A DNA stretch of 64,000 bases, from contig JAPLFR010000008.1 of the NCBI GenBank assembly GCA_026390575.1, forward strand, positions 186,001 to 250,000, in the 5' to 3' direction. The position numbers were made by a program, and so were the translations under genes. The stretch comes from Ignavibacteriales bacterium (GTDB taxonomy: Bacteria; Bacteroidota; Ignavibacteria; UBA10030). Position 1 is the stretch's first letter. Each line of letters begins with the position of its first letter. Shown here piece after piece: positions 1-64,000 of this stretch. The notes beneath the pieces are model-generated. The model had not been told where the DNA came from. It did no database searches and saw only the letters and a program-made list of their open reading frames with translations.

Positions 1-2339
1 ATGGAAACATCGGTTCCGATATCAGAAAAAACACGGCAATAATAGTATTGAACTTGTCCAATGAATATCTGGAAAAAAATTCTGCTTCAACTCAGAGGTA
101 CGAAGCATCTATTCAATTAACAAAAGGCCTTATCAGCTTTGCACGGGTTTATCAATTGCCGATCGTATTCATAAATAATTATTCGCAAGGCAATTTAGGC
201 ATTACTCCTGAACCAGGTGATATTTCTATCTTTGGTAATTCTTTTAAAGATGAACAATTATTATGGAATTATCTTAATGACTTTGGTATTCAAGATATGA
301 TTGTTACCGGAGTGATATCAGACAAATCTTCACTATTTCCAATGTCTGACCCAGGCTCCTTAACATTTCACCGGAACGGCGGGTATTTCGCAGAAGATAA
401 GAGTTGGAGAACATTTTTTCTTGAGGATTGTATTTACGCTGATACTATACAATTCAATTTATCGAGTGATACTATAAAGGCGATTTATTTACATCTTGCC
501 ACCGGAGATGGATTATCTGTTGATCAATATAAAACCTCAATGTTCTCAATCCTAAGACATAACACTAATAAGCTTCCTTCGATTATACCCATTCCAAATC
601 AAGTTGCTGTTGAAGATAATATTTTTGAATATCATGTTAGTGCTTTTGATCCAGACAGTGCTCAAGATAATGATTATGTTACTTTTAGACTGGTCCACAA
701 ACCAAGTTGGCTCAGCATTGACAGAATTACGGGAACCATTAGTGGTACTCCACTAATATATAATCTCTATGATACAGTGGTTGTAGTAGAAGCGCTTGAT
801 CAATATAGTGGTGTCACATATCAACAATTTTCAATTTCAATTACTCATGTAAACCATATTCCCGAGATTGTCTCAATCGGAAGTTTTGTTGCACAAGAAG
901 ACTCGCTCTATACTTATCAGGTGAGGACTGAAGACCCTGATACACTCGTTGGAGATGTGCTTACCTATTCGCTGACTAAAAAGCCAAGCTGGTTGAGTAT
1001 TCATAGCGGCACAGGGTTGATCAGTGGAATACCGCGCGGACACAATGTTGGAGATACATTGGTGACGGTACGTGTGGCCGACGGTAAAGGTGGAATTGCT
1101 AGTCAGGCGTATCCTATTTCTGTCCGCCATACTAATCACGCACCGGTGTTTGTGACCCAAGTGGACACGACAGCAATAGAAGATTCACTCTATGTCTACA
1201 CAGTCAGAGCCAGCGATCAGGATAGTGTGTTATTTGGAGATATCGTTCGATATCGTTTATCCGTGAAACCGAAGTGGCTGCGGATTGATAGTGTAAGCGG
1301 AGTGATCACGGGTACACCTGCAGGGATGCAGGCGCGAGACACTGTTGTAGATATTCAGGCTATTGATAACAAGGGAGGAATAGGAGAGCAGAGCTTTACA
1401 TTGCATGTGCAGCACGTGAATCATCCACCGGTTATCACAAGTTTGCCCGATACGGTTGCCTCTGAAGATTCTCTGTACACATATCATATAAAAGCATCTG
1501 ATCCTGATGTAGTATTTTTCGGAGATTCACTTCGGATTAAAAATATCATTCTTCCATTATGGCTAAAAATTTACGGGGATAGTTTGGTTGCGGGAACACC
1601 CGGATGGCTAAATGTCGGAGATACACTTGCAGCATTTGTACTGAGTGACGGCCGGGGAGGAGAGATTTTACAAAATTGGGTAATACGTATCTTTCATATA
1701 AATCACAAGCCAATAGTCGGCAGCCTCCTTTTCCCACAGCCTGAGGATACAATTATATTGAAGGAACCGCCAGTTCCAATTAAGTTTGTTTGGAACAGTG
1801 CAAAAGATAAAGATATCGTCGATACGTTACACTACATCATTACCATTCAAGGGCCTGGATTAGATACAACAATTGCAGGTATCAAAGATACTATGGTATC
1901 GATGACATTTATGAAGAGATTAAAACAATCATCGCGATATAGATGGTGGATCGAGGTCAACGACGGTTATGCGACTGTTGCTTCTTATGACACCAATAAG
2001 TTCAAGACAAGTGATAAAATAACTTCTGTGTTTGTAAAAGGTTCTGCAATACCTAAAATGTATGCTCTTGCTCAAAACTATCCTAATCCTTTCAATCCAA
2101 CAACGATGGTCCAATATGATCTCCCGGAAGAATCTCAGATCCGATTAACAGTCCATAATCTCCTCGGTCAAATTGTGGGAGTAATTTTTGATGGTATACA
2201 GCATGCTGGACGTTATGAAATCAATTGGAGGCCAGCGTCTGCCTCGAGTGGTATTTATTTTCTCATTATGGAAGCAAAAGGTCAAACAGAAAACCAAACG
2301 CACTTTCGCGCTGTGATTCGGATGTTACTTCTGCGTTGA
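1..2339 (+). CDS. Secreted Ig-repeat protein with T9SS sorting domain (5' end outside window)
   Basis: The frame is open from base 3, so the gene enters from the left; the first in-window start (TTG at 48) is probably not real. The N-terminal part (nt ~30-420) resembles an isochorismatase/cysteine-hydrolase fold (strand TAIIVLN, then LPIVFIN, then a GD-x-x-I segment and MIVTGV), but the family's catalytic Asp, Lys and Cys are not evident. Four cadherin/Ig-like repeats follow (nt ~570-1710), each with EDSLYxY, DPD, a KPxWLxI-like strand, GxIxGTP and a closing HxNHxP. A fibronectin-like segment (to ~2030) leads to a C-terminal domain starting NYPNPFNP, typical of T9SS cargo in this phylum. It is therefore probably exported through Sec then T9SS and held at the surface or released. 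The role of the N-terminal fold is inference; the repeats and sorting domain are clear. Confidence 0.85.
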   Translation, partial: GNIGSDIRKNTAIIVLNLSNEYLEKNSASTQRYEASIQLTKGLISFARVYQLPIVFINNYSQGNLGITPEPGDISIFGNSFKDEQLLWNYLNDFGIQDMIVTGVISDKSSLFPMSDPGSLTFHRNGGYFAEDKSWRTFFLEDCIYADTIQFNLSSDTIKAIYLHLATGDGLSVDQYKTSMFSILRHNTNKLPSIIPIPNQVAVEDNIFEYHVSAFDPDSAQDNDYVTFRLVHKPSWLSIDRITGTISGTPLIYNLYDTVVVVEALDQYSGVTYQQFSISITHVNHIPEIVSIGSFVAQEDSLYTYQVRTEDPDTLVGDVLTYSLTKKPSWLSIHSGTGLISGIPRGHNVGDTLVTVRVADGKGGIASQAYPISVRHTNHAPVFVTQVDTTAIEDSLYVYTVRASDQDSVLFGDIVRYRLSVKPKWLRIDSVSGVITGTPAGMQARDTVVDIQAIDNKGGIGEQSFTLHVQHVNHPPVITSLPDTVASEDSLYTYHIKASDPDVVFFGDSLRIKNIILPLWLKIYGDSLVAGTPGWLNVGDTLAAFVLSDGRGGEILQNWVIRIFHINHKPIVGSLLFPQPEDTIILKEPPVPIKFVWNSAKDKDIVDTLHYIITIQGPGLDTTIAGIKDTMVSMTFMKRLKQSSRYRWWIEVNDGYATVASYDTNKFKTSDKITSVFVKGSAIPKMYALAQNYPNPFNPTTMVQYDLPEESQIRLTVHNLLGQIVGVIFDGIQHAGRYEINWRPASASSGIYFLIMEAKGQTENQTHFRAVIRMLLLR

Positions 2340-2622
2340 TATTTCATTGTTTATAAGCCCTCCTTCTAGGTGTGATAAAACGCACTTAATCTAAAGAAAA
2401 GACCTTGATACATTGCTTTTCAAGAAGTTTTTTATCAAATTCAAAATGTATATTGTTCGCCTTAATCTCTTGCCAGATATACAAAGATTTAAGTTTTAAA
2501 TAATAGAGACTGCTAAAAGCCATAATGATGATACCTATGAATTATGGAGAGTTTAAATATTATGGTTAAATTTGCTTTTCGATTAGCATCATAGTGGGGG
2601 AAAAGGGCTGGAGGCGTTTAGC

Positions 2623-4065
2623 ATGATACGGAGAAATTGGCGGTCAATATTAATTATTACTGCAATTGTTACTGATATCGTTGCGATTGTCCTTTCTGGA
2701 TTCGTAGCTTATTTCATCCGAAGTTTTATTAGCAATTTACCTATTCTTCCTTTTAATGTTTTTTTTCAGCATAGTATTCTTTTTGGGTCTGTTTTTATAT
2801 TGCTTGCATTAATTCTTGGTATCTATCGAGCGACATTACATAGTAATTCCATTCTTCTGTATTTCATAGCAGCGAAGGCATATTTGTTTGCAGTTTTCTT
2901 TTCATTAGCAATTCTCTATATTTTCGAAACAACTGTATTCCCCCGCAAATTTACGCTTTTATTCTTTCTCATTTTTCCATTTTTATTCCTTCTCGGCCGG
3001 TTCATCTTTAATGGTTTTATACGTACGATGCAGCAATATGGATATGGAGTGCATAATGTCCTCATCGCCGGATATGATAATGGTGGAATGGCAATTATCA
3101 GACGTTTCAAGAATTTTCCTGAATTGGGATATGCTCTTAAAGGAATTATTACCAATCAGAAGCATCACTCTCTTGTACCCATGGAAATTCATGGAGTCCT
3201 CGTTCCGCGATATTCCCTTACTGAGCTTGAACGAGTTATTACAGAACATAATATTGATAGAACATTTGTCCCTTCGACTGACGTAATCACAAACGGTTAT
3301 GCTTCAGTATTTGATATTTGCAAAAAAAAGAACGTTAAATTGAAAGTATTATCCGAAAATTCCGATTATCTTCTTCGGCACTCGCATATCAATGATATTG
3401 CGGGAATTACGTTGTATGCACCACCGAGAACTCGAGTTGATGTACTAAAACGAATCATGAAGCGAATATTTGATCTTGTTGTTGCCAGTGGAGTGCTGAT
3501 TATCGTAAGCCCAATTCTTATTCTTACTGCATTAGCCATTTGGATCGAGTCAGGACGTCCGATATTCTTTATCCAAAAACGCGCTGCAATAAAAGGTGGA
3601 AAGACATTTAATTTCCACAAATTCCGCAGTATGGTAAAAGATGCCGATGAAATGAAAGAATCACTGTTTGATCTGAATGAGACGGATGGCGCACTTTTTA
3701 AAATTAAGGATGATCCACGCAATACCCGGGTTGGGAAATTCATCCGGCGATATAGCATTGATGAATTACCGCAACTTATTAATGTATTTAAGGGAGAGAT
3801 GAGTATTGTGGGTCCCCGTCCATTGCCAATAGGAGATCTTCGAAAATTAAAGGAATCTAAAGAGTATTGGCATTCTATCCGAGATCGTGAAAGAATGAAA
3901 CCTGGAATCACAGGATTGTGGCAAATTTCAGGCAGGAGTAATGTAGGATTTCGGGAAATGATATGGCTCGATCTATATTATATAGAAAATCAATCGTTGT
4001 TATTTGACATAGAAATACTCTTCGCAACAATTCCAACAGTGCTGTTTGGAAATGGAGCATATTGA
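2623..4065 (+). CDS. Polyprenyl-phosphate sugar-1-phosphate transferase (WbaP/WcaJ-type)
   Basis: Starts surface polysaccharide synthesis by moving a sugar-1-phosphate from an NDP-sugar to undecaprenyl phosphate at the inner membrane. The N-terminal half has four hydrophobic segments (residues ~5-125) and a nucleotide-binding-like soluble domain (~140-245). The last ~200 residues are the bacterial sugar transferase domain: a membrane hairpin (~285-305), then KFRSM (~332), DELPQ (~380) and VGPRP (~395). The 480-residue length fits the long WbaP/WcaJ form. The ATG at 2623 follows a CTGGAGG-like ribosome site. It stands at the head of the sugar cluster, as expected for the initiating enzyme. Whether it uses glucose, galactose or another sugar cannot be read from the sequence. 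Confidence 0.93.
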   Translation: MIRRNWRSILIITAIVTDIVAIVLSGFVAYFIRSFISNLPILPFNVFFQHSILFGSVFILLALILGIYRATLHSNSILLYFIAAKAYLFAVFFSLAILYIFETTVFPRKFTLLFFLIFPFLFLLGRFIFNGFIRTMQQYGYGVHNVLIAGYDNGGMAIIRRFKNFPELGYALKGIITNQKHHSLVPMEIHGVLVPRYSLTELERVITEHNIDRTFVPSTDVITNGYASVFDICKKKNVKLKVLSENSDYLLRHSHINDIAGITLYAPPRTRVDVLKRIMKRIFDLVVASGVLIIVSPILILTALAIWIESGRPIFFIQKRAAIKGGKTFNFHKFRSMVKDADEMKESLFDLNETDGALFKIKDDPRNTRVGKFIRRYSIDELPQLINVFKGEMSIVGPRPLPIGDLRKLKESKEYWHSIRDRERMKPGITGLWQISGRSNVGFREMIWLDLYYIENQSLLFDIEILFATIPTVLFGNGAY

Positions 4066-4812
4066 AGAGAGAAGTAGATGCGATGTCGAGTCTATGAGTA
4101 TTTGAGAGCTTTGATGAATTTTACAGGTTCAAGAAATTCATTGCAGGTAAGTTCAGCAACCGATTGAAAAAAACATTGTATGGTGTGTAGTCCATTGTTG
4201 ACGTAAGATGGAGAGGGGAGAACAAGAAGTTTGAAAATTGATTAATACGTATTTTGAATATATCGACTCAAAAAGTGAGTTACCCTCCATATTTACTAGG
4301 GAAGTTTTAGCATCTTTCTTTAGGTAACCCCAAAAAAGGATGTTACAGTATAGGCACGTGAGCGGACGTGAATATTTGACAGCCATTCTGAAGTGTTATC
4401 ACCGAGCAAATAATAAACTTAAGCAAAACATCTTAGAACAGATGAATTAGAAAATCAATTCACGTTTCGTTCTGGTAGATTCTCTGCTTCGCTATATCTT
4501 TAAACAACTGTAATCACAATAATTTCCAGTTCTCTTTATTGATAAGACAATATGTAGCTGAAAGCTGATTATGTGCGCTTGATTGCTACAACAATTAGTT
4601 GTAAGACACGAACATCTATAGTACTCCCCAAATCCCGTAAATAATTTATTGCCTTGGTATCAATGGAATACAGACTTGCTCTGTATCTTCAGTCTCGCTA
4701 TTGCATTTTTTATCGTTTCTTTTCTCTACTTAATTTCTTATTCTTACATTGTACATAATTGAATTGGGAACGATCCAATAAAGATCAACCCTATAAAAAG
4801 AGGTGATTTGCA
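4066..4812. other. 747-base intergenic region with no recognisable gene
   Basis: Between the initiating transferase and UDP-glucose dehydrogenase. No open frame here has a ribosome site or recognisable protein. Stop codons are frequent and base composition is AT-rich. A small hairpin (ACTCA/TGAGT, 4266-4280) has no T-run. The stretch presumably contains the 3' end of the upstream transcript and the promoter of ugd, but I could not find a convincing -35/-10 pair. It may be remnant sequence or may hold a regulatory RNA. Confidence 0.5.
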
Positions 4813-6120
4813 ATGAAAATTTCAATAATCGGAACAGGGTATGTCGGACTTGTACAGGGAGCATGTTTTGCTGATTCAGGTAACAATGTTATCTGCATGG
4901 ATGTGGATGAAAAGAAAATAAACAGCTTGAAGAAGGGCATTATCCCAATTTATGAACCAGGATTGAACGAAATAGTAAGGCGTAATTCTCAAGATGGGCG
5001 GTTGGTCTTCACGACGAACCTGAAGGTTGCAGTGGAGAACTCAAAAGTGATATTTCTTTGTCTGCCGACGCCGCAATCGGAAGATGACTCTGCGGATCTT
5101 TCTCGTGTTTTATCCGTCTCCGAGAATCTTGCTGAATTAATTAATGAATATAAGGTCATTGTGAGTAAAAGCACGGTGCCAGTAGGGACCGTCGATAGGA
5201 TTAAACAAGTTATACGCAAAAAGAGCAAATATGAAGTGGAAGTTGTCTCAAATCCGGAATTTTTAAAGGAAGGTTCAGCGATACAAGATTCAATGAAACC
5301 AGACCGAATCATTATCGGCACTCGCAGTAAAAAAGCCATTGCAATACTCAAAGATTTGTATGCTCCTTTTGTGCGCACGGGGAATCCAATTCTCATTATG
5401 AATGAACGTAGTGCTGAAATGACAAAATACGCCGCAAATGCATTTCTTGCCACAAAGATTTCGTTTATGAATGAGTTATCAAATTTATGCGAAGAAGTGG
5501 GAGCAGATATAGACTGGGTACGGAAAGGTATTGGTAGCGATCCGCGGATCGGCAATCAATTTCTCTTTGCCGGGCTTGGTTATGGTGGATCATGTTTTCC
5601 GAAGGATGTAAAAGCGTTGGTGAAAACATCGCAGGAGAACGCGTGTGATTTAAAGATTCTTAGAGCAGTGGATGATGTTAATGAACGACAAAAAAAGACA
5701 TTGGTGCGAAAGCTTGTGAATTATTATAAAGGTCAATTAAAAAATAAAGTTATTGTTTTGTGGGGATTGGCGTTTAAACCCCAAACAGACGATATGCGAG
5801 CGGCACCATCCATTGAAGTAATTAACGCATTATTAAAGTTGGGAGCGCGTGTGCGTGCGCATGATCCCATTGCGCTTGCAAGAGCCAAAATACTATATCC
5901 TACAGGTGTGGAATTTTTTGAGAACAGTTACGACGCATTAAAAGGCGGAGAAGCTTTGCTCATCATTACAGAGTGGAATGAATTTCGAAGACCCGACTTC
6001 CAGCGCATAAAATCTCTCATGAAATCACCGGTTATTTTTGACGGAAGAAACATTTATGATCCGAAAGAGTTAAAAGAAGCTGGATTTACGTACTTTGGCA
6101 TGGGGAGAAAAACGGAATAA
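4813..6120 (+). CDS. ugd: UDP-glucose 6-dehydrogenase
   Basis: Oxidises UDP-glucose to UDP-glucuronate with two NAD+ in the cytoplasm, giving the precursor that the downstream UDP-glucuronate decarboxylase turns into UDP-xylose. The Rossmann motif GTGYVGL is at residues 7-13. The family's catalytic cysteine is C261 in GYGGSCFPKD. The C-terminal UDP-binding domain begins with WGLAFKPQTDDMR. The length of 435 residues is normal. A clear AGAGGTGA ribosome site precedes the ATG at 4813. It sits alone between two gaps, so it may have its own promoter. Confidence 0.96.
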   Translation: MKISIIGTGYVGLVQGACFADSGNNVICMDVDEKKINSLKKGIIPIYEPGLNEIVRRNSQDGRLVFTTNLKVAVENSKVIFLCLPTPQSEDDSADLSRVLSVSENLAELINEYKVIVSKSTVPVGTVDRIKQVIRKKSKYEVEVVSNPEFLKEGSAIQDSMKPDRIIIGTRSKKAIAILKDLYAPFVRTGNPILIMNERSAEMTKYAANAFLATKISFMNELSNLCEEVGADIDWVRKGIGSDPRIGNQFLFAGLGYGGSCFPKDVKALVKTSQENACDLKILRAVDDVNERQKKTLVRKLVNYYKGQLKNKVIVLWGLAFKPQTDDMRAAPSIEVINALLKLGARVRAHDPIALARAKILYPTGVEFFENSYDALKGGEALLIITEWNEFRRPDFQRIKSLMKSPVIFDGRNIYDPKELKEAGFTYFGMGRKTE

Positions 6121-6236
6121 CAGATAGCAATGAGCAATGATTCATGATGAAGGATGAAGGAGTACGTAAAAATATTGATATCAGAATCATTGACGTTTAA
6201 ATTTGAATGCGGAAGGCTGATACAGAATTCTGACGA

Positions 6237-6266
6237 TTGAAAACTATAATTTCTATTCGCTATTTA
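6237..6266 (+). promoter_or_regulatory. Possible promoter for the epimerase gene at 6284
   Basis: TTGAAA (6237-6242), an 18-base spacer and TATTTA (6261-6266). It would start RNA about ten bases before the ATG, just including the AAGG ribosome site. Weak match, offered because the gene follows a 163-base gap. Confidence 0.28.
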
Positions 6267-6283
6267 ATAATTCAAGGTTCAAT

Positions 6284-7249
6284 ATGAAAAAAGCTTTAGT
6301 ATGTGGTGCTGGTGGTTTTATAGCTTGTCATCTAGTGAAAAAACTTAAAAGCGAAGGATACTGGGTACGCGGTGTCGATATTAAAAAACATGAATGGTCT
6401 CCGAAAGCGGCTGATGAATTTCTCTTACTTGATCTTCGGATAGAAGAAAATTGTCGCAAAGCGTTAACGGTTAATGGCGGTACATTTGATGAAGTATATC
6501 AACTTGCCGCAGATATGGGGGGAATGGGTTTTATTCATTCTGCAGAGACTGAAATTATGCACAATAGTGCGCTTATCAATATCTATATGACAGATCTCTC
6601 TGCACGAATGGGAGTCCCGCGATATTTCTTTTCATCTTCCGTCTGTGTTTATCGCGATATGAAACAGGGCGAGCCAGAAATGAAGGAGGCCGAGGCGATT
6701 CCAGCACATCCAGACAACGAGTACGGATGGGAAAAACTTTACTCTGAACGAATAGCGATGGCGTATGAACGCCGATTTGGTATGCAAGTACGCATAGCTC
6801 GATTCCAAAATTGTTATGGCCCTGAAGGAACATGGACGGGCGGCAGAGAAAAAGCTCCGGCTGCAATATCGCGCAAAGTAGCGGAAGTTGAAACTGGCGG
6901 TACAATTGAAGTTTGGGGAGACGGCACAGCAGTTCGTTCTTACACCTACGTGAGCGATATGGTAGACGGCATTTATCTCTTGATGCATTCTGATTTGACG
7001 GGTGCCGTAAATATTGGATGCCCGCAGTACGTCACCGTAGACGAGTTAGCTAACACAGTCGCAAAAGTTTCAGGAAAGAAAATCAACATCAAACACGTGC
7101 CTGGACCGGTTGGTGTTCAATCACGGAATTTTTCCAACGAACGGGTTTATTCGCTTGGATGGAAACCAAAAGTATATCTTGAAGATGGGGTCAAGTTGAC
7201 GTACCCTTGGATAGCAACTCAAGTGAAGGCAAATAATGCTCGGGAGTAA
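6284..7249 (+). CDS. GDP-mannose 3,5-epimerase-like SDR enzyme
   Basis: Extended short-chain dehydrogenase most like plant and bacterial GDP-mannose 3,5-epimerase, which converts GDP-D-mannose to GDP-L-galactose and GDP-L-gulose. N-terminal GAGGFIACHL is the NAD-binding motif. The family-specific AADMGGMGF segment is present, as is YxxxK (Y147, K151). So are a cysteine at the expected catalytic place (C121 in SSSVCVY), the GTWTGGREKAPAA block with K190, and the HVPGPVGV stretch. The 321 residues are shorter than the plant enzyme, mainly at the ends. It lies next to gmd and fcl, which use the same GDP-mannose substrate. A related dTDP- or UDP-sugar epimerase is less likely given these motifs. 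Confidence 0.85.
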   Translation: MKKALVCGAGGFIACHLVKKLKSEGYWVRGVDIKKHEWSPKAADEFLLLDLRIEENCRKALTVNGGTFDEVYQLAADMGGMGFIHSAETEIMHNSALINIYMTDLSARMGVPRYFFSSSVCVYRDMKQGEPEMKEAEAIPAHPDNEYGWEKLYSERIAMAYERRFGMQVRIARFQNCYGPEGTWTGGREKAPAAISRKVAEVETGGTIEVWGDGTAVRSYTYVSDMVDGIYLLMHSDLTGAVNIGCPQYVTVDELANTVAKVSGKKINIKHVPGPVGVQSRNFSNERVYSLGWKPKVYLEDGVKLTYPWIATQVKANNARE

Positions 7250-7387
7250 TATTCGTTTTGAAAAAAATTTTCGTTGAGCAAAGAATATTTAATGTGGATG
7301 AAAAATACATTTTTAGATATTCTCTCGATCATCCTAACTTTATGAGAACATTTATTCTATCCTTATATATGTCTTTTATCGGCGGTT

Positions 7388-8536
7388 ATGAGCAATAAGA
7401 AAAAAGTCTTTGTAACAGGATGCTTTGACATGCTCCATAGTGGTCATGTTGCTTTTTTCAAGGAATCAGCCAGCTATGGTGAAGTGTATGTTGGCTTAGG
7501 TTCCGATGAAACTGTTTTCAATCTTAAGGGACGTTATCCGATCAACAATCAAAATGAACGAAAATATATGATTGATGCATTGGCCTGTGTAAAAGAATGT
7601 TTAATCAATACAGGCTCTGGCATTATGGATTTCATAAAGGAAATTGATATTGTGAAGCCGGATATCTTTGTGGTGAATGAAGAGGGAAACACTCCGGCGA
7701 AAGAAGAACTGAGCAAAAAGCTTGGAATTGAATATTTAGTTTTAAAACGGCTCCCATTCGAAAATTTACCAATCCGGTCCTCAACAGCATTAAGAGAAGA
7801 GTTAACAATGCCGTTTAGGCTTGATTTGGCTGGCGGATGGCTAGACCAACCTTATGTCGGCAAAATTGCAGCTGGTCCCGTGCTCACTATTTCGATTGAA
7901 CCAACTATTGAGTTTAACGAGAGAAGCGGAATGGCAACGAGTACGAGAAGAAAAGCAATCGAATTATGGCATACTGACGTTCCACCTGGTAATAAAGAGA
8001 AGCTTGCAAAAATTCTCTTTAGTTATGAAAACCCGCCTGGAACAAAAGTCATTTCAGGCTCTCAGGACGCAATTGGAATTGTTATGCCTTGCTTCAATAA
8101 ACTCGATTATGATGGAGGATTTTGGCCGACAAAAATTACTTCAGTTCTTGACGAAGATATTTTATCATGGATCGAAAATCACCTGAGTCTAATTACTCTT
8201 GGTCCACGGGATGATCTTTATGATGTTCTAGAAAACACACAAATTAGCAAAGAGAATGCAGAAGCTCTCAGCTCTGCAGCAGAACAGTGTTGGGATTCGA
8301 TACTAAGAAAAGATTTACAAGGATTTGGAAAATATTTTAAAAAATCATTTGAAGCACAAATAAAGATGTTCCCGAACATGGTCTATGATGATATTTTTAA
8401 AACAATCGAACGATATAAGAATTCTGCGTACGGTTGGAAATTATCTGGTGCAGGAGGAGGGGGATATTTGGTGTTTGTCACCGAACACACTTTGAGTGGA
8501 GCGATTCAATTAAAAATAAGAAGAAAGACATTGTAA
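7388..8536 (+). CDS. Nucleotidyltransferase-GHMP kinase fusion, probable sugar activation enzyme
   Basis: Two domains. Residues 1-~138 are a cytidylyltransferase-like domain (TagD/RfaE class): CFDMLHSGH gives the HxGH motif at H17-H20 and RSSTALRE the later signature. Residues ~142-382 resemble the GHMP kinase family (HddA/fucokinase-like): PFRLDLAGGWLDQP is motif 1, GMATSTRRKA sits where the ATP loop is expected, and GWKLSGAGGGG (~350-357) is motif 3. The kinase part is only ~240 residues, and the stretch between motifs 1 and 2 is much shorter than usual. By analogy with FKP and HldE, such a pair could phosphorylate a free sugar at C1 and then add a nucleotide. That is inference, and either half may have lost activity. 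It lies between the GDP-mannose epimerase-like gene and gmd/fcl, suggesting a GDP- or CDP-sugar role. Confidence 0.75.
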   Translation: MSNKKKVFVTGCFDMLHSGHVAFFKESASYGEVYVGLGSDETVFNLKGRYPINNQNERKYMIDALACVKECLINTGSGIMDFIKEIDIVKPDIFVVNEEGNTPAKEELSKKLGIEYLVLKRLPFENLPIRSSTALREELTMPFRLDLAGGWLDQPYVGKIAAGPVLTISIEPTIEFNERSGMATSTRRKAIELWHTDVPPGNKEKLAKILFSYENPPGTKVISGSQDAIGIVMPCFNKLDYDGGFWPTKITSVLDEDILSWIENHLSLITLGPRDDLYDVLENTQISKENAEALSSAAEQCWDSILRKDLQGFGKYFKKSFEAQIKMFPNMVYDDIFKTIERYKNSAYGWKLSGAGGGGYLVFVTEHTLSGAIQLKIRRKTL

Positions 8537-8629
8537 TTTTATTATAATTATTACTACGAAGGTCGCAAAGATTATTTTACACAATACACTTTTTAGCTTG
8601 TGTTTAATGAAGTCAAACGAAAGAAAAAC

Positions 8630-9676
8630 ATGACGATTAAAAAAGCTTTAATCACCGGAATAACCGGCCAGGATGGTTCTTATCTCTCGGAACTCTTACT
8701 TGAAAAAGGATATGAAGTTCACGGCATCATTCGAAGGAGCAGCTCTTTTAACACGGGAAGAATTGACCATTTATTTAATAATCCCGAGATTCAGGGAAAA
8801 ACGATGTTTCTCCATTATGGCGATCTTACGGATACGAGTAATCTTAATCGTCTTCTCGAAAAAATTGAGCCTGTAGAAATTTATAACCTTGCTGCACAAA
8901 GCCACGTAAAAGTATCATTTGAAATGCCCGAATATACTGCTGAAGTAGATGCGGTAGGTACATTGCGCTTTTTGGATGCGATTCGAGAAACAGGACTTCG
9001 CACGAAATTCTATCAGGCATCGACAAGCGAATTATTTGGTAAAGCGCAGGAAGTTCCACAGACAGAAACAACTCCTTTTTATCCTCGCAGTCCGTATGGT
9101 GTTGCGAAATTGTATGGGTATTGGATTATTATTAATTATAGAGAAGCATACGGATTATATGCCTGTAACGGTATTCTCTTCAATCATGAATCACCGAGAC
9201 GCGGGGAGACATTTGTTACAAGAAAAATATCACTTGCAGCAGCTCGTATCAAATTAGGATTGCAAGATAAGCTCACGGTAGGAAATTTGTATTCCAAGCG
9301 TGACTGGGGATACGCACCTGAATATTGCGAAGGGATGTGGCGTATGCTTCAACAGGAAAAACCGGATGATTTTATTCTTGCGACGGGAGAGACGCATACG
9401 ATTAAAGAATTCGTTGACGCGGTATTCAACGAACTGGAAATGGATTTAACCTGGAAAGGCGAAAAAGAAAACGAAGTAGGATTATTAAAAAAAGACGGGC
9501 GCGTATGTGTAGAAGTGGATCCGCGATACTATCGTCCCACGGAAGTTGAATTACTGATTGGAAATCCTGCAAAAGCAAAAGAAAAATTGGGATGGATTCC
9601 GAAGACCACATTCCGTGAGTTAGCAAAAATGATGGCAAAAGCAGATTTTGAAAAGGTGAAAAGAAGAGGTTATTAA
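8630..9676 (+). CDS. gmd: GDP-mannose 4,6-dehydratase
   Basis: Converts GDP-D-mannose to GDP-4-keto-6-deoxymannose, the first step to GDP-L-fucose. [10 protein letters not shown] near the start is the NADP-binding motif; STSELFG and YGVAKLYG hold the catalytic Thr/Glu and Tyr/Lys. The stretch [15 protein letters not shown] is diagnostic for the family. I start it at the ATG at 8630 because family members begin right before the [10 protein letters not shown] segment; a GTG at 8600 would add ten residues without homology. One base separates its stop from the fcl start, so the two are co-translated. Confidence 0.95.
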
Positions 9677-9677
9677 G

Positions 9678-10604
9678 ATGAAAATAAATGCGAAGATATA
9701 TGTTGCCGGTCATACAGGCTTAGTCGGATCGGCTATTATGCGTTCGCTCAAAGCGCAGGGATATTCCAACTTCTTGCTTCATACGATAGAAGAATTGGAT
9801 TTAACGCGCCAGTCGGCGGTGGAAGATTTGTTTAAACAAGAACGTCCTGAGTACGTCATACTTGCCGCAGCAAAAGTAGGCGGCATACAGGCAAACAATA
9901 CGTATCCGGCTGATTTCATCTATGTAAATCTGCAGTTAGAAAACAATATTATACATTCAGCATATCAGCAAGGTGTAAAAAAACTTTGCTTTTTAGGGAG
10001 CTCGTGTATCTATCCGAAGTATGCTCAACAGCCGATGAAGGAAGATTATTTGTTGGATGGTAAGTTAGAGCCCACAAACGAACCCTATGCGATTGCAAAA
10101 ATCGCTGGAATAAAAATGTGTCAGGCATATAACAGGCAGTATGGAACGAATTTTATTTCTGTCATGCCGACCAATCTTTACGGACCTCACGATAACTTCG
10201 AACTGCAGAGTTCTCATGTGTTACCGGCGCTTATAAGAAAATTTGTGGATGCAAGGAAGGCATCAGCTGCTTCTGTGACTGTTTGGGGAACAGGTTCCCC
10301 AAAACGGGAATTTTTATTTGTGGATGATCTTGCAGATGCGGTTGTTTTCTTAATGAATCACTATGATGACGGCGAAATTGTGAATATAGGCACGGGAAAA
10401 GATATTTCAATCCTCGAGCTTGCCCATGTCATCAAAGAAGAAGTTGGTTTTACCGGCTCCATTGAATTCGATGCAACGAAACCCGATGGCACACCGAGAA
10501 AATTACTTAATGTCTCGAAAATTAACGCACTTGGCTGGACAGCCAAAACCCCGCTGCGCGAAGGTATTAGAAAAACAATTCAGTGGTATTTGGAGAACAA
10601 ATGA
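9678..10604 (+). CDS. fcl: GDP-L-fucose synthase
   Basis: Epimerises and reduces the Gmd product to GDP-L-fucose with [16 protein letters not shown] is the cofactor loop, GSSCIYP holds the catalytic Ser and Cys region, and Y137/K141 (YAIAK) match the E. coli enzyme's Tyr/Lys pair. [11 protein letters not shown] is the substrate-binding segment. Length (308) is normal. The stop overlaps the next start as ATGA, so gmd, fcl and the following decarboxylase form one translation-coupled unit. Confidence 0.95.
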
Positions 10605-11539
10605 AGCGATCATTAGTCACAGGCGGCGCAGGATTCCTTGGCTCGCATTTATGCGACCGTCTGCTTGCTGAAGGGCACGAGGTTGTTTGTCTCGACAATC
10701 TTATTACGGGTGATATAAATAATATAGCTCATTTGATGGGAAATAAAAAATTCAGTTTTATCAACTATGATGTAACGAATTATCTTTTCGTGGATGGAAA
10801 GATAGATTACATTTTTCACTTTGCATCTCCGGCAAGTCCAATTGATTATCTCAAGCTGCCGATCCAAACGCTCAAGGTTGGTTCATTGGGAACACACAAG
10901 GCGCTTGGTCTTGCAAAAGCAAAAGGCGCACGCTTTTTTATTGCTTCGACATCCGAAGTCTATGGCGATCCGCTGATTCATCCTCAGACAGAGAATTACT
11001 GGGGCAACGTAAATCCTGTCGGTCCGCGTGGTGTCTATGACGAAGCCAAGCGCTTTGCAGAAGCTATGACAATGGCATATCATAAATATCATGGAGTAGA
11101 AACGCGCATTATACGTATCTTTAACACGTATGGCGAACGAATGCGGATGAATGACGGCAGAGCAATACCGGCGTTTATGTCTCAGGCACTTCACAATGAA
11201 GATGTCACTGTGTTCGGAGACGGCAGTCAAACAAGGAGTGTCTGTTATGTTTCAGATCTCATTGAAGGTATTTTCCGATTAATGATGTCTGAGTATGACG
11301 CACCGATGAATATCGGGAATCCAGAAGAAGTAACGATACTGAACCTTGCAAAAGAAATTATCCAATTAGCCGGAAGCCGCAGTAAAATAGTTTTCAAAAG
11401 CCTTCCACAAGATGATCCAAAAGTACGCCAGCCAGATATCACGAAAGCGCAAACAATTCTTCACTGGAAACCTGAAGTGCATAGAGATGACGGCTTGCGA
11501 AAAACGCTCAATTATTTTAAAGCGAAATTAGGCGTGTGA
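10601..11539 (+). CDS. uxs: UDP-glucuronate decarboxylase (UDP-xylose synthase)
   Basis: Decarboxylates UDP-glucuronate (made by the ugd product) to UDP-xylose. [11 protein letters not shown] is the NAD motif, ASPASPIDY and TSEVYGDP are hallmark stretches, and the YDEAK motif carries the catalytic Tyr/Lys. [13 protein letters not shown] and [12 protein letters not shown] are also typical. The start is the ATG at 10601, which overlaps the fcl stop by four bases. A GTG at 10583 lies inside fcl and adds six unrelated residues. The stop overlaps the next gene's GTG as GTGA. Confidence 0.93.
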
Positions 11540-12354
11540 GACAATCTGTGGGTGAATATCAAATCAAAACGCCATCAGCTGTGAAACAAAATGATACACA
11601 GAACCCCGGTCTCGAAGTCAAAACGGTGAACGTTTTAGGAGTGTCTGTTGATGGCTATACTAAAGCGGAACTGACAGCTTCTTTCCTGGCGATATTGAAA
11701 AGTCACCAGCGCGGCTGGGTCAGTTATGTCAATGTGCATACTATTGATATTGCAAATCACTTGCCTTGGTACAAGCAGTTCATATTGGATGCGCTCATTC
11801 GATATTGCGATGGAGAGGGAGTTCGTTTTGGTGCTTATTTATTGGGAGAACATATTCCAGAGCGAATTACTTTATCATATTACATCAACGACCTTGCCAG
11901 TGCGGCCGTTGCACATAATTTGAACATATTCTTGCTTGGCGGTACGCAGGCTGTTGCAGAACTCGCGGCAAAACGACTCAAAGAATTATATCCTACTATA
12001 AAACTCTCCGGATATCATCATGGCTATTTTTCCGAGCGAGAAAATAATTCTGTGATCAATATGATCAATGCCACCCAGCCGGATATCCTGCTGCTTGGCA
12101 TGGGAGTTCCCAAGCAAGAAGAATGGACAAAAGAAAACTTTGACAAATTGAATGCAAAAATTATCTGGATGGGTGGCGGCTTTCTTGATACGCTCTCAGG
12201 TAAAATAAAACGATGTCCACAATGGCTGAGTGAAATTGGATTTGAATGGTTGTTCCGATTTATACAAGAACCAAGGAGATTATGGAAACGATATTTAATT
12301 GGAAATCCATTGTTTCTTATGCGTATTCTCCAAGCTCGAATACATAAACGCTAG
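11536..12354 (+). CDS. WecG/TagA/CpsF-family glycosyltransferase (GT26)
   Basis: GT26 enzymes add the second sugar to the lipid-linked primer in O-antigen, enterobacterial common antigen or teichoic acid synthesis, working at the inner face of the inner membrane. The core (residues ~30-265) has NVLGVSVDG, the [10 protein letters not shown] block with the conserved Asp, the nucleotide-sugar region [21 protein letters not shown], and the C-terminal [19 protein letters not shown] that docks on the membrane. The first ~25 residues are extra and look disordered. The GTG start overlaps the uxs stop, so it depends on upstream translation. Confidence 0.92.
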
Positions 12355-12377
12355 AGCGAATTGTATTCACCGACTAC

Positions 12378-13742
12378 ATGCGAAGTGCCGCAAAGAATTT
12401 TATTCTTTTATCTTCTTCCGAAATTATTTCGAAGGCATTAGGATTTCTCACGACTGTTCTCATCGCTCGAAGAGTGGGGGTCGACGGATTAGGTGATATT
12501 GGATTCGTTTTGGCTGTGTATACCTATTTTACATTTCTGGCAAATCCCGGGTACGACACTATCGGAGCACGTGAAATTGTCCGGAAGGACATTGATTCAA
12601 GTCGTATTATCAACTCAATCTTCATTTTAAAATTCTGGTCTTCCATTCTTGCATTTCTTTTTTTATTAGTTGTCTGCTTTCTGATTCCGTTTTCTCCTTC
12701 TGTGAAACAATTATTGATGCTTCAAGGATTGTCCCTTTTAACAATACCGTTTGCGTTCCAATTCTTTTTCCGCGGTGGGAATCAAATGCAAGTTGTGGCA
12801 TTTAGCCGCTTGCTACAAAGCGGCATGTATTTTATTACTGTTTTTATCGGAGTACACGGGATAAGCGATTTGATACGGGTACCTATTGCTTTCGGTATTT
12901 CCACAGTAACTGGATTCCTTCCGATGTTCGGGCTAATCCGACAGCATTGTTCATTGCATCTCAAAGTGAAGGTGGAGCAGTTACGGTCAATATTTATTGC
13001 AGCACTCACGGTCGGTGCGGCCTCAATTTGCGTTCAGGTCTATTTGAATATGGACACGGTACTGCTCGGATTTTTTAAAACAAGCAGGGAAGTGGGCCTC
13101 TATATCAGTGCTTATAAGATCGTTACGCTCGCTTCAGTAATTCCTAGTCTTGTTTTTGCTTCGTATTTGCCGTATCTCGTTTCATTAAAAAACACAACGG
13201 CAAAAGAATGGAGGACGTTTGTTTTAACAATGTTTATCATCGGATTGCCTACCGGTATCTTTATAGGCATCTATGCACCCGAATTAATTGCAATGCTTTA
13301 TGGCTCGACGTATAACGATGCGGTACTTCCGCTTCGCCTTCTCTCACTAGATATAATAGCTGTTTTCCTCAGTGTTACATTTGCCCAACCGCTCCTTTTG
13401 CTGGGCAAGGAAAAAAAATACTTATCGATTGTTGCCTGGAGTGCTGGACTGAATCTTCTTCTCAACCTGTTCCTCATTCCACTCTACGGAATGACCGGAG
13501 CAGCTCTGACAACAATCTTTGCCGAGACAATGGTTGCAGTGCGTTCGTGGAGGGCGCTCACACTTGAAGTTCCAATGACTTTCATGAAAGAAGTATTTAA
13601 CATTCTAAGGATCACGGTCATTGGGCTTATGGTTATGGTGCTCTGCGTATTCCTTTTTTCTTTCAGTTTAAGATTATCAGGTATAGCTTTTATCGCCGTA
13701 TATGGTATCTTGATGACGAGATGGTATCGGAATTTAAAGTAA
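12378..13742 (+). CDS. Wzx-type polysaccharide flippase
   Basis: Membrane protein of the MOP superfamily that turns undecaprenyl-linked oligosaccharides from the inner to the outer face of the inner membrane. About a dozen hydrophobic segments span the 454 residues. The opening (AAKNFILLSSSEIISKALGF) and VGVDGLGDIGF match Wzx/RfbX openings. A charged loop near PGYDTIGAREIV is also typical. No wzy polymerase is obvious in this cluster; the O-antigen ligase-like gene at 46297 is the only WaaL/Wzy-type candidate in the window. Confidence 0.9.
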   Translation: MRSAAKNFILLSSSEIISKALGFLTTVLIARRVGVDGLGDIGFVLAVYTYFTFLANPGYDTIGAREIVRKDIDSSRIINSIFILKFWSSILAFLFLLVVCFLIPFSPSVKQLLMLQGLSLLTIPFAFQFFFRGGNQMQVVAFSRLLQSGMYFITVFIGVHGISDLIRVPIAFGISTVTGFLPMFGLIRQHCSLHLKVKVEQLRSIFIAALTVGAASICVQVYLNMDTVLLGFFKTSREVGLYISAYKIVTLASVIPSLVFASYLPYLVSLKNTTAKEWRTFVLTMFIIGLPTGIFIGIYAPELIAMLYGSTYNDAVLPLRLLSLDIIAVFLSVTFAQPLLLLGKEKKYLSIVAWSAGLNLLLNLFLIPLYGMTGAALTTIFAETMVAVRSWRALTLEVPMTFMKEVFNILRITVIGLMVMVLCVFLFSFSLRLSGIAFIAVYGILMTRWYRNLK

Positions 13743-13767
13743 AGAAACGAGAAGCAATGGATCCTAA

Positions 13768-14844
13768 ATGTCCAATAGTTTAATTATTAAAAAAATATTC
13801 TCAATAATCTTTGGTTGTTGTATTGGACTGTTTTTAGCAGAAACGGCAACGAGAATTCTACTTCCGACTTCTCATCCTTCAAAAGGCTTATTACGGTCTG
13901 TTCCGAACGATGCTATTGCCTTTGAATATATTCCTAATATAGAAATTGGCGATGTGAAAATTAATGACCTCGGTTTTCGAGACGATCCGTTTCCTTTACA
14001 AAAAGATGCTTCTGAAGTAAGGATACTTTGGTTAGGTGATAGTATCGTTATGGGATGGGGAGTTGCTAAAGAAGAGAGGTTCACCGATATATTGAATTTT
14101 AAATTGAAAGAACAAAACCCTAAAATACGAACAATAAATATGGCGGTAGAATCTTATAGTAATTATCAGGAATTATTAGTGCTACACCGAAGGGGAATAA
14201 CGGCAAATCCTAATGTAGTTATCCTTGGTTTTTGTTGGAATGATATATTGAAGTATGAACACTTTGTGGATACATCTGGTACTAATAGGTTTGTTTTACA
14301 AAATGATTCTAAAGGTATTGAAAATGGTAATTTACTAAGAGTACGATCCTTTCAATATATTTTTAAATATAGCAGATTCTTAGATTTGGCAAGAAATTCA
14401 ATCTCTAAATTAGTTCGCAATCTACATCACAGTGATAATAAAGATAAGAATAAAGCAACATTTTCTGAATTTTTAGATTGGTATTTAAATGCATGGGAAT
14501 CTCAACAATTAGATACGCTTCACACGCAAATACTTACAATGAAGAAAATTGCATCAACGATAAATGCAAAATTTATTATCGTAATAATACCATTAAGTAT
14601 TCAAGTCGAACAAGATTTAGAGTATGAAAAATATTTAGCGAGAATAGACAACATTCAAGAAAATTTTTATCAATATTGTTTATTACATGATATTAATGTT
14701 TACGATTTAAAACCAGGATTATTGCAAATGTCAAGAACAGATCATCGGAGCTTATTTTTAGATATATGGCATCTCAACAAAACTGGTCATAAGATTGCAG
14801 CAGATCTTATTTATACTGATTTGAAAAAAAAGAATATATTTTGA
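13768..14844 (+). CDS. SGNH/GDSL-family hydrolase with N-terminal membrane anchor
   Basis: One hydrophobic segment near the start (residues ~8-28) anchors an exported domain. WLGDSIVMGWG (~90) is the GDS block with the nucleophile serine, GFCWNDI (~153) carries the block III Gly/Asn region, and DIWHLNKTGH near the end supplies the Asp-x-x-His pair. Such proteins add or remove acetyl or other ester groups on surface polysaccharides. The gene is visibly more AT-rich than gmd, fcl and uxs upstream, suggesting separate arrival. Substrate unknown. Confidence 0.8.
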   Translation: MSNSLIIKKIFSIIFGCCIGLFLAETATRILLPTSHPSKGLLRSVPNDAIAFEYIPNIEIGDVKINDLGFRDDPFPLQKDASEVRILWLGDSIVMGWGVAKEERFTDILNFKLKEQNPKIRTINMAVESYSNYQELLVLHRRGITANPNVVILGFCWNDILKYEHFVDTSGTNRFVLQNDSKGIENGNLLRVRSFQYIFKYSRFLDLARNSISKLVRNLHHSDNKDKNKATFSEFLDWYLNAWESQQLDTLHTQILTMKKIASTINAKFIIVIIPLSIQVEQDLEYEKYLARIDNIQENFYQYCLLHDINVYDLKPGLLQMSRTDHRSLFLDIWHLNKTGHKIAADLIYTDLKKKNIF

Positions 14845-14874
14845 TATACTATTGAAAAACCCTTTGCTGATCAT

Positions 14875-15969
14875 ATGAAGTACGACTACCTCATCGTTGG
14901 CGCCGGATTTGCTGGCTGTGTTCTTGCGGAGCGGCTCGCGACTCAACTTGGAAAAAAAATTCTCCTTATTGATAAACGCAGCCATATAGCCGGTAATGCC
15001 TTTGATGGTGTGGATGAACATGGAATACGCATTCATTATTATGGCCCTCATTTGTTTCATACGAACGATAAAAATATTATTAAGTATTTATCGCAATTTA
15101 CTTCTTGGCATTCGTATGAACACAGGGTTCTGGCGTTAGTAAACGGTATGCTCGTTCCTATGCCGATCAATAGAACAACGGTAAACGTTCTTTTGAATTT
15201 AAAATTATCGACGGATACTGAGGTACAGGAATTATATGAACGGGAAAAAGAATCGATTCCGCTTATTCGGAACTCGGAAGAAATAGTTGTATCGAAAGTC
15301 GGAAGACGTTTGTTTGATTTGTTGTACAAAGGATACACAAAAAAGCATTGGGGTGTAGAACCATCGCATCTTGCACCATCCGTGTGCAGTCGATTACCGA
15401 TCCGGACAAATACGAATGACCGATATTTTGACGACCTGTACCAGATGATGCCCCAAAATGGATATACCGAAATGTTTAAAAAAATGATCGCCCATCCATC
15501 GATTTCGCTGGAATTGAATACTGAATATACAGATATACCTCAGGGCACTTTTAACCGATTGATTTTCACCGGTCCGATTGACGAGTATTTTCATCATTCC
15601 CATGGCGCTTTGCCGTATCGTTCCTTGATATTCGAATTTGAAACGCACGAACAAGAATTTGTCCAACCGGTTGCGCAGATAAATTACCCTAATGATTTCG
15701 CTTATACCCGTAGTATAGAATTCAAGCATATTACAGGGCAGCGGCATATCAAGACGACACTTGCCAAGGAATATCCATGCGAAACAGGCGAACCATATTA
15801 CCCTGTGCCAAATGATGAAAATGCACAGTTATATAAATTATATGCTGCTGAAGCTGAAAAATTGAAAACAGTGCATTTTGTCGGACGGTTGGCAACTTAT
15901 CGTTATTACAATATGGATCAGGTTGTTGCGCAGGCCTTAACAACTTTTAAGAACATTGCCCAATCTTAA
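14875..15969 (+). CDS. glf: UDP-galactopyranose mutase
   Basis: FAD enzyme that interconverts UDP-galactopyranose and UDP-galactofuranose, so the polysaccharide probably contains galactofuranose. VGAGFAGCVLAERL is the FAD loop. Also seen are HIAGNAFDG, IHYYGPHLFHTN, the KGYTKKHWG stretch and the C-terminal VGRLATYRYYNMDQ, all strong family marks. The length of 364 is normal. The next gene begins one base after its stop. Confidence 0.96.
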   Translation: MKYDYLIVGAGFAGCVLAERLATQLGKKILLIDKRSHIAGNAFDGVDEHGIRIHYYGPHLFHTNDKNIIKYLSQFTSWHSYEHRVLALVNGMLVPMPINRTTVNVLLNLKLSTDTEVQELYEREKESIPLIRNSEEIVVSKVGRRLFDLLYKGYTKKHWGVEPSHLAPSVCSRLPIRTNTNDRYFDDLYQMMPQNGYTEMFKKMIAHPSISLELNTEYTDIPQGTFNRLIFTGPIDEYFHHSHGALPYRSLIFEFETHEQEFVQPVAQINYPNDFAYTRSIEFKHITGQRHIKTTLAKEYPCETGEPYYPVPNDENAQLYKLYAAEAEKLKTVHFVGRLATYRYYNMDQVVAQALTTFKNIAQS

Positions 15970-15970
15970 T

Positions 15971-16894
15971 ATGCAGCCGCTTGTTACAGTCAATATTCTT
16001 TCATACAACAGGAAAGACGATTTGCGGAACACTCTCCAAAAAGTATTTGAACAGGAATACAAAAATATAGAGGTGATTGTTGTAGACAATAATTCTCAAG
16101 ATGGCTCTGTCGAAATGGTAAAGTCAGAGTTTCCTTCTGTGCATTTGCTCGAGTTACAGAAAAACATTGGCATAGCAGGATGGAATGAAGGAGCAATAAT
16201 TGCAAAAGGAAAATATCTGTTGTTTTTGGATGACGATAGTTATCCAGAAAAGGATGCGTTACATAAATGTGTACCAACAATGGAACAACATCCAAATTGT
16301 GCGGTATTAGCATTAAATGTGTACAATGACCTGCTTAACAGAGATGAAATGATATACGAAGACAGGGTGACATTCCCGAGCTTTGTAGGATGTGGAGTAA
16401 TTGTCCGCAGGGAGTTGTTTCATTCGATAGGTATGTTTAATAAGATATTATTTCTCTATGAGCATGAAATTGATTTTTCGATTAGAACAATTCAGAATGG
16501 ATACGATATTCTTTTTTCACCTGACTCAATCGTGCATCATGTTTATTCTTCAATCCATCGACATAAACAACAGGATGAAAAAAATGATCTACGAAAACAA
16601 TTTTTCAAAAATAGAAATATGATCTTGATTTTGTTAACTTATTTTCCTTTGCCAATAGTATTTTGGAGAATAGGACGATTTATTATTGGTCATATATTGT
16701 TTGGTCTGGTTGAAGGGTGCTTGTGGCCAGTTATAAAAGGAATTGCAAGTGGATTATGGGTTTCTTCCAAAAATTGGCATTCGAGGAAAATAGTGTCTGT
16801 TGAAGTGCAAAAAAGATATGGATATGGAAAATTTGTAGGTGGTTTTTTCCATGCTGGTCAATATGCTTTTCGAAGACCTCGTTGGTTATCGTGA
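15971..16894 (+). CDS. GT2-family glycosyltransferase (rhamnosyltransferase-like)
   Basis: Cytoplasmic inverting GT-A enzyme. VNILSYNRKDDLRNTL begins the domain, VVDNNSQDGS binds the nucleotide, NIGIAGWNEG and LFLDDDS give the metal-binding DxD, and FLYEHEIDFSIR matches the ED-x-D catalytic region. This pattern resembles rhamnosyl- and galactofuranosyltransferases. A hydrophobic C-terminal stretch (~220-255) may tie it to the membrane. The ATG at 15971, one base after glf, is preferred over a TTG at 15956 inside glf. Confidence 0.88.
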   Translation: MQPLVTVNILSYNRKDDLRNTLQKVFEQEYKNIEVIVVDNNSQDGSVEMVKSEFPSVHLLELQKNIGIAGWNEGAIIAKGKYLLFLDDDSYPEKDALHKCVPTMEQHPNCAVLALNVYNDLLNRDEMIYEDRVTFPSFVGCGVIVRRELFHSIGMFNKILFLYEHEIDFSIRTIQNGYDILFSPDSIVHHVYSSIHRHKQQDEKNDLRKQFFKNRNMILILLTYFPLPIVFWRIGRFIIGHILFGLVEGCLWPVIKGIASGLWVSSKNWHSRKIVSVEVQKRYGYGKFVGGFFHAGQYAFRRPRWLS

Positions 16895-16905
16895 GTTAAA
16901 AAAAC

Positions 16906-18234
16906 ATGAATATTGCGATCTGCGGCCTTATTTCTAACCATTTCCATCTTTTCAATGGGTTGGAATCTTATTTACACAAGAACGGACATACGGTATACTA
17001 TTTCGAACCTGATTATACGGGAGGAGTGTGTTTATTCAATAGTGGCAAACCGTATACAACATCACAATGCTATCCCCAAAAGGGAAGCTATACTCCATCA
17101 TCCTTGGAAGATATGTTGGGATATGAATTGTCTCTCATCCAATACGAAACCAAGGACTCGAATAAGCGAATAAAAAGAACAAAAATATTACAAATAAATG
17201 CTAGACAGAAAGCCTTCTTTTATAAATCGGTGTTCACGCGGTTTAAAATTGATTTGATCATCGTATGGGGTGGCATCAACTTTAACACTGCCGTTGCTGT
17301 TTCTGTTGCTCGAGAAATGAATAAAAAAACTATCCTACTAGAAAAAGGACTCTATCCACGAACATTGCAAGTCGATACAGAGGGCGTAAATACATTAAAT
17401 TCCCAGAAATATAAATTTCGAGAATTTATTCAATGTCCGAATAACTATTCATTGGAATATTACCAAAATAGAGTGCTTGAAAAATGGGAATTTCAACAGC
17501 CATTGGATTCGGTCTCTTGGAAAAACAAAGTTTTGTATTTACTGAAAGAAGAACAGTATAAAGATTTATTGTCGCGTATAGCTGATCGAATTATTTTTTC
17601 TAAAAAAGAAAAAATATTTTCATTTAAACCTGAATACCATCTGACAGATCCCACAAACACTCATTCGGATAATCATTTTCCGTCGCAATTTCTATTTGTT
17701 CCTATGCAAGTCTCAGATGATTCGCAGGTGCTATCTCACGGAAAATGGATTATGAATAATGAAGGGCTCATCGATGCCGTTCTAAATGCTGTTTGTAGAA
17801 CTGGCCTGGATATACCAATTGTCGTTAAACCACATCCCTCGGAATATCGGAGAATAGACTATCAACACTTAAAAGAAAAGTATTCTACAATCTATTTTAG
17901 TAATGCCGGTACGGTGGATATAATAAAAAAATCAAGTATGGTTGTCACTATCAATTCTACTGTCGGATTTGAAGCGACTCTGTTTCGGAAACCAGTTGTT
18001 GTTTTAGGTGATGCGCTGTATTCAATGTCTGATATTATCAACAAGGCAGCAAATGAAAGTGAACTCGCTGTTCAAATTCAGAAGAATAATGGCGTCATGT
18101 TGCCTGCCCAAGATGTAGAACGATTCGCTGCTTGTGCTATGAATATTAATGTTCCTTGCGATTTTGTAGATCCTCAATTGGAACAGATCGAATTCCTATG
18201 GCGATATATTGTTAATCTTATATCAGGAAGTTAA
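16906..18234 (+). CDS. Capsule polysaccharide synthesis protein, KpsS/KpsC-like
   Basis: Resembles the Capsule_synth family. KpsS and KpsC add Kdo linkers to a lipid in group 2 capsules, and relatives appear in other surface-polysaccharide loci. The N-terminal half has the CGLISNHFHLFNGLESYL opening and WGGINFNTAVA. The C-terminal half shows FLFVPMQVSDDSQVL, VVKPHPSE and STVGFEATLFRKPVVVLGDALYS, the strongest family blocks. The 442-residue length fits. It closes the glf-GT2-KpsS-like group; 330 bases with a decayed gene follow. Confidence 0.85.
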   Translation: MNIAICGLISNHFHLFNGLESYLHKNGHTVYYFEPDYTGGVCLFNSGKPYTTSQCYPQKGSYTPSSLEDMLGYELSLIQYETKDSNKRIKRTKILQINARQKAFFYKSVFTRFKIDLIIVWGGINFNTAVAVSVAREMNKKTILLEKGLYPRTLQVDTEGVNTLNSQKYKFREFIQCPNNYSLEYYQNRVLEKWEFQQPLDSVSWKNKVLYLLKEEQYKDLLSRIADRIIFSKKEKIFSFKPEYHLTDPTNTHSDNHFPSQFLFVPMQVSDDSQVLSHGKWIMNNEGLIDAVLNAVCRTGLDIPIVVKPHPSEYRRIDYQHLKEKYSTIYFSNAGTVDIIKKSSMVVTINSTVGFEATLFRKPVVVLGDALYSMSDIINKAANESELAVQIQKNNGVMLPAQDVERFAACAMNINVPCDFVDPQLEQIEFLWRYIVNLISGS

Positions 18235-18260
18235 GACTTCATGCTTACTTGTATTTATGA

Positions 18261-18563
18261 AAACTAGGTATTATTGACACATATCCAGTATCTAATAATG
18301 TTTTTTCCATCTTCAACAGATTGGCGTGAACAAAATATGCAATAAGAGGATTACTTCCATTAAAGGCGGATAACATCTTAGAAATTGCATCGACTCCCTA
18401 AGAATATTTAGAAATAATAAAAATAATGATTGCAGCAAACAATAAATCCTTTGAAGCTATTCGAAGAACAATAGCCAAGCAATACTCATGGCCCCTTCTT
18501 TTCGAAAAGTATTCGTCAATCTCTCTCAACAACTTAAGAATAATAATATCCAGTATTATGTAA
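18261..18563 (+). pseudogene. Decayed C-terminal end of a glycosyltransferase
   Basis: One frame from 18261 to the stop at 18561-18563 reads as protein apart from stops at 18327 and 18399. It gives YAIRGLLPLKADNILEIAS, then EYLEII, then FEAIRRTIAKQYSWPLLFEKY. The last part matches the usual GT-B ending (helix, arginine-rich segment, YSW, EKY). An in-frame TGA at 18258 ends it upstream, and no N-terminal half is present. I read it as the tail of a lost GT4 gene. It is not a copy of either neighbouring GT4 tail. The reading is by eye, so moderate confidence. Confidence 0.5.
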
Positions 18564-18565
18564 AA

Positions 18566-19807
18566 ATGATGGTAAAAGATGTAAGTAGTAGAAAAATACT
18601 TGTTCTTGTTGATCGATTTCCGCTTGCTCCTGAATATTCTCCTTCCACATGGATGATCGGAAGTCTCACGGAACTTTCGGCTATTGCCGAAATCGATGTT
18701 GCCTCTGTAGTGAATTTACTGCCGCGCATGCGAAATCTCGTACATTCAAAACGCGAACGGGCATCGACAAAAGCAGCATGGTGCAGCGCTATGGAAAATA
18801 CAACGGTGTATCCCTTTCCGGTTCGTCATTTCCACTACCTCGGTCTGCCGGCAAGGTTTTCATGGAAACTGCTGCCAAGATTGATGACATGGCAGGTTCT
18901 TCAGAGAATCGTGAAGACCTACAAAGCAAATCATTATGATGCGGTTATGATTCATGGTACGTATCCCGTCGGGCATCTCGGCATTGAACTTGCCAAGCGA
19001 TTCAGGGCGCCTTCGTTTGTTATCAATCATGAAGGGTATCGTCTCTATCAACAATATTTTTCATCCGCTGCTGCGTTGGAACTTTTCAATGTGCTGAACA
19101 ATGCCGATATCATAGCAGGTTTATCGCCGAACCATGTCCGTGAACTGCAGTATGAATTTCCGTCAAAAATGATTCAAATGCTTTGCCACGGGATATCGAT
19201 TCCTTATGACGCGACACGAACGAATCAGAAGAACAAAGAAGAACCATTTCGGATCCTTACTGTTGCACGATTAGATGGTGTGGAAAAACAAATATCGGTA
19301 CTGATTGAGGGATTCATTCAATTTGTTCAAGTCAACAAAATTCGAGCGCAATTAACGATTGCCGGAGACGGTTCAGATATTCCTGTACTAAGACAAATTG
19401 TTTTGAAGTATCATGCAGAAGGGATTGTCCATTTTTGTGGTTGGGTGGGAGCAAATAAATTACCCGACTTGCTCAGAAGTCATGATGTATTTGTTTGTGC
19501 TTCCACGCATGAAACATTTTGCTATGCAATTTTAGAAGCGATTGCGTATGGAATACCAGTCATCGGACTTCCTGAGGTTGGTATTCTCTCTGAATTTGTT
19601 TCTTTGTTTCCAGAAGAGACAGCACTTTCTGAATTAACCTCTTCACAAATTGCAGAAAAATTATCGTTGTTCTACAATGCAAAGAATAAATGGCCTCAGA
19701 TTGCCAATGCGATGGTTCATGTAGTAAAAAAGCGATTTACATGGACTGTGCACCGAAATTCCTTGCATGACATATTGAATCAATTAATCCGAATTCATAA
19801 ATCATGA
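18566..19807 (+). CDS. GT4-family glycosyltransferase
   Basis: Retaining GT-B enzyme. The N-terminal domain runs from KILVLVDRFPLAPEY and the C-terminal domain from PFRILTVARLDGVEKQ. AGDGSDIPVL is the nucleotide site and ETFCYAILEAIAYGIPVIG holds the E-x7-E-like motif. I start it at the ATG at 18566. A longer frame from 18488 would run through the decayed transferase tail upstream and add 26 residues that look like the out-of-frame reading of that remnant. The stop overlaps the next start as ATGA. Confidence 0.87.
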   Translation: MMVKDVSSRKILVLVDRFPLAPEYSPSTWMIGSLTELSAIAEIDVASVVNLLPRMRNLVHSKRERASTKAAWCSAMENTTVYPFPVRHFHYLGLPARFSWKLLPRLMTWQVLQRIVKTYKANHYDAVMIHGTYPVGHLGIELAKRFRAPSFVINHEGYRLYQQYFSSAAALELFNVLNNADIIAGLSPNHVRELQYEFPSKMIQMLCHGISIPYDATRTNQKNKEEPFRILTVARLDGVEKQISVLIEGFIQFVQVNKIRAQLTIAGDGSDIPVLRQIVLKYHAEGIVHFCGWVGANKLPDLLRSHDVFVCASTHETFCYAILEAIAYGIPVIGLPEVGILSEFVSLFPEETALSELTSSQIAEKLSLFYNAKNKWPQIANAMVHVVKKRFTWTVHRNSLHDILNQLIRIHKS

Positions 19808-20904
19808 ATATTCTGCTTTGTGCCGAAGATTTTGTGCTCAATGGTGTCACACGCCACATCATCGATTTAGCGAACGGGTTGGTGAAACACGGACATGGCG
19901 TTGTTGTTGCGGCAACGCCAAGCGGTGAAGAACGACGTCTTGATGCAGCAGTGATATTTGTTCCCCTATCGCTCTGCCGAGAGTCAAGTTACAAAAAAAA
20001 GTATTATGGTATTTTTTCATCAATCCTTACACTCCTTCGTACAATACGGACACATCAAATTCAAATTCTTCATACGCATAAACGGTATGCAGATGCAATC
20101 GGAAGAATTGTCGCACGGATAACCGGCATTCTTCACATCTCGACCTGTCATAATGAATTTGCTACATATACACGGTACTCTTTTTTTGGTATCATAACGA
20201 TTGCGCCATGCGAGACCATCGCGTGGATGTTGATTGAAAAATTCCACCGTTCTCCCGGAAGCATCCGGATTATTCCATACGGGATACAGGAACTTGAGCG
20301 ATATTCCTCTTCGGCAATGTCAGAGATAAAATGTACGTATGGCATCGCTCTGACCGATACGATTGTTCTCAGTGTCGGGCATCTCAATCGCCAAAAAGAC
20401 CGGCAGACACTTGTGGGGGCGATACAGCTTGTTCGGGAAGCATGGAAAGGGAAGAGTGTCGTATTCCTGATCGTCGGTGAAGGAGAAGATGAATCTCGTG
20501 TGCGTTCCATGATACGAAAGTATCATCTGGAACATATGGTAAAAATATTATCTGCACGATCAAATATTTCCGCATTGAATAACATTGCGGATTTCTGCGT
20601 TCTTTCTTCCATTCATGAAACATGGTCGTACGTATTGCTTGAAGCCGCAAGTGTGGGGAAACCGTTCATTGCAACGAGTGTGGGATGTATACCTTCATTT
20701 ATAGCGGATAATACAACGGGCATTTGTGTTCCTCCAAAAAATCCGGCACGACTTTCAGAAGCTATCATAGATTTTTTGGAACATCCGGAAATCATTCGTC
20801 AGAAAGGGGAATGCGCTCGAAAACGGTTTGAGCAATATCATTCTTATGATGTTTTTATCGCTCGTATGACTGAGCTCTATGAGAAAACTCTTTACGAAAA
20901 ATAG
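19804..20904 (+). CDS. GT4-family glycosyltransferase
   Basis: Second GT-B enzyme of the pair, translated through the ATGA overlap. ILLCAEDFVLNGVTRHIIDLANGL is typical of the acceptor domain opening (NG-x-x-R/H). HTHKRYADAIGR and STCHNEF follow. The donor domain has VLSVGHLNRQKD, VGEGEDES and SIHETWSYVLLEAASVGKPF. Length (366) is normal. The acceptor and sugar cannot be told. It ends the main polysaccharide cluster; ~240 bases without a gene separate it from the peptidase. Confidence 0.88.
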   Translation: MNILLCAEDFVLNGVTRHIIDLANGLVKHGHGVVVAATPSGEERRLDAAVIFVPLSLCRESSYKKKYYGIFSSILTLLRTIRTHQIQILHTHKRYADAIGRIVARITGILHISTCHNEFATYTRYSFFGIITIAPCETIAWMLIEKFHRSPGSIRIIPYGIQELERYSSSAMSEIKCTYGIALTDTIVLSVGHLNRQKDRQTLVGAIQLVREAWKGKSVVFLIVGEGEDESRVRSMIRKYHLEHMVKILSARSNISALNNIADFCVLSSIHETWSYVLLEAASVGKPFIATSVGCIPSFIADNTTGICVPPKNPARLSEAIIDFLEHPEIIRQKGECARKRFEQYHSYDVFIARMTELYEKTLYEK

Positions 20905-21143
20905 TTTGTCTTTTTTTAAAAAGATTTTCATAAGAATTGAAAATAATCTCTGTTTGCAATATTTGGATAAACAGTACAATAACAAAACCTAAGCTCGATC
21001 AAATGGTTGATGAAATCATCGCTGTTGATAAAAAAATGTGCTGAAGAATAAAAACAACAACAAATAATTCGTGCTTCTATCGATTATTGGTAATCTCTTC
21101 ATATATTAACGATATACAATGGGCTCTATATACGCAATTGAAG

Positions 21144-24100
21144 ATGAAAAGCAATAACCCTTATCTCATTTTAAAGGTGTTCCTTTTATGCAGTTTCCTA
21201 GAGGGAGGGATGTTCGTTGGATATGCTCAACAACATCACTTTTTGTGGGGCAGTGTTCATTTGCAGTCCAAGGGCAATGGAATAAACCTGCAAATTATTT
21301 TGCGTCCTACGGAAACAGATACTGTGGCTGTTGCGACGCGCACCTTTTATTATGCAGTAGCTCCGAAAACGAATATTCGTCTGCAATTACAGCGTCATAT
21401 CACACATGCTCTTTTAGGGAGAAACATTCAATATTTATCCTCGTTGGAACAAATACGCCAGCATATTCCAAAGACAGGAAGTTCTTTCGTTAACCTTACC
21501 GGGTATCGTTGGTTTCGCGGAAAACGGTTTGCTGTACTGTCTGTGGCTTCGTTGATACAAAACGGTTCAGCGATACAAACGGTGGATACGATTGACATTG
21601 CCATCAGTGGTGTTACTGCTTCGGCAACTTCCGCCAGTTCAAAGGATAAATACTTCCAGTCTGTCCTACAGGAGTTGGACGCTAACTCTGAAACTGCAAC
21701 GTCCGAAACAGAAGCATTGTCATGGGTGGATTCAACTAAAATATGGATACCGCTCAACGGAAAAACGATAAAGATGACGATTCCCTGTGATGGTGTCTAT
21801 CGGTTGACGTATGCTCAGTTAATGAGCCTCGTGCCCGAATTGACAAGCGTCGATCCGTCAACATTTCAACTGTTCAACAAAGGACTCGAACTGCCCATGA
21901 CAGTCAAGAGCGAGACGAATGGAATATTTTCCTCCGGTGATTATCTCGAATTTGTTGGACTGAAAAATTACAATCCCGATACTCTCTATCGTACTGTGAC
22001 CGCTGGGCAAGAAGAATATCCAGAATATATGAATCGCTATACGGACACATCGTATTATTGGTTGGTGTGGGGGAATTCCACGGGAGTCAGATACACAACA
22101 AATGATACAAATATTTCTTCGACCGATTCTCTTCAGTGGTACACTGAAACTGTTCACATTGAAAAAAACACTGTGTATGCTTATTGTGGCAGCGATGAAC
22201 TCGAGCAACAAAATCCTTATTGGACATCAGCAGATATTTGGGGATGGGGATACATTTATGCTGGTGGAAGGTTGGATCCCACTTTTACTGCGACTCAGCT
22301 GCAATCGAATGCGTTTTCTCCCCGTATTTATATGAAAATTGCCGGGTCGGCCTCTGGCAGTTCAGCGGCAAATGCACATCTTTTACAAATTGGGATTAAC
22401 TCAACTCTCTTGCCGGATACGACGGCACTTGGACCATTCGAACAAAAAGTACTGAGACGGACCGTCGATATTTCAAAACTGAACGAAGGAAATAACACAC
22501 TGCATTTTTTTTCGTACCCTACTACTTCCTTAACTAACTCAGTCCTGTTTGATTGGGCTGAAGTTGAATATCCTCGTTCATTAAAAGTTACAAACGATAG
22601 TCTCTGGTTCGGATTTAGAGATGTGGGCAGTACGGCAGTTCGAAAAGTTATTCTTACCGGATTAACTTCAAATAATCTCGTTGTCTATAAAATAGGGATA
22701 CATGCAAAACGAATAGTCGGTACAATCAGCGGAACAGGCAGCTACACACTGTCCTTTGTCGATAGCGTTTGTAATGGTGACCGCTATGTTCTTGTAACAA
22801 CAGATCATAGTGTTACACCCGTTCTTGCATATAAAAACAGTTTCGCCGGTTTGCGTAATCCATTACGTCGCGCAGATTATCTTTTAATAACCGATTCCAT
22901 ATTTTACAACACCGCCGTCAGTTATGCATCCTTTATTCAGTCGACGTATGGACTCCTCACCGCGATTATTAATATCAAAGATATTTATGATGAATTCGGA
23001 TATGGTTATCCAGTGCCGGAAGCAGAGAGAGAATTTCTTAAAGCAACGACCAATTGGAATGCTCCGATGCCTTCCTATGTGCTCTTGGTAGGAGAAGCGA
23101 ATTATGATTTTAAAAATTATATCGGTGTCCCTGCCGAAACTTACGTTCGAAATATCGTGCCGGTTTACGGTATGCCGGTGACAGATCAATGGATTGCCAA
23201 GTTGGATGATTCTTTAGATGTTCCTCAAATGTATGTCGGTCGATTGACAGCTGCTACGGTGGAAGAATTTCAACGGTACTTTACACGACTCGAAACGTAT
23301 GTACATCAATCCTTCGATGTGTGGAATAAACGTTATCTGTTTTTTGCCGGTGGTTCAAGCAGCAGCGAAAATTCAACCTTTCATACCGTTAATCAATCCA
23401 TCATGGACAATATCGTCAAACCGAGACCGATTGGCGGGATTGCAATCGATTTTTATAAAACCGTTAATCCGGTGTCGAGTTTTGGACCGTACACCGTTAC
23501 ACAAATTTCAAATGCAATTGATAGCAGTGCGGTGATGATTACTTACATCGGACATAGCGGAACGGAAACATGGGATAATGATATCAATAGTGTGACGGAT
23601 CTGGCAAATAATGTCGGGCGTTATCCGCTTATTTCTGATTTTGGATGTTCTACAGCAAAATTTGCTGAACCTAATATTCGTTCTTTTAGTGAACAATTTG
23701 TGGTTGGTACAAATGGCTCTGCGATTGGATATATCGGAAATTCATCCTTAGGATTTGTTTCGATTGCTACCTCACTGCCGGAACATTTCTTTGAAAAAGT
23801 CATGTCAGATTCTACGCATACTATTGGAAAAGATCATCTCTTAGGAAAACTTCTTACGCTGAGCCAAAATGGATGGACGAATACTTCGATGGGAAGGCAG
23901 TTAATGTTGACTAATACATTGATTGGTGATCCTGCGGTTCGCTTGCCGATTCCGGCGTTACCGAATCTGGTTATTTCCAGCAGTCTGATTTCTTCTTTAC
24001 CTGGCATTCCATCAGATGATAATGATGCAGTTTCCCTGGCGATTCCGTATCATAATTTAGGATCTGTGCCTACTGATACATTCAAAGTAAAAGTTACACA

Positions 24101-26405
24101 TACATATCTCACGACGAACTCCGATACAATACTTTCCTTGCCAATTCCCTTGTATGCCGACACAATTCATCTTTCGTACATCGTAAGGAACTTGCCAGGA
24201 AAACATACCTTTGCCATACAATTAAACCCGGCTCATACAGTTTCGGAGTCAAATTATTCCGATAATTTCTGTGAATATTCTATTGTAGTACAAACGGCGG
24301 TATATAGAATTGCATATCCTGTTCCAGAGTTGAATTGCCCGTCGAAAAAATTTGTTCTTCTTAATCCGGTCAAAAAAACAAGCGATGCAAATACCGTGAC
24401 AATTATGATTGATACGAGTGAGTCGTTCTTAACTGCGTCTTCCTATACAGCTCCTCTAGGACAGGTAGTAACATCCTTTGTGCCTATCGATACAGTAGTA
24501 AAACGATATTACTGGAAAACTTCCGGGAATTCAACTACCGCTTCCGGTTCCTTTATTCCTTCATCTGACTCTTTAACTCGCTGGACACAATCTACGTCAT
24601 CAGAATGGACGGCGAATTCCTACCAATATACCGAACATACATCAAAGGGTGTATCCTTAATAGATTCAACGTATGCAATTGAAATTGTTTCATCTGGATG
24701 GAATACTTCTAGATACGGTGCTGTGAAAGTGAATGACAATAATTTAATCGGTACGACATTCAGTCGAGGAATAACAGTTGTACAACTTGATACTATGGAT
24801 TTTCATGTTATTCAACAAAAGTCGTTCGATACCCATGCAGACACGATGAATGCTGCATCGTTAGCAGCTTACCTGAATGCGATGATAGATCGAAGTCTTG
24901 TTGCCATGGTTGTTATCGATGAAGCACAAAGTTTTTTAACGGAATCAGCATGCACCGCAATCAAAAAGTTTGGTAGCCGATATATAGATCACATACGGGC
25001 GGGGGAAGGATATAGGGCTGCGTGGGCTTTGTTCGGGCGAAAAGGATCTGCTATCGGAGAATCTCTCGAATCATGGCACCCTGCCGCCGATTCATTACGG
25101 GCAATTTTGGATACTACAATTACGAATATATCGTTTAACGGTTATGTGCTCAGTCCTTCTTTCGGTCCTGCAAGTCAATGGACAACGGTGAACATAACAA
25201 AGAACACTCCTTCAGGCAGTACGTTAGGAATGTATGTACTTGGGACAACGCTTACCGGCACGTTGGACACGCTTGTGAAAAACGATACCAGCAGCACGAT
25301 AGACCTGACTTCTTTCAGTGCAAAGAAATATCGTTCGTTGCGTTTACTGGGAAAATTTATGGTAAATACATCTGGTGAAACTCCAATTTTAAAAGATTGG
25401 GAGGTGGTACTGAAATCTCCGCCGGAACTTGCCATTAATTATCAATGTGTTTCGATAACTGCCGATACATTATTGGAAGGGAAATCCTTAGGAATATCAT
25501 CAAAAATATTCAATGCAGGCGAGCAACCCGTCGATAGCGTAAAAGTAGTCTTTACGTTGATGAATAGCGGCATTCGCCAAAAAGATACAGTATTAGTCCC
25601 AGTCGTTCCTGCTGATTCATTTGCAACCATTAATTATTCTCTCATGACTGCGGGACGTGCAGGTAGTAATACAGAAATTATTTCCATTGATCCCGACCAA
25701 ACTATACCGGAGATTTATACCGTCAATAATTATTATTCATTTTCTTTTTATGTTCAGAGCGATACGACTAAACCAACCTTCGATATCACATTTGATGGGC
25801 GGCGCATTTATGATGGTGATTATATCCTGCCGCATCCTACAATCAGAATAGCGATTTATGATAACAGTCCGCTGCCGATACAAAATCCCTCTTTTGTGAA
25901 TCTCACACTGGATGACCGAAGAATTACACTTGGAGAATATCCGGATAGTCTATTTGAAACCAAGTCAGGACCTGAAAAAGCAGTCGTAACATTTAAACCG
26001 GCATTAAGCGGTAAAAAAGATGCCTATAAGCTTATGCTGCAAGTTAAAGATTCGACCGGCAATGAGGTAGATTTAGGCAATCCAATATATTTTGTAGTTG
26101 ACTCTGTTTGGGAGATAAGAAATGTGTTTAATTATCCCAATCCATTTGCCTCAGAAACATATTTTACGTTTTTACTGACCAATTATGCTGACGAAGTGGA
26201 GATCAAGATATATACCATCAGCGGAAGACTCATTCAAGATATACTCGTGCCTCCTCAATCAGAAAATGCGTACTATCAAGTGTACTGGAATGGCAGAGAT
26301 CGCGATGGTGATGAAATAGCAAATGGAGTGTATTTCTATAAAATCATTGCGAAAAGTAATGGATTGACAAGGGAACTCATACAGAAATTAGCAAAGATTC
26401 GATAG
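21144..26405 (+). CDS. Gingipain-family (C25) cysteine peptidase, PorU-like, T9SS-associated
   Basis: Large exported protein, 1753 residues from the ATG at 21144; a TTG at 21087 would put extra residues before the signal peptide, which ends near VGYA-Q. The N-terminal region (~195-330) has the GVYRLTYAQL, VDPSTFQLFNKG and GDYLEFVG blocks of PorU-like proteins. The C25 catalytic domain (~570-930) has the His/Cys pair H804 (YIGHSG) and C835 (DFGCST). CARDB-like beta domains follow (~945-1055 and ~1430-1530). The C-terminus has NYPNPFASET and an FlgD-like WNGRDRDGDEIANGVYFYK end, as in T9SS cargo. PorU of Porphyromonas is shorter and trims cargo and joins it to anionic LPS. This could be that sortase or a C25 cargo protease; the adjacent polysaccharide genes fit the first. 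Confidence 0.85.
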   Translation: MKSNNPYLILKVFLLCSFLEGGMFVGYAQQHHFLWGSVHLQSKGNGINLQIILRPTETDTVAVATRTFYYAVAPKTNIRLQLQRHITHALLGRNIQYLSSLEQIRQHIPKTGSSFVNLTGYRWFRGKRFAVLSVASLIQNGSAIQTVDTIDIAISGVTASATSASSKDKYFQSVLQELDANSETATSETEALSWVDSTKIWIPLNGKTIKMTIPCDGVYRLTYAQLMSLVPELTSVDPSTFQLFNKGLELPMTVKSETNGIFSSGDYLEFVGLKNYNPDTLYRTVTAGQEEYPEYMNRYTDTSYYWLVWGNSTGVRYTTNDTNISSTDSLQWYTETVHIEKNTVYAYCGSDELEQQNPYWTSADIWGWGYIYAGGRLDPTFTATQLQSNAFSPRIYMKIAGSASGSSAANAHLLQIGINSTLLPDTTALGPFEQKVLRRTVDISKLNEGNNTLHFFSYPTTSLTNSVLFDWAEVEYPRSLKVTNDSLWFGFRDVGSTAVRKVILTGLTSNNLVVYKIGIHAKRIVGTISGTGSYTLSFVDSVCNGDRYVLVTTDHSVTPVLAYKNSFAGLRNPLRRADYLLITDSIFYNTAVSYASFIQSTYGLLTAIINIKDIYDEFGYGYPVPEAEREFLKATTNWNAPMPSYVLLVGEANYDFKNYIGVPAETYVRNIVPVYGMPVTDQWIAKLDDSLDVPQMYVGRLTAATVEEFQRYFTRLETYVHQSFDVWNKRYLFFAGGSSSSENSTFHTVNQSIMDNIVKPRPIGGIAIDFYKTVNPVSSFGPYTVTQISNAIDSSAVMITYIGHSGTETWDNDINSVTDLANNVGRYPLISDFGCSTAKFAEPNIRSFSEQFVVGTNGSAIGYIGNSSLGFVSIATSLPEHFFEKVMSDSTHTIGKDHLLGKLLTLSQNGWTNTSMGRQLMLTNTLIGDPAVRLPIPALPNLVISSSLISSLPGIPSDDNDAVSLAIPYHNLGSVPTDTFKVKVTHTYLTTNSDTILSLPIPLYADTIHLSYIVRNLPGKHTFAIQLNPAHTVSESNYSDNFCEYSIVVQTAVYRIAYPVPELNCPSKKFVLLNPVKKTSDANTVTIMIDTSESFLTASSYTAPLGQVVTSFVPIDTVVKRYYWKTSGNSTTASGSFIPSSDSLTRWTQSTSSEWTANSYQYTEHTSKGVSLIDSTYAIEIVSSGWNTSRYGAVKVNDNNLIGTTFSRGITVVQLDTMDFHVIQQKSFDTHADTMNAASLAAYLNAMIDRSLVAMVVIDEAQSFLTESACTAIKKFGSRYIDHIRAGEGYRAAWALFGRKGSAIGESLESWHPAADSLRAILDTTITNISFNGYVLSPSFGPASQWTTVNITKNTPSGSTLGMYVLGTTLTGTLDTLVKNDTSSTIDLTSFSAKKYRSLRLLGKFMVNTSGETPILKDWEVVLKSPPELAINYQCVSITADTLLEGKSLGISSKIFNAGEQPVDSVKVVFTLMNSGIRQKDTVLVPVVPADSFATINYSLMTAGRAGSNTEIISIDPDQTIPEIYTVNNYYSFSFYVQSDTTKPTFDITFDGRRIYDGDYILPHPTIRIAIYDNSPLPIQNPSFVNLTLDDRRITLGEYPDSLFETKSGPEKAVVTFKPALSGKKDAYKLMLQVKDSTGNEVDLGNPIYFVVDSVWEIRNVFNYPNPFASETYFTFLLTNYADEVEIKIYTISGRLIQDILVPPQSENAYYQVYWNGRDRDGDEIANGVYFYKIIAKSNGLTRELIQKLAKIR

Positions 26406-26414
26406 AGTAAAGAA

Positions 26415-27149
26415 ATGGAATTCTCAATTATTGTTCCAACATACCAAGAAGAAGGATGTATTGAACAATGTCTTCGCTCCATCGCACAGCAGAAATATGA
26501 ACGTACAGAGTATGAAATTATTGTCTCTGATGCTCATTCAACAGATCGTACTGTTGAGAAGGCGAGACAGTACGCAGATAGGATTATTCATGATGATCGG
26601 AGAGGAATTGCATACGGAAGGAATGCAGGCGCATTGAGTGCGTGCGGAGACATTCTCGTGTTTGTAGACGCAGATGCGACTCTGTCATCAGATTTCCTTA
26701 TTCAATCTCATCAGGTATTTCAAAATTCATCAGTTGTTGGAATGACGGGGATTCCAAAACCAAGCGATGGTGGATTTTTGCAGCGGTTTGTGTATAGAGG
26801 CACGTACTGGCTGGTTCGCATTTTTTATTTTTTTGGCGTCTCGTTATTTCCAGGAATTTGTGTAGCGTATCGTCGGGAACCATTCAAGAAGCTTGGAGGT
26901 TTCCGTGAAGATTTTGGTATTGTTGAAGATCTTGATTTGAGCAGACGAATATCGCGCATGGGTCGATGTAAAATAAATAAAAAGGCACGCGCTTTTGTCT
27001 CCACGCGGAGGTTAGAAAAGCATTTACTCTCGACAGTGACGTTTCATATCTATTCTGATATACGATATCTTTTCACTGGAAAAACATCAAAACATTATCC
27101 AAAAATTGAGGAAATGAATTCATGGAAAGATTTATGGCAGAATCATTGA
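26415..27149 (+). CDS. Small GT2-family glycosyltransferase
   Basis: GT-A domain only, 244 residues. FSIIVPTYQEEGCIEQCLRS, VSDAHSTDRT, GIAYGRNAG and VFVDADAT (the DxD) are the core. The later GFREDFGIVEDLDLSRR carries the catalytic ED pair. A short hydrophobic stretch (~135-150) may touch the membrane. It begins ten bases after the peptidase stop and its 3' end overlaps the Wzi-like gene by 28 bases, so the three are probably co-expressed. Substrate unknown. Confidence 0.87.
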   Translation: MEFSIIVPTYQEEGCIEQCLRSIAQQKYERTEYEIIVSDAHSTDRTVEKARQYADRIIHDDRRGIAYGRNAGALSACGDILVFVDADATLSSDFLIQSHQVFQNSSVVGMTGIPKPSDGGFLQRFVYRGTYWLVRIFYFFGVSLFPGICVAYRREPFKKLGGFREDFGIVEDLDLSRRISRMGRCKINKKARAFVSTRRLEKHLLSTVTFHIYSDIRYLFTGKTSKHYPKIEEMNSWKDLWQNH

Positions 27150-28873
27150 ACAATATAAAACAGGACAAAAATAAAAAAACAAAACGAACATTCATTGTTT
27201 TAACGATTGTCTTCTTCGCCACAAGTGTGATTCATGTTCAGGCTCAATCTATCGACGTGCCGGTGAACCATGAAGTATATGATTTCCTCAAAAGAATGGA
27301 GGCACGCCAATTAGTTACCGATTATAAGGATGCTGCTCTGCCTCTTTCTCGGATGCAGTTAGCAACTTATTTGGTAGTACTGGAACAAAAAGTAGATGCT
27401 ATGACACGTGTAGAGCGCGAAACTTATGAATTCCTTAAAACAGAATTTAACTACGAAATACTTAAAATATCCGGAGACATTCAACCAAGCGAAACACGAT
27501 GGCATATCTATTCACACGACCTGAATCAAGGAATGTTGAATTTTGATATTGATTATAGCCTATCCCAAATATCTGCAAAAGATCAATCAACCTTCATGCG
27601 TTCGCAGGGGTTGAAGATGTATGGATATATGTATAATTCTATCGGTTTCTATTTCAATTATGTTGATAATCGTGAAAGTGGTAATAACATTGACTATAGT
27701 CGACTGAATGATAAAGATTTACCGCAGGCTTCTTGGCTCTCCAGTGCAGATATGAATTATTATAGTCGAATAAAAACACGCCAAAGAGGTGTTGTACCTT
27801 CTCAGCTCACCGGAACAAACAATTTTCAATTTGATGAAATGAATGCACAATTTAGCTGGCAAATTGGATCGTTTACACTGTCACTAGAAAAGATGAACAA
27901 TGTTTGGGGATATGGAAGAAACGGCACAGTCATATTTTCCGATAATGCACCATCATATCCGCAAATTAAACTGCGTATTCCTATCTCTGAAAATATCGAT
28001 TTCATTTATTTCCATGGAGAATTAAATTCAAACGTTGTTGATTCATCACTTTCCTATTTAGTCACTTATCCCAATCAGAGATATTCGACATTCCGCGCGG
28101 TGGACCATTCAAAATATATTGCTGCACATCAATTGGAAATATCATTATGGCATGGTGTTGATTTTTCTATTGGCGAATCTATTGTGTACAGCGATCGAGG
28201 ACCATTGTTGATGTATTTAATTCCTATCATGTTTTTCAAGGCTGGTGAACATTACAATGACAATAAAGATAATTGCCAATTATTCGGCAGCATTGATCTC
28301 AATGTCATTAAAAATGTGAATGCCTATGTATCATTGTTTATTGATGAGCTAAACACTGACAAATTGTTTGATCCAAATCTTTCGCATAGACAAGTCGCAT
28401 TTACTTCTGGGCTTCGAGTCTTTGATATTCCAGCAACAAATTTCGATATGACGGTTGAGTATACAAGAGTGAATCCAGCGACGTATAATCATCAATATCC
28501 TTCGACAACGTTTACAAATAATGGGTTTGTGTTAGGAAACTGGATGGGTCAGAATGCTGACGATTTATTTCTGGAAGTAGGATTGACTCCGATGCATTCA
28601 TTGCGGTTATCAACTTTTGGTGAAATTTATCGAAAAGGAGGTATGCTCTCATTATTTGATCAATATAGTACTGATCAAGGAAATTGGACATTTCTGTTTG
28701 GTCCTTTGCACATAGAACGCTCTTTCGGTATTACTGCAAAATACCAACCACTTCGCGATGTTTTTATTAATCTCAGTGCACGATTACATAAAATTGAAGA
28801 TGAAGTAGATCCAGCGCAGAACCGCGCACATCAGTTTGAATTTACTCTCGGGGCGGGTATCGGGTTATGGTAA
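27122..28873 (+). CDS. Wzi-family capsule assembly outer-membrane protein
   Basis: Beta-barrel related to Wzi, which binds capsule polymer at the outer membrane. A long positively charged N-terminus and signal peptide (to about VQAQ, ~residue 42) is followed by VPVNHEVYDFLKRMEARQ and PLSRMQLATYL, a segment common in this phylum's Wzi-like proteins. The barrel part has aromatic strands, the block GVDFSIGESIVYSDRG, and GNWMGQNADDLFLEVG near residue 475, both family marks. The ATG at 27122 overlaps the GT2; the ATG at 27134 is an alternative. It fits a capsule or LPS-linked polymer assembled from this cluster. Confidence 0.85.
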   Translation: MERFMAESLNNIKQDKNKKTKRTFIVLTIVFFATSVIHVQAQSIDVPVNHEVYDFLKRMEARQLVTDYKDAALPLSRMQLATYLVVLEQKVDAMTRVERETYEFLKTEFNYEILKISGDIQPSETRWHIYSHDLNQGMLNFDIDYSLSQISAKDQSTFMRSQGLKMYGYMYNSIGFYFNYVDNRESGNNIDYSRLNDKDLPQASWLSSADMNYYSRIKTRQRGVVPSQLTGTNNFQFDEMNAQFSWQIGSFTLSLEKMNNVWGYGRNGTVIFSDNAPSYPQIKLRIPISENIDFIYFHGELNSNVVDSSLSYLVTYPNQRYSTFRAVDHSKYIAAHQLEISLWHGVDFSIGESIVYSDRGPLLMYLIPIMFFKAGEHYNDNKDNCQLFGSIDLNVIKNVNAYVSLFIDELNTDKLFDPNLSHRQVAFTSGLRVFDIPATNFDMTVEYTRVNPATYNHQYPSTTFTNNGFVLGNWMGQNADDLFLEVGLTPMHSLRLSTFGEIYRKGGMLSLFDQYSTDQGNWTFLFGPLHIERSFGITAKYQPLRDVFINLSARLHKIEDEVDPAQNRAHQFEFTLGAGIGLW

Positions 28874-28947
28874 TAATCAGCTTTTTGCATATTTCACTTA
28901 AACTTTGAACCGATAGAGTTGTCAAATAATAAAATGATTTGGTATAG

Positions 28948-29505
28948 ATGATTGACTCCACTGACCTTGAACTTGTCACATTGTTCCAGAATGGCAATGA
29001 GACATCTTTTAACGAGTTGGTAAGACGATATCAAGAAAAGATATATTGGATTGCACGCAGGTTTGTAAACGATCATGATCAGGCAGATGATATCGTTCAA
29101 GAAGTATTTGTAAAAGTATATAGCGCATTAAAAAAATTCCGTGGAGAATCAAGTGTGTATACATGGTTGTACCGGATCACAGTTAATGTAGCACTCAACG
29201 CTCTTCGGAAACAACGCATCAGGGATTTTGTCCGCATCGATGAATACTTTGAAAAAGCCGACGATGAAAATGAACAACCTGATGTTCTCTTCGAAAAAGA
29301 GGAAGAGCAGAAACTTATAGAAGAAGCAATAACAAAACTTCCAGAGAAACAAAAAGCTGTCTTTATCCTCAGGTACCATGAGGAATTATCATACGAGGAA
29401 ATATCACTCATTCTAAAAACATCGACAGGCGGACTCAAAGCAAATTATTTCCATGCCGTAAAGAAAATTGGAGAGTATGTTAATCGTGCACACAGAACAC
29501 GTTAA
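28948..29505 (+). CDS. ECF-family RNA polymerase sigma factor
   Basis: Region 2 (residues ~22-90) has YWIARRF, DQADDIVQEVFVKVY and the FRGESSVYTWLYRI core of ECF factors. Region 4 (~120-180) has LPEKQKAVFILRYHEELSYEEIS and the second helix after STGGLK. Between them an acidic linker of ~35 residues. It is followed, with overlap, by a zinc anti-sigma factor and a small exported protein, the usual arrangement for an envelope-sensing module. A TTGTCA-N18-TATAGA pair just upstream runs into the start codon, so I do not call it a promoter. Confidence 0.95.
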   Translation: MIDSTDLELVTLFQNGNETSFNELVRRYQEKIYWIARRFVNDHDQADDIVQEVFVKVYSALKKFRGESSVYTWLYRITVNVALNALRKQRIRDFVRIDEYFEKADDENEQPDVLFEKEEEQKLIEEAITKLPEKQKAVFILRYHEELSYEEISLILKTSTGGLKANYFHAVKKIGEYVNRAHRTR

Positions 29506-30121
29506 ATATGATTTGATGGATTATATTACAAACAGATTAAATACAGAAGAACGCATTCGGGTTGAACAGCATTTACAACTATGTTCTTCTTGCAGGGCTG
29601 AATACAAGGAATTGCTGGCGGTAGATACAGCTTTAACACGAATGCATACTATATCGCCAGTATCTGTATATTATTCTACCATTCTTCCGAGGGTTAGAAA
29701 GCGTCTTGTTTCTCAAAAACGATTTATCTGGGATTATGGCTATGGTGCGGCGAAGATTGTTCTTCCACTTGCGGTGTCAGTCTTGCTTGTCGTTCTTTTC
29801 ATGAAAGTACCCACAGATTCTGCATCTGAGTCTGTACAGACAGAAGCTCTGCATCAAGCAATGATGGATTTCAATGAAGAAGAAGTACTGCAAGCTGTTG
29901 AAAAGGAATATGAAGGATTATCTTTATCGCCTAATCAGGAAATTGCCGCTGCTGGTGTTGCAGAGCATCTGCAGGGAGATCGATTCCTGAAATCGGCTGT
30001 ATCAAAACAAATCGAGAACGAAGAAACTGCAGAGATGGATGTTGAAGGGATGATTTCTGATTTAGACGGAGAGCAAGTTGACCTGGTATTATCCGGCCTT
30101 TCTGAAAGGAATATACTATGA
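29477..30121 (+). CDS. Anti-sigma factor with zinc-finger and one membrane segment
   Basis: The N-terminal domain carries an H-x3-C-x2-C zinc motif (HLQLCSSC, residues ~34-41) as in RsrA/ChrR-like zf-HC2 anti-sigma factors. A hydrophobic segment (~88-108) would span the inner membrane, leaving ~100 residues outside, rich in Glu. Its partner is the upstream sigma factor, whose 3' end it overlaps by 29 bases. Start is uncertain: ATG 29477 is used; GTG 29486 has better spacing from a GGAGAG ribosome site, and TTG 29468 also opens the frame. The stop overlaps the next gene as ATGA. Confidence 0.85.
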   Translation: MLIVHTEHVKYDLMDYITNRLNTEERIRVEQHLQLCSSCRAEYKELLAVDTALTRMHTISPVSVYYSTILPRVRKRLVSQKRFIWDYGYGAAKIVLPLAVSVLLVVLFMKVPTDSASESVQTEALHQAMMDFNEEEVLQAVEKEYEGLSLSPNQEIAAAGVAEHLQGDRFLKSAVSKQIENEETAEMDVEGMISDLDGEQVDLVLSGLSERNIL

Positions 30122-30606
30122 AATGGATGCAAATAGCTTCTTTTGTTATCATCTCTACTTTGATGATATCCACAAACCTCGTTGCTCAAGATCAACTTCC
30201 AACACGTGGTCCTGCCGCTGAACGCATCGAACAATTCAAGAAAGTGCGTCTTATGGAAGTGCTGAAGATGGATGAAGAAACTTCTATCCGATTTTTTGCT
30301 CGGTATAATAAATACGAGGAAACTCTGCGCACGATTCAGAAAGATCATAATGCACTCATTGACCAGCTTCAAGACTTAACTAAATCAAATGCGAATAATT
30401 CAGATATTGAGCAGGCAATAAAAGATATCGGAATGAGCGAAGAAAAAATTGCCGAGACGCGTTCAAAATTCCTTGAAGAGCTTAAGGGTGTCCTTTCGTT
30501 AAAACAGATTGCGGAATACGTGGTATTTGAGCGTAACTTCAATAAGAATCTTCGAGAGATAATGCGGGACATCGCAAAAGAACGCTGGAATTATCGACAG
30601 AGGTAA
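30118..30606 (+). CDS. Small exported helical protein, Spy/CpxP-like
   Basis: Signal peptide (residues 1-~23, cleaved near LVAQ) and ~140 residues of mainly charged helix. LMEVLKMDEETSIRFFARYNKYEETLRTI and the repeated Glu/Lys pattern recall periplasmic Spy/CpxP-type sensors or chaperones, although no LTxxQ motif is clear. The ATGA overlap with the anti-sigma gene makes a third component of that regulatory unit likely. It may sense misfolded protein or metal in the periplasm; this is inference from position. Confidence 0.7.
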   Translation: MKWMQIASFVIISTLMISTNLVAQDQLPTRGPAAERIEQFKKVRLMEVLKMDEETSIRFFARYNKYEETLRTIQKDHNALIDQLQDLTKSNANNSDIEQAIKDIGMSEEKIAETRSKFLEELKGVLSLKQIAEYVVFERNFNKNLREIMRDIAKERWNYRQR

Positions 30607-30612
30607 AATAAA

Positions 30613-31548
30613 TTATTGAGAATCGCTGAAAAGCGTTTGTGCGGTTTTTATCACGATGCCATAACGCAATCCGCGATCACTTACCGTTATTTCCGATAAA
30701 TGTACCTTCTTCATTATTTCCCTGAGGATAATAATTCCTGCCAGAAGAATATCAGCGCGCGATGGATGTATTTGCGGATAATTTCGCAATTGATCCAGTG
30801 ACAGCGGTCTAAGCTCTTGAAATATTTTATCGATTGTTTCAAGTGTGATTACATGCCGGTTAACAAGATTTCTATCAAACTGTGGAATCCGAAGGTCAAG
30901 CGCAGCCAATGTTGTCAATGTGCCGGCAACGCCGAGTATATGCGTCGTTGGTGTAAGAGGAAAAATATTTTGGAGATGATCTCGAACAAACTGAACTGCG
31001 TTTTCAAGGGCGGTACTGCTGGGTGGGCTTATTTTTAAAAATCGTTCAGTAAGTCGCACACTTCCAATGTCTATACTGCTCGATGATGTGACAAGCGCTT
31101 CCGAACCAACGACAATCTCTGTACTGCCTCCTCCGATATCGAGTACGGCATACCGAGTAGAATCCGCTTTTGACAAATATTCAGAAACGGCGCCAAGATA
31201 TGTTAGTTCTGCTTCTTCATTTCCGGAAAGTATTCGTATTTCGAGTGCGAGGCTTTCTTTCATAAAATCAATAAACTCTTGACGGTTTTCAGCATCACGA
31301 AGTGCACTTGTTCCACATGCTAAGAGATGCTTCACTCCCAGCGAGTCGGCAATGTCTTTAAGCTGGGAAAGAATATCGAGAATGCGCTGGAAAGTTTCCT
31401 TTTGAATGATGCCATGTTCATCGACACCTTTGCCGAGCCGGCCGATGAAATGTTCGTCTCTCACGACATGAAGTGAACCATTGCTCTGAACATCAGCAAC
31501 AAGCATCAAAACAGTATTCGTTCCTATATCGATGGAAGCGAGACGCAT
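30613..31548 (-). CDS. Ppx/GppA-family phosphatase
   Basis: Exopolyphosphatase or guanosine pentaphosphate phosphatase of the actin-like ATPase fold. IDIGTNTVLMLVADV is the phosphate 1 loop and VLDIGGGSTEIVVG the phosphate 2 loop. CGTSALRDAENR and the GVAGTLTTLAAL block also match. At 311 residues it is the short single-unit form, lacking the C-terminal HD-like domain of the E. coli Ppx. I use the ATG at 31548, two bases after the prmA stop. An upstream start would lie inside prmA. Confidence 0.9.
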   Translation of the reverse strand: MRLASIDIGTNTVLMLVADVQSNGSLHVVRDEHFIGRLGKGVDEHGIIQKETFQRILDILSQLKDIADSLGVKHLLACGTSALRDAENRQEFIDFMKESLALEIRILSGNEEAELTYLGAVSEYLSKADSTRYAVLDIGGGSTEIVVGSEALVTSSSSIDIGSVRLTERFLKISPPSSTALENAVQFVRDHLQNIFPLTPTTHILGVAGTLTTLAALDLRIPQFDRNLVNRHVITLETIDKIFQELRPLSLDQLRNYPQIHPSRADILLAGIIILREIMKKVHLSEITVSDRGLRYGIVIKTAQTLFSDSQ

Positions 31549-31550
31549 TG

Positions 31551-32414
31551 TTATAAACGCTGCAGCGCGACAGCCGTCCATTCGTTTTCATTAACAAGTT
31601 CTACAGGAACAAGCGCATTCTTCGCAAATAATTTAAGCAGCACGGGCATATCGATAGTCAGAATGCCGGAAAGAATGATAATTCCTTGCTTTCGTGTTCG
31701 CGAAGCAAGCGATAAGATGAATCGAGAGATGGTACGGAAATCTATATTTGCTACAATAAGATCGAATTTGCGTCTTGGAATACTGCTGACGCTTCCCAAC
31801 CGAACGGTTATGCGTTTATGAACACCATTCCTCTTTACATTTTCTTTTGTGTTTTCAATTGACCACTCATCGTTGTCAATTGCGAACACTGAATGTGCTC
31901 CCATCTTGATGCAGGCAATGCCGAGAACGCCGGTACCTGTGCCGAAATCGAGAACCTTCATTTCCGGATCGAGAAAGCGCTCAAGCAAACTTAGACTTAA
32001 TCGTGTTGTTTCATGATGTCCCGTTCCAAAAGACATTTTTGGATCAATGTGAAGAATCACTTTGTTGAGATGACGCTTTGGTAATTTCTTCCATGACGGC
32101 TTTATAATAATATGAGGTGTTGCCTCCACGATGCCGGTTTGCTTTTCCCATTTTTTGTTCCAGTTTTGTTCATGGACGAGTGAACAGGAATAGGAAAGAT
32201 CGAGAGAAGGAAATTCGATTTGAAACTTTGCAAGTGCCGTCTCGAACTTATTTTTAAGAGCATCGTTCCATTTTTCTTTAGGAATAATGCATGTCAGAAA
32301 CATTTCTTCCTGAACAAAGCCCGTAAAGCCAATAAGGGCCAGCAGTCCAATAAGTAAATCTTGATATCGTTCATCAATCAGAATAACAGCTTGAATCCAC
32401 GTGTGTGTTTTCAT
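31551..32414 (-). CDS. prmA: Ribosomal protein L11 methyltransferase
   Basis: S-adenosylmethionine-dependent enzyme that trimethylates ribosomal protein L11. MSFGTGHHETTRLSL and LDFGTGTGVLGIACIKMGA give the SAM site, FAIDNDEWSI the acidic ribose contact, and VANIDFRTI the catalytic (N/D)PP-like motif IV, here ANID. The 287-residue length matches the family. Its 5' end overlaps the upstream membrane-protein gene by four bases. Confidence 0.92.
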   Translation of the reverse strand: MKTHTWIQAVILIDERYQDLLIGLLALIGFTGFVQEEMFLTCIIPKEKWNDALKNKFETALAKFQIEFPSLDLSYSCSLVHEQNWNKKWEKQTGIVEATPHIIIKPSWKKLPKRHLNKVILHIDPKMSFGTGHHETTRLSLSLLERFLDPEMKVLDFGTGTGVLGIACIKMGAHSVFAIDNDEWSIENTKENVKRNGVHKRITVRLGSVSSIPRRKFDLIVANIDFRTISRFILSLASRTRKQGIIILSGILTIDMPVLLKLFAKNALVPVELVNENEWTAVALQRL

Positions 32415-33100
32415 GAAATAGTACTTTTCTTTGAAAGCTGATATTTCTTAAAAAGGTCCTGAAGCAAATCTTCGTTCATTTGGAGCCAGAATATTTGATC
32501 CCGATAATTTTCCTGCATTTTCCTGTCTGCTTTGTTGTATTTGACATTGAGCAGATAAATCAACGAGATAAGTATGCAGAAAGAAATCAATCCTTGTTGT
32601 TCCATAAGAGTTGTGCCTGTGGCGGTTTGAACTGCAAGGCAGATAAGAGAAAGAATGGCAAACAAAAATGACGTTCGGCGTATTTGAATCATAATGTGAT
32701 AGACTGTGCCGAAGAAAAACACTTTTTCATGAAACGCAGATGGAATAAAATGATTCAAAATATAAAAATACATTTGGCGAGCTTCCGTTTCGTTCAACAT
32801 TTGCGTACCGGAGTGTCGGCGGGCAATATCTTGAAGAAATGCACTTGGCTGGTTTTCGACAAAAGCACGTCGTCGTTTCGTGGTTTCCTTTGCATACATT
32901 GTTAATCCGGAGACAATGACAAGGAATAAAAACAGTATAACAAAATAACCATGATCGGCAGGAAGAGGAATATACCGGGACACAAAAGCGAAGAAAAATA
33001 AAGCACAAAGCGATACAAAGTAGAAACCTGGAATCAGAATACGGGTTGCTTCATACAGCCCAAAGGAAGATGCGTTTGAATGATTCATATCATTACTCAT
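32411..33100 (-). CDS. Hypothetical inner-membrane protein
   Basis: About 229 residues from the ATG at 33100; the ATG at 33088 also possible. Two hydrophobic pairs, ~residues 20-75 and ~140-190, flank a charged cytoplasmic-looking loop with KETTKRRRAF and a conserved-looking LNETEARQMYFYI. The C-terminal tail is charged. I do not recognise a family. It lies between dacB-like and prmA with a four-base overlap to the latter, so it is probably co-transcribed. Confidence 0.7.
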   Translation of the reverse strand: MSNDMNHSNASSFGLYEATRILIPGFYFVSLCALFFFAFVSRYIPLPADHGYFVILFLFLVIVSGLTMYAKETTKRRRAFVENQPSAFLQDIARRHSGTQMLNETEARQMYFYILNHFIPSAFHEKVFFFGTVYHIMIQIRRTSFLFAILSLICLAVQTATGTTLMEQQGLISFCILISLIYLLNVKYNKADRKMQENYRDQIFWLQMNEDLLQDLFKKYQLSKKSTIS

Positions 33101-33128
33101 GGTGGGAAAATGGATGGATGGGAAAAAA

Positions 33129-34649
33129 TTATTGTGTGTTTTGTTTTGTCGAAATATTTTGAGAACTATTTCTACTGAAGCCGGCAAGCAAGGCTCCAAT
33201 TCTATCCTGTGCTTCACGATAATCGTATGGGGAAGAAATAAAATTCTGCATCATCATTACAAAAGCCAGCATTTCACCATCACGGGTTTGAACATATCCA
33301 GATAAACAACTGACACCATTGAGAGTTCCCGTTTTTGCATGCAGATTGCAGGCAACTGGATAGGTACTCATGCGATCTGCCAATGTTCCGTCAACGCCGG
33401 CGACTGGCAGAGAATTATAGAACATCTGAAACAAGCGTGGCTGTTTGCTCATTGCCACAAGAAATTGGACAAGTTGATCGGCACTGAACAAGTTATATCG
33501 AGAAACACCCGATCCATCAGCAAGAGAAAACTTTGTGGTGTCCATTCCTAAGTTGAAAAGGAATTCTTTTTCTCTAAACACTCCATTCTTTGCAGAACCG
33601 GGGATGCCATTCTTTAAAGCTCCTATTACTTTGAGTGTGTTTTCCGCGGAAAGATTATCACTTGGCTTGTTTATGCTTTCAATGACCTTTTCTATCGGCT
33701 GGAAGTGCTGTGCAATTTCATAAGTACCGTCTGGAACTACACCGCTCACAACATCTCCGAACACCGAAATACCAGCACGACTGAGGGATTCTTTAAAAAG
33801 TACACCCGCATAAAATTCCGGACGGCGGAGAGATACTTTCCGTGTCGCTTGACTGTACCGGTACATATCTCCTTCGATGAGTATCGTATTCGCATTGCTC
33901 AACGTGAGACGCCTGGCTTTCAAAGGCATGCGAATACTATCAAGAACAATCTCCGCTTTATTTATGATTGTGACAAAATTTGTGTTTGGTTCAAGCGAAA
34001 CTGAAACGCTATTTATATCTGCTGTCACATGTATGATGATGCAATTCTTGTTGACGGAAAGCGCATTAATATACGGTGCATCAGGATCAGATTCATCATC
34101 CCAAGTCCAGCCGGATCCCCAATAATTTTCATCAAAATAAGAATCATCCACGATAATGTTACCTGCAATGGTTTTGATGCCAGATTGACGCACTGCAAAA
34201 GCCAGGGTATCTAAATCTGAAGTTACCAAATTCGGATCTCCATATCCTTTCAGATAAATATTTTGAATGGCATTGCCATCTCTTGTCTTGTCATCAATAA
34301 ACACGGAGGTTATAAACTGATATCCTGTATCGAGCACGGACAACGCTGCAGCAGATGTAATCAGTTTAATGTTTGACGCTGGATTCATCAGCGCTTTGCT
34401 TTCGTGTTCATAGAAAACCTTTCCGCTATCGAGTGATACAACCTTGATGCTGGCACGTGCAGGTATGAACAGCGAATCTGAAAGAAGAGAATTGATATTG
34501 TTGTGCAGGAGCTTTAATGGATCCGGGGGAGATATAGCTCGAGGAGAGATAACTGGGCGAGTTGTTACACAACCACCCAGTGTCCCCGCAAGAATAAATA
34601 TGGAAAAAATAATTTGATTTCTGGTGTTCATAGACTGAGTGAATTTCAT
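33129..34649 (-). CDS. dacB: D-alanyl-D-alanine carboxypeptidase/endopeptidase (S13, PBP4-type) lipoprotein
   Basis: Low-molecular-weight penicillin-binding protein that trims peptidoglycan peptides in the periplasm. A lipobox LGGC after a hydrophobic stretch suggests a lipid anchor. SNIK in NPASNIKLITSAAAL is the nucleophile SxxK, SDN in KPSDNLSAE the second motif, and KTG in HAKTGTLNGV the third, in the order and spacing of family S13. Start is ambiguous: ATG 34649 (used here) or ATG 34631. It diverges from secA across ~100 bases. Confidence 0.9.
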   Translation of the reverse strand: MKFTQSMNTRNQIIFSIFILAGTLGGCVTTRPVISPRAISPPDPLKLLHNNINSLLSDSLFIPARASIKVVSLDSGKVFYEHESKALMNPASNIKLITSAAALSVLDTGYQFITSVFIDDKTRDGNAIQNIYLKGYGDPNLVTSDLDTLAFAVRQSGIKTIAGNIIVDDSYFDENYWGSGWTWDDESDPDAPYINALSVNKNCIIIHVTADINSVSVSLEPNTNFVTIINKAEIVLDSIRMPLKARRLTLSNANTILIEGDMYRYSQATRKVSLRRPEFYAGVLFKESLSRAGISVFGDVVSGVVPDGTYEIAQHFQPIEKVIESINKPSDNLSAENTLKVIGALKNGIPGSAKNGVFREKEFLFNLGMDTTKFSLADGSGVSRYNLFSADQLVQFLVAMSKQPRLFQMFYNSLPVAGVDGTLADRMSTYPVACNLHAKTGTLNGVSCLSGYVQTRDGEMLAFVMMMQNFISSPYDYREAQDRIGALLAGFSRNSSQNISTKQNTQ

Positions 34650-34693
34650 CTTAAAACGTTTAAAATGCAAGAACTCCTGCAATTTAGGTCATC

Positions 34694-34722
34694 TTGCTAT
34701 CTCATCGAAAAAAGAATATATT
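34694..34722 (+). promoter_or_regulatory. Promoter for secA
   Basis: TTGCTA (34694-34699), a 17-base spacer and TATATT (34717-34722). RNA would begin near 34729, about 30 bases before the secA ATG, leaving an AGGA ribosome site in the leader. Spacing and position are as for a housekeeping sigma factor. Confidence 0.5.
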
Positions 34723-34757
34723 GACTATGAAATCAGTATAAATCGCAGGATGAAAAC

Positions 34758-37700
34758 ATGCTTCAATTCTTCAAAAACCTATTTGGTTCTAAACATGAAC
34801 GAGATGTAGAGGATTTATATCCGTTAGTTGATGAAATCAACTCACATACAGCTTCACTGCAATCGCTTACAGACGAAGAACTTCGAGAAAAAACTACAGA
34901 GTTTCGCCAAAGAATACACGATCGCACCAAAGATATTGAAGATGAAATTGCACAGATCAAGGTGACGTTGACACAATCGCAATCCTTTGAAGAACATGAG
35001 GCACTGTATTCCAAAATTGAAGAACTGAACAAACGGCTTGACGAAGAGATCGAAGCAGTCCTGAATGAAATCCTCCCGGAAGCTTTCGCAGTCGTCAAAG
35101 ACGTATGCCGAAGGCTTGTAGGGCAAACCTGGGATGTCGCGGGCAATAAAGTTGTCTGGGATATGGTGCCATTTGATGTTCAACTGATGGGCGGTGTTGC
35201 CCTGCATAGAGGAAAAATTGCAGAAATGGCAACAGGCGAAGGTAAGACGCTTGTAGCCACCATGCCGACATATCTCAATGCACTCCCAGGGCGCGGCGTT
35301 CATATTGTGACCGTGAACGATTACCTTGCGCTTCGAGATAGCTTGTGGATGGGCAAGGTGTTTGAGTTTTTAGGATTGAAAGTCGCCTGCATTCTTCAAA
35401 ATATGGATCCCCACCAGCGGCGGATTCAATATGCCGCTGATATTACTTACGGCACAAATAATGAATTCGGCTTTGATTATCTGCGTGACAATATGGTTGT
35501 GAATGCTGAAGAAATGGTTCAGCGGCCATATAACTACGCCATCGTGGATGAAGTGGATTCGGTGCTGATAGACGAAGCAAGAACGCCTCTTATTATTAGC
35601 GGACCCGTGGCGACCGAAGATCACAAGTTTGATGAAATGAAACCGTATATCGAAAAGTTGGTCAGGGCACAGCAGAATTATGTCGCAAAGATTACATCTG
35701 ATGCAGAATTGTTTTTGCAGCAAAACAGAGTTGAAGAGGCTGGTGTTCAAATGCTGCGCGCGCAGCGAGGTTTGCCGAAGAACAAAAAACTTTTAAAACT
35801 TTTTGCTGAGCCATCGAACAAAACGCTCACTCAAAAAACTGAGCGTGAATATATGCAGGATCAAAGTGCAAGAATGCACGAGATTGATGATGAATTGTAT
35901 TTCAGCATAGATGAAAAATCGCACCTTGTCGATTTGACAGAAAAAGGCAGGGAATTTCTTGCAAAGGAGTTTCCGGGCAACAATAAAGAGTTGTTTATCA
36001 TACCGGATATAGGAACTGAATTAAGCATGATAGAAGGCGATGCATCGCTTTCTATCGAAGAAAAACAAAAACGGAAAGATGACGCAAACAAATTATTTGC
36101 AGATCGGAATGACCGAATTCATACTATTCACCAACTTCTAAAAGCATACGCGCTGTATGAGAAAGATGTTGAATATGTCGTTTCCGATGACGGCAAGATT
36201 ATGATTGTGGATGAATTCACAGGCCGTCTTTTATCCGGGAGAAGATATTCCGAAGGATTGCATCAAGCTATTGAAGCAAAAGAAGGCGTCAAAGTAGAAC
36301 GCGACACTCAGACACTGGCAACAGTGACACTTCAAAACTATTTTAGAATGTACAAAAAACTTGCCGGTATGACTGGCACTGCCGAAACGGAAGCAGGTGA
36401 GTTCTTTGACATCTACAAGCTTGATGTCGTTGTCATACCAACGAATCAGCCTATGATCCGCGAAGATCATGATGATCAAGTCTACAAAACGAGACGAGAA
36501 AAGTATAATGCCGTCATCGCTGAAATTGAAGAAATGCGAAAAATTCAGAGGCCTATATTGGTTGGCACGACAAGCGTTGATGTTTCAGAAACCATCAGCA
36601 GAATGCTTAAGCGTAAAGGCATTCCTCACAATGTGCTGAATGCAAAACAGCACCAGCGTGAAGCAGAAGTTGTGGCGCATGCCGGATTACCGGGTGCTGT
36701 CACAATTTCTACAAACATGGCTGGACGCGGCACAGACATCAAACTTGGTCCGGGAGTTAAAGATATCGGCGGATTGCACATTTTAGGGACTGAACGTCAC
36801 GAAGCGCGGCGCATCGATCGGCAATTACGCGGACGTGCAGGACGTCAGGGCGATCCGGGATCATCGCGATTTTATCTTTCGCTGGAAGACGACCTCATGC
36901 GTTTATTCGGCAGCGAGCGGATTGCTAAAATTATGGAACGGATGGGCTTAAAGGAAGGTGAAGTTATCCAGCATCCGATGATCACACGGTCTGTAGAACG
37001 TGCACAGCGAAAAGTTGAAGAGAACAACTACGGTATCCGTAAACGCTTGTTGGAATATGACAACGTGATGAACCAGCAGCGTGAAGTAATTTATGCCCGT
37101 AGGCGTCATGCATTGTTAGGTGAACATTTACGGGACGATATTTTTGATATGCTGCGTGATTCTATCGACAAATTGGTGCAAGCATATTATTCCGAAGGTG
37201 ACGTTGAGGGGCTTCGGAATGAAATTCGTGCGCGTTTTCTTACTGATTTGAGTCTGACACCGGAACAGTTCCAAACACTTGGAGAAACAGGCGTTGCAGA
37301 TGAAATTATAAAAGCGACCGAGGATTTTTATCGCCGTAAAGAGCAGCAAATTGGTTCCGAATTCATGACGATGCTCGAAAAGATGGCAATGCTTCAAGTC
37401 ATTGACAACAAATGGCGGGATCACCTTCGCGAGATGGATGATCTCAAGGAAGGCATACACTTACGCGGTTATGGACAGAAAGATCCGTTGGTTGAGTACA
37501 AAAGTGAAGCTTTCAAAATGTTTATCGAGCTGATGGAATTGATTGCAACTGATGTGCTCAATATGGTTTTTAAATTATATCCTGAACGACCAGAACAAAT
37601 GCCCATGCAGCGAGGGCGCCGGCAAACGCGCCATGAAGATATGGTATTGACTCACGACTCTGCAACAGGCTCTGGATTTACGGCAAATAAAGAACCTATT

Positions 37701-37841
37701 ACTTCCGGAGATGGTCAGCAAAGAGCGCAGCAGCCAAGCGGTCAAAGAGTTCAGCAAATACGCGTTGGTCCTAAAACAGGAAGAAACGAACCGTGCCCAT
37801 GCGGAAGCGGCAAGAAATATAAAAATTGTCATGGCGGATAA
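34758..37841 (+). CDS. secA: Preprotein translocase ATPase SecA
   Basis: Motor of the Sec pathway that pushes unfolded proteins through SecYEG. MATGEGKTLVA (~156) is Walker A and VDEVDSVLIDEARTPLIISG (~263) the DEAD-like Walker B. GTNNEFGFDYLRDNM and STNMAGRGTDIKLG, with the RQLRGRAGRQGDPG arginine fingers, complete the helicase domains. It ends in the zinc SEC-C motif CPCGSGKKYKNCHG. At 1027 residues it is longer than E. coli SecA (901). The extra length lies largely in the first nucleotide-binding region (~300-400), as in other FCB-group SecAs. Confidence 0.97.
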   Translation: MLQFFKNLFGSKHERDVEDLYPLVDEINSHTASLQSLTDEELREKTTEFRQRIHDRTKDIEDEIAQIKVTLTQSQSFEEHEALYSKIEELNKRLDEEIEAVLNEILPEAFAVVKDVCRRLVGQTWDVAGNKVVWDMVPFDVQLMGGVALHRGKIAEMATGEGKTLVATMPTYLNALPGRGVHIVTVNDYLALRDSLWMGKVFEFLGLKVACILQNMDPHQRRIQYAADITYGTNNEFGFDYLRDNMVVNAEEMVQRPYNYAIVDEVDSVLIDEARTPLIISGPVATEDHKFDEMKPYIEKLVRAQQNYVAKITSDAELFLQQNRVEEAGVQMLRAQRGLPKNKKLLKLFAEPSNKTLTQKTEREYMQDQSARMHEIDDELYFSIDEKSHLVDLTEKGREFLAKEFPGNNKELFIIPDIGTELSMIEGDASLSIEEKQKRKDDANKLFADRNDRIHTIHQLLKAYALYEKDVEYVVSDDGKIMIVDEFTGRLLSGRRYSEGLHQAIEAKEGVKVERDTQTLATVTLQNYFRMYKKLAGMTGTAETEAGEFFDIYKLDVVVIPTNQPMIREDHDDQVYKTRREKYNAVIAEIEEMRKIQRPILVGTTSVDVSETISRMLKRKGIPHNVLNAKQHQREAEVVAHAGLPGAVTISTNMAGRGTDIKLGPGVKDIGGLHILGTERHEARRIDRQLRGRAGRQGDPGSSRFYLSLEDDLMRLFGSERIAKIMERMGLKEGEVIQHPMITRSVERAQRKVEENNYGIRKRLLEYDNVMNQQREVIYARRRHALLGEHLRDDIFDMLRDSIDKLVQAYYSEGDVEGLRNEIRARFLTDLSLTPEQFQTLGETGVADEIIKATEDFYRRKEQQIGSEFMTMLEKMAMLQVIDNKWRDHLREMDDLKEGIHLRGYGQKDPLVEYKSEAFKMFIELMELIATDVLNMVFKLYPERPEQMPMQRGRRQTRHEDMVLTHDSATGSGFTANKEPITSGDGQQRAQQPSGQRVQQIRVGPKTGRNEPCPCGSGKKYKNCHGG

Positions 37842-37845
37842 TTGA

Positions 37846-38208
<363 letters not shown>

Positions 38209-38245
38209 TTGGGAACAATAGACTCATATGAATATGTATCATTTG

Positions 38246-38280
38246 AGCGTTCCGGCAGCAAATTGACGGGGCGCTTTTTT
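38246..38280 (+). terminator. Rho-independent terminator after glnB
   Basis: Stem AGCGTTCC (38246-38253) with GGGGCGCT (38268-38275), eight pairs including two G-U, a 14-base loop, then a T-run to 38280. The T-run ends 11 bases before the era ATG, so era either has a promoter inside this region or relies on read-through. Confidence 0.6.
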
Positions 38281-38290
38281 GTCAGGAAAG

Positions 38291-39202
38291 ATGGAACAAA
38301 TAAAATCAAATTATAAAGCCGGCTATGTTGCTATTGTTGGTGAACCGAATGTTGGAAAATCCACGCTGCTGAATGCATTGTTGGAGCAAAAGATCTCAAT
38401 CGTTACAAATAAACCACAAACCACTCGCCAGCGTGTACTCGGAATTTTGAGCAGGGAGGATGCGCAAATTATTTTTTTGGATACGCCGGGATTGCTCAAA
38501 CCCAAGTATCTTCTGCATAAGGAAATGGTGAAGAGTGCTGAGAGCGCTCTCGCAGACGCAGATGTTGTTCTCGTTATGACCCAGGCATCACGCGGAACCG
38601 AATTACCAATCGAAGTAAGCGAACGCATTCTGCCGTTGTGCACGACAAAACCCGTGCTTCTTTTAATTAACAAAGCAGATACCATCAATAAAACGGATTT
38701 ATTACCAGTCATTGGAACGTTCGCCCGACTCAACTGTTTCAAAGAAATTATTCCCATCTCGGCTTTGCGACACGATAATTTGGATGCAATTATACAATCG
38801 CTCATTCAATACTTGCCGGAGCATGAGGCTTTTTATCCTCCCGATATAGTCAGCGAATCACCTGAACGGTTCTTCGTGGCAGAATTTATAAGAGAGCAAT
38901 TGTTTGAAAAGTTCAGCGAAGAGATTCCGTACTCCACAGCGGTAGAAATTCGCGAATTCAAAGAACGGGATAGCGGGAAAACTCTCATCAGTGCAGACAT
39001 TATTGTAGAACGTGATTCACAAAAAGGAATCATCATCGGTAAAAAGGGGGAAGCGCTTAAGAGTGTAGGAACATCTGCACGATTCCAGATTGAGGAATTT
39101 CTACAACATCCGGTATTCCTTGAACTTCATGTGAAGGTGCGGGAAAAGTGGCGAGAGAGTGAAGCCATGCTGCGCCAGCTCGGTTATGACAGCAAGAAAT
39201 AA
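38291..39202 (+). CDS. era: GTPase Era
   Basis: Essential GTPase that binds the 3' end of 16S rRNA and assists 30S assembly. GEPNVGKSTLL is G1, the TTRQ stretch around residue 40 the switch, DTPG G3 and NKAD G4. The C-terminal KH domain has GIIIGKKGEALKSVG. Length of 303 residues is normal. I choose the ATG at 38291, preceded by AGGAAAG; a TTG at 38279 lies within the T-run of the glnB terminator. Confidence 0.96.
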   Translation: MEQIKSNYKAGYVAIVGEPNVGKSTLLNALLEQKISIVTNKPQTTRQRVLGILSREDAQIIFLDTPGLLKPKYLLHKEMVKSAESALADADVVLVMTQASRGTELPIEVSERILPLCTTKPVLLLINKADTINKTDLLPVIGTFARLNCFKEIIPISALRHDNLDAIIQSLIQYLPEHEAFYPPDIVSESPERFFVAEFIREQLFEKFSEEIPYSTAVEIREFKERDSGKTLISADIIVERDSQKGIIIGKKGEALKSVGTSARFQIEEFLQHPVFLELHVKVREKWRESEAMLRQLGYDSKK

Positions 39203-39214
39203 TTGAATCAACCA

Positions 39215-40132
39215 ATGTCACTTCGTCTGAAAGTATTTCTTGGCTTTGCTATTATCTGCCTTATTTGGGGATCATCTTGGGCGGCAGTGAAAATCGGTAT
39301 TGAGTCAATCCCACCGCTTCTTTCTCTTGGAATTCGATTTACGCTTGCAAGTCTTATCCTCGGATTTATTGTTTTCATGAAACGACTTACAATACCAGCG
39401 GAAAAAAAGTTTTGGATGCTGGTACTTATTATGTGTGGTACATCGTTTATAGTTCCATTTGTGCTTATCTATTGGGGACAGCTTAAAGTAGATTCCGGAC
39501 TTGCCTCTGTTCTCTTTGCTACATATCCTTTTTGGGTTGCAATAATTTCACATTTTCTGCTTCCAAACGAAAAAATCAGCCTTCTGAGAATCATTGGTAT
39601 AGTGATCGGGTTTCTTGGTGTGATCTTTATCTTCAACAATGGATTTTCTCATGTAAGCATCAGAATGTTTTATGGGATGGCAGCTATCATTGCGGGGGCA
39701 ATTATTCAAGCGTTTGGTTTAGTATTCCTTCGGCGGCTGGGCGAACATGCGCATCCTGTAACGCTCAATTTCTGTTCGATGTCGTTAAGTGCAGTACCGT
39801 TATTTGCGGTAAGTGTTGTCGTTGAGGATTATTCAAATCTGCACTTCAATGCACAATCTCTTGGATCCATCGTATATCTTTCCATTTTCTGTACTGTCGT
39901 CACATTTGTGATTTACTTCTGGTTAGTGAAACACGTTGAAGCTGTTATTCTCTCTCTTTCAGCATTCATCACACCGGTCATTGCCGTTGTCATTGGTGTT
40001 ATAGGAATGGGAGAAAGAATCACCAACGATGTGTACATTGGATCAGCACTTGTACTGATCGGAGTTGCTTTTGCATCGATAGGAGATCTCTTTGCTCTTT
40101 CTCGTCGAAGAGATTCAAAAGGATATCTCTGA
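39215..40132 (+). CDS. EamA-family (DMT) transporter
   Basis: Ten hydrophobic segments in two EamA repeats (~residues 5-135 and ~145-295). WGSSWAAVKIGIESIPPLL in the first helix and the PLLL/FLG-type glycines are typical of DMT permeases for amino acids or other metabolites. It follows the era stop by twelve bases; I prefer the ATG at 39215 over a TTG at 39203. Substrate unknown. Confidence 0.88.
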   Translation: MSLRLKVFLGFAIICLIWGSSWAAVKIGIESIPPLLSLGIRFTLASLILGFIVFMKRLTIPAEKKFWMLVLIMCGTSFIVPFVLIYWGQLKVDSGLASVLFATYPFWVAIISHFLLPNEKISLLRIIGIVIGFLGVIFIFNNGFSHVSIRMFYGMAAIIAGAIIQAFGLVFLRRLGEHAHPVTLNFCSMSLSAVPLFAVSVVVEDYSNLHFNAQSLGSIVYLSIFCTVVTFVIYFWLVKHVEAVILSLSAFITPVIAVVIGVIGMGERITNDVYIGSALVLIGVAFASIGDLFALSRRRDSKGYL

Positions 40133-40195
40133 ACTATTCATCCGTTGATGGTATGAATCGTGATATCTTGTTCATAAAATAATCAAATTCTATTT

Positions 40196-42097
40196 ATGTC
40201 TGACACATCGGATATACGAGCCCAATCGATAATCACGCTTTCTGGGACAGATCTTTCGTTACTCGAAAAGATCGAAGCACTTCCAACGAAACCAGGTGTA
40301 TATCAATTTAAGAATGTCGATGGCAAGGTTATCTATGTCGGCAAAGCGCAAAACTTACGCAATCGAGTACGACAATACTTCCACAAATCTCGACCAGTTG
40401 ATTTGCGAATCGATGCGATGATTTCAAAAATCGTCGATGTCGAGCTTACCGTGACAGACAGCGAAATTGAAGCGCTCATTCTCGAAGCAAACCTTATTAA
40501 GCAGCTCAAACCGCGTTATAATGTCCTTCTCAAAGACGATAAGAGTTATCCTTACATTGCTATTACCAAAGAGCCATTCCCTCGTATGTATGTAACACGC
40601 CGCAAGACTTCTGGTGCTCGTTACTTTGGTCCTTATACTGATGTAAAATCTATGCGGCATGCCCTCAAGACAATGCGGAACCTCTTTATGGTTCGCAGCT
40701 GCAGCCTTGATTTAACTGAAGATTCAATCAAGAAGAAAAAATTTCGAGTGTGTCTCGACTTTCATATCAAAAAATGTGAGGGACCGTGTGAGGCGTTTGT
40801 CTCACAAGAGCATTACAATGCGCTGATTGATCAGGCGTCACAAGTTCTTCGCGGAAAAACAAAAATTGTCATTGAATCGCTGAAAAAAGAAATGGATGCA
40901 CATGCCGATGCATCACGATTTGAAGAAGCGGCGATCATTCGAGATCGGTTGAATACACTAAGTGTCTATTCAGAAAAGCAAAAGATTGTGGATGCGACAG
41001 AAACAGATCGTGATATTATTGCGCTTGTTTCCAAGGAAGATGATGCGTGTGCTGTGATTTTCAAGATCCGAGAGGGCAAAATGATCGGGAGTCAGCATCT
41101 ATATCTCGCAAATGCCTCTGGAAAGCCCTTTAGCGAGCTATTAGAGGCTGTCCTTGAGCGTTATTATCTTGAACAGGAGGATATTCCACCTGAATTGTTT
41201 TTATCCGATGAGATGAGTAATACGGAGATTATTCAAAATTGGTTGGAAAATAAAAGCGGTCATTCTGTGAATATACAATTCCCTAAATCAGGAGATAAAG
41301 TAAAACTTGTCGCCCTTGTGCGCACAAACGCACAGTTCTGGTTGGATGAGTTGGAATTATTAAGACTCAAGCGTGGAGAGATTATTCCTCATTCAGTCAT
41401 AGCGCTCCAGCGAGATCTTCGGTTGCCTGCGCCGCCGCGAAGAATTGAATGTTTCGATATTTCGAATATTCAAGGATCGGACACTGTCGCTTCACTTGTG
41501 GTATTTGAAGATGGTAAACCAAAGAAAAGCGAATATCGAAAATTTAGAATCCGTACAGTTGAGGGTCCAAATGATTTCGCCAGTATGCATGAAGTTGTTG
41601 AACGAAGATATACAAGAATTCTTCAGGAGAAGCGCATCCTTCCGGACCTCATCATGGTTGATGGGGGAAAAGGGCAACTCTCCAGTGCAATCGAAGTGCT
41701 GCACAAATTAGAACTTACGGCTGTACCAATTATTGGTTTGGCGAAGCGGCTCGAAGAAGTATTTCTGCCCAACCAAGATGAATCTCTTCAGTTACCTCGA
41801 ACTTCCTCTGGACTTCGGCTGATGCAGCAAATGAGGGACGAGGCGCATCGATTCGCTATCACATTTCATCGCTCTGTACGCAGCAAAAGAATAATTCAGA
41901 CAGAACTTGATATGATTCAAGGTGTTGGGAAAAAAAGAGCCGAAAAACTGCTGGAAACATTGGGCTCACTACAAGGCGTTCGTGTTGCGACGGAAGAACA
42001 ACTCACAGAAATTGTAGGAAAATTAGCTGCCAGGAATATTCTAAAATACTTTACTGATTCAGAAAGCAATACATCTGTCGATTCTATACAGCATTAA
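40196..42097 (+). CDS. uvrC: Excinuclease ABC subunit C
   Basis: Makes both cuts beside DNA damage with UvrAB. The GIY-YIG domain opens at GVYQFKNVDGKVIYVGKA (~residues 35-52). A cysteine-rich stretch lies near ~180-195, and the UVR domain (~220-260) includes FEEAAIIRDRLN. The RNase H-like domain has ECFDISNIQGSDTVAS and MVDGGKGQ. Tandem helix-hairpin-helix follows (GVGKKRAEKLLE). Length 633 fits. Confidence 0.96.
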   Translation: MSDTSDIRAQSIITLSGTDLSLLEKIEALPTKPGVYQFKNVDGKVIYVGKAQNLRNRVRQYFHKSRPVDLRIDAMISKIVDVELTVTDSEIEALILEANLIKQLKPRYNVLLKDDKSYPYIAITKEPFPRMYVTRRKTSGARYFGPYTDVKSMRHALKTMRNLFMVRSCSLDLTEDSIKKKKFRVCLDFHIKKCEGPCEAFVSQEHYNALIDQASQVLRGKTKIVIESLKKEMDAHADASRFEEAAIIRDRLNTLSVYSEKQKIVDATETDRDIIALVSKEDDACAVIFKIREGKMIGSQHLYLANASGKPFSELLEAVLERYYLEQEDIPPELFLSDEMSNTEIIQNWLENKSGHSVNIQFPKSGDKVKLVALVRTNAQFWLDELELLRLKRGEIIPHSVIALQRDLRLPAPPRRIECFDISNIQGSDTVASLVVFEDGKPKKSEYRKFRIRTVEGPNDFASMHEVVERRYTRILQEKRILPDLIMVDGGKGQLSSAIEVLHKLELTAVPIIGLAKRLEEVFLPNQDESLQLPRTSSGLRLMQQMRDEAHRFAITFHRSVRSKRIIQTELDMIQGVGKKRAEKLLETLGSLQGVRVATEEQLTEIVGKLAARNILKYFTDSESNTSVDSIQH

Positions 42098-42153
42098 AAT
42101 CAGCTTTTCAACAAATTGCGATTCGGACGATTTTATTGTACGTTAAAAATAAT

Positions 42154-43986
42154 ATGAGTCCATCAGGTACCTTTTATCGGCTTCTTAAATATTTTTTAAA
42201 GTACAAGTGGCGAATCATAGCAGGTCTTGTGTCTGTTGGCATCATGAGTATCGCAGAAACTGCGTCTGCGTATTTGATTGCCCGCCTCTTTGAGATTCTG
42301 CAGACCATTAGCCAGCAAGTACGTTTAGGTCAAGAGATATTGGTAGCGGTACCATTGAAGCTCTTCAATACACTGCTCTATTCATTCACCATCCATGGAC
42401 AACAGGAGAGTTTTGAGCTCATTTATAAATTTGCGCTTATAGTTATTGTCATCATTCTAATAAAAGTAACTTTCGTGTATGTGCGCGAATATGTTATGAG
42501 TTCTGTTCAACAGAAGATTATGATGCGGTTTAGGATTGAATTGTTCGACCGTATTGTTGTCCTGCCCATTAAGTATTTCGACGAGAATAAAACAGGATAC
42601 ATCATGTCGCGCATCACAAACGACGTGAACAATATTGAACAATCAATCAACCTTATCGTCGAAATGGCGCAAAATTTTGTCTATACTTTCGTCTATGCGG
42701 CGGCATTATTCTACACAAATTGGCAGTTAGCTATTGTAACAATTCTTATTTTTGCTTTTTCCGGAGAAATATCACGCAAATTCGGCGATAAGATTCGTTC
42801 CTACAGCCATGCACTCACAAACACATTGGCAGAAATCTCCGCATTTATCCAAGAACGTATATCGGCAATACGCATTGTGAAATCATTCACGCGAGAGGAA
42901 AAAGAAAAGAAATCGTTCAAGCAGAAGGTGGAATCCAATTATCATTATTCAATGAAAATAGTCCGTGTGACTGCCTTGCTGAGTCCAACAAATGAATTAT
43001 TCAATACAGCTGCTGCCTCCTTGCTCGTTATCTTTTGCGGATATCTTTTTATTAAAGGTTCGATGACAATCGAGACTATGCTCTTCTTCCTCATCTTGAT
43101 GATTAGTTTAGCAAAGCCAGTGAAAGCATTAGGCGAGAGTGCGGCAAGGATTCAAAAAACACTTGTTTCTGCCGGTTACATTTTTGAGATACTCGACCAT
43201 CCAAAAGAAGCGAACATTCATCCAGATCGTTCCATCACAATTGCGAATGGAACTGTAGAATATCGCCATGTGTCATTTTCCTATAACAACGATATTCAAG
43301 CATTAAAAGACATCAATGTGCAGGTGAGAGGAGGCGAAAAGATAGCCCTTGTCGGACCAAGTGGAGGAGGGAAAAGCACATTTGTTAATATGATACCACG
43401 GTTCTATGAAGCTCAAAAAGGAAATATTTATATCGATGGAATGAATACACAAGAAGTAGATCTGTATTCATTGAGAAGTCAAATAGCCATTGTTCCGCAA
43501 GAGGTCATTCTTTTCTCAGGCACTGTCTTTACTAATATACAGTACGGCCGGCTCGAAGCGACGAGAGAAGAAGTTCTCCAGTCTGCAAGAGATGCAAATG
43601 CATATGAGTTTATCGAGAAACTTGAAAAGGGGTATGATACGGAGGTTGGTGAGAGAGGACTACAGCTTTCTGGAGGTCAGCGGCAGCGTATTGCTATTGC
43701 GAGGGCAATCCTTCGTAATCCCCGCATCTTGCTTCTGGATGAAGCAACATCTGCGTTAGATACAGAATCTGAACTCATGGTGAAGGAAGCCCTGGATCGA
43801 CTTATGGAAGGGCGGACATCTTTTATCATTGCGCATAGACTTTCCACGATAGCTCACTGTGATAGAATTATTGTGCTCGACGCTGGCAGTATTGTTGAAA
43901 TAGGAACGCACGAAGAGCTCCTTTCAAAAGAAAGCGGATTATATCGGCGTCTCCATGCACTCCAATTTGATGAAAATCCATCTTGA
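42154..43986 (+). CDS. MsbA-like ABC exporter (fused permease and ATPase)
   Basis: Half-transporter with six membrane segments (residues ~20-320) and one ATPase domain. GPSGGGKST (~402) is Walker A, LSGGQRQR (~505) the signature, and ILLLDEATSALD Walker B. MsbA-type proteins flip lipid A-core or other lipids across the inner membrane. The following genes (two GT9, O-antigen ligase) make a core-LPS role likely. The ATG at 42154 is used; a TTG at 42136 opens the same frame. It abuts the next gene. Confidence 0.9.
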   Translation: MSPSGTFYRLLKYFLKYKWRIIAGLVSVGIMSIAETASAYLIARLFEILQTISQQVRLGQEILVAVPLKLFNTLLYSFTIHGQQESFELIYKFALIVIVIILIKVTFVYVREYVMSSVQQKIMMRFRIELFDRIVVLPIKYFDENKTGYIMSRITNDVNNIEQSINLIVEMAQNFVYTFVYAAALFYTNWQLAIVTILIFAFSGEISRKFGDKIRSYSHALTNTLAEISAFIQERISAIRIVKSFTREEKEKKSFKQKVESNYHYSMKIVRVTALLSPTNELFNTAAASLLVIFCGYLFIKGSMTIETMLFFLILMISLAKPVKALGESAARIQKTLVSAGYIFEILDHPKEANIHPDRSITIANGTVEYRHVSFSYNNDIQALKDINVQVRGGEKIALVGPSGGGKSTFVNMIPRFYEAQKGNIYIDGMNTQEVDLYSLRSQIAIVPQEVILFSGTVFTNIQYGRLEATREEVLQSARDANAYEFIEKLEKGYDTEVGERGLQLSGGQRQRIAIARAILRNPRILLLDEATSALDTESELMVKEALDRLMEGRTSFIIAHRLSTIAHCDRIIVLDAGSIVEIGTHEELLSKESGLYRRLHALQFDENPS

Positions 43987-45090
43987 ATGAGAGATTCATT
44001 TTTAAAACGCTTTGAAATATATTTGCGCCGTTTTTTAATTTATGCGTTCGGATTCTTCGTCAGCAGACGAAATCGACTATCGGATACTATCGATTTTAAT
44101 TCCAGCAAAATTCTCTTCATCAGACAAGATAGAATTGGTGACGTCCTCGTTTCCACTCCGATATTCACGTCAGTCAAAACGCATTATCCTTCAGCCATTG
44201 TAGATGTTCTTCTCAGTGAGAACAATCATTTCGTCCTTATGAATGATTCGTTAGTACGCAAACGCTGGATCTACCAAAAAAGGATTGGTAAAGTAATCTC
44301 ATTGGCGAGATCTCTTCGAAAAGAAAAATATGACTTTGCCGTGGACATGATGGACAACCCATCGGTGACATCAACTTTTCTTTGCTTGTTATCTGGCGCT
44401 CGCTGGAATATCGGTATTGTCAAGGATAATAACTATGTTTATGACATCAAAGTGCCTATGCTTTCTCGAAGTGAAACACATATTGTAGATCGAATTGCTC
44501 AATTATTGATACCGTTTCATATTGATCCCACAGCTGAAAACCTTTCCATCCGATATTTTACTTCACCAGAATCTGATGACTTTGCGGAAAGATTTCTTTC
44601 AGCGAATCAGTTGACTAAACGCCAACTCATTGGTATTAATATCTCTGCTGGCGGAGAAACTCGTTTTTGGGGTATTAAGAATTATCGTGCGTTTCTTTCC
44701 TTTATAACAGAGAAATATCCAGACCTATTCCAAATCTTATTATATGAACCAGCCTATAAAGAAAAAGCGATGAAGATAGTGGAAGGCAATAAAAATGTGA
44801 TTCTTTCACCTCTCACTCAAACATTTGATCAATTTGCGGCATTTATTAAAAGACTTTCTTTCCTAGTCTCTCCAGACACATCTGCTATTCATTTGGCCTC
44901 AGCATTTCATATTCCTTCGGTTGTGCTCTATGTCCAATCAGATAAAGCCTTGCGAATCTGGGAACCCTACGGAACAGATTATGAAGTTGTTGTTACCGAT
45001 GTTGATGATCTATCAACAATTCCAATATCGTCTGTCGAATCAGCTTTAACGAAATTAATCGATCGATATCGCATAAAGACCATTGAATAA
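43987..45090 (+). CDS. GT9-family (heptosyltransferase-like) glycosyltransferase
   Basis: Adds heptose or similar sugars to the LPS inner core. LFIRQDRIGDVLVSTPIF is the acceptor-domain opening of GT9 enzymes and SPDTSAIHLASAFHIPSVVLY the donor-binding region. GINISAGGETRFWG and a Rossmann-like middle are also typical. Its ATG directly follows the stop of the ABC gene. It is paralogous in layout to the next gene. Confidence 0.9.
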   Translation: MRDSFLKRFEIYLRRFLIYAFGFFVSRRNRLSDTIDFNSSKILFIRQDRIGDVLVSTPIFTSVKTHYPSAIVDVLLSENNHFVLMNDSLVRKRWIYQKRIGKVISLARSLRKEKYDFAVDMMDNPSVTSTFLCLLSGARWNIGIVKDNNYVYDIKVPMLSRSETHIVDRIAQLLIPFHIDPTAENLSIRYFTSPESDDFAERFLSANQLTKRQLIGINISAGGETRFWGIKNYRAFLSFITEKYPDLFQILLYEPAYKEKAMKIVEGNKNVILSPLTQTFDQFAAFIKRLSFLVSPDTSAIHLASAFHIPSVVLYVQSDKALRIWEPYGTDYEVVVTDVDDLSTIPISSVESALTKLIDRYRIKTIE

Positions 45091-45112
45091 GCACAGAATA
45101 TCCTCTTACAGA

Positions 45113-46246
45113 ATGATTGAAAAGCTAGAATATTGGTGGAGGCATCGAATTGTTTATCCTGTTCTGCGATTGATATTTCATAATCCAAGAAAGGACTCGC
45201 CAATTGACATTCAGTCTATCAACAATGTACTCTTCTTGAGATACGATAGAATAGGGGATATGATTGTAACGACACCTATTTTTCGAAGCTTGAAACAAAT
45301 GAACCCTGCCTTAAAAATCGGGGTGTTTGCCAGTGAGAAAAACGCTGAAATTATCCGCTTCAATCCTTATGTAGATCTGGTGTATGTACTTCATTCGAAT
45401 TGGATGAAGCTCATTGTTGAAATACTGAAGGCAAGAAAAAATGAATATGAGCTCGTGGTGAATTTAATTTTCAACAGAACTACCAGCGGAGGTATATTAG
45501 CGAATATTATTTCGCCGTCGGGAATAAAAATAGGTCAGGGTGATGAAAAATACAGGTTCTATTTTAATAGAATTCTCAAAATCTCCCGAAATACAAACCA
45601 TATGCTCGAAACTTTTGTATGGATCATAAAAGAAGTATTCGATATAACACTCGAACCTGACCAGTTGAAATACGATATCTTCATTGATAAAGAAACAAGA
45701 AACAGGATTAAGACTTACTTCACAAATAATAATCTTCGGTCAAGAGATAATTCAGCCGCCGATAAATCCTTTTATATTATTCTAAATCTTTCTGCGAATG
45801 ATTCGGTAAGGAGAATTTCAGCTGAACAAGCTTATTCAATTGGAGAACATCTGGGTTCGAGGACAATATTTCGTACGGTTCTTCTCCATGCTCCACATGA
45901 TTCTTACATGTTATCAGTCAAGCACAACCTCATGAAAAACTCGCACTGTTTATCATTCCCAGAGCAGGGTGATGCATTGTTGCTTGAACTTGCTGCAATT
46001 ATTGAAGGTGCACTTGCAGTGATTACTCCTGATACATCCATCATTCATTTTGCATCAGCGACCAAGACTCCTGTTGTTGGATTTTACACTCAGATGCAGG
46101 ATGTTCATGAGTGGCTGCCCCATCAAGTAAAAAATCGCGTTGTTATTTCTTCCGCAAATGAACCAACAAGCGCGATTCCTATTCCGAAAATGATTAATGC
46201 AATTGATGATTTTATTAAAGAACTTGACATAGAGTTCAATCGGTAA
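45113..46246 (+). CDS. GT9-family (heptosyltransferase-like) glycosyltransferase
   Basis: Second GT9 enzyme, similar in design: FLRYDRIGDMIVTTPIF near residue 40 and TPDTSIIHFASATKTPVVGFY near the end. The two share the gene order of tandem waaC/waaF-type pairs. I use the ATG at 45113; a TTG at 45083 overlaps the previous stop by eight bases and would add ten residues. Acceptor order cannot be inferred. Confidence 0.9.
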   Translation: MIEKLEYWWRHRIVYPVLRLIFHNPRKDSPIDIQSINNVLFLRYDRIGDMIVTTPIFRSLKQMNPALKIGVFASEKNAEIIRFNPYVDLVYVLHSNWMKLIVEILKARKNEYELVVNLIFNRTTSGGILANIISPSGIKIGQGDEKYRFYFNRILKISRNTNHMLETFVWIIKEVFDITLEPDQLKYDIFIDKETRNRIKTYFTNNNLRSRDNSAADKSFYIILNLSANDSVRRISAEQAYSIGEHLGSRTIFRTVLLHAPHDSYMLSVKHNLMKNSHCLSFPEQGDALLLELAAIIEGALAVITPDTSIIHFASATKTPVVGFYTQMQDVHEWLPHQVKNRVVISSANEPTSAIPIPKMINAIDDFIKELDIEFNR

Positions 46247-46296
46247 TCAAATACATATGATACACTAAACGTTATTCTCAAGAAAGAACAGTTCAT

Positions 46297-47523
46297 ATGA
46301 AGTTAATTGACTATCGCGCAACAATCCCAACAGCAATGAGCCGTTTTGGACTTTATCTCTTTGCGTTTAGTATTCCGATTTCGTTTGTTCCGGCTGAGTT
46401 TGCTATAGGCATTGCTTTCGTAGGATGGATCTTGGAAGGTCTCTTCAATAAACAATGGCAGTATTATCCAACTAAATTATTCATTCCACTTTTATTCTAC
46501 ATTGGCTGGAATATAATCGCATCAAGCATTTCTCCAAGACCAGGGCATAGTCTATGGGCATTAGCGGATAATGAATGGCCTATGTTCATTATGCTCCTCA
46601 TGTATTTTGTAGTCGATGATATTAAAGTATTGAAACGAATATTACAGCTTTGGCTTTTCTCGGCATCAATAGCAGCACTCTATGGTATTTGGCAGACGTT
46701 CTCAGGATATCAATTACATCGACCTGAGACACTTGCTCCAATGGGCAGCTATTTCCGCGCAGTGGGTTTTAATGGATTTTATCTCACGTTTGCAGGATTC
46801 CTTATGTCTGTTTTCCTGGTAAGCCTCTGTATGAGTTCTCAATCAGGAATGATTAAGAATCGGTGGAAGTATTTGCTTGTCGCCCTCTTAAGTTTTATGG
46901 CAGTGATAGGAACGTTTGCGAGGAGTATCTGGTTGTCGTTTGGTGTTGTTATTCCCGTCTTTGGCTTCGTGAAAGGCAAACGAATCGGCAGTATCGTGAC
47001 GGGGGTCTTTCTCCTCATAGTTCTTTTCTGTGTCATCTTTATCCCAACTATTAGGGATCGCGCATATTCCAGTGTTGTCCCGTCAGAAAATCAGACGCGG
47101 TTGAATCTCTGGAAGACAAGCATCAATATATCGAAAGATTTTCCTTTGACTGGAATCGGAGAGGACAACTTTGATTATTACTTTGATCGGTATAAGGTTG
47201 CAGGATATTATGACGTGACGGGACATCCACATAATGACTATCTTACAATTCTTGTTTCCTCTGGAATTCCAGGGCTGATCGCTTTCTTGTCTCTGTGGTT
47301 TGTCCTTATACAAACTGGATTTAAAACTCAGAAATATTCTACAAATCCATTTCTTAAAGAACTTGCGCTTGGAAGCACATTAGCGGTTATCGGTTTTATG
47401 ATCGGCGGGCTTTTCCAAAACTATTATGGAACATTTGCAAATTGCTGGGGATGGTGGCTCATGGCAGGGCTTGTGATGGCATCCTCTCGTCTCTCAACAA
47501 AAGAAGATAAAATTAAATCATAA
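46297..47523 (+). CDS. O-antigen ligase family membrane protein (WaaL-like)
   Basis: About ten to twelve hydrophobic segments with a large outer loop. GHPHNDYLTILVSSGIPG (~residue 305) carries the H/HN signature of the Wzy_C/O-antigen ligase family. GTFARSIWLSFG is a typical inner segment. It would join lipid-linked polymer to lipid A-core at the periplasmic face. It follows the heptosyltransferase pair, and its 3' end overlaps the converging GT2 by 11 bases. Confidence 0.87.
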   Translation: MKLIDYRATIPTAMSRFGLYLFAFSIPISFVPAEFAIGIAFVGWILEGLFNKQWQYYPTKLFIPLLFYIGWNIIASSISPRPGHSLWALADNEWPMFIMLLMYFVVDDIKVLKRILQLWLFSASIAALYGIWQTFSGYQLHRPETLAPMGSYFRAVGFNGFYLTFAGFLMSVFLVSLCMSSQSGMIKNRWKYLLVALLSFMAVIGTFARSIWLSFGVVIPVFGFVKGKRIGSIVTGVFLLIVLFCVIFIPTIRDRAYSSVVPSENQTRLNLWKTSINISKDFPLTGIGEDNFDYYFDRYKVAGYYDVTGHPHNDYLTILVSSGIPGLIAFLSLWFVLIQTGFKTQKYSTNPFLKELALGSTLAVIGFMIGGLFQNYYGTFANCWGWWLMAGLVMASSRLSTKEDKIKS

Positions 47524-48376
47524 TATAATTTTTATATTCGCCGATTCTCCAGCCACATTGTGATTCGATAGCATCGAGAATATTTTCCTTTAGTGATTGC
47601 CGTACTTTCATCGGATTGTACTTGAATGACCAGTTCTGATTGCGAATTCGGTCGCTCATCACAGAAGGGTGTGCACCATCATAGAGTGTTAATTTGCCCC
47701 CTTGCATGTAATTGTATTGGTTTGCAACGCCGACATGCTGATCGACCCATTCGTCCGAGTGCCAGAGCCTGTTGAAAGTTTTCTGCTTCAACTGCTGAAT
47801 TTCCGGCGGTTTCACCCAACCATAATGATAAATCGCAGCATTGATGAGCTTGACGTGAAGTTTTTTCCCATGGATCCGAAATCCTTGAGCATCACCCCAT
47901 GACCGTACTCCGATATGTGGCCGTACGATTCGTATCTCGCGGCGATACCATCGGCGTGAGTCACCAATATAATGATAGCAGCCATAGAAGTGTTTGTAAT
48001 TGAAAAGCAGTCCTTCCACTTCTCTTGTGTCTTTATAGAGCACCATTGCTTCTTGTATTACCGGATAATCTTGTTCGTGAAGTACTTCATCTGCTTGAAG
48101 ATATATTGCCCAATCACCAGCCATACGGCCGAGTGCAAGGTTTGTTTGTTGGGAAAGAATTGTTCCGCCTTCGCGAATCGATTCATCCCAAACTGTTTCA
48201 AGAATTCTGATTTTAGGTGAATGGAGTGATTTAATTTTTTCTAGTGTACCGTCTTCAGATTGACCGACAGCGACGACGACTTCATCACAGAGGGGAAGGA
48301 GAGAGTTAATGGATTCTAAAAAAGGATAGTCATACTTCACACCGTTACGTACGAATGTGAATCCGGATACTTTCAT
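47513..48376 (-). CDS. GT2-family glycosyltransferase
   Basis: GT-A enzyme with SGFTFVRNG opening, VVVAVGQSEDGT for the nucleotide and YLQADEVLHE as the DxD-like region (here QADE). WYRREIRIVRP and RIHGKKLHVKLI recall LPS core glucosyltransferases of the SunS/WaaE type. The ATG at 48376 fits the family start. Its 3' end overlaps the ligase gene by 11 bases on the opposite strand. The 5' neighbour, a PorV-like gene, ends 13 bases upstream of its start. Confidence 0.85.
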   Translation of the reverse strand: MKVSGFTFVRNGVKYDYPFLESINSLLPLCDEVVVAVGQSEDGTLEKIKSLHSPKIRILETVWDESIREGGTILSQQTNLALGRMAGDWAIYLQADEVLHEQDYPVIQEAMVLYKDTREVEGLLFNYKHFYGCYHYIGDSRRWYRREIRIVRPHIGVRSWGDAQGFRIHGKKLHVKLINAAIYHYGWVKPPEIQQLKQKTFNRLWHSDEWVDQHVGVANQYNYMQGGKLTLYDGAHPSVMSDRIRNQNWSFKYNPMKVRQSLKENILDAIESQCGWRIGEYKNYIMI

Positions 48377-48389
48377 CCCGCATGATCCT

Positions 48390-49280
48390 CTAGAGAACAA
48401 AACCAATAGAAATGAGATGAGAATCCCCTACTTGCAGGGAAAATGGAACATACGCATAATCAATCATGACAATGCTGTAACGAATTCCTAACCCTGCAGA
48501 AATGCCTCGTGTATCAATTCCAGTTTGGTAACCAAAACGCACTGTGAGTATATGCTCGTACGTGGCCTCTCCGCCAATACCGGTATGATTTATCGGAGTT
48601 CCAATTTCTGAGGAAAATGTAGTGGCGACACGAAACACCATTTCATCCAGATGCAATGAGTATGTCCCGCCAAAACGCACTTGTGACGGCAATTCTGTTC
48701 GATCGTTGCGAAATGCTGATAGCGAACCCACATTCGTTAAGGAACAACCAAGACTAAGACCCTCCACGTGCGGAAAATAAATAACACCGGCATCAAATCC
48801 ATAACCGGTGGCTTCATCAACAAATATTTTTTCATAAATATATTTAGGAGCGATACCTATTCGAATATTCTGGGTTAATGCAACGCCATACGTCAACTGA
48901 AAGGAGGTGGATTGCGCATTGAATGTTCCGATCGCAGGTCCAGGAATTGTACGTAATTCGAGTCCATCGACACTTGTATTTGCGATAGAAAGGGACAAAG
49001 AACCAATGCTAAAAGGAGCGGCAATCGACAAGCATTCCATTTGAATATCTTGAATCCATTCCGTATGTGAGAACAACACCCCGTAGGCTTCGCTCGAAGC
49101 AATGTTTGCAGGATTGATAAGGCTGGATTGAAGTGCTGTTGGATCTGCAACAAAAGAGCCGCCTGTAGCAGCAACAAATGGAGTTGTTGGGAATTTTAAG
49201 CTCACAGCGCCTCGAGAACTTCCCTGCGAAAGCAGGAGTGCAGGGAAAAGAAGAAATGAAAAAATAATTTTGAGTTTCAT
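48390..49280 (-). CDS. PorV/PorQ-family outer-membrane protein
   Basis: Exported beta-barrel: signal peptide to ~LLLSQ, then ADPTALQSSLINPANIA, a standard PorV/PorQ opening, and alternating strands up to a C-terminal hydrophobic strand (SHLISIGFVL). PorV shuttles T9SS cargo to the PorU sortase. Which partner role applies here is not clear. Its start overlaps the upstream paralogue's stop by one base (TAATG). Confidence 0.8.
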   Translation of the reverse strand: MKLKIIFSFLLFPALLLSQGSSRGAVSLKFPTTPFVAATGGSFVADPTALQSSLINPANIASSEAYGVLFSHTEWIQDIQMECLSIAAPFSIGSLSLSIANTSVDGLELRTIPGPAIGTFNAQSTSFQLTYGVALTQNIRIGIAPKYIYEKIFVDEATGYGFDAGVIYFPHVEGLSLGCSLTNVGSLSAFRNDRTELPSQVRFGGTYSLHLDEMVFRVATTFSSEIGTPINHTGIGGEATYEHILTVRFGYQTGIDTRGISAGLGIRYSIVMIDYAYVPFSLQVGDSHLISIGFVL

Positions 49281-50251
49281 TAGAATCTCAGTGCTAATGA
49301 GAGAATATGGATACCACTTGGACTGTACGGTTCAAATACATAGGCATAATCAAAAGAAGGAGTCCAATTTGCCACTTTGGTTTGTAAGGATATTCCTATT
49401 GCCGGTTTTGCAGGCAAGTCCGCATTCATTGCGAGCTGATCGATACCGCCTCGGATATAAACGCCGTCGTATACTTTAACCTCTGAACCAACACGAATAT
49501 AGAGTGCAGAACCAATTGATTCAAATTCACCGGATACTATCAATGGATAGTCTGTGGGCATCCAGCTTACTCCGATGCGTTTTCTCAGTGGAAAATAATC
49601 TGAAGAAGAATTTCCGAGTTGTCCATACAGTTGAGAGGAATCCCATTTATACTTAGCATTAATATCCTGTACAACTGCTCCAAGCGTAACTTCTTGTGAG
49701 AGTACATAAATTACCCCTACATCAATACCGGCAGATGTACTTTTCATTCCTTCAAAAAGTGAATAGTAAAGAATTTTTGCTGTCACTCCAAAGGCAAATT
49801 TTGGAGCTGGTCTTAAACCAAAAGAAAGTGAAAAAGCATTCTCAGACGTACTATAGGTTTCAGTATGAATACCATCACGGTCGCGGCCGTCAATATTTCC
49901 AACTCCAGCATTCAAGATGGACAAAGAAAATCCTGCATCTGGTTTTAAATTCTTTGTATAGCTTAAATAGTTGAGTCTTCTATCGAGAGAAAGAACTCCA
50001 TATGCTGCAATGGCAGTTGGTTCAGATTCAAATGGAACGATTGCTGGATTATAGTAGGATTGCAGATCGCCGTTAATCACTGCAGTCATTGCGTTGCCCA
50101 TAGCCATTCCGCGTGCACCAAATCCCATGCGCATCGGTGCGCCGGCAAGTCCGCCTACGGAAGAGCTGCTCTGCAGCTGACTAAAAGCAAAGCTTGACAT
50201 TGCACACAATAAGAGAACGATTGCACAAAGGGCACGAGAAAGAGTTTTCAT
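49280..50251 (-). CDS. PorV/PorQ-family outer-membrane protein
   Basis: Signal peptide (to about AFSQ) followed by GARGMAMGNAMTAVINGDLQSYYNPA, the most recognisable block of the PorV/PorQ family. The rest is beta-barrel with a hydrophobic final strand (ILSLALRF). The ATG at 50251 overlaps the BNR gene's stop as ATGA. Together with the next gene it forms a tandem barrel pair that may serve the T9SS cargo encoded upstream. Confidence 0.82.
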   Translation of the reverse strand: MKTLSRALCAIVLLLCAMSSFAFSQLQSSSSVGGLAGAPMRMGFGARGMAMGNAMTAVINGDLQSYYNPAIVPFESEPTAIAAYGVLSLDRRLNYLSYTKNLKPDAGFSLSILNAGVGNIDGRDRDGIHTETYSTSENAFSLSFGLRPAPKFAFGVTAKILYYSLFEGMKSTSAGIDVGVIYVLSQEVTLGAVVQDINAKYKWDSSQLYGQLGNSSSDYFPLRKRIGVSWMPTDYPLIVSGEFESIGSALYIRVGSEVKVYDGVYIRGGIDQLAMNADLPAKPAIGISLQTKVANWTPSFDYAYVFEPYSPSGIHILSLALRF

Positions 50252-51831
50252 CGCAGCACCATGATCTTTCCCCACAAAGGCGACTGATCACCAATTTCCA
50301 CTCGATAAAAATAAATGCCATTTGCTACGATGGTATGATTGTCATCCTGGCCATTCCAAATTTCATCATATTCTTTTCCACTTGGACGCGACGCTTTCTG
50401 TATGAGAGTGCAAACAGGTAACATCGAATAATCAAAGATACGGATGGAAACGTCTTGCGTAAGTGAATTACCGGCGTTGACACTATAGTGCAGACGAACC
50501 GGTTCATTCGTAGGAGCAAAAGGATTGGGAAACGCATACGTAAAATTTTTATTTATGACTTGTTCTGCAGTGCGGAAAATATGCCACACCGAGCCGAATT
50601 GTTGGGATGGTGAATCGATAGTATAAGCAGTTCCTTCCGGCCCGCCGAACCATACGGTATCACCTTTTACACCCACGCCGTAGCATTCAGATGAAACAAA
50701 ACGTTGAAGATTCGCGGGATCATAAATAGAGCCGCCCTTTATCCAGCTTTCTCCGAAGTCAGCAGATCGGAATAATCCGTTGTCTGTTGCGATATATACT
50801 ACATTGCCGGAATCATTCACAGCTATATTGTGAGCCCATTCGCCGAGCAAGGTGGTTTTCCATGTCTCACCGGCATCTTCAGAATAACTCACGCCTTTGG
50901 TTTCATCAGGATCATTTGCATTGACGGTCGCCGCCCACATAATCCGACGATTATTCCATCGCTGTTCTTTTAATGCAACAACAAAGTTTCCGGAGATAGG
51001 ATGAGTCTGATTTTGATGAGAATATTTGCGCCAACTCATTCCGCCATCAATAGATTTATTGATACCGCCAGCCGTTCCTGCCCAGATGATGGAATCATCG
51101 CTGCTATAAACGCTGAATAATTTATGGTTGTCGTTCTCAGCCAATGTATCTTGCTTATTGTTGAGAGTGAATATTTTTTGAACCGGTGAAAGCTCGAATG
51201 CAAAATTAAGTGGCATTGCTGCATCGATAGAATCAAGATTATCAGGCGGCAGAATAACACGTGTCCATGTAATACCAAGATCGGTCGATTTTCGAAGCCC
51301 ACCGGCCCAACTTGCAATCCATATAGTATTTTTTGTAAGAGCAATATCAAAAGTAATATTCTGTTGTGGAACAGTAACCGCTAATGCGCGTATTCTGTTG
51401 CTGCCATACATTAAAGTATCTATCGTACCTTTGTCTATTGGCTGAGGAATAAAGGACCAGGTCGAACCTCGATCAGACGAACAGTGCAATCCACCGCCTG
51501 TTTGCACTGATTCTCCATTGAGCTTTGCTGTATATCCTATCGCGACACAGAGGAGGCTGTTATTGATTGCAAGTGCCGAGATACCTTTATCATCGAACGT
51601 GCTGGTGCCAGAAAAATGCGTCCAGTTTGTACCACCGTTCGTTGTCACACTCAATCCGCTTTCTGTTCCCAACCACACAGAATCTTGGCGCACTAAAATA
51701 TCATTGATGGTATTCGTTCTTGGCAGTGAACTGCTCCATCCGCTGTTTAACGTATACATCTTCGGAAGTTGAGCAAAAGCGATTACCCAGCAGAAACAAA
51801 TTCCAGAGAGTATAAGAAATGCTTTTTTCAA
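50248..51831 (-). CDS. Exported BNR-repeat protein with T9SS-like C-terminal domain
   Basis: Signal peptide (FAQL, ~residue 20) then a beta-propeller with several Asp-box/BNR-type repeats: TTNGGTNW, SSDRGSTW, STDLGITW, SIDGGMSW, SEDAGETW and SADFGESW. The C-terminal ~100 residues begin FPNPFAPTNEP and end in the FlgD-like WNGQDDNHTIVANGIYFYRVE pattern, as in T9SS sorting domains. It overlaps its neighbours on both sides by four bases. Ligand unknown. Confidence 0.83.
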   Translation of the reverse strand: MKKAFLILSGICFCWVIAFAQLPKMYTLNSGWSSSLPRTNTINDILVRQDSVWLGTESGLSVTTNGGTNWTHFSGTSTFDDKGISALAINNSLLCVAIGYTAKLNGESVQTGGGLHCSSDRGSTWSFIPQPIDKGTIDTLMYGSNRIRALAVTVPQQNITFDIALTKNTIWIASWAGGLRKSTDLGITWTRVILPPDNLDSIDAAMPLNFAFELSPVQKIFTLNNKQDTLAENDNHKLFSVYSSDDSIIWAGTAGGINKSIDGGMSWRKYSHQNQTHPISGNFVVALKEQRWNNRRIMWAATVNANDPDETKGVSYSEDAGETWKTTLLGEWAHNIAVNDSGNVVYIATDNGLFRSADFGESWIKGGSIYDPANLQRFVSSECYGVGVKGDTVWFGGPEGTAYTIDSPSQQFGSVWHIFRTAEQVINKNFTYAFPNPFAPTNEPVRLHYSVNAGNSLTQDVSIRIFDYSMLPVCTLIQKASRPSGKEYDEIWNGQDDNHTIVANGIYFYRVEIGDQSPLWGKIMVLR

Positions 51832-52649
51832 TTTACAACCGCTTCATTCACTATGACAATTGTTTGTGTTAATACATTGCTTGAGTCATTTGATCGATCG
51901 ACTGCACGAAAACGAAAATTATATGGCCCAAGGGGTGGAGGTGGAACAAGTGTAACAGTCTCAACATAAATACTATCGTTATAAGGAGATAAGGGAAGCA
52001 CTTTGCCGCTTGGTGTAAAACGTAACATAGATTTAATATCTTCTTGACCATCAGGATCAATAAGCGTTACGCTGATGTTAAATGAAGTTGTTGCTGCAAG
52101 ATTCACCGTACTAGGAGCATTAAGGTTAGAAATAACGGGTGCGTGATTCAAGCGAACAATAGATAGAGGCAGTAAAGCAGTATTGCTTACTTGACCTGTA
52201 GAATTTTCGCTCCAGAGTGATAAAACGAGTTTTCCCACGAGAACGCGTTTAATTTGGAATTGAGTATATCCTGAATAAATGTCATCATTTGCAATTCGAT
52301 CTGGAAGAATTCCGTCATCATTTAAAACGCCTTCTCCTATAACAGATAGAGATTGATCCTCACGTATGGAATATTTGACCGCTGAAATTTCTTTCTTTCC
52401 TTGAGGGTGGGAGACCCGTAGTGAAGCTTCTCCATGAATTGTAAGCAGATCATCTGGCGTACGTTCGTTTCCAATATTCATCGTGTCAGTATTAATAATG
52501 GTAAGCGAAGACGAGGCGTCCATTACTACAGGCACGCTTTGAATAGGATCGATAACAGAATCAGACTTTTTTTCGCAGCCTGAAAATGAGGAGATACTGA
52601 GGATAATAACGAACAGAATTACATATTTTTTGAAAAGAAGCTGGCGCAC
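51828..52649 (-). CDS. Hypothetical lipoprotein with Ig-like C-terminal domain
   Basis: GTG start. Lipobox SFSGC with Cys25 after a hydrophobic signal. The later part (~170-265) begins with NHAPVISNLNAP and has a DPDGQEDI strand like an Ig/cadherin repeat, resembling the repeats of the protein at 1-2339. No family recognised for the first half. It overlaps the BNR gene by four bases, so this lipoprotein, the BNR protein and the two PorV-like barrels form one operon. Confidence 0.75.
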   Translation of the reverse strand: MRQLLFKKYVILFVIILSISSFSGCEKKSDSVIDPIQSVPVVMDASSSLTIINTDTMNIGNERTPDDLLTIHGEASLRVSHPQGKKEISAVKYSIREDQSLSVIGEGVLNDDGILPDRIANDDIYSGYTQFQIKRVLVGKLVLSLWSENSTGQVSNTALLPLSIVRLNHAPVISNLNAPSTVNLAATTSFNISVTLIDPDGQEDIKSMLRFTPSGKVLPLSPYNDSIYVETVTLVPPPPLGPYNFRFRAVDRSNDSSNVLTQTIVIVNEAVVN

Positions 52650-52896
52650 TGATTGCTTTCGTACTATTTATTGTTTCTGACTAAAAAAAAATAGCAATCG
52701 TCTATCGGTCAGCCCTTTTTTGTGAAGTGATTTGTTCAACCACATATAAGCTATAAAAGAATTTTGAAATATTCAATAGCATTAAATAGAAATAAGATTT
52801 TATTCCTCTTCGTGATCAAAATACTGCATTCTGCTGCTCTGTGTCTCTTGTAAGAGGAGCATACCTATGAGAAGGAAAAGTAAATTCAAACATCTC

Positions 52897-53958
52897 TCAA
52901 CCGAGTGTAAATGGATTCGGTGAGAAGGAAAGAAAGAAGATAGCTATACAGAACCACCCAACTGCCATTCGCCGACCATCTAATGGCGTCTCATCGGCAA
53001 CAGGCGGATGAAATAATTTTACGACATAGAGAGCTATCATTGCCCAAAAGAACCATGCAGACCAGCTATATTGAGCGAAAGGAATAATTTGTCCTACATC
53101 ATGTTTATACACAAATCCCAACAGTGTTCTGAGCAGCGCATCAGAAAGTGACGGAGCGCTGAGTGCGAGAAGAGCATAGAAAGATGTTTGAGCAATCCTT
53201 CGGTGATATTTGCCAAACATTGCATAAATTACATGTCCTCCATCAAACTGGCCCATAGGAATGAGATTCAGTGCCGTAACGAATAATCCGAACCAGCCAG
53301 TGCAAAGAAATGGATAATGGTAAATCTCGCTTAGCGGTGGAACAAATTGCACTGAAGGATGAGTGAGCAAATTCTGTAATCCTGAAAAAAGAAGTGTCTT
53401 TCCAAAAGCGAGCGGTATACCGTGAGCAGACGCTGATGCGTTCAGAGCAAAATCATAATCAGGATGAATTGCGAGTATAAACTCGGGAGATGGAAGGTGA
53501 AGAAATCCATACATGAGCACAAGAAGAGAAGCGAAAAATCCAGCAATTGGACCTGCAACTCCAATGTCAAACATAGCTTTTTTTGATGGAACAATTGATT
53601 TTGTACGGATTACTGCTCCGAAGGTGCCGAAATTTAAAAAAAGTTGAAGAAGAACTGGAACTGGTGGAAATGGGAGAAAATACGGCAATGTGGCATCCAC
53701 ATGGTGATAACGAGAGGCAAAATAGTGTCCGAATTCATGGCAAGCAAGAATGAACAGGATAGAAGCGGAATAAGGGATGCCAAGGTGAAAATTGCTAAGC
53801 TCAAAGGGATCTCTATTGAGCCACAAAACTCCCGCAATAGTAGTTGTGAAAAACGTCAATAAAAACAAACTTAAGTGCAATAGCCACCGAAGCACTAAAG
53901 TCAAATTCAAGCTTTTCGTTTTTACATTATTACTGGATAGATGTTGATTGAATTCCAT
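52897..53958 (-). CDS. Site-2-protease-like intramembrane metallopeptidase (M50)
   Basis: HEFGH at residues 74-78 binds zinc and NLIPMGQFDGGH near ~247-258 supplies the third ligand. Both are in the layout of S2P relatives. Six or more hydrophobic segments. A FGAVIRTKS loop and DIGVAGPIAGF are typical for the bacterial family. It lacks a PDZ domain. It is separated from the lipoprotein gene by ~250 bases and from the PHP gene by ~65. Substrate unknown; S2Ps often cut anti-sigma or membrane-tethered factors. Confidence 0.9.
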   Translation of the reverse strand: MEFNQHLSSNNVKTKSLNLTLVLRWLLHLSLFLLTFFTTTIAGVLWLNRDPFELSNFHLGIPYSASILFILACHEFGHYFASRYHHVDATLPYFLPFPPVPVLLQLFLNFGTFGAVIRTKSIVPSKKAMFDIGVAGPIAGFFASLLVLMYGFLHLPSPEFILAIHPDYDFALNASASAHGIPLAFGKTLLFSGLQNLLTHPSVQFVPPLSEIYHYPFLCTGWFGLFVTALNLIPMGQFDGGHVIYAMFGKYHRRIAQTSFYALLALSAPSLSDALLRTLLGFVYKHDVGQIIPFAQYSWSAWFFWAMIALYVVKLFHPPVADETPLDGRRMAVGWFCIAIFFLSFSPNPFTLG

Positions 53959-54024
53959 AGTTCGCTTATTTTTATTTCTATTGTAAGATACAGAAAATTT
54001 CTATCACTTTATGATTTCAACTTA

Positions 54025-55662
54025 TCACTCTCGCGTAAACCATATAGGATTCGTCAAGCAAAAATGTGGCTTGCCGTCACTTGAATCAAGAGAGGATGTC
54101 CAAATTTCTGCACGTATGTAACTATCACGTTCAGTCTCGAAAGAAAAATTTCGATCTAAGTCAAAGCGTTTAAGATCTTTTTCGGAAACGAGTTCTGCTT
54201 CAGTTTGGCCAATGCTACCATTGAATACCTTGAGCAATTCGATTGAACCATATTCAGTTGAAGATTGCACTTCAAGTAAAATTGTGTGCTTCGTTCCAAC
54301 AAAGCTACAACCAATGGAACTCAACTGGTTGGTTGAAGAAATCACACTCAAATTAACAACCGGGCCATCGGTGATAATTGACATTCCAGCGCGAAGAGAA
54401 TTTAATATATTGCCTTCGGAGAGCGAAGCAAGGAATACTCCTGTTCTCATTTTACCGAATACTTGATGCTCCATCTCATGAATCTTGAAGAATGGGATTC
54501 CAATTTGTCTAAATCTATTGAAATTGCCATGTGCGTCATTTCCTGCTAACACAAAAAGTCGCTTACCTTGTAGAAGTGCCTTGACCCATTGTCGATATCC
54601 TTCCTGAAAACCATCTGATAATTGTCCATTAGCAAATTGAATTCCCGATAATTTCGAATTTACAATGTCGCGTTCATGCCACTTGCCGCGATGCAATAAC
54701 AATCGTTGGAGGAATGAAACCGGTTCGAAAGGATGAGCAGCATACGCAAGTGTAGATAATTCTTTTTCTTCAAGAACGTCACTGATAGTATATTCACTTC
54801 GCGTCTTGAGCCATTGTTCAGCTCCATCTCCTGTACCAGTAAAAAATTTCTTATTTCCTAATAGAAGCAAATGAACATTCTGATCGGCGGAATTGCGACA
54901 TGTTACTTCTTCGCCTCTTATTATTGTAAAGTTTGAAAGTTTCGAATTTAACTTATCGACTTCTTGATGTAATTGCCGCCACTTGGGTAAATCGGGATCA
55001 TTAATTAAATAATTATCAACTTTGTCATCCAAATCATATGAATGGTCAGTCACACAAAAGAATGATAATCCGAGCGATTTGCCTAATAGGGCTGATGCTC
55101 CCAATGGTGAACCAAACTCTACTTGATCATCGGTATAGTGCGAATGTGAATGGCATTCTCCCAAATATAGATGTTCAAATTTTGGAAGAGAGTTTCGTGA
55201 GATAAATACTTTCAATGGACGATGTGATGACGTTCTATGATTATCATTGTGGTAAAACTGCTTTTGATTGTTATCGGTAAGTCTAAATATAACATCACAT
55301 TCGATGTTTCCAGTTAAACCCATAATTGGTACGTCAAAAATTTGCCACCATAACTTTTGACGTACTTCAATAGATGAATTCAAAAGCTCTTTTTCAAAAA
55401 CAATAGATCCATTCGATCGAATAGTGAGATTGATTCCATCTAATTTAACAGGGAAGAGGTGAGCATCTTTGACTAAAATGAGAATTGGCAACGAAGAATT
55501 TGGCTCAAGACGATGCGGAGCATCAGCAATGAGTTCCGGTTCACGTTTACGAAGAAAACTAAAAAAATATCGGAAGCGATAATGTGTCTCTGCGTAAAGA
55601 AAAATCGGAAACAAATACCAGATGAAGGACGGAAACTGAGTCAAAACTCGCGTCCTTTCCAT
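54025..55662 (-). CDS. PHP/CehA-like metallohydrolase with N-terminal beta domain
   Basis: 545 residues. The first ~165 residues look like a beta domain; the catalytic part begins at YLGECHSHSHYTDDQ (~170). HxH, FCVTDHSYDLDD, GEEVTCRN, AAHPFEP and AGNDAHG are the metal ligands and conserved turns of CehA/McbA-type PHP proteins. These hydrolyse phosphate or carboxyl esters in other bacteria; the substrate here is not known. Near the start a short hydrophobic stretch (YLFPIFLYA) may anchor it. The 5' end overlaps the GT2 stop by 22 bases. Confidence 0.8.
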   Translation of the reverse strand: MERTRVLTQFPSFIWYLFPIFLYAETHYRFRYFFSFLRKREPELIADAPHRLEPNSSLPILILVKDAHLFPVKLDGINLTIRSNGSIVFEKELLNSSIEVRQKLWWQIFDVPIMGLTGNIECDVIFRLTDNNQKQFYHNDNHRTSSHRPLKVFISRNSLPKFEHLYLGECHSHSHYTDDQVEFGSPLGASALLGKSLGLSFFCVTDHSYDLDDKVDNYLINDPDLPKWRQLHQEVDKLNSKLSNFTIIRGEEVTCRNSADQNVHLLLLGNKKFFTGTGDGAEQWLKTRSEYTISDVLEEKELSTLAYAAHPFEPVSFLQRLLLHRGKWHERDIVNSKLSGIQFANGQLSDGFQEGYRQWVKALLQGKRLFVLAGNDAHGNFNRFRQIGIPFFKIHEMEHQVFGKMRTGVFLASLSEGNILNSLRAGMSIITDGPVVNLSVISSTNQLSSIGCSFVGTKHTILLEVQSSTEYGSIELLKVFNGSIGQTEAELVSEKDLKRFDLDRNFSFETERDSYIRAEIWTSSLDSSDGKPHFCLTNPIWFTRE

Positions 55663-56735
55663 TTTACTTTTCCACCAAAGAAAACCAAAAAGGGTAGAAG
55701 TAAAACGTAAATCATGAAATACATTTCAAACCAATAAAACCATCGAAGATCTTCCTTCCGGTCAAGTCGGCAAAGAATTTTGTACAAGAATACATAATCA
55801 GCGATAAATTTAATCATTAACGCTGTAGCAGCTTGCACTACTCCGCCCCAAAAAAGCATGACAAAGGGAGAAAGATGCATTAAAAAACCAACAACCATTA
55901 TTGCCAGGCCAGCCGGTTTCATATCAAGTCCGCCTTTGCCCCACCTGTGTTTTTGGCGGAGAATTGATTGGAAATTTGGACAAGATTTGCTTTCGACAAG
56001 ATGCTTTAAATCAATAGGGTATATATAGTTCCATTTCTTAGAACCAACAATTGCTTGAACTACCGTATAATCTTCTGTCACGCTGAATTTTAATTTTCGA
56101 TATCCGCCTACTTGATCGTACGCTGATCTTCGAAATGATAGATTATTTCCAATACTTCCAAGTGGATGACCTAAACCAGCAGTTGCGGCAGCCATACCAA
56201 GTATGAATGTCCAATCTAATGATTGCATTCCTTCAAACGGTGTTGTAGCTTTCTGAAGTGTGAATCCTCCTATAAGTCCGACTTCAGAATTATACCAATT
56301 TGCTGTCTGCTCCACCCATGTTCTTGGAACCGTGCAATCCGCATCAGTGATAAGTATTATTTCTCCTGAAGATGCGTCAATACCTTGCGCCAAGGCGTTT
56401 GCCTTACCACGAATAATTGTATCATCTTTAACTTGAATCGATTTGATATTCGGATACCGTTTAATGAAATCGTTGCATATTGCTTCAGTTCCATCGGTTG
56501 ACCCATCATTGATAACAATAATTTCATACAATGGAGCAGGATAGTTCTGATTTGCTACCGACTCAAGACACTCCCGAAGATTAGCTTCTTCGTTTCTTGC
56601 TGCAATTATAACCGAAATAGATAAGTTTGATGAGATTTGTGATTGGTGCCGATTACGTTTCAGACCAATTAAAAATATTCCTACCTGGCAAAGATATAGG
56701 ATCGTTACGATGATGAGAAAAGTTTGGAAGGTCAT
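55641..56735 (-). CDS. Membrane GT2-family glycosyltransferase
   Basis: N-terminal membrane segment, GT-A core (SVIIAARNEEANLRECL, VINDGSTDGT, ILITDADC as the DxD, RQKHRWGKGG as the QRxRW-like motif) and three to four C-terminal membrane segments. Such enzymes make glycolipids or polymers at the inner membrane. Its 5' end overlaps the NodB gene by four bases and its 3' end the PHP gene by 22. One of three similar GT2s in this operon. Confidence 0.88.
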   Translation of the reverse strand: MTFQTFLIIVTILYLCQVGIFLIGLKRNRHQSQISSNLSISVIIAARNEEANLRECLESVANQNYPAPLYEIIVINDGSTDGTEAICNDFIKRYPNIKSIQVKDDTIIRGKANALAQGIDASSGEIILITDADCTVPRTWVEQTANWYNSEVGLIGGFTLQKATTPFEGMQSLDWTFILGMAAATAGLGHPLGSIGNNLSFRRSAYDQVGGYRKLKFSVTEDYTVVQAIVGSKKWNYIYPIDLKHLVESKSCPNFQSILRQKHRWGKGGLDMKPAGLAIMVVGFLMHLSPFVMLFWGGVVQAATALMIKFIADYVFLYKILCRLDRKEDLRWFYWFEMYFMIYVLLLPFLVFFGGKVKWKGREF

Positions 56736-57352
56736 ATTGGTAACGTCTTGAAATTAAATTCTTTACTAAGCAAAGTATCGAGAAGGACCGGAAGATATGT
56801 CTGGACTTTCGTTGAAGTTTCAATGTTGTCATGAAAGAGAAGAATAGAGCCATTCTTTGTATTTGGTATGACTCGATGTGAAATATCGGTAACGGAATTT
56901 AGTTTGTAGTCTTTACTGTCGACATCCCAGAGTGTGCAAGTCAATTCCAGTTTACGGAGCACGCTTAAAGTCGTCCAATCAAAATAGCCATAGGGTGGTC
57001 GAAAATAATGAGAATATATTCCAATAGTCTTTTCCAGTGTTTCCATAGTTCGTTGAATTTCATCTATGAGAAATGCCTTATTCTTGAAAAATAGATTAGC
57101 GTGCGTGAATGAATGATTGCCAATTTGATGTCCTTCAGCATGAATCTGTCGAACGAGATCAGGAAATTTTTGCGCATTCTGTCCAAGTAGAAAAAAAGTT
57201 GCCTGAATATTGCGTCCTTTTAATTCTTGAAGAATGAGAGGAGTTGTAATAGGGTGAGGTCCATCATCAAAAGTGAGATGTATGCTTTCATCCAGTGTTT
57301 TGAAAAGAATTGATGGAAAAAGTCTTCTAAATATCTGAAAATCCCATCTCAT
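56732..57352 (-). CDS. Polysaccharide deacetylase (NodB homology domain)
   Basis: Zinc-type NodB domain: TFDDGPH (D29-D30) supplies the base and a ligand, GNHSFTH (H80, H84) the other ligands, RPPYGYFD and ILLFHD the later motifs. 206 residues, so the domain alone. No signal peptide or membrane segment is obvious, suggesting action in the cytoplasm or at the membrane face on a lipid-linked sugar, as in glycolipid or glycan pathways. It overlaps both neighbouring GT2 genes by four bases. Confidence 0.9.
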   Translation of the reverse strand: MRWDFQIFRRLFPSILFKTLDESIHLTFDDGPHPITTPLILQELKGRNIQATFFLLGQNAQKFPDLVRQIHAEGHQIGNHSFTHANLFFKNKAFLIDEIQRTMETLEKTIGIYSHYFRPPYGYFDWTTLSVLRKLELTCTLWDVDSKDYKLNSVTDISHRVIPNTKNGSILLFHDNIETSTKVQTYLPVLLDTLLSKEFNFKTLPI

Positions 57353-58479
57353 CGTCTAATTGTCCGCCCTTTCCATTGCATTGAACTTATTTGTCCAATT
57401 GCTGCTGCAATCACAATATACGGAACGTGCAAAACCTCTGCAATCAGAAAATGGAAAATTGGTACGTGTTGGAGAAACAATCTTGCGCCTGAGCGAAGCG
57501 TGAAGTAATCAACAATTACTTTGCCTCCAAATGCAATAATTACCGGTAGTAAGAGCTTTTGTTCTAAAGGTATTAACAGCACCATCAAAACGAGACTAAG
57601 GAAAAATAAATATAAAGAGACAAGCGTAATAAGAATTGATTTATCTTCGTAGTGACCGCGTTTGTTTGCCCAGCGGATACGCTGCTTGAGAAACGAGATC
57701 ATTGTATTTGAGGACTGCGTAGTAATTACGGCATCAGATTCGGGAGCAAATGCAATTCTGCCAATTTTTCTCTGAACCATCCTATTCATCAATGATTCAT
57801 CGTCATTAGAACTGCCATTGTCACCGAAACCGCCCACGGAATTAAATGCGTTTTTTCGATAGCCAAGATTCGCGCCATTGCAAATTATGGGTCTCCCTGA
57901 GCCTATTAATCCAGCCGCCGTTGTGATAAGTCCAAGAAATTCGAGTTGTTCAAGTTTAGAGAAAAAATTTGCAGAACCTTGTTCTGCGACCGGTCCGGCT
58001 ACAAGCGTAATATTGTCCTCAAAATGATTAGCCATAATCTCAATCCATCGCGGCGGCACAATGCAATCAGCATCTGTGGTGAGGATGATTTCTCCTGTAG
58101 CTTGATTAATACCTTTAGCAATTGCAAATGGTTTTCGGCCAGTTCCTCGTTCTGTTCCAACCGGCAAAGAAAGAAGATGGACGTTTGAATATCGTTCCGA
58201 GAAAGATCTCACAATGGAAGCAGTGTTATCCTGAGAACCATCATCTACAATGATGATCTCATATTTATTTGTGAGATAAGTTTGTTGAACAAGCGATTGG
58301 AGACATTGACCAATAGATTTATCTTCGTCACGCGCTGCTATAATAACAGAAACCATCGGTTGGAAGCCTGTCGATGGGGCAATATGAAGAGAAAGCAAAC
58401 CAAGACGAATATGCGTGATGAAATAAACATAATACATCGTAAAAATCGTGAGTAACCCAAGTGCTAAAGATTCAATCAT
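57349..58479 (-). CDS. Membrane GT2-family glycosyltransferase
   Basis: Same layout as the other two: N-terminal membrane segment, GT-A core (VSVIIAARDEDKSIGQCLQ, VDDGSQDNT, ILTTDADC, RIRWANKRG) and four C-terminal membrane segments. Its end (YIVIAAAIGQISSMQWKGR) resembles other membrane GT2s. Four-base overlap on each side. The second of three paralogues. Confidence 0.88.
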   Translation of the reverse strand: MIESLALGLLTIFTMYYVYFITHIRLGLLSLHIAPSTGFQPMVSVIIAARDEDKSIGQCLQSLVQQTYLTNKYEIIIVDDGSQDNTASIVRSFSERYSNVHLLSLPVGTERGTGRKPFAIAKGINQATGEIILTTDADCIVPPRWIEIMANHFEDNITLVAGPVAEQGSANFFSKLEQLEFLGLITTAAGLIGSGRPIICNGANLGYRKNAFNSVGGFGDNGSSNDDESLMNRMVQRKIGRIAFAPESDAVITTQSSNTMISFLKQRIRWANKRGHYEDKSILITLVSLYLFFLSLVLMVLLIPLEQKLLLPVIIAFGGKVIVDYFTLRSGARLFLQHVPIFHFLIAEVLHVPYIVIAAAIGQISSMQWKGRTIRR

Positions 58480-59480
58480 TGGCTTGTTGTCTTTTTTTTC
58501 CAGAATTGCACAAGTTTAAATGGTGAAAGTTGTTGATGTCTTATAAAGTAAGTTCCTATAATACTCGGAATGAATACATTGATTAAAAAAAGCAACAACG
58601 AGGCATTGAGAGCTGCGGCTTGCGAAATGCTGTAGGTTGAAAAGAAAAAGATCGAACCTGCCTCTCGAATACCGAGATCGCCTATCGAAATCGGGAGCAG
58701 CGATTTCACGAACATCATTGCACTTGTCCCAATAAACGCATGCAGAAGGCTGATTTTTGAAAAACTATTGATAAGGCAGTACATTTGTAGTATGAGAACG
58801 CCATAAAAAATAAGTGTGTACAGTACGGCAGCGAACAACTGCTGGGGTTTGAGAAGATTAAATCCATCAAGAACTCGCGTGAGCCAAGATTTCTTAAAAA
58901 GGGTAGAGTTAAGACGATGACCCAGTGCCGCAAGCACTCCCAATCGCGTAATAAAAAAAACCGAAAGCAATACGATAGCTATCGTTACTATTGCAATTAT
59001 CAAAGGATTGTCGAAAGCTAACGATGCAAGACTTACTAAACCGGCACAGCTTGTAACAATAAATATCTGTGCTTTATCTAGAAGTGTTAACCCAACCAGA
59101 TGAGATCGTTTTGCATCGGTGATATGCAAAGCGCGACCAGCGAACTCACCTACTTCACCGGGCGTGAATGAACCGAGAGAAATTCCAAGCATGACGGAGC
59201 CAAAAGCCTCCGTATAAGTCGGCGCATCCTTGACAGTGCGAAGCATGGCGTGCCATTTGAAAGTGCGCACACCTATGTTGACGAATAAAAGTAAAGCAGC
59301 AAAAATAATAAAGCGGCCATCAGCAGACTGATACGCAATAATGACATTCTTCCATTGCACCAAGGAGATAACAAAGTACAGAACGCATGCACCGACAATA
59401 ATACGAAATGCGATAGAGATTACGTTCTTCCAAACTTCTCCGTATTCGGCTGCTTCTGATTTGTTTAACTCTGTTTCCAT
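58476..59480 (-). CDS. Lysylphosphatidylglycerol-synthase-like membrane protein (flippase-like)
   Basis: Eight or so hydrophobic segments of the LPG_synthase_TM type, without the soluble transferase domain. FTPGEVGEFAGRALHI and PISIGDLGIREAGSIFFF are the conserved glycine-rich blocks. Relatives move lipids or glycolipids across membranes. In this operon it is the only candidate for moving the product. Its 5' end overlaps the GT2 gene by 16 bases, its 3' end the next GT2 by four. Confidence 0.87.
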   Translation of the reverse strand: METELNKSEAAEYGEVWKNVISIAFRIIVGACVLYFVISLVQWKNVIIAYQSADGRFIIFAALLLFVNIGVRTFKWHAMLRTVKDAPTYTEAFGSVMLGISLGSFTPGEVGEFAGRALHITDAKRSHLVGLTLLDKAQIFIVTSCAGLVSLASLAFDNPLIIAIVTIAIVLLSVFFITRLGVLAALGHRLNSTLFKKSWLTRVLDGFNLLKPQQLFAAVLYTLIFYGVLILQMYCLINSFSKISLLHAFIGTSAMMFVKSLLPISIGDLGIREAGSIFFFSTYSISQAAALNASLLLFLINVFIPSIIGTYFIRHQQLSPFKLVQFWKKKTTSQ

Positions 59481-60595
59481 GCAAACTTTCTGAAAAAGCC
59501 CAGTGGACCGATAAGGGAATTGTAAAGAATGTAGAGCATTTCCATCAGAATAAATGAGCGATCGAAATTATTCGCTTCAAATATCCGATGAGAATATCTG
59601 AATAAAACAATGTCGCTTAATACTTTTGAACAACATACTGCGGCCATCGCAGGCAGAGTTAAAACATTCATCAGGAACAAAAGAGGAGAGACCACGAGCA
59701 ATAAATTTGATGAATGATAGCAGAAGAAAAAGAGCATCATCGGCACGGTGAAGAACTTAGCGGCCGAGAAATGCCGTTTACGCTGCTCAACAAACGACCA
59801 GAAGTTCATGGGCGGAACAGTTAGAACAAAACTTTCTCCTGTTGTTACATATTGAATCTTCCACGCTGTCTGCCTGCGTACAAGCTGCAAAAAAAGGTCA
59901 TCATCACCACTGGTCGACATTTTAATTTTCTCAAATCCATTCACCGCATCATACACTTTTCGTCTGTAAGCAAGATTTCTCCCAGTGCAGAGCCAGCCGA
60001 TATTCCAGCCAATTGAACCAGCCGCCCAAATTGCAGCACGGAATTCTTCGTAAGCAATGAATTTGAAGAATAACGTATTATAGAATCCAGCTTTGGAAGT
60101 CTGGCTGTTTGGAATTTGATATGGCGAATAGCCAGCCACAAGTCCCACATCTGGTTTAAATGATTTCACCAATTCTTCAATCCAGCGAGAAGTGGGAAAG
60201 CAATCTGCGTCTGTGAAGCAGAGAATCTCGCCTTTGCTTGCATCAATACCGGTTCTAAGTGCATTTTTTTTTGCTGGCATATCGCCTTGAAGGCTTGTGA
60301 TGTCGATACGCGTGATGTTGGAAGAATTCTTCTGGAAGTCGGTAATCAACTCGGCTGTTTTATCGGTAGAACGATCATTGATAATAATAATTTCGTACTG
60401 TGTGTATGTTTGATGCGACAGGCACTGAAGAAGTTGACAAATATTTTTTTCTTCATTGCGAGCCGCTACGATGACGGAGACAAAAGGTTGTTCATTGCAT
60501 GTCGTATCATCCAAGCGCTTTAAACCTGTTATCAAACCAAGATGAACGATCAGGTAGAACGCAGCCGCAAGTAATAGAAAAAAACCAATTATCAT
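59465..60595 (-). CDS. Membrane GT2-family glycosyltransferase
   Basis: First gene of the operon. N-terminal membrane segment, GT-A core (VSVIVAARNEEKNICQLL, INDRSTDKT, LCFTDADC), then QRKRHFSAA as the Q-x-x-RW-like loop and C-terminal membrane segments. The ATG at 60595 follows GGAG with a six-base spacer and is chosen for that; an ATG at 60607 and a TTG at 60652 open the same frame. The third of three paralogues. Confidence 0.88.
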   Translation of the reverse strand: MIIGFFLLLAAAFYLIVHLGLITGLKRLDDTTCNEQPFVSVIVAARNEEKNICQLLQCLSHQTYTQYEIIIINDRSTDKTAELITDFQKNSSNITRIDITSLQGDMPAKKNALRTGIDASKGEILCFTDADCFPTSRWIEELVKSFKPDVGLVAGYSPYQIPNSQTSKAGFYNTLFFKFIAYEEFRAAIWAAGSIGWNIGWLCTGRNLAYRRKVYDAVNGFEKIKMSTSGDDDLFLQLVRRQTAWKIQYVTTGESFVLTVPPMNFWSFVEQRKRHFSAAKFFTVPMMLFFFCYHSSNLLLVVSPLLFLMNVLTLPAMAAVCCSKVLSDIVLFRYSHRIFEANNFDRSFILMEMLYILYNSLIGPLGFFRKFAWKQS

Positions 60596-60623
60596 TGAAA
60601 TCTCCATCACATGATCATAATCG

Positions 60624-60652
60624 GAAATAATGGGTTCTGATGCAACGTCCAA
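60624..60652 (-). promoter_or_regulatory. Possible promoter for the minus-strand GT2 operon
   Basis: On the minus strand TTGGAC (60652-60647), a 17-base spacer and TATTTC (60629-60624). It would give a ~22-base leader before the ATG at 60595, consistent with that start and against the TTG at 60652. The -10 is imperfect. Confidence 0.35.
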
Positions 60653-60726
60653 TGCATGCTTAAAAAAAGTAACAACTCAGTAAATTCTTCCATAACGTAG
60701 ATCAAATAAAAATCCTATAAGTATCT

Positions 60727-60803
60727 GTCATACCCGAATTCTTTAATCGGGTATCTTATCTATATTTCAAGCAAGATTCCCTCTTCAAACGTGAGGGAAT
60801 GAC
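60727..60803. repeat. Palindromic intergenic repeat with two hairpins
   Basis: 77 bases bounded by GTCAT and ATGAC. First hairpin ATACCCGA/TCGGGTAT (60730-60754), second ATTCCCTC/GAGGGAAT (60777-60800 region). The outer ends are imperfect inverted repeats (GTCATACCC and GGGAATGAC). The shape is that of a short REP/MITE-like unit. It lies between divergent genes. Confidence 0.55.
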
Positions 60804-60858
60804 GACCTATTTGAAAAATAAAGTAGTTACAAAAATCCGAATGGTTTCATCGCCGCAA

Positions 60859-60887
60859 TTGAAAGTCGCGAATCTTCCATATATATT
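60859..60887 (+). promoter_or_regulatory. Promoter for udk
   Basis: TTGAAA (60859-60864), a 17-base spacer and TATATT (60882-60887). RNA would start near 60894. This agrees with the ATG at 60921 being the real start rather than the GTG at 60888. Confidence 0.55.
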
Positions 60888-60920
60888 GTGATAAATGACT
60901 CCATAAGCATAAAGAATAAA

Positions 60921-61562
60921 ATGAAACCACTCGTCATAGGATTAGCAGGCGGTACCGGCTCTGGAAAGACTTCGGTTGCAAATAAAATTTTAGATCGTCT
61001 CGATAGAAATCATATCGTGGTTCTCCAACATGATTCCTACTACAAAGATCTTGAAAAATTTGGAGGACTTACTCCGGATAAAATCAATTTTGATCATCCG
61101 GATTCGCTTGAAACGGATATTCTCATTCAGCACATCTGGCAGCTCTGCGAAGGGAAGACGATCTATCAGCCAATTTATAATTTTGCAACAAACCGCCGAA
61201 TGGTTGAGACTCAGCAAATCGCACCAAAGGATATCATTATTGTAGATGGCATTTTGATTTTTGTTGAAAAGCGATTGCGCGAACTGATGGACATAAAAAT
61301 ATTTGTCGATACCGATGCTGATGAACGCTTGATTCGGAGAATTCGGCGTGATACTCTTGAGCGCGGACGTTCGGTGGAAACAGTGATGAACCAATATCTC
61401 GGCACGGTGAAACCGATGCATCTCGAATTTGTAGAACCAAGCAAGCATTGGGCAGATATTATCATTCCTCAGGGCGCAAACAATCTCGTTGCGATTGATA
61501 TGGTGGTGACAAAAATAAAATCGATGATTGCTGCAAAAGCAACAATTGCCGAAAAATCATAA
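60921..61562 (+). CDS. udk: Uridine kinase
   Basis: Phosphorylates uridine and cytidine to UMP and CMP for salvage. GLAGGTGSGKTSVA (~5-18) is the P-loop. LQHDSYYKD, FDHPDSLETDIL and the IFVDTDADERLIRRIRRD block with the Arg finger are the family marks. 213 residues is normal. It is unrelated to the GT2 operon on the other strand, from which it is separated by the palindromic repeat. Confidence 0.94.
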   Translation: MKPLVIGLAGGTGSGKTSVANKILDRLDRNHIVVLQHDSYYKDLEKFGGLTPDKINFDHPDSLETDILIQHIWQLCEGKTIYQPIYNFATNRRMVETQQIAPKDIIIVDGILIFVEKRLRELMDIKIFVDTDADERLIRRIRRDTLERGRSVETVMNQYLGTVKPMHLEFVEPSKHWADIIIPQGANNLVAIDMVVTKIKSMIAAKATIAEKS

Positions 61563-61632
61563 CTGCATTCGATACGTTCTTGCTTCCCGAACGATGATTG
61601 ACAAGCGCGCGTAGTGCCCTTCTTTCCATTTC

Positions 61633-61661
61633 TTGACTCTCCGTCAAAAATCCGATATCTT
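61633..61661 (+). promoter_or_regulatory. Promoter for the M16 peptidase gene
   Basis: TTGACT (61633-61638), a 17-base spacer and TATCTT (61656-61661), the best sigma-70-type pair in the window. Transcription would begin near 61668, 49 bases before the GTG start at 61717. Confidence 0.55.
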
Positions 61662-61716
61662 CATCATAGATATTATTTTCTATCAAATTTCTTCATTTGT
61701 TATTCATCGGGGTTCT

Positions 61717-63045
61717 GTGAATCAACACAAAAAGCTTAAAACCATAAGGCAGGCAGTCTTGCCCTCGTTCACTCACAAAACTGAAGCGACGTACCAAAAG
61801 ACGGTTCTTGATAACGGCGTACGTATTGTGACGGAAGAAATTCCACACGTGCGTTCTTTATCGCTTGGATTTTGGATCGAGACAGGATCAAGGGATGAAT
61901 TCCCGGCAAACAACGGGATATCTCATTTTATTGAACACATGGTATTCAAAGGTACGAAGAAACGAAGCGTGAAAGAAATCGCTCAAAGCATTGAATCAGT
62001 CGGTGGCTACTTAAACGCATTCACCAGTAAAGAGCACACATGTTATTATGCGCGCGTACTCGATGAACATCTCGAATTAGCAACAGATGTGTTAAGCGAT
62101 ATGGTATTTCAGCCGACTTTTCCACAAAAAGAATTCGAGAAGGAAAAGAATGTTATTCTCGAAGAGTTGAAACAAGCAGAAGACGATCCGGATGACATTA
62201 TCCAGGATTATTTTGAAAAAGCCCTTTTCAAAACGCACCCCCTTGGAATGCCAGTCATCGGCAATGCGAAATCGATTACTTCCTTTACGCGCAAGGATCT
62301 TCTTCACTATAAAACCGAACAGTATACATCCGCCAATCTTGTTGTTGCTGCAGCCGGCAACCTTCAACATGCGGAGGTGGTGGAATTAACAAAACGCTAC
62401 CTCCAAAATGCTGTGAACAGTACAAATAAACGATCAGAACGGAACCAATCCGTATTTGAGGAACCGAGTTCTGTTTTAAGCGAATACTACAAGCCGATTC
62501 AGCAAGCGCACATTTGTCTCGGGACAATCGGTTTTCATGTTCACGATGAAAGACGTTTCCCTATGCAAGTGTTGAACACACTGCTGGGAGACGGAATGAG
62601 CTCCCGATTATTCCAGAACATACGGGAAAAATACGGATTTGCGTATGCAGTGTACAGCTTCAATAATATGATGCAGGATACGGGTGCAGCCGGCGTGTAC
62701 ATCGGAACCGATAATTCTCATGTTCAACGATGCATCGACCTCGTGTGGAAAGAATTAAAATCATTGCGTACGAAAGGCATCACAAAAGAGGAACTTACGC
62801 GCACAAAAGCGCAATTGAAGGGAAGTATGATGCTGGGTATGGAAAATATTCCCAATAGAATGATACGGTTAGGAAGCTCGGAGTTGTATTTCGGAGAACT
62901 TATTTCATTAGACACAATTATTCATAAGATTGATGCAGTCACCCGGGAAGAGGTGCAGGAGATAGCGGAAGGACTATTTAAGGAAGATCGTTTCGCCACA
63001 GTCATCTTCCATCCGAATGGCAATCACGAGACCACAACAAAATAA
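61717..63045 (+). CDS. M16-family zinc peptidase (processing-peptidase-like)
   Basis: HFIEH (~residue 75) is the inverted zinc motif HxxEH, and the downstream glutamate lies in FEKEKNVILEEL. GFWIETGSRDE, the NGISHFIEHMVFKGT opening and YGFAYAVYSF are typical of the beta subunit-like M16B family. I use the GTG at 61717 with GGGG upstream; a TTG at 61633 lies in the promoter. No signal peptide, so probably cytoplasmic. 443 residues is the usual single-subunit length. Confidence 0.9.
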   Translation: MNQHKKLKTIRQAVLPSFTHKTEATYQKTVLDNGVRIVTEEIPHVRSLSLGFWIETGSRDEFPANNGISHFIEHMVFKGTKKRSVKEIAQSIESVGGYLNAFTSKEHTCYYARVLDEHLELATDVLSDMVFQPTFPQKEFEKEKNVILEELKQAEDDPDDIIQDYFEKALFKTHPLGMPVIGNAKSITSFTRKDLLHYKTEQYTSANLVVAAAGNLQHAEVVELTKRYLQNAVNSTNKRSERNQSVFEEPSSVLSEYYKPIQQAHICLGTIGFHVHDERRFPMQVLNTLLGDGMSSRLFQNIREKYGFAYAVYSFNNMMQDTGAAGVYIGTDNSHVQRCIDLVWKELKSLRTKGITKEELTRTKAQLKGSMMLGMENIPNRMIRLGSSELYFGELISLDTIIHKIDAVTREEVQEIAEGLFKEDRFATVIFHPNGNHETTTK

Positions 63046-63102
63046 TAGTATCACAATTAGTAACTACTCAGCAAAGAAAATAAAAAATATTCGACCACCC
63101 CA

Positions 63103-63208
63103 TCCCGCCACCGTAAAACGGTAGCGGGACACCCCTCCTTGTCAAGGAGGGGAAAATTTCTCCCCTTTTAAAGGGGAGATGTCCCGATGAATGACATTCA
63201 TCGGGACA
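63103..63208. repeat. Cluster of four perfect or near-perfect hairpins
   Basis: Four inverted repeats in a row: 63103-63129 (TCCCGC/GCGGGA with ACCGT/ACGGT), 63132-63152 (CCCCTCCTT/AAGGAGGGG), 63159-63179 (10-base stem TCTCCCCTTT) and 63180-63208 (14-base stem TGTCCCGATGAATG). An outer pair ACCACCCC (63094-63101) and GGGGTTGT (63212-63219) nearly closes the whole. It lies between the M16 gene and the aminotransferase. No T-run follows any stem, so it is not a simple terminator. Confidence 0.7.
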
Positions 63209-63267
63209 GAGGGGTTGTATAAAAACACAATAGCTGAATAATTACCACAATTATATGATTTTGTTTT

Positions 63268-64000
63268 ATGAAAACATCTGACACACAATTTGCGAAAACT
63301 CCACTTTCAATTTCACGGAGAGGACGAGAGATACAAGGGTCACCTATTCGAAAACTTGCCGCTCTTGCAGAAGCGCGCAAGAAGCAGGGAATCCATGTCT
63401 ACCATTTGAATATCGGTCAGCCGGATTTACCTACACCTTTGCCCGTCCTGGAAGCGGTGCATAATTTTTCGCGCCGGACAATTGAATATGCGCCATCCAA
63501 CGGTTTGCCGGAATCGCTCACGGCATGGAAAAAATATTTTAATCATTCTGGAATTATCTTTGATGAAAGTGAGCTTATAGTCACAACCGGTGGATCCGAA
63601 GCAATAACCTTAGCGATGTGCGCCATCTGCGATATGGATGACGAGATCATCGTGTTCGAACCGACGTATGCAAATTATAATGGTTTTGCATGTATCGCGA
63701 ATGTGAAACTCCGAGCTATTCCTACAATGATAGAAAATGGCTTTCATCTTCCGTCAGAAGAGGTGATTGAGGCCTTTGTTACGAACAGAACACGAGCGAT
63801 CCTGTATTGCAGTCCATCCAATCCTACTGGAACAATTTACAGTCGAGAAGAAATTCAACGACTTGTCAATGTGGCGATAAAACATGGATTATTCATTCTT
63901 TCCGATGAAACATATCGCGAGTTTGCGTATGAGAAAAAAGCAATAAGCATTGCAGATTTTCCTCAGGTACACGATAGAGCAATTGTACTTGAAAGCTGTT
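63268..64000 (+). CDS. Class I/II aminotransferase (3' end outside window)
   Basis: Begins at ATG 63268; the frame stays open to the window edge. It reads LNIGQPDLPTP, VTTGGSEAITLA (PLP-phosphate), VFEPTYANYNGF, CSPSNPTGTIYSREE and LSDETYREFAYE, the blocks of fold type I aspartate-aminotransferase relatives. It stops just before the lysine that binds PLP. The substrate amino acid is not clear. It was not listed among the complete frames because it has no stop inside the window. Confidence 0.93.
   Translation, partial: MKTSDTQFAKTPLSISRRGREIQGSPIRKLAALAEARKKQGIHVYHLNIGQPDLPTPLPVLEAVHNFSRRTIEYAPSNGLPESLTAWKKYFNHSGIIFDESELIVTTGGSEAITLAMCAICDMDDEIIVFEPTYANYNGFACIANVKLRAIPTMIENGFHLPSEEVIEAFVTNRTRAILYCSPSNPTGTIYSREEIQRLVNVAIKHGLFILSDETYREFAYEKKAISIADFPQVHDRAIVLESC

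Follow-up and report, generated by a model that had tools for sequence, protein, structure and literature searches.

A compact nucleotidyltransferase-GHMP kinase fusion from an Ignavibacteriales bacterium as a candidate alternative L-fucose-activating enzyme

Bacteria commonly decorate their surface sugars with L-fucose. The bacterial fucose salvage enzyme described in the literature that we found is FKP, the L-fucokinase/GDP-L-fucose pyrophosphorylase known from Bacteroides fragilis (PDB 9IIP, 9IIT, and 5YYS), a chain of about 950 residues in which a PF07959-family nucleotidyltransferase (NTase) that carries a beta-helix precedes a GHMP fucokinase. According to the accessible part of a study of FKP (PMC11982464), the D762A and E751A mutants are inactive, kcat/Km for fucose falls over 3000-fold in W599A and D601A, and both D762 and the phosphate loops make contacts to the product as well. 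Two heptose systems resemble parts of the protein described here. HldE (RfaE), the heptose-7-phosphate kinase/heptose-1-phosphate adenylyltransferase, joins a related HxGH NTase to a sugar kinase, and HddA/WcbL, the D-glycero-D-manno-heptose-7-phosphate kinase, has the GHMP fold. Furthermore, a selection for D-arabinose-resistant Akkermansia muciniphila was published in Gut Microbes in June 2026 (PMC13313206). In the part of that article available to us, 12 of 12 resistant mutants were altered in Amuc_1591 (V176G, G326E, or a frameshift), the remainder of the 48 mutations being background according to the authors, and growth was restored by L-fucose or mucin. The authors aligned the C-terminal domain of Amuc_1591 to the FKP fucokinase, called it the sugar-binding part, predicted a shared transcript with murJ, and proposed on genetic evidence that the protein is a previously uncharacterised fucose-nucleotidyltransferase. 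The NTase-GHMP architecture is thus already in print, from Akkermansia.

We analysed a window of 64,000 nucleotides from an Ignavibacteriales bacterium, the whole stretch of DNA under study, to which all positions below refer unless a locus is named. It contains an intact open reading frame for a protein, P0001, whose subfamily is called type A; frame 1 of the reverse complement of the same interval holds many stops. Conservation in type A was counted over 91 rows representing 85 distinct sequences; counts over 87 rows leave out four duplicates and still hold two identical pairs. The features of the protein are as follows.

7388..8536, + strand: P0001, putative bifunctional nucleotidyltransferase/compact GHMP kinase, 382 aa
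7400..7804, + strand: N-terminal HxGH NTase domain, residues 5-139 (Pfam CTP_transf_like; structural matches)
7436..7447, + strand: HxGH motif, H17-S-G-H20, both His invariant in 85/85 distinct sequences
7811..7852, + strand: GHMP motif 1, residues 142-155, P142-F-R-L-D-L-A-G-G-W-L-D-Q-P155, with R144, W151, and D153 (FKP R592, W599, and D601, respectively), aligned to FKP RIDMAGGWTDTP
7913..7948, + strand: ATP-loop equivalent FNERSGMATSTR, residues 176-187, with N177, G181, S185, and R187 invariant in 85/85
8027..8029, + strand: E214, acidic, at the place of FKP E751 (position from alignments)
8057..8068, + strand: GSQD, residues 224-227, catalytic-base motif (FKP G759, Q761, D762), with G, Q, and D invariant in 85/85
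8438..8467, + strand: motif 3, KLSGAGGGGY, residues 351-360, with K351 and G354-Y360 invariant in the 51-row alignment

At residue 235 (8090-8092), immediately after P234, P0001 has a Cys where type A has a nearly invariant Gly.

Pfam recognised CTP_transf_like at residues 9-137 (E 4.9e-11) and GHMP_kinases_C at residues 306-377 (E 2.1e-4), and the general model TIGR00125 (cyt_tran_rel) scored 40.9 bits against a cut-off of 27.7; among NCBIfam equivalog and equivalog-domain models, none scored over its cut-off on P0001. These matches and the motifs listed above bear out the preliminary description, which had been made from the DNA letters and had placed an HxGH NTase ahead of a GHMP-like domain with intact motifs 1 and 3 (both are conserved in the alignments) and an unusually short distance from motif 1 to motif 2. 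This distance is 37 residues from R144 to G181 in P0001, compared with 125 residues from R592 to G717 in FKP (accessible part of PMC11982464), that is, about 88 residues fewer when G181 is paired with FKP G717 by motif. An AlphaFold2 model computed from alignment A1 (51 rows, namely the window and 50 of 66 loci encoding relatives, with fragments and some near-duplicates left out) had a mean pLDDT of 88.3 and a pTM of 0.66; confidence was low across the linker at about residues 121-140, which makes the mutual placement of the domains uncertain. The preliminary description had proposed a structural comparison, and the predicted model does carry a GHMP fold, matching the WcbL heptokinase at Z 21.2 and, at Z 19.6, the fucokinase part of FKP (9iip), both with an rmsd of 2.8; 233 of 345 residues were aligned in the first case and 226 of 361 in the second. 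The modelled NTase part matched 1coz (Z 16.8, rmsd 2.4, 125 aligned), 5x3d (Z 16.4), and 3glv (Z 16.4). That the top structural match of the predicted kinase part is a heptokinase, not FKP, counts against a role in activating L-fucose. A profile search of the PDB ranked the FKP kinase part first among sugar kinases (E 1.3e-13), with HddA (3k85, E 5.9e-8) and WcbL (4usm, E 5.4e-5) behind it.

P0001 shares with FKP the domain order, a related kinase domain, the same fucose pocket residues, and the same likely pathway, whereas its NTase belongs to the HxGH (CTP_transf_like) type and the whole chain is far shorter. The kinase of HldE is of the PfkB type and stands in the opposite order, and HddA/WcbL lacks an NTase, retains the full motif 1-to-2 segment, and acts on a different sugar. 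The earlier view that FKP and HldE join kinase and transferase with other families or in the opposite order therefore holds for the NTase family of FKP and the domain order of HldE, but not for the FKP kinase, which is related, nor for the FKP order, which is the same.

We consider it probable that P0001 serves the salvage of free L-fucose as a bifunctional L-fucokinase/L-fucose-1-phosphate nucleotidylyltransferase. This reading is based on the domains, the predicted fold, conservation, gene context, and mutual exclusion with FKP; from these we infer both chemical steps, L-fucose as the natural substrate, GTP, and the phosphate donor. In the proposed mechanism, L-fucose would bind in the GHMP domain, stacked on W151 and held by D153 and Q226/D227, and D227 would activate its C1 hydroxyl. 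The GMATSTR and GAGGGG loops would position a phosphate, whose transfer to the sugar would then yield L-fucose-1-phosphate, which the N-terminal HxGH domain would join to an NTP, most likely GTP, with release of pyrophosphate. The resulting NDP-L-fucose would feed the surrounding polysaccharide genes. P0001 would thereby do the job of FKP with a different nucleotidyltransferase and with a kinase stripped of its usual adenine-binding part. GTP is suggested by the co-location with genes for GDP-mannose 4,6-dehydratase (gmd) and GDP-fucose synthase and by GDP-fucose being what fucosyltransferases use (accessible part of PMC11982464). On the other hand, the families that the NTase resembles are named as CTP or ATP users, and a GTP user among HxGH enzymes would be unusual, which counts against GTP; no GTP-using HxGH sugar enzyme was recognised in our literature search.

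Relatives of P0001, mostly full-length and about 50-76% identical, are encoded at 66 loci of the genome_contigs set, from Ignavibacteriae, Bacteroidales, Chloroflexi/Anaerolineae, Verrucomicrobia, Armatimonadetes, Victivallis, and others. A decayed gene was considered and ruled out by the full-length relatives across several phyla. In a 58-row alignment, likewise without fragments and some near-duplicates, the HxGH motif, motif 1 (PYRIDLAGGWLDQP), the loop FNERSGMA[ST]S[TS]R, GSQD, and the motif 3 core GAGGGGY are nearly invariant. Searching 387 Verrucomicrobiota genomes with the A1 profile returned type A together with three other forms. Type B proteins have about 360-390 residues, a GLGGSG loop, GWQDP, and GGG.GG; type C is a stand-alone kinase ORF of 264-308 residues with a GMATGTR-type loop; type D has about 450 residues and a GSGLTTST loop and is closer to HddA/WcbL. 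Five of the eight type-C loci read (L115, L116, L117, L118, L121, L122, L123, and L129) adjoin a gene with two tandem NTase domains, the first of which is without HxGH in all six such genes read (those of the five type-C loci and of L124), and Pfam recognised none of three type-C kinase ORFs. The short distance from motif 1 to the loop is common to types A-D (13 sequences) and is thus an old feature of the group, not a sign that one gene has decayed. In a tree of 38 NTase rows, rooted on a three-row rfaE outgroup (three of seven candidate rfaE rows passed the filter) and with one row dropped for lack of columns, types A-D stand apart from the rfaE rows (100/100), B forms one clade (100/99), and C groups with A (98/96). 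As a separate observation, the loops of two type-D proteins (L125 5909-7294 and L126 6406-7740) are intermediate between GLGxSS and GMATST, and both genes lie downstream of what appear by eye to be two-component regulator genes.

Around P0001, the following genes were identified.

2623-4065, window coordinates: sugar transferase (Pfam)
4813-6120, window coordinates: UDP-glucose/GDP-mannose dehydrogenase (Pfam)
6284..7249, + strand: GDP-mannose 3,5-epimerase-like gene directly upstream of P0001 (phmmer to 2c59, E 2.8e-84)
8600..9676, + strand: GDP-mannose 4,6-dehydratase, gmd (TIGR01472, 567.9 bits, over cut-off)
9678..10604, + strand: GDP-L-fucose synthase (NF047922, 500.2 bits against a cut-off of 500)

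P0001 lies inside a polysaccharide gene cluster, to which, by eye, more genes for sugars, a flippase function, and glycosyltransferases belong as far as 18 kb. Neither FucP nor a mutarotase adjoins P0001 in the window, which counts against the fucose reading; a FucP gene over the cut-off lies about 156 kb upstream of the window in the same genome, which has three GHMP_kinases_C matches, P0001 being one of them. Elsewhere, fucose genes recur beside the family. Among 94 other distinct type-A loci (98 loci minus L070, L081, L082, and L085, which repeat L006, L040, L046, and L051; many flanks cover only 1.5 kb), a rhaM-type mutarotase was found at 17, FucP at 8, gmd at 16, GDP-fucose synthase at 15, FucI and a GH29 fucosidase at 3 each, and FucU, a FucK-like gene, and a FucA-like aldolase at 2 each. 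In the genome_contigs set, 22 of the 66 loci had at least one gene for taking up or breaking down fucose, 16 had one for making GDP-fucose de novo, and 32 had one kind or the other. A rough estimate of chance for these 66 loci gave 0.16 expected FucP against 7 seen and 0.12 expected gmd against 14 seen, where the chance density comes from E-value limits in whole genomes, the observed counts come from phmmer scores and include the L001 FucP that falls under the limit used for the density, and related loci are not independent. All three FucP proteins tested passed TIGR00885, and all five small neighbours tested were PF05336 (rhaM). At L008 (2159-3943), a single ORF of 595 residues unites a rhaM mutarotase (1.2e-20), CTP_transf_like (5e-14), and a GHMP part. 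Mutarotase and permease neighbours make sense for an enzyme that acts at C1 of a free sugar. The naming of PF05336 after L-rhamnose counts against the fucose reading; some of its members are, we presume, called L-fucose mutarotases. Among the ten type-B loci read for neighbours, gmd and GDP-fucose synthase were seen at L114 only and the other fucose genes at none. Since gmd is present in most genomes (42 of 51 type-A genomes, that of P0001 included, and 19 of 20 type-B genomes), salvage in most of them would supplement the de novo route and not substitute for it.

If the family does the job of FKP, the two might be expected to exclude each other. PF07959 was not found in the genome of P0001. 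FKP was sought in the genomes of 50 of the 66 loci, and PF07959 scored over its cut-off in 0 of these 50 (four had 18-19 bits, below the cut-off of 34), as well as in 0 of 20 type-B genomes. In the 387 Verrucomicrobiota genomes, FKP occurred in 0 of 99 genomes with a type-A or type-B fusion and in 55 of 288 without (Fisher 4.3e-8, uncorrected for ancestry); separately, it accompanied type A in 0 of 41 genomes and type B in 0 of 58. Types A and B never shared a genome (p 0.0018, likewise uncorrected for ancestry), and type C occurred together with FKP in 6 of 10 genomes. In these counts at most five candidates per genome were scored, so that true membership is at least as large as given; match shape served to set the types, and the sequences of nine type-B and eight type-C loci were read; and G040 and G705 were counted as both A and C and G690 as both B and C, with G404 and G529 outside the type counts. 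Such a pattern, in which A and B are never found with FKP and C often is, is expected if A and B do the job of FKP and C another. In the phylum of the window (296 genomes), full-length type A (3 genomes), the type-B protein (1, L073), and PF07959 over its cut-off (3) are too rare for this comparison. The A1 profile had some match in 200 of the 296 genomes, nearly all to the NTase part only among the matches listed, and PF07959 had some match in 58, mostly under its cut-off.

The gene context also bears on which sugar is activated. The natural substrate in the window cluster might be L-galactose, or another L-galacto-configured sugar, giving GDP-L-galactose, with L-fucose used only in other branches; we regard this as unlikely, yet as the strongest of the alternatives. 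It is suggested by the GDP-mannose 3,5-epimerase gene directly upstream of P0001 and again at L002, and by type C, where a GDP-mannose 3,5-epimerase-like gene adjoins the kinase in 8 of 8 loci read and a mannose-1-phosphate guanylyltransferase-like gene is near in 4 of the 8. Because type C is found with FKP in most of its genomes, it probably does not do the job of FKP, and the function that one would first guess for it is L-galactose activation. Bacterial GDP-mannose 3,5-epimerases have been described (PMC8787198), and the portion of that article covered makes no mention of such a kinase. However, L002 is the only one of the 94 other distinct type-A loci with the epimerase, fucose genes are frequent among them, and in the window itself gmd and GDP-fucose synthase directly follow P0001. 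The preliminary description had suggested a separately evolved sugar-activating enzyme and had named fucose and L-galactose among the sugars to try; a separately assembled enzyme is supported, and both sugars were good guesses.

Canonical GHMP motif 2 reads P-x3-GLGxSS. P0001 departs from it, with RSGMA[ST]S[TS]R instead. The ATP loop had been described as replaced by GMATSTRRKA; altered it is, but not simply lost, as GMA[ST]S[TS]R occupies the GLGxSS place and its G181, S185, and R187 do not vary in type A, and the canonical GLGGSG loop occurs in sister proteins whose spacing is equally short. In the ATP model of the FKP study (accessible part of PMC11982464), the base lies near I669, L722, M645, D644, and P666, and four of these five contacts (D644, M645, P666, and I669) fall in the stretch that is mostly absent from P0001. 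When the type-D protein of L126 was aligned to WcbL, the alignment jumped from WcbL residue 39 to 107 across 12 residues, which locates the deletion: type D lacks most of the counterpart of WcbL 40-106. With most of the motif 1-to-2 segment missing, ATP binding is left without its usual explanation, and this speaks against a P0001 that phosphorylates fucose. The remainder of the active site is retained. Equivalents of FKP R592, W599, D601, G759, Q761, and D762 are invariant in 85/85 distinct type-A sequences, and the E751 place is acidic throughout (E in 50 and D in 37 of 87 rows). On the other side, FKP T602, which also lines the pocket, is replaced by Q in 86 of 87 rows, counting against the fucose reading. 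Position A355 of motif 3 is A in 72, C in 13, and S in 2 of the 87 rows.

It could be asked whether the GHMP domain is a pseudokinase that binds only fucose or fucose-1-phosphate, with the NTase fed by another kinase. We judge this rather improbable, somewhat more so than L-galactose as the substrate. Its case consists of the missing adenine-binding segment, the altered ATP loop, and the reading of the Akkermansia authors, who, with the FKP alignment in hand, named Amuc_1591 a nucleotidyltransferase with a sugar-binding C-terminal domain (available part of PMC13313206). In addition, conservation alone proves no catalysis, because D762 of FKP touches the sugar too and the phosphate loops contact the product. 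The retention of the catalytic set, with the acidic residue at the E751 place, the loop Ser, and the Asp base in all 85 distinct type-A sequences, nevertheless favours a working kinase over a remnant, as far as sequence can tell. Moreover, sister type B retains GLGGSG and GWQDP, compact kinases exist as stand-alone genes in type C, permease and mutarotase neighbours imply a free sugar, and FKP was not found over the cut-off in the type-A family and type-B genomes searched. The second suggestion of the preliminary description, a lost kinase used for binding, is for these reasons less likely, the equivalents of D762, E751, and R592 and the loop Ser all being kept.

The closest published protein was located in our data at L110 (7122-8210, - strand), whose product carries V176 and G326 and whose gene overlaps a MurJ gene (TIGR01695, 358.5 bits); on these grounds it is taken as Amuc_1591. 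V176 lies just ahead of its loop, and G326 lies inside its motif 3. Like P0001, Amuc_1591 combines an HxGH NTase and an equally compressed GHMP domain in one chain and has a proposed fucose role, and it is about 32% identical to P0001 over residues 5-185. The genetics of Amuc_1591 speak for the reading of P0001 as a fucose enzyme, and this low identity speaks against it. Amuc_1591 differs from P0001, with its GMATST and GSQD, in having a GLGGSG loop, GWQDP, a GGGYGG motif 3, and a shorter kinase, occupies a separate branch of the NTase tree, and has MurJ adjoining it in L110; no fucose genes were found around L110 when sought. By their sequences, P0001 and Amuc_1591 are the same kind of protein from different subfamilies. 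The preliminary description had set, as grounds against itself, a lack of the GHMP fold or close homologues of known activity: the fold is present in the predicted model, while the second ground applies in part, as there is genetic fucose evidence for the sister Amuc_1591 (available part of PMC13313206). The type-A subfamily, its altered ATP loop, and the split form beside GDP-mannose 3,5-epimerase were absent from the literature searched, which held few subscription papers and no bioRxiv preprints.

A heptose enzyme like HldE or HddA/HddC, making ADP- or GDP-heptose, is very improbable and was rejected: the NTase domain matches rfaE_dom_II (TIGR02199) at 57.8 bits, the kinase part weakly matches HddA (NF049969, 27.5 bits), and WcbL is its top structural match, but the sequence matches are all far below the curated cut-offs (181.5 and 600 bits), P0001 has a GHMP part instead of PfkB, the gene context is fucose where informative, and the two parts of HldE are encoded elsewhere in the same genome. 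There, HldE is split into adjacent kinase and NTase genes, both over their cut-offs (L069, G000 C6 341360-341644).

If the reading of P0001 as an L-fucose-activating enzyme is true, a GHMP kinase can function after losing its adenine-holding part, and a compact enzyme of about 380 residues would be available for producing activated L-fucose. Fucose salvage would also be commoner than FKP searches show, Akkermansia included, if the family does the job of FKP. A broader proposition, which we hold to be possible but doubtful, is that a second, separately assembled L-fucose salvage route replaces FKP across several phyla, its GHMP kinase using a new ATP hold or another phosphate donor, with the first GDP-sugar-making HxGH NTase and a split branch that activates L-galactose.

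Two further arrangements were seen in the family. At L119 (6919-8524) and L120 (5987-7582), a type-B fusion is directly followed by a solo NTase, and the solo NTases score 190 and 186 bits against the type-A profile, compared with 105 and 107 bits for the NTase parts of the fusions themselves. In the phylum of the window, one genome (G222) holds two full-length copies, on C58 (L071) and C61, scoring 650 and 452 bits, which perhaps serve different sugars.
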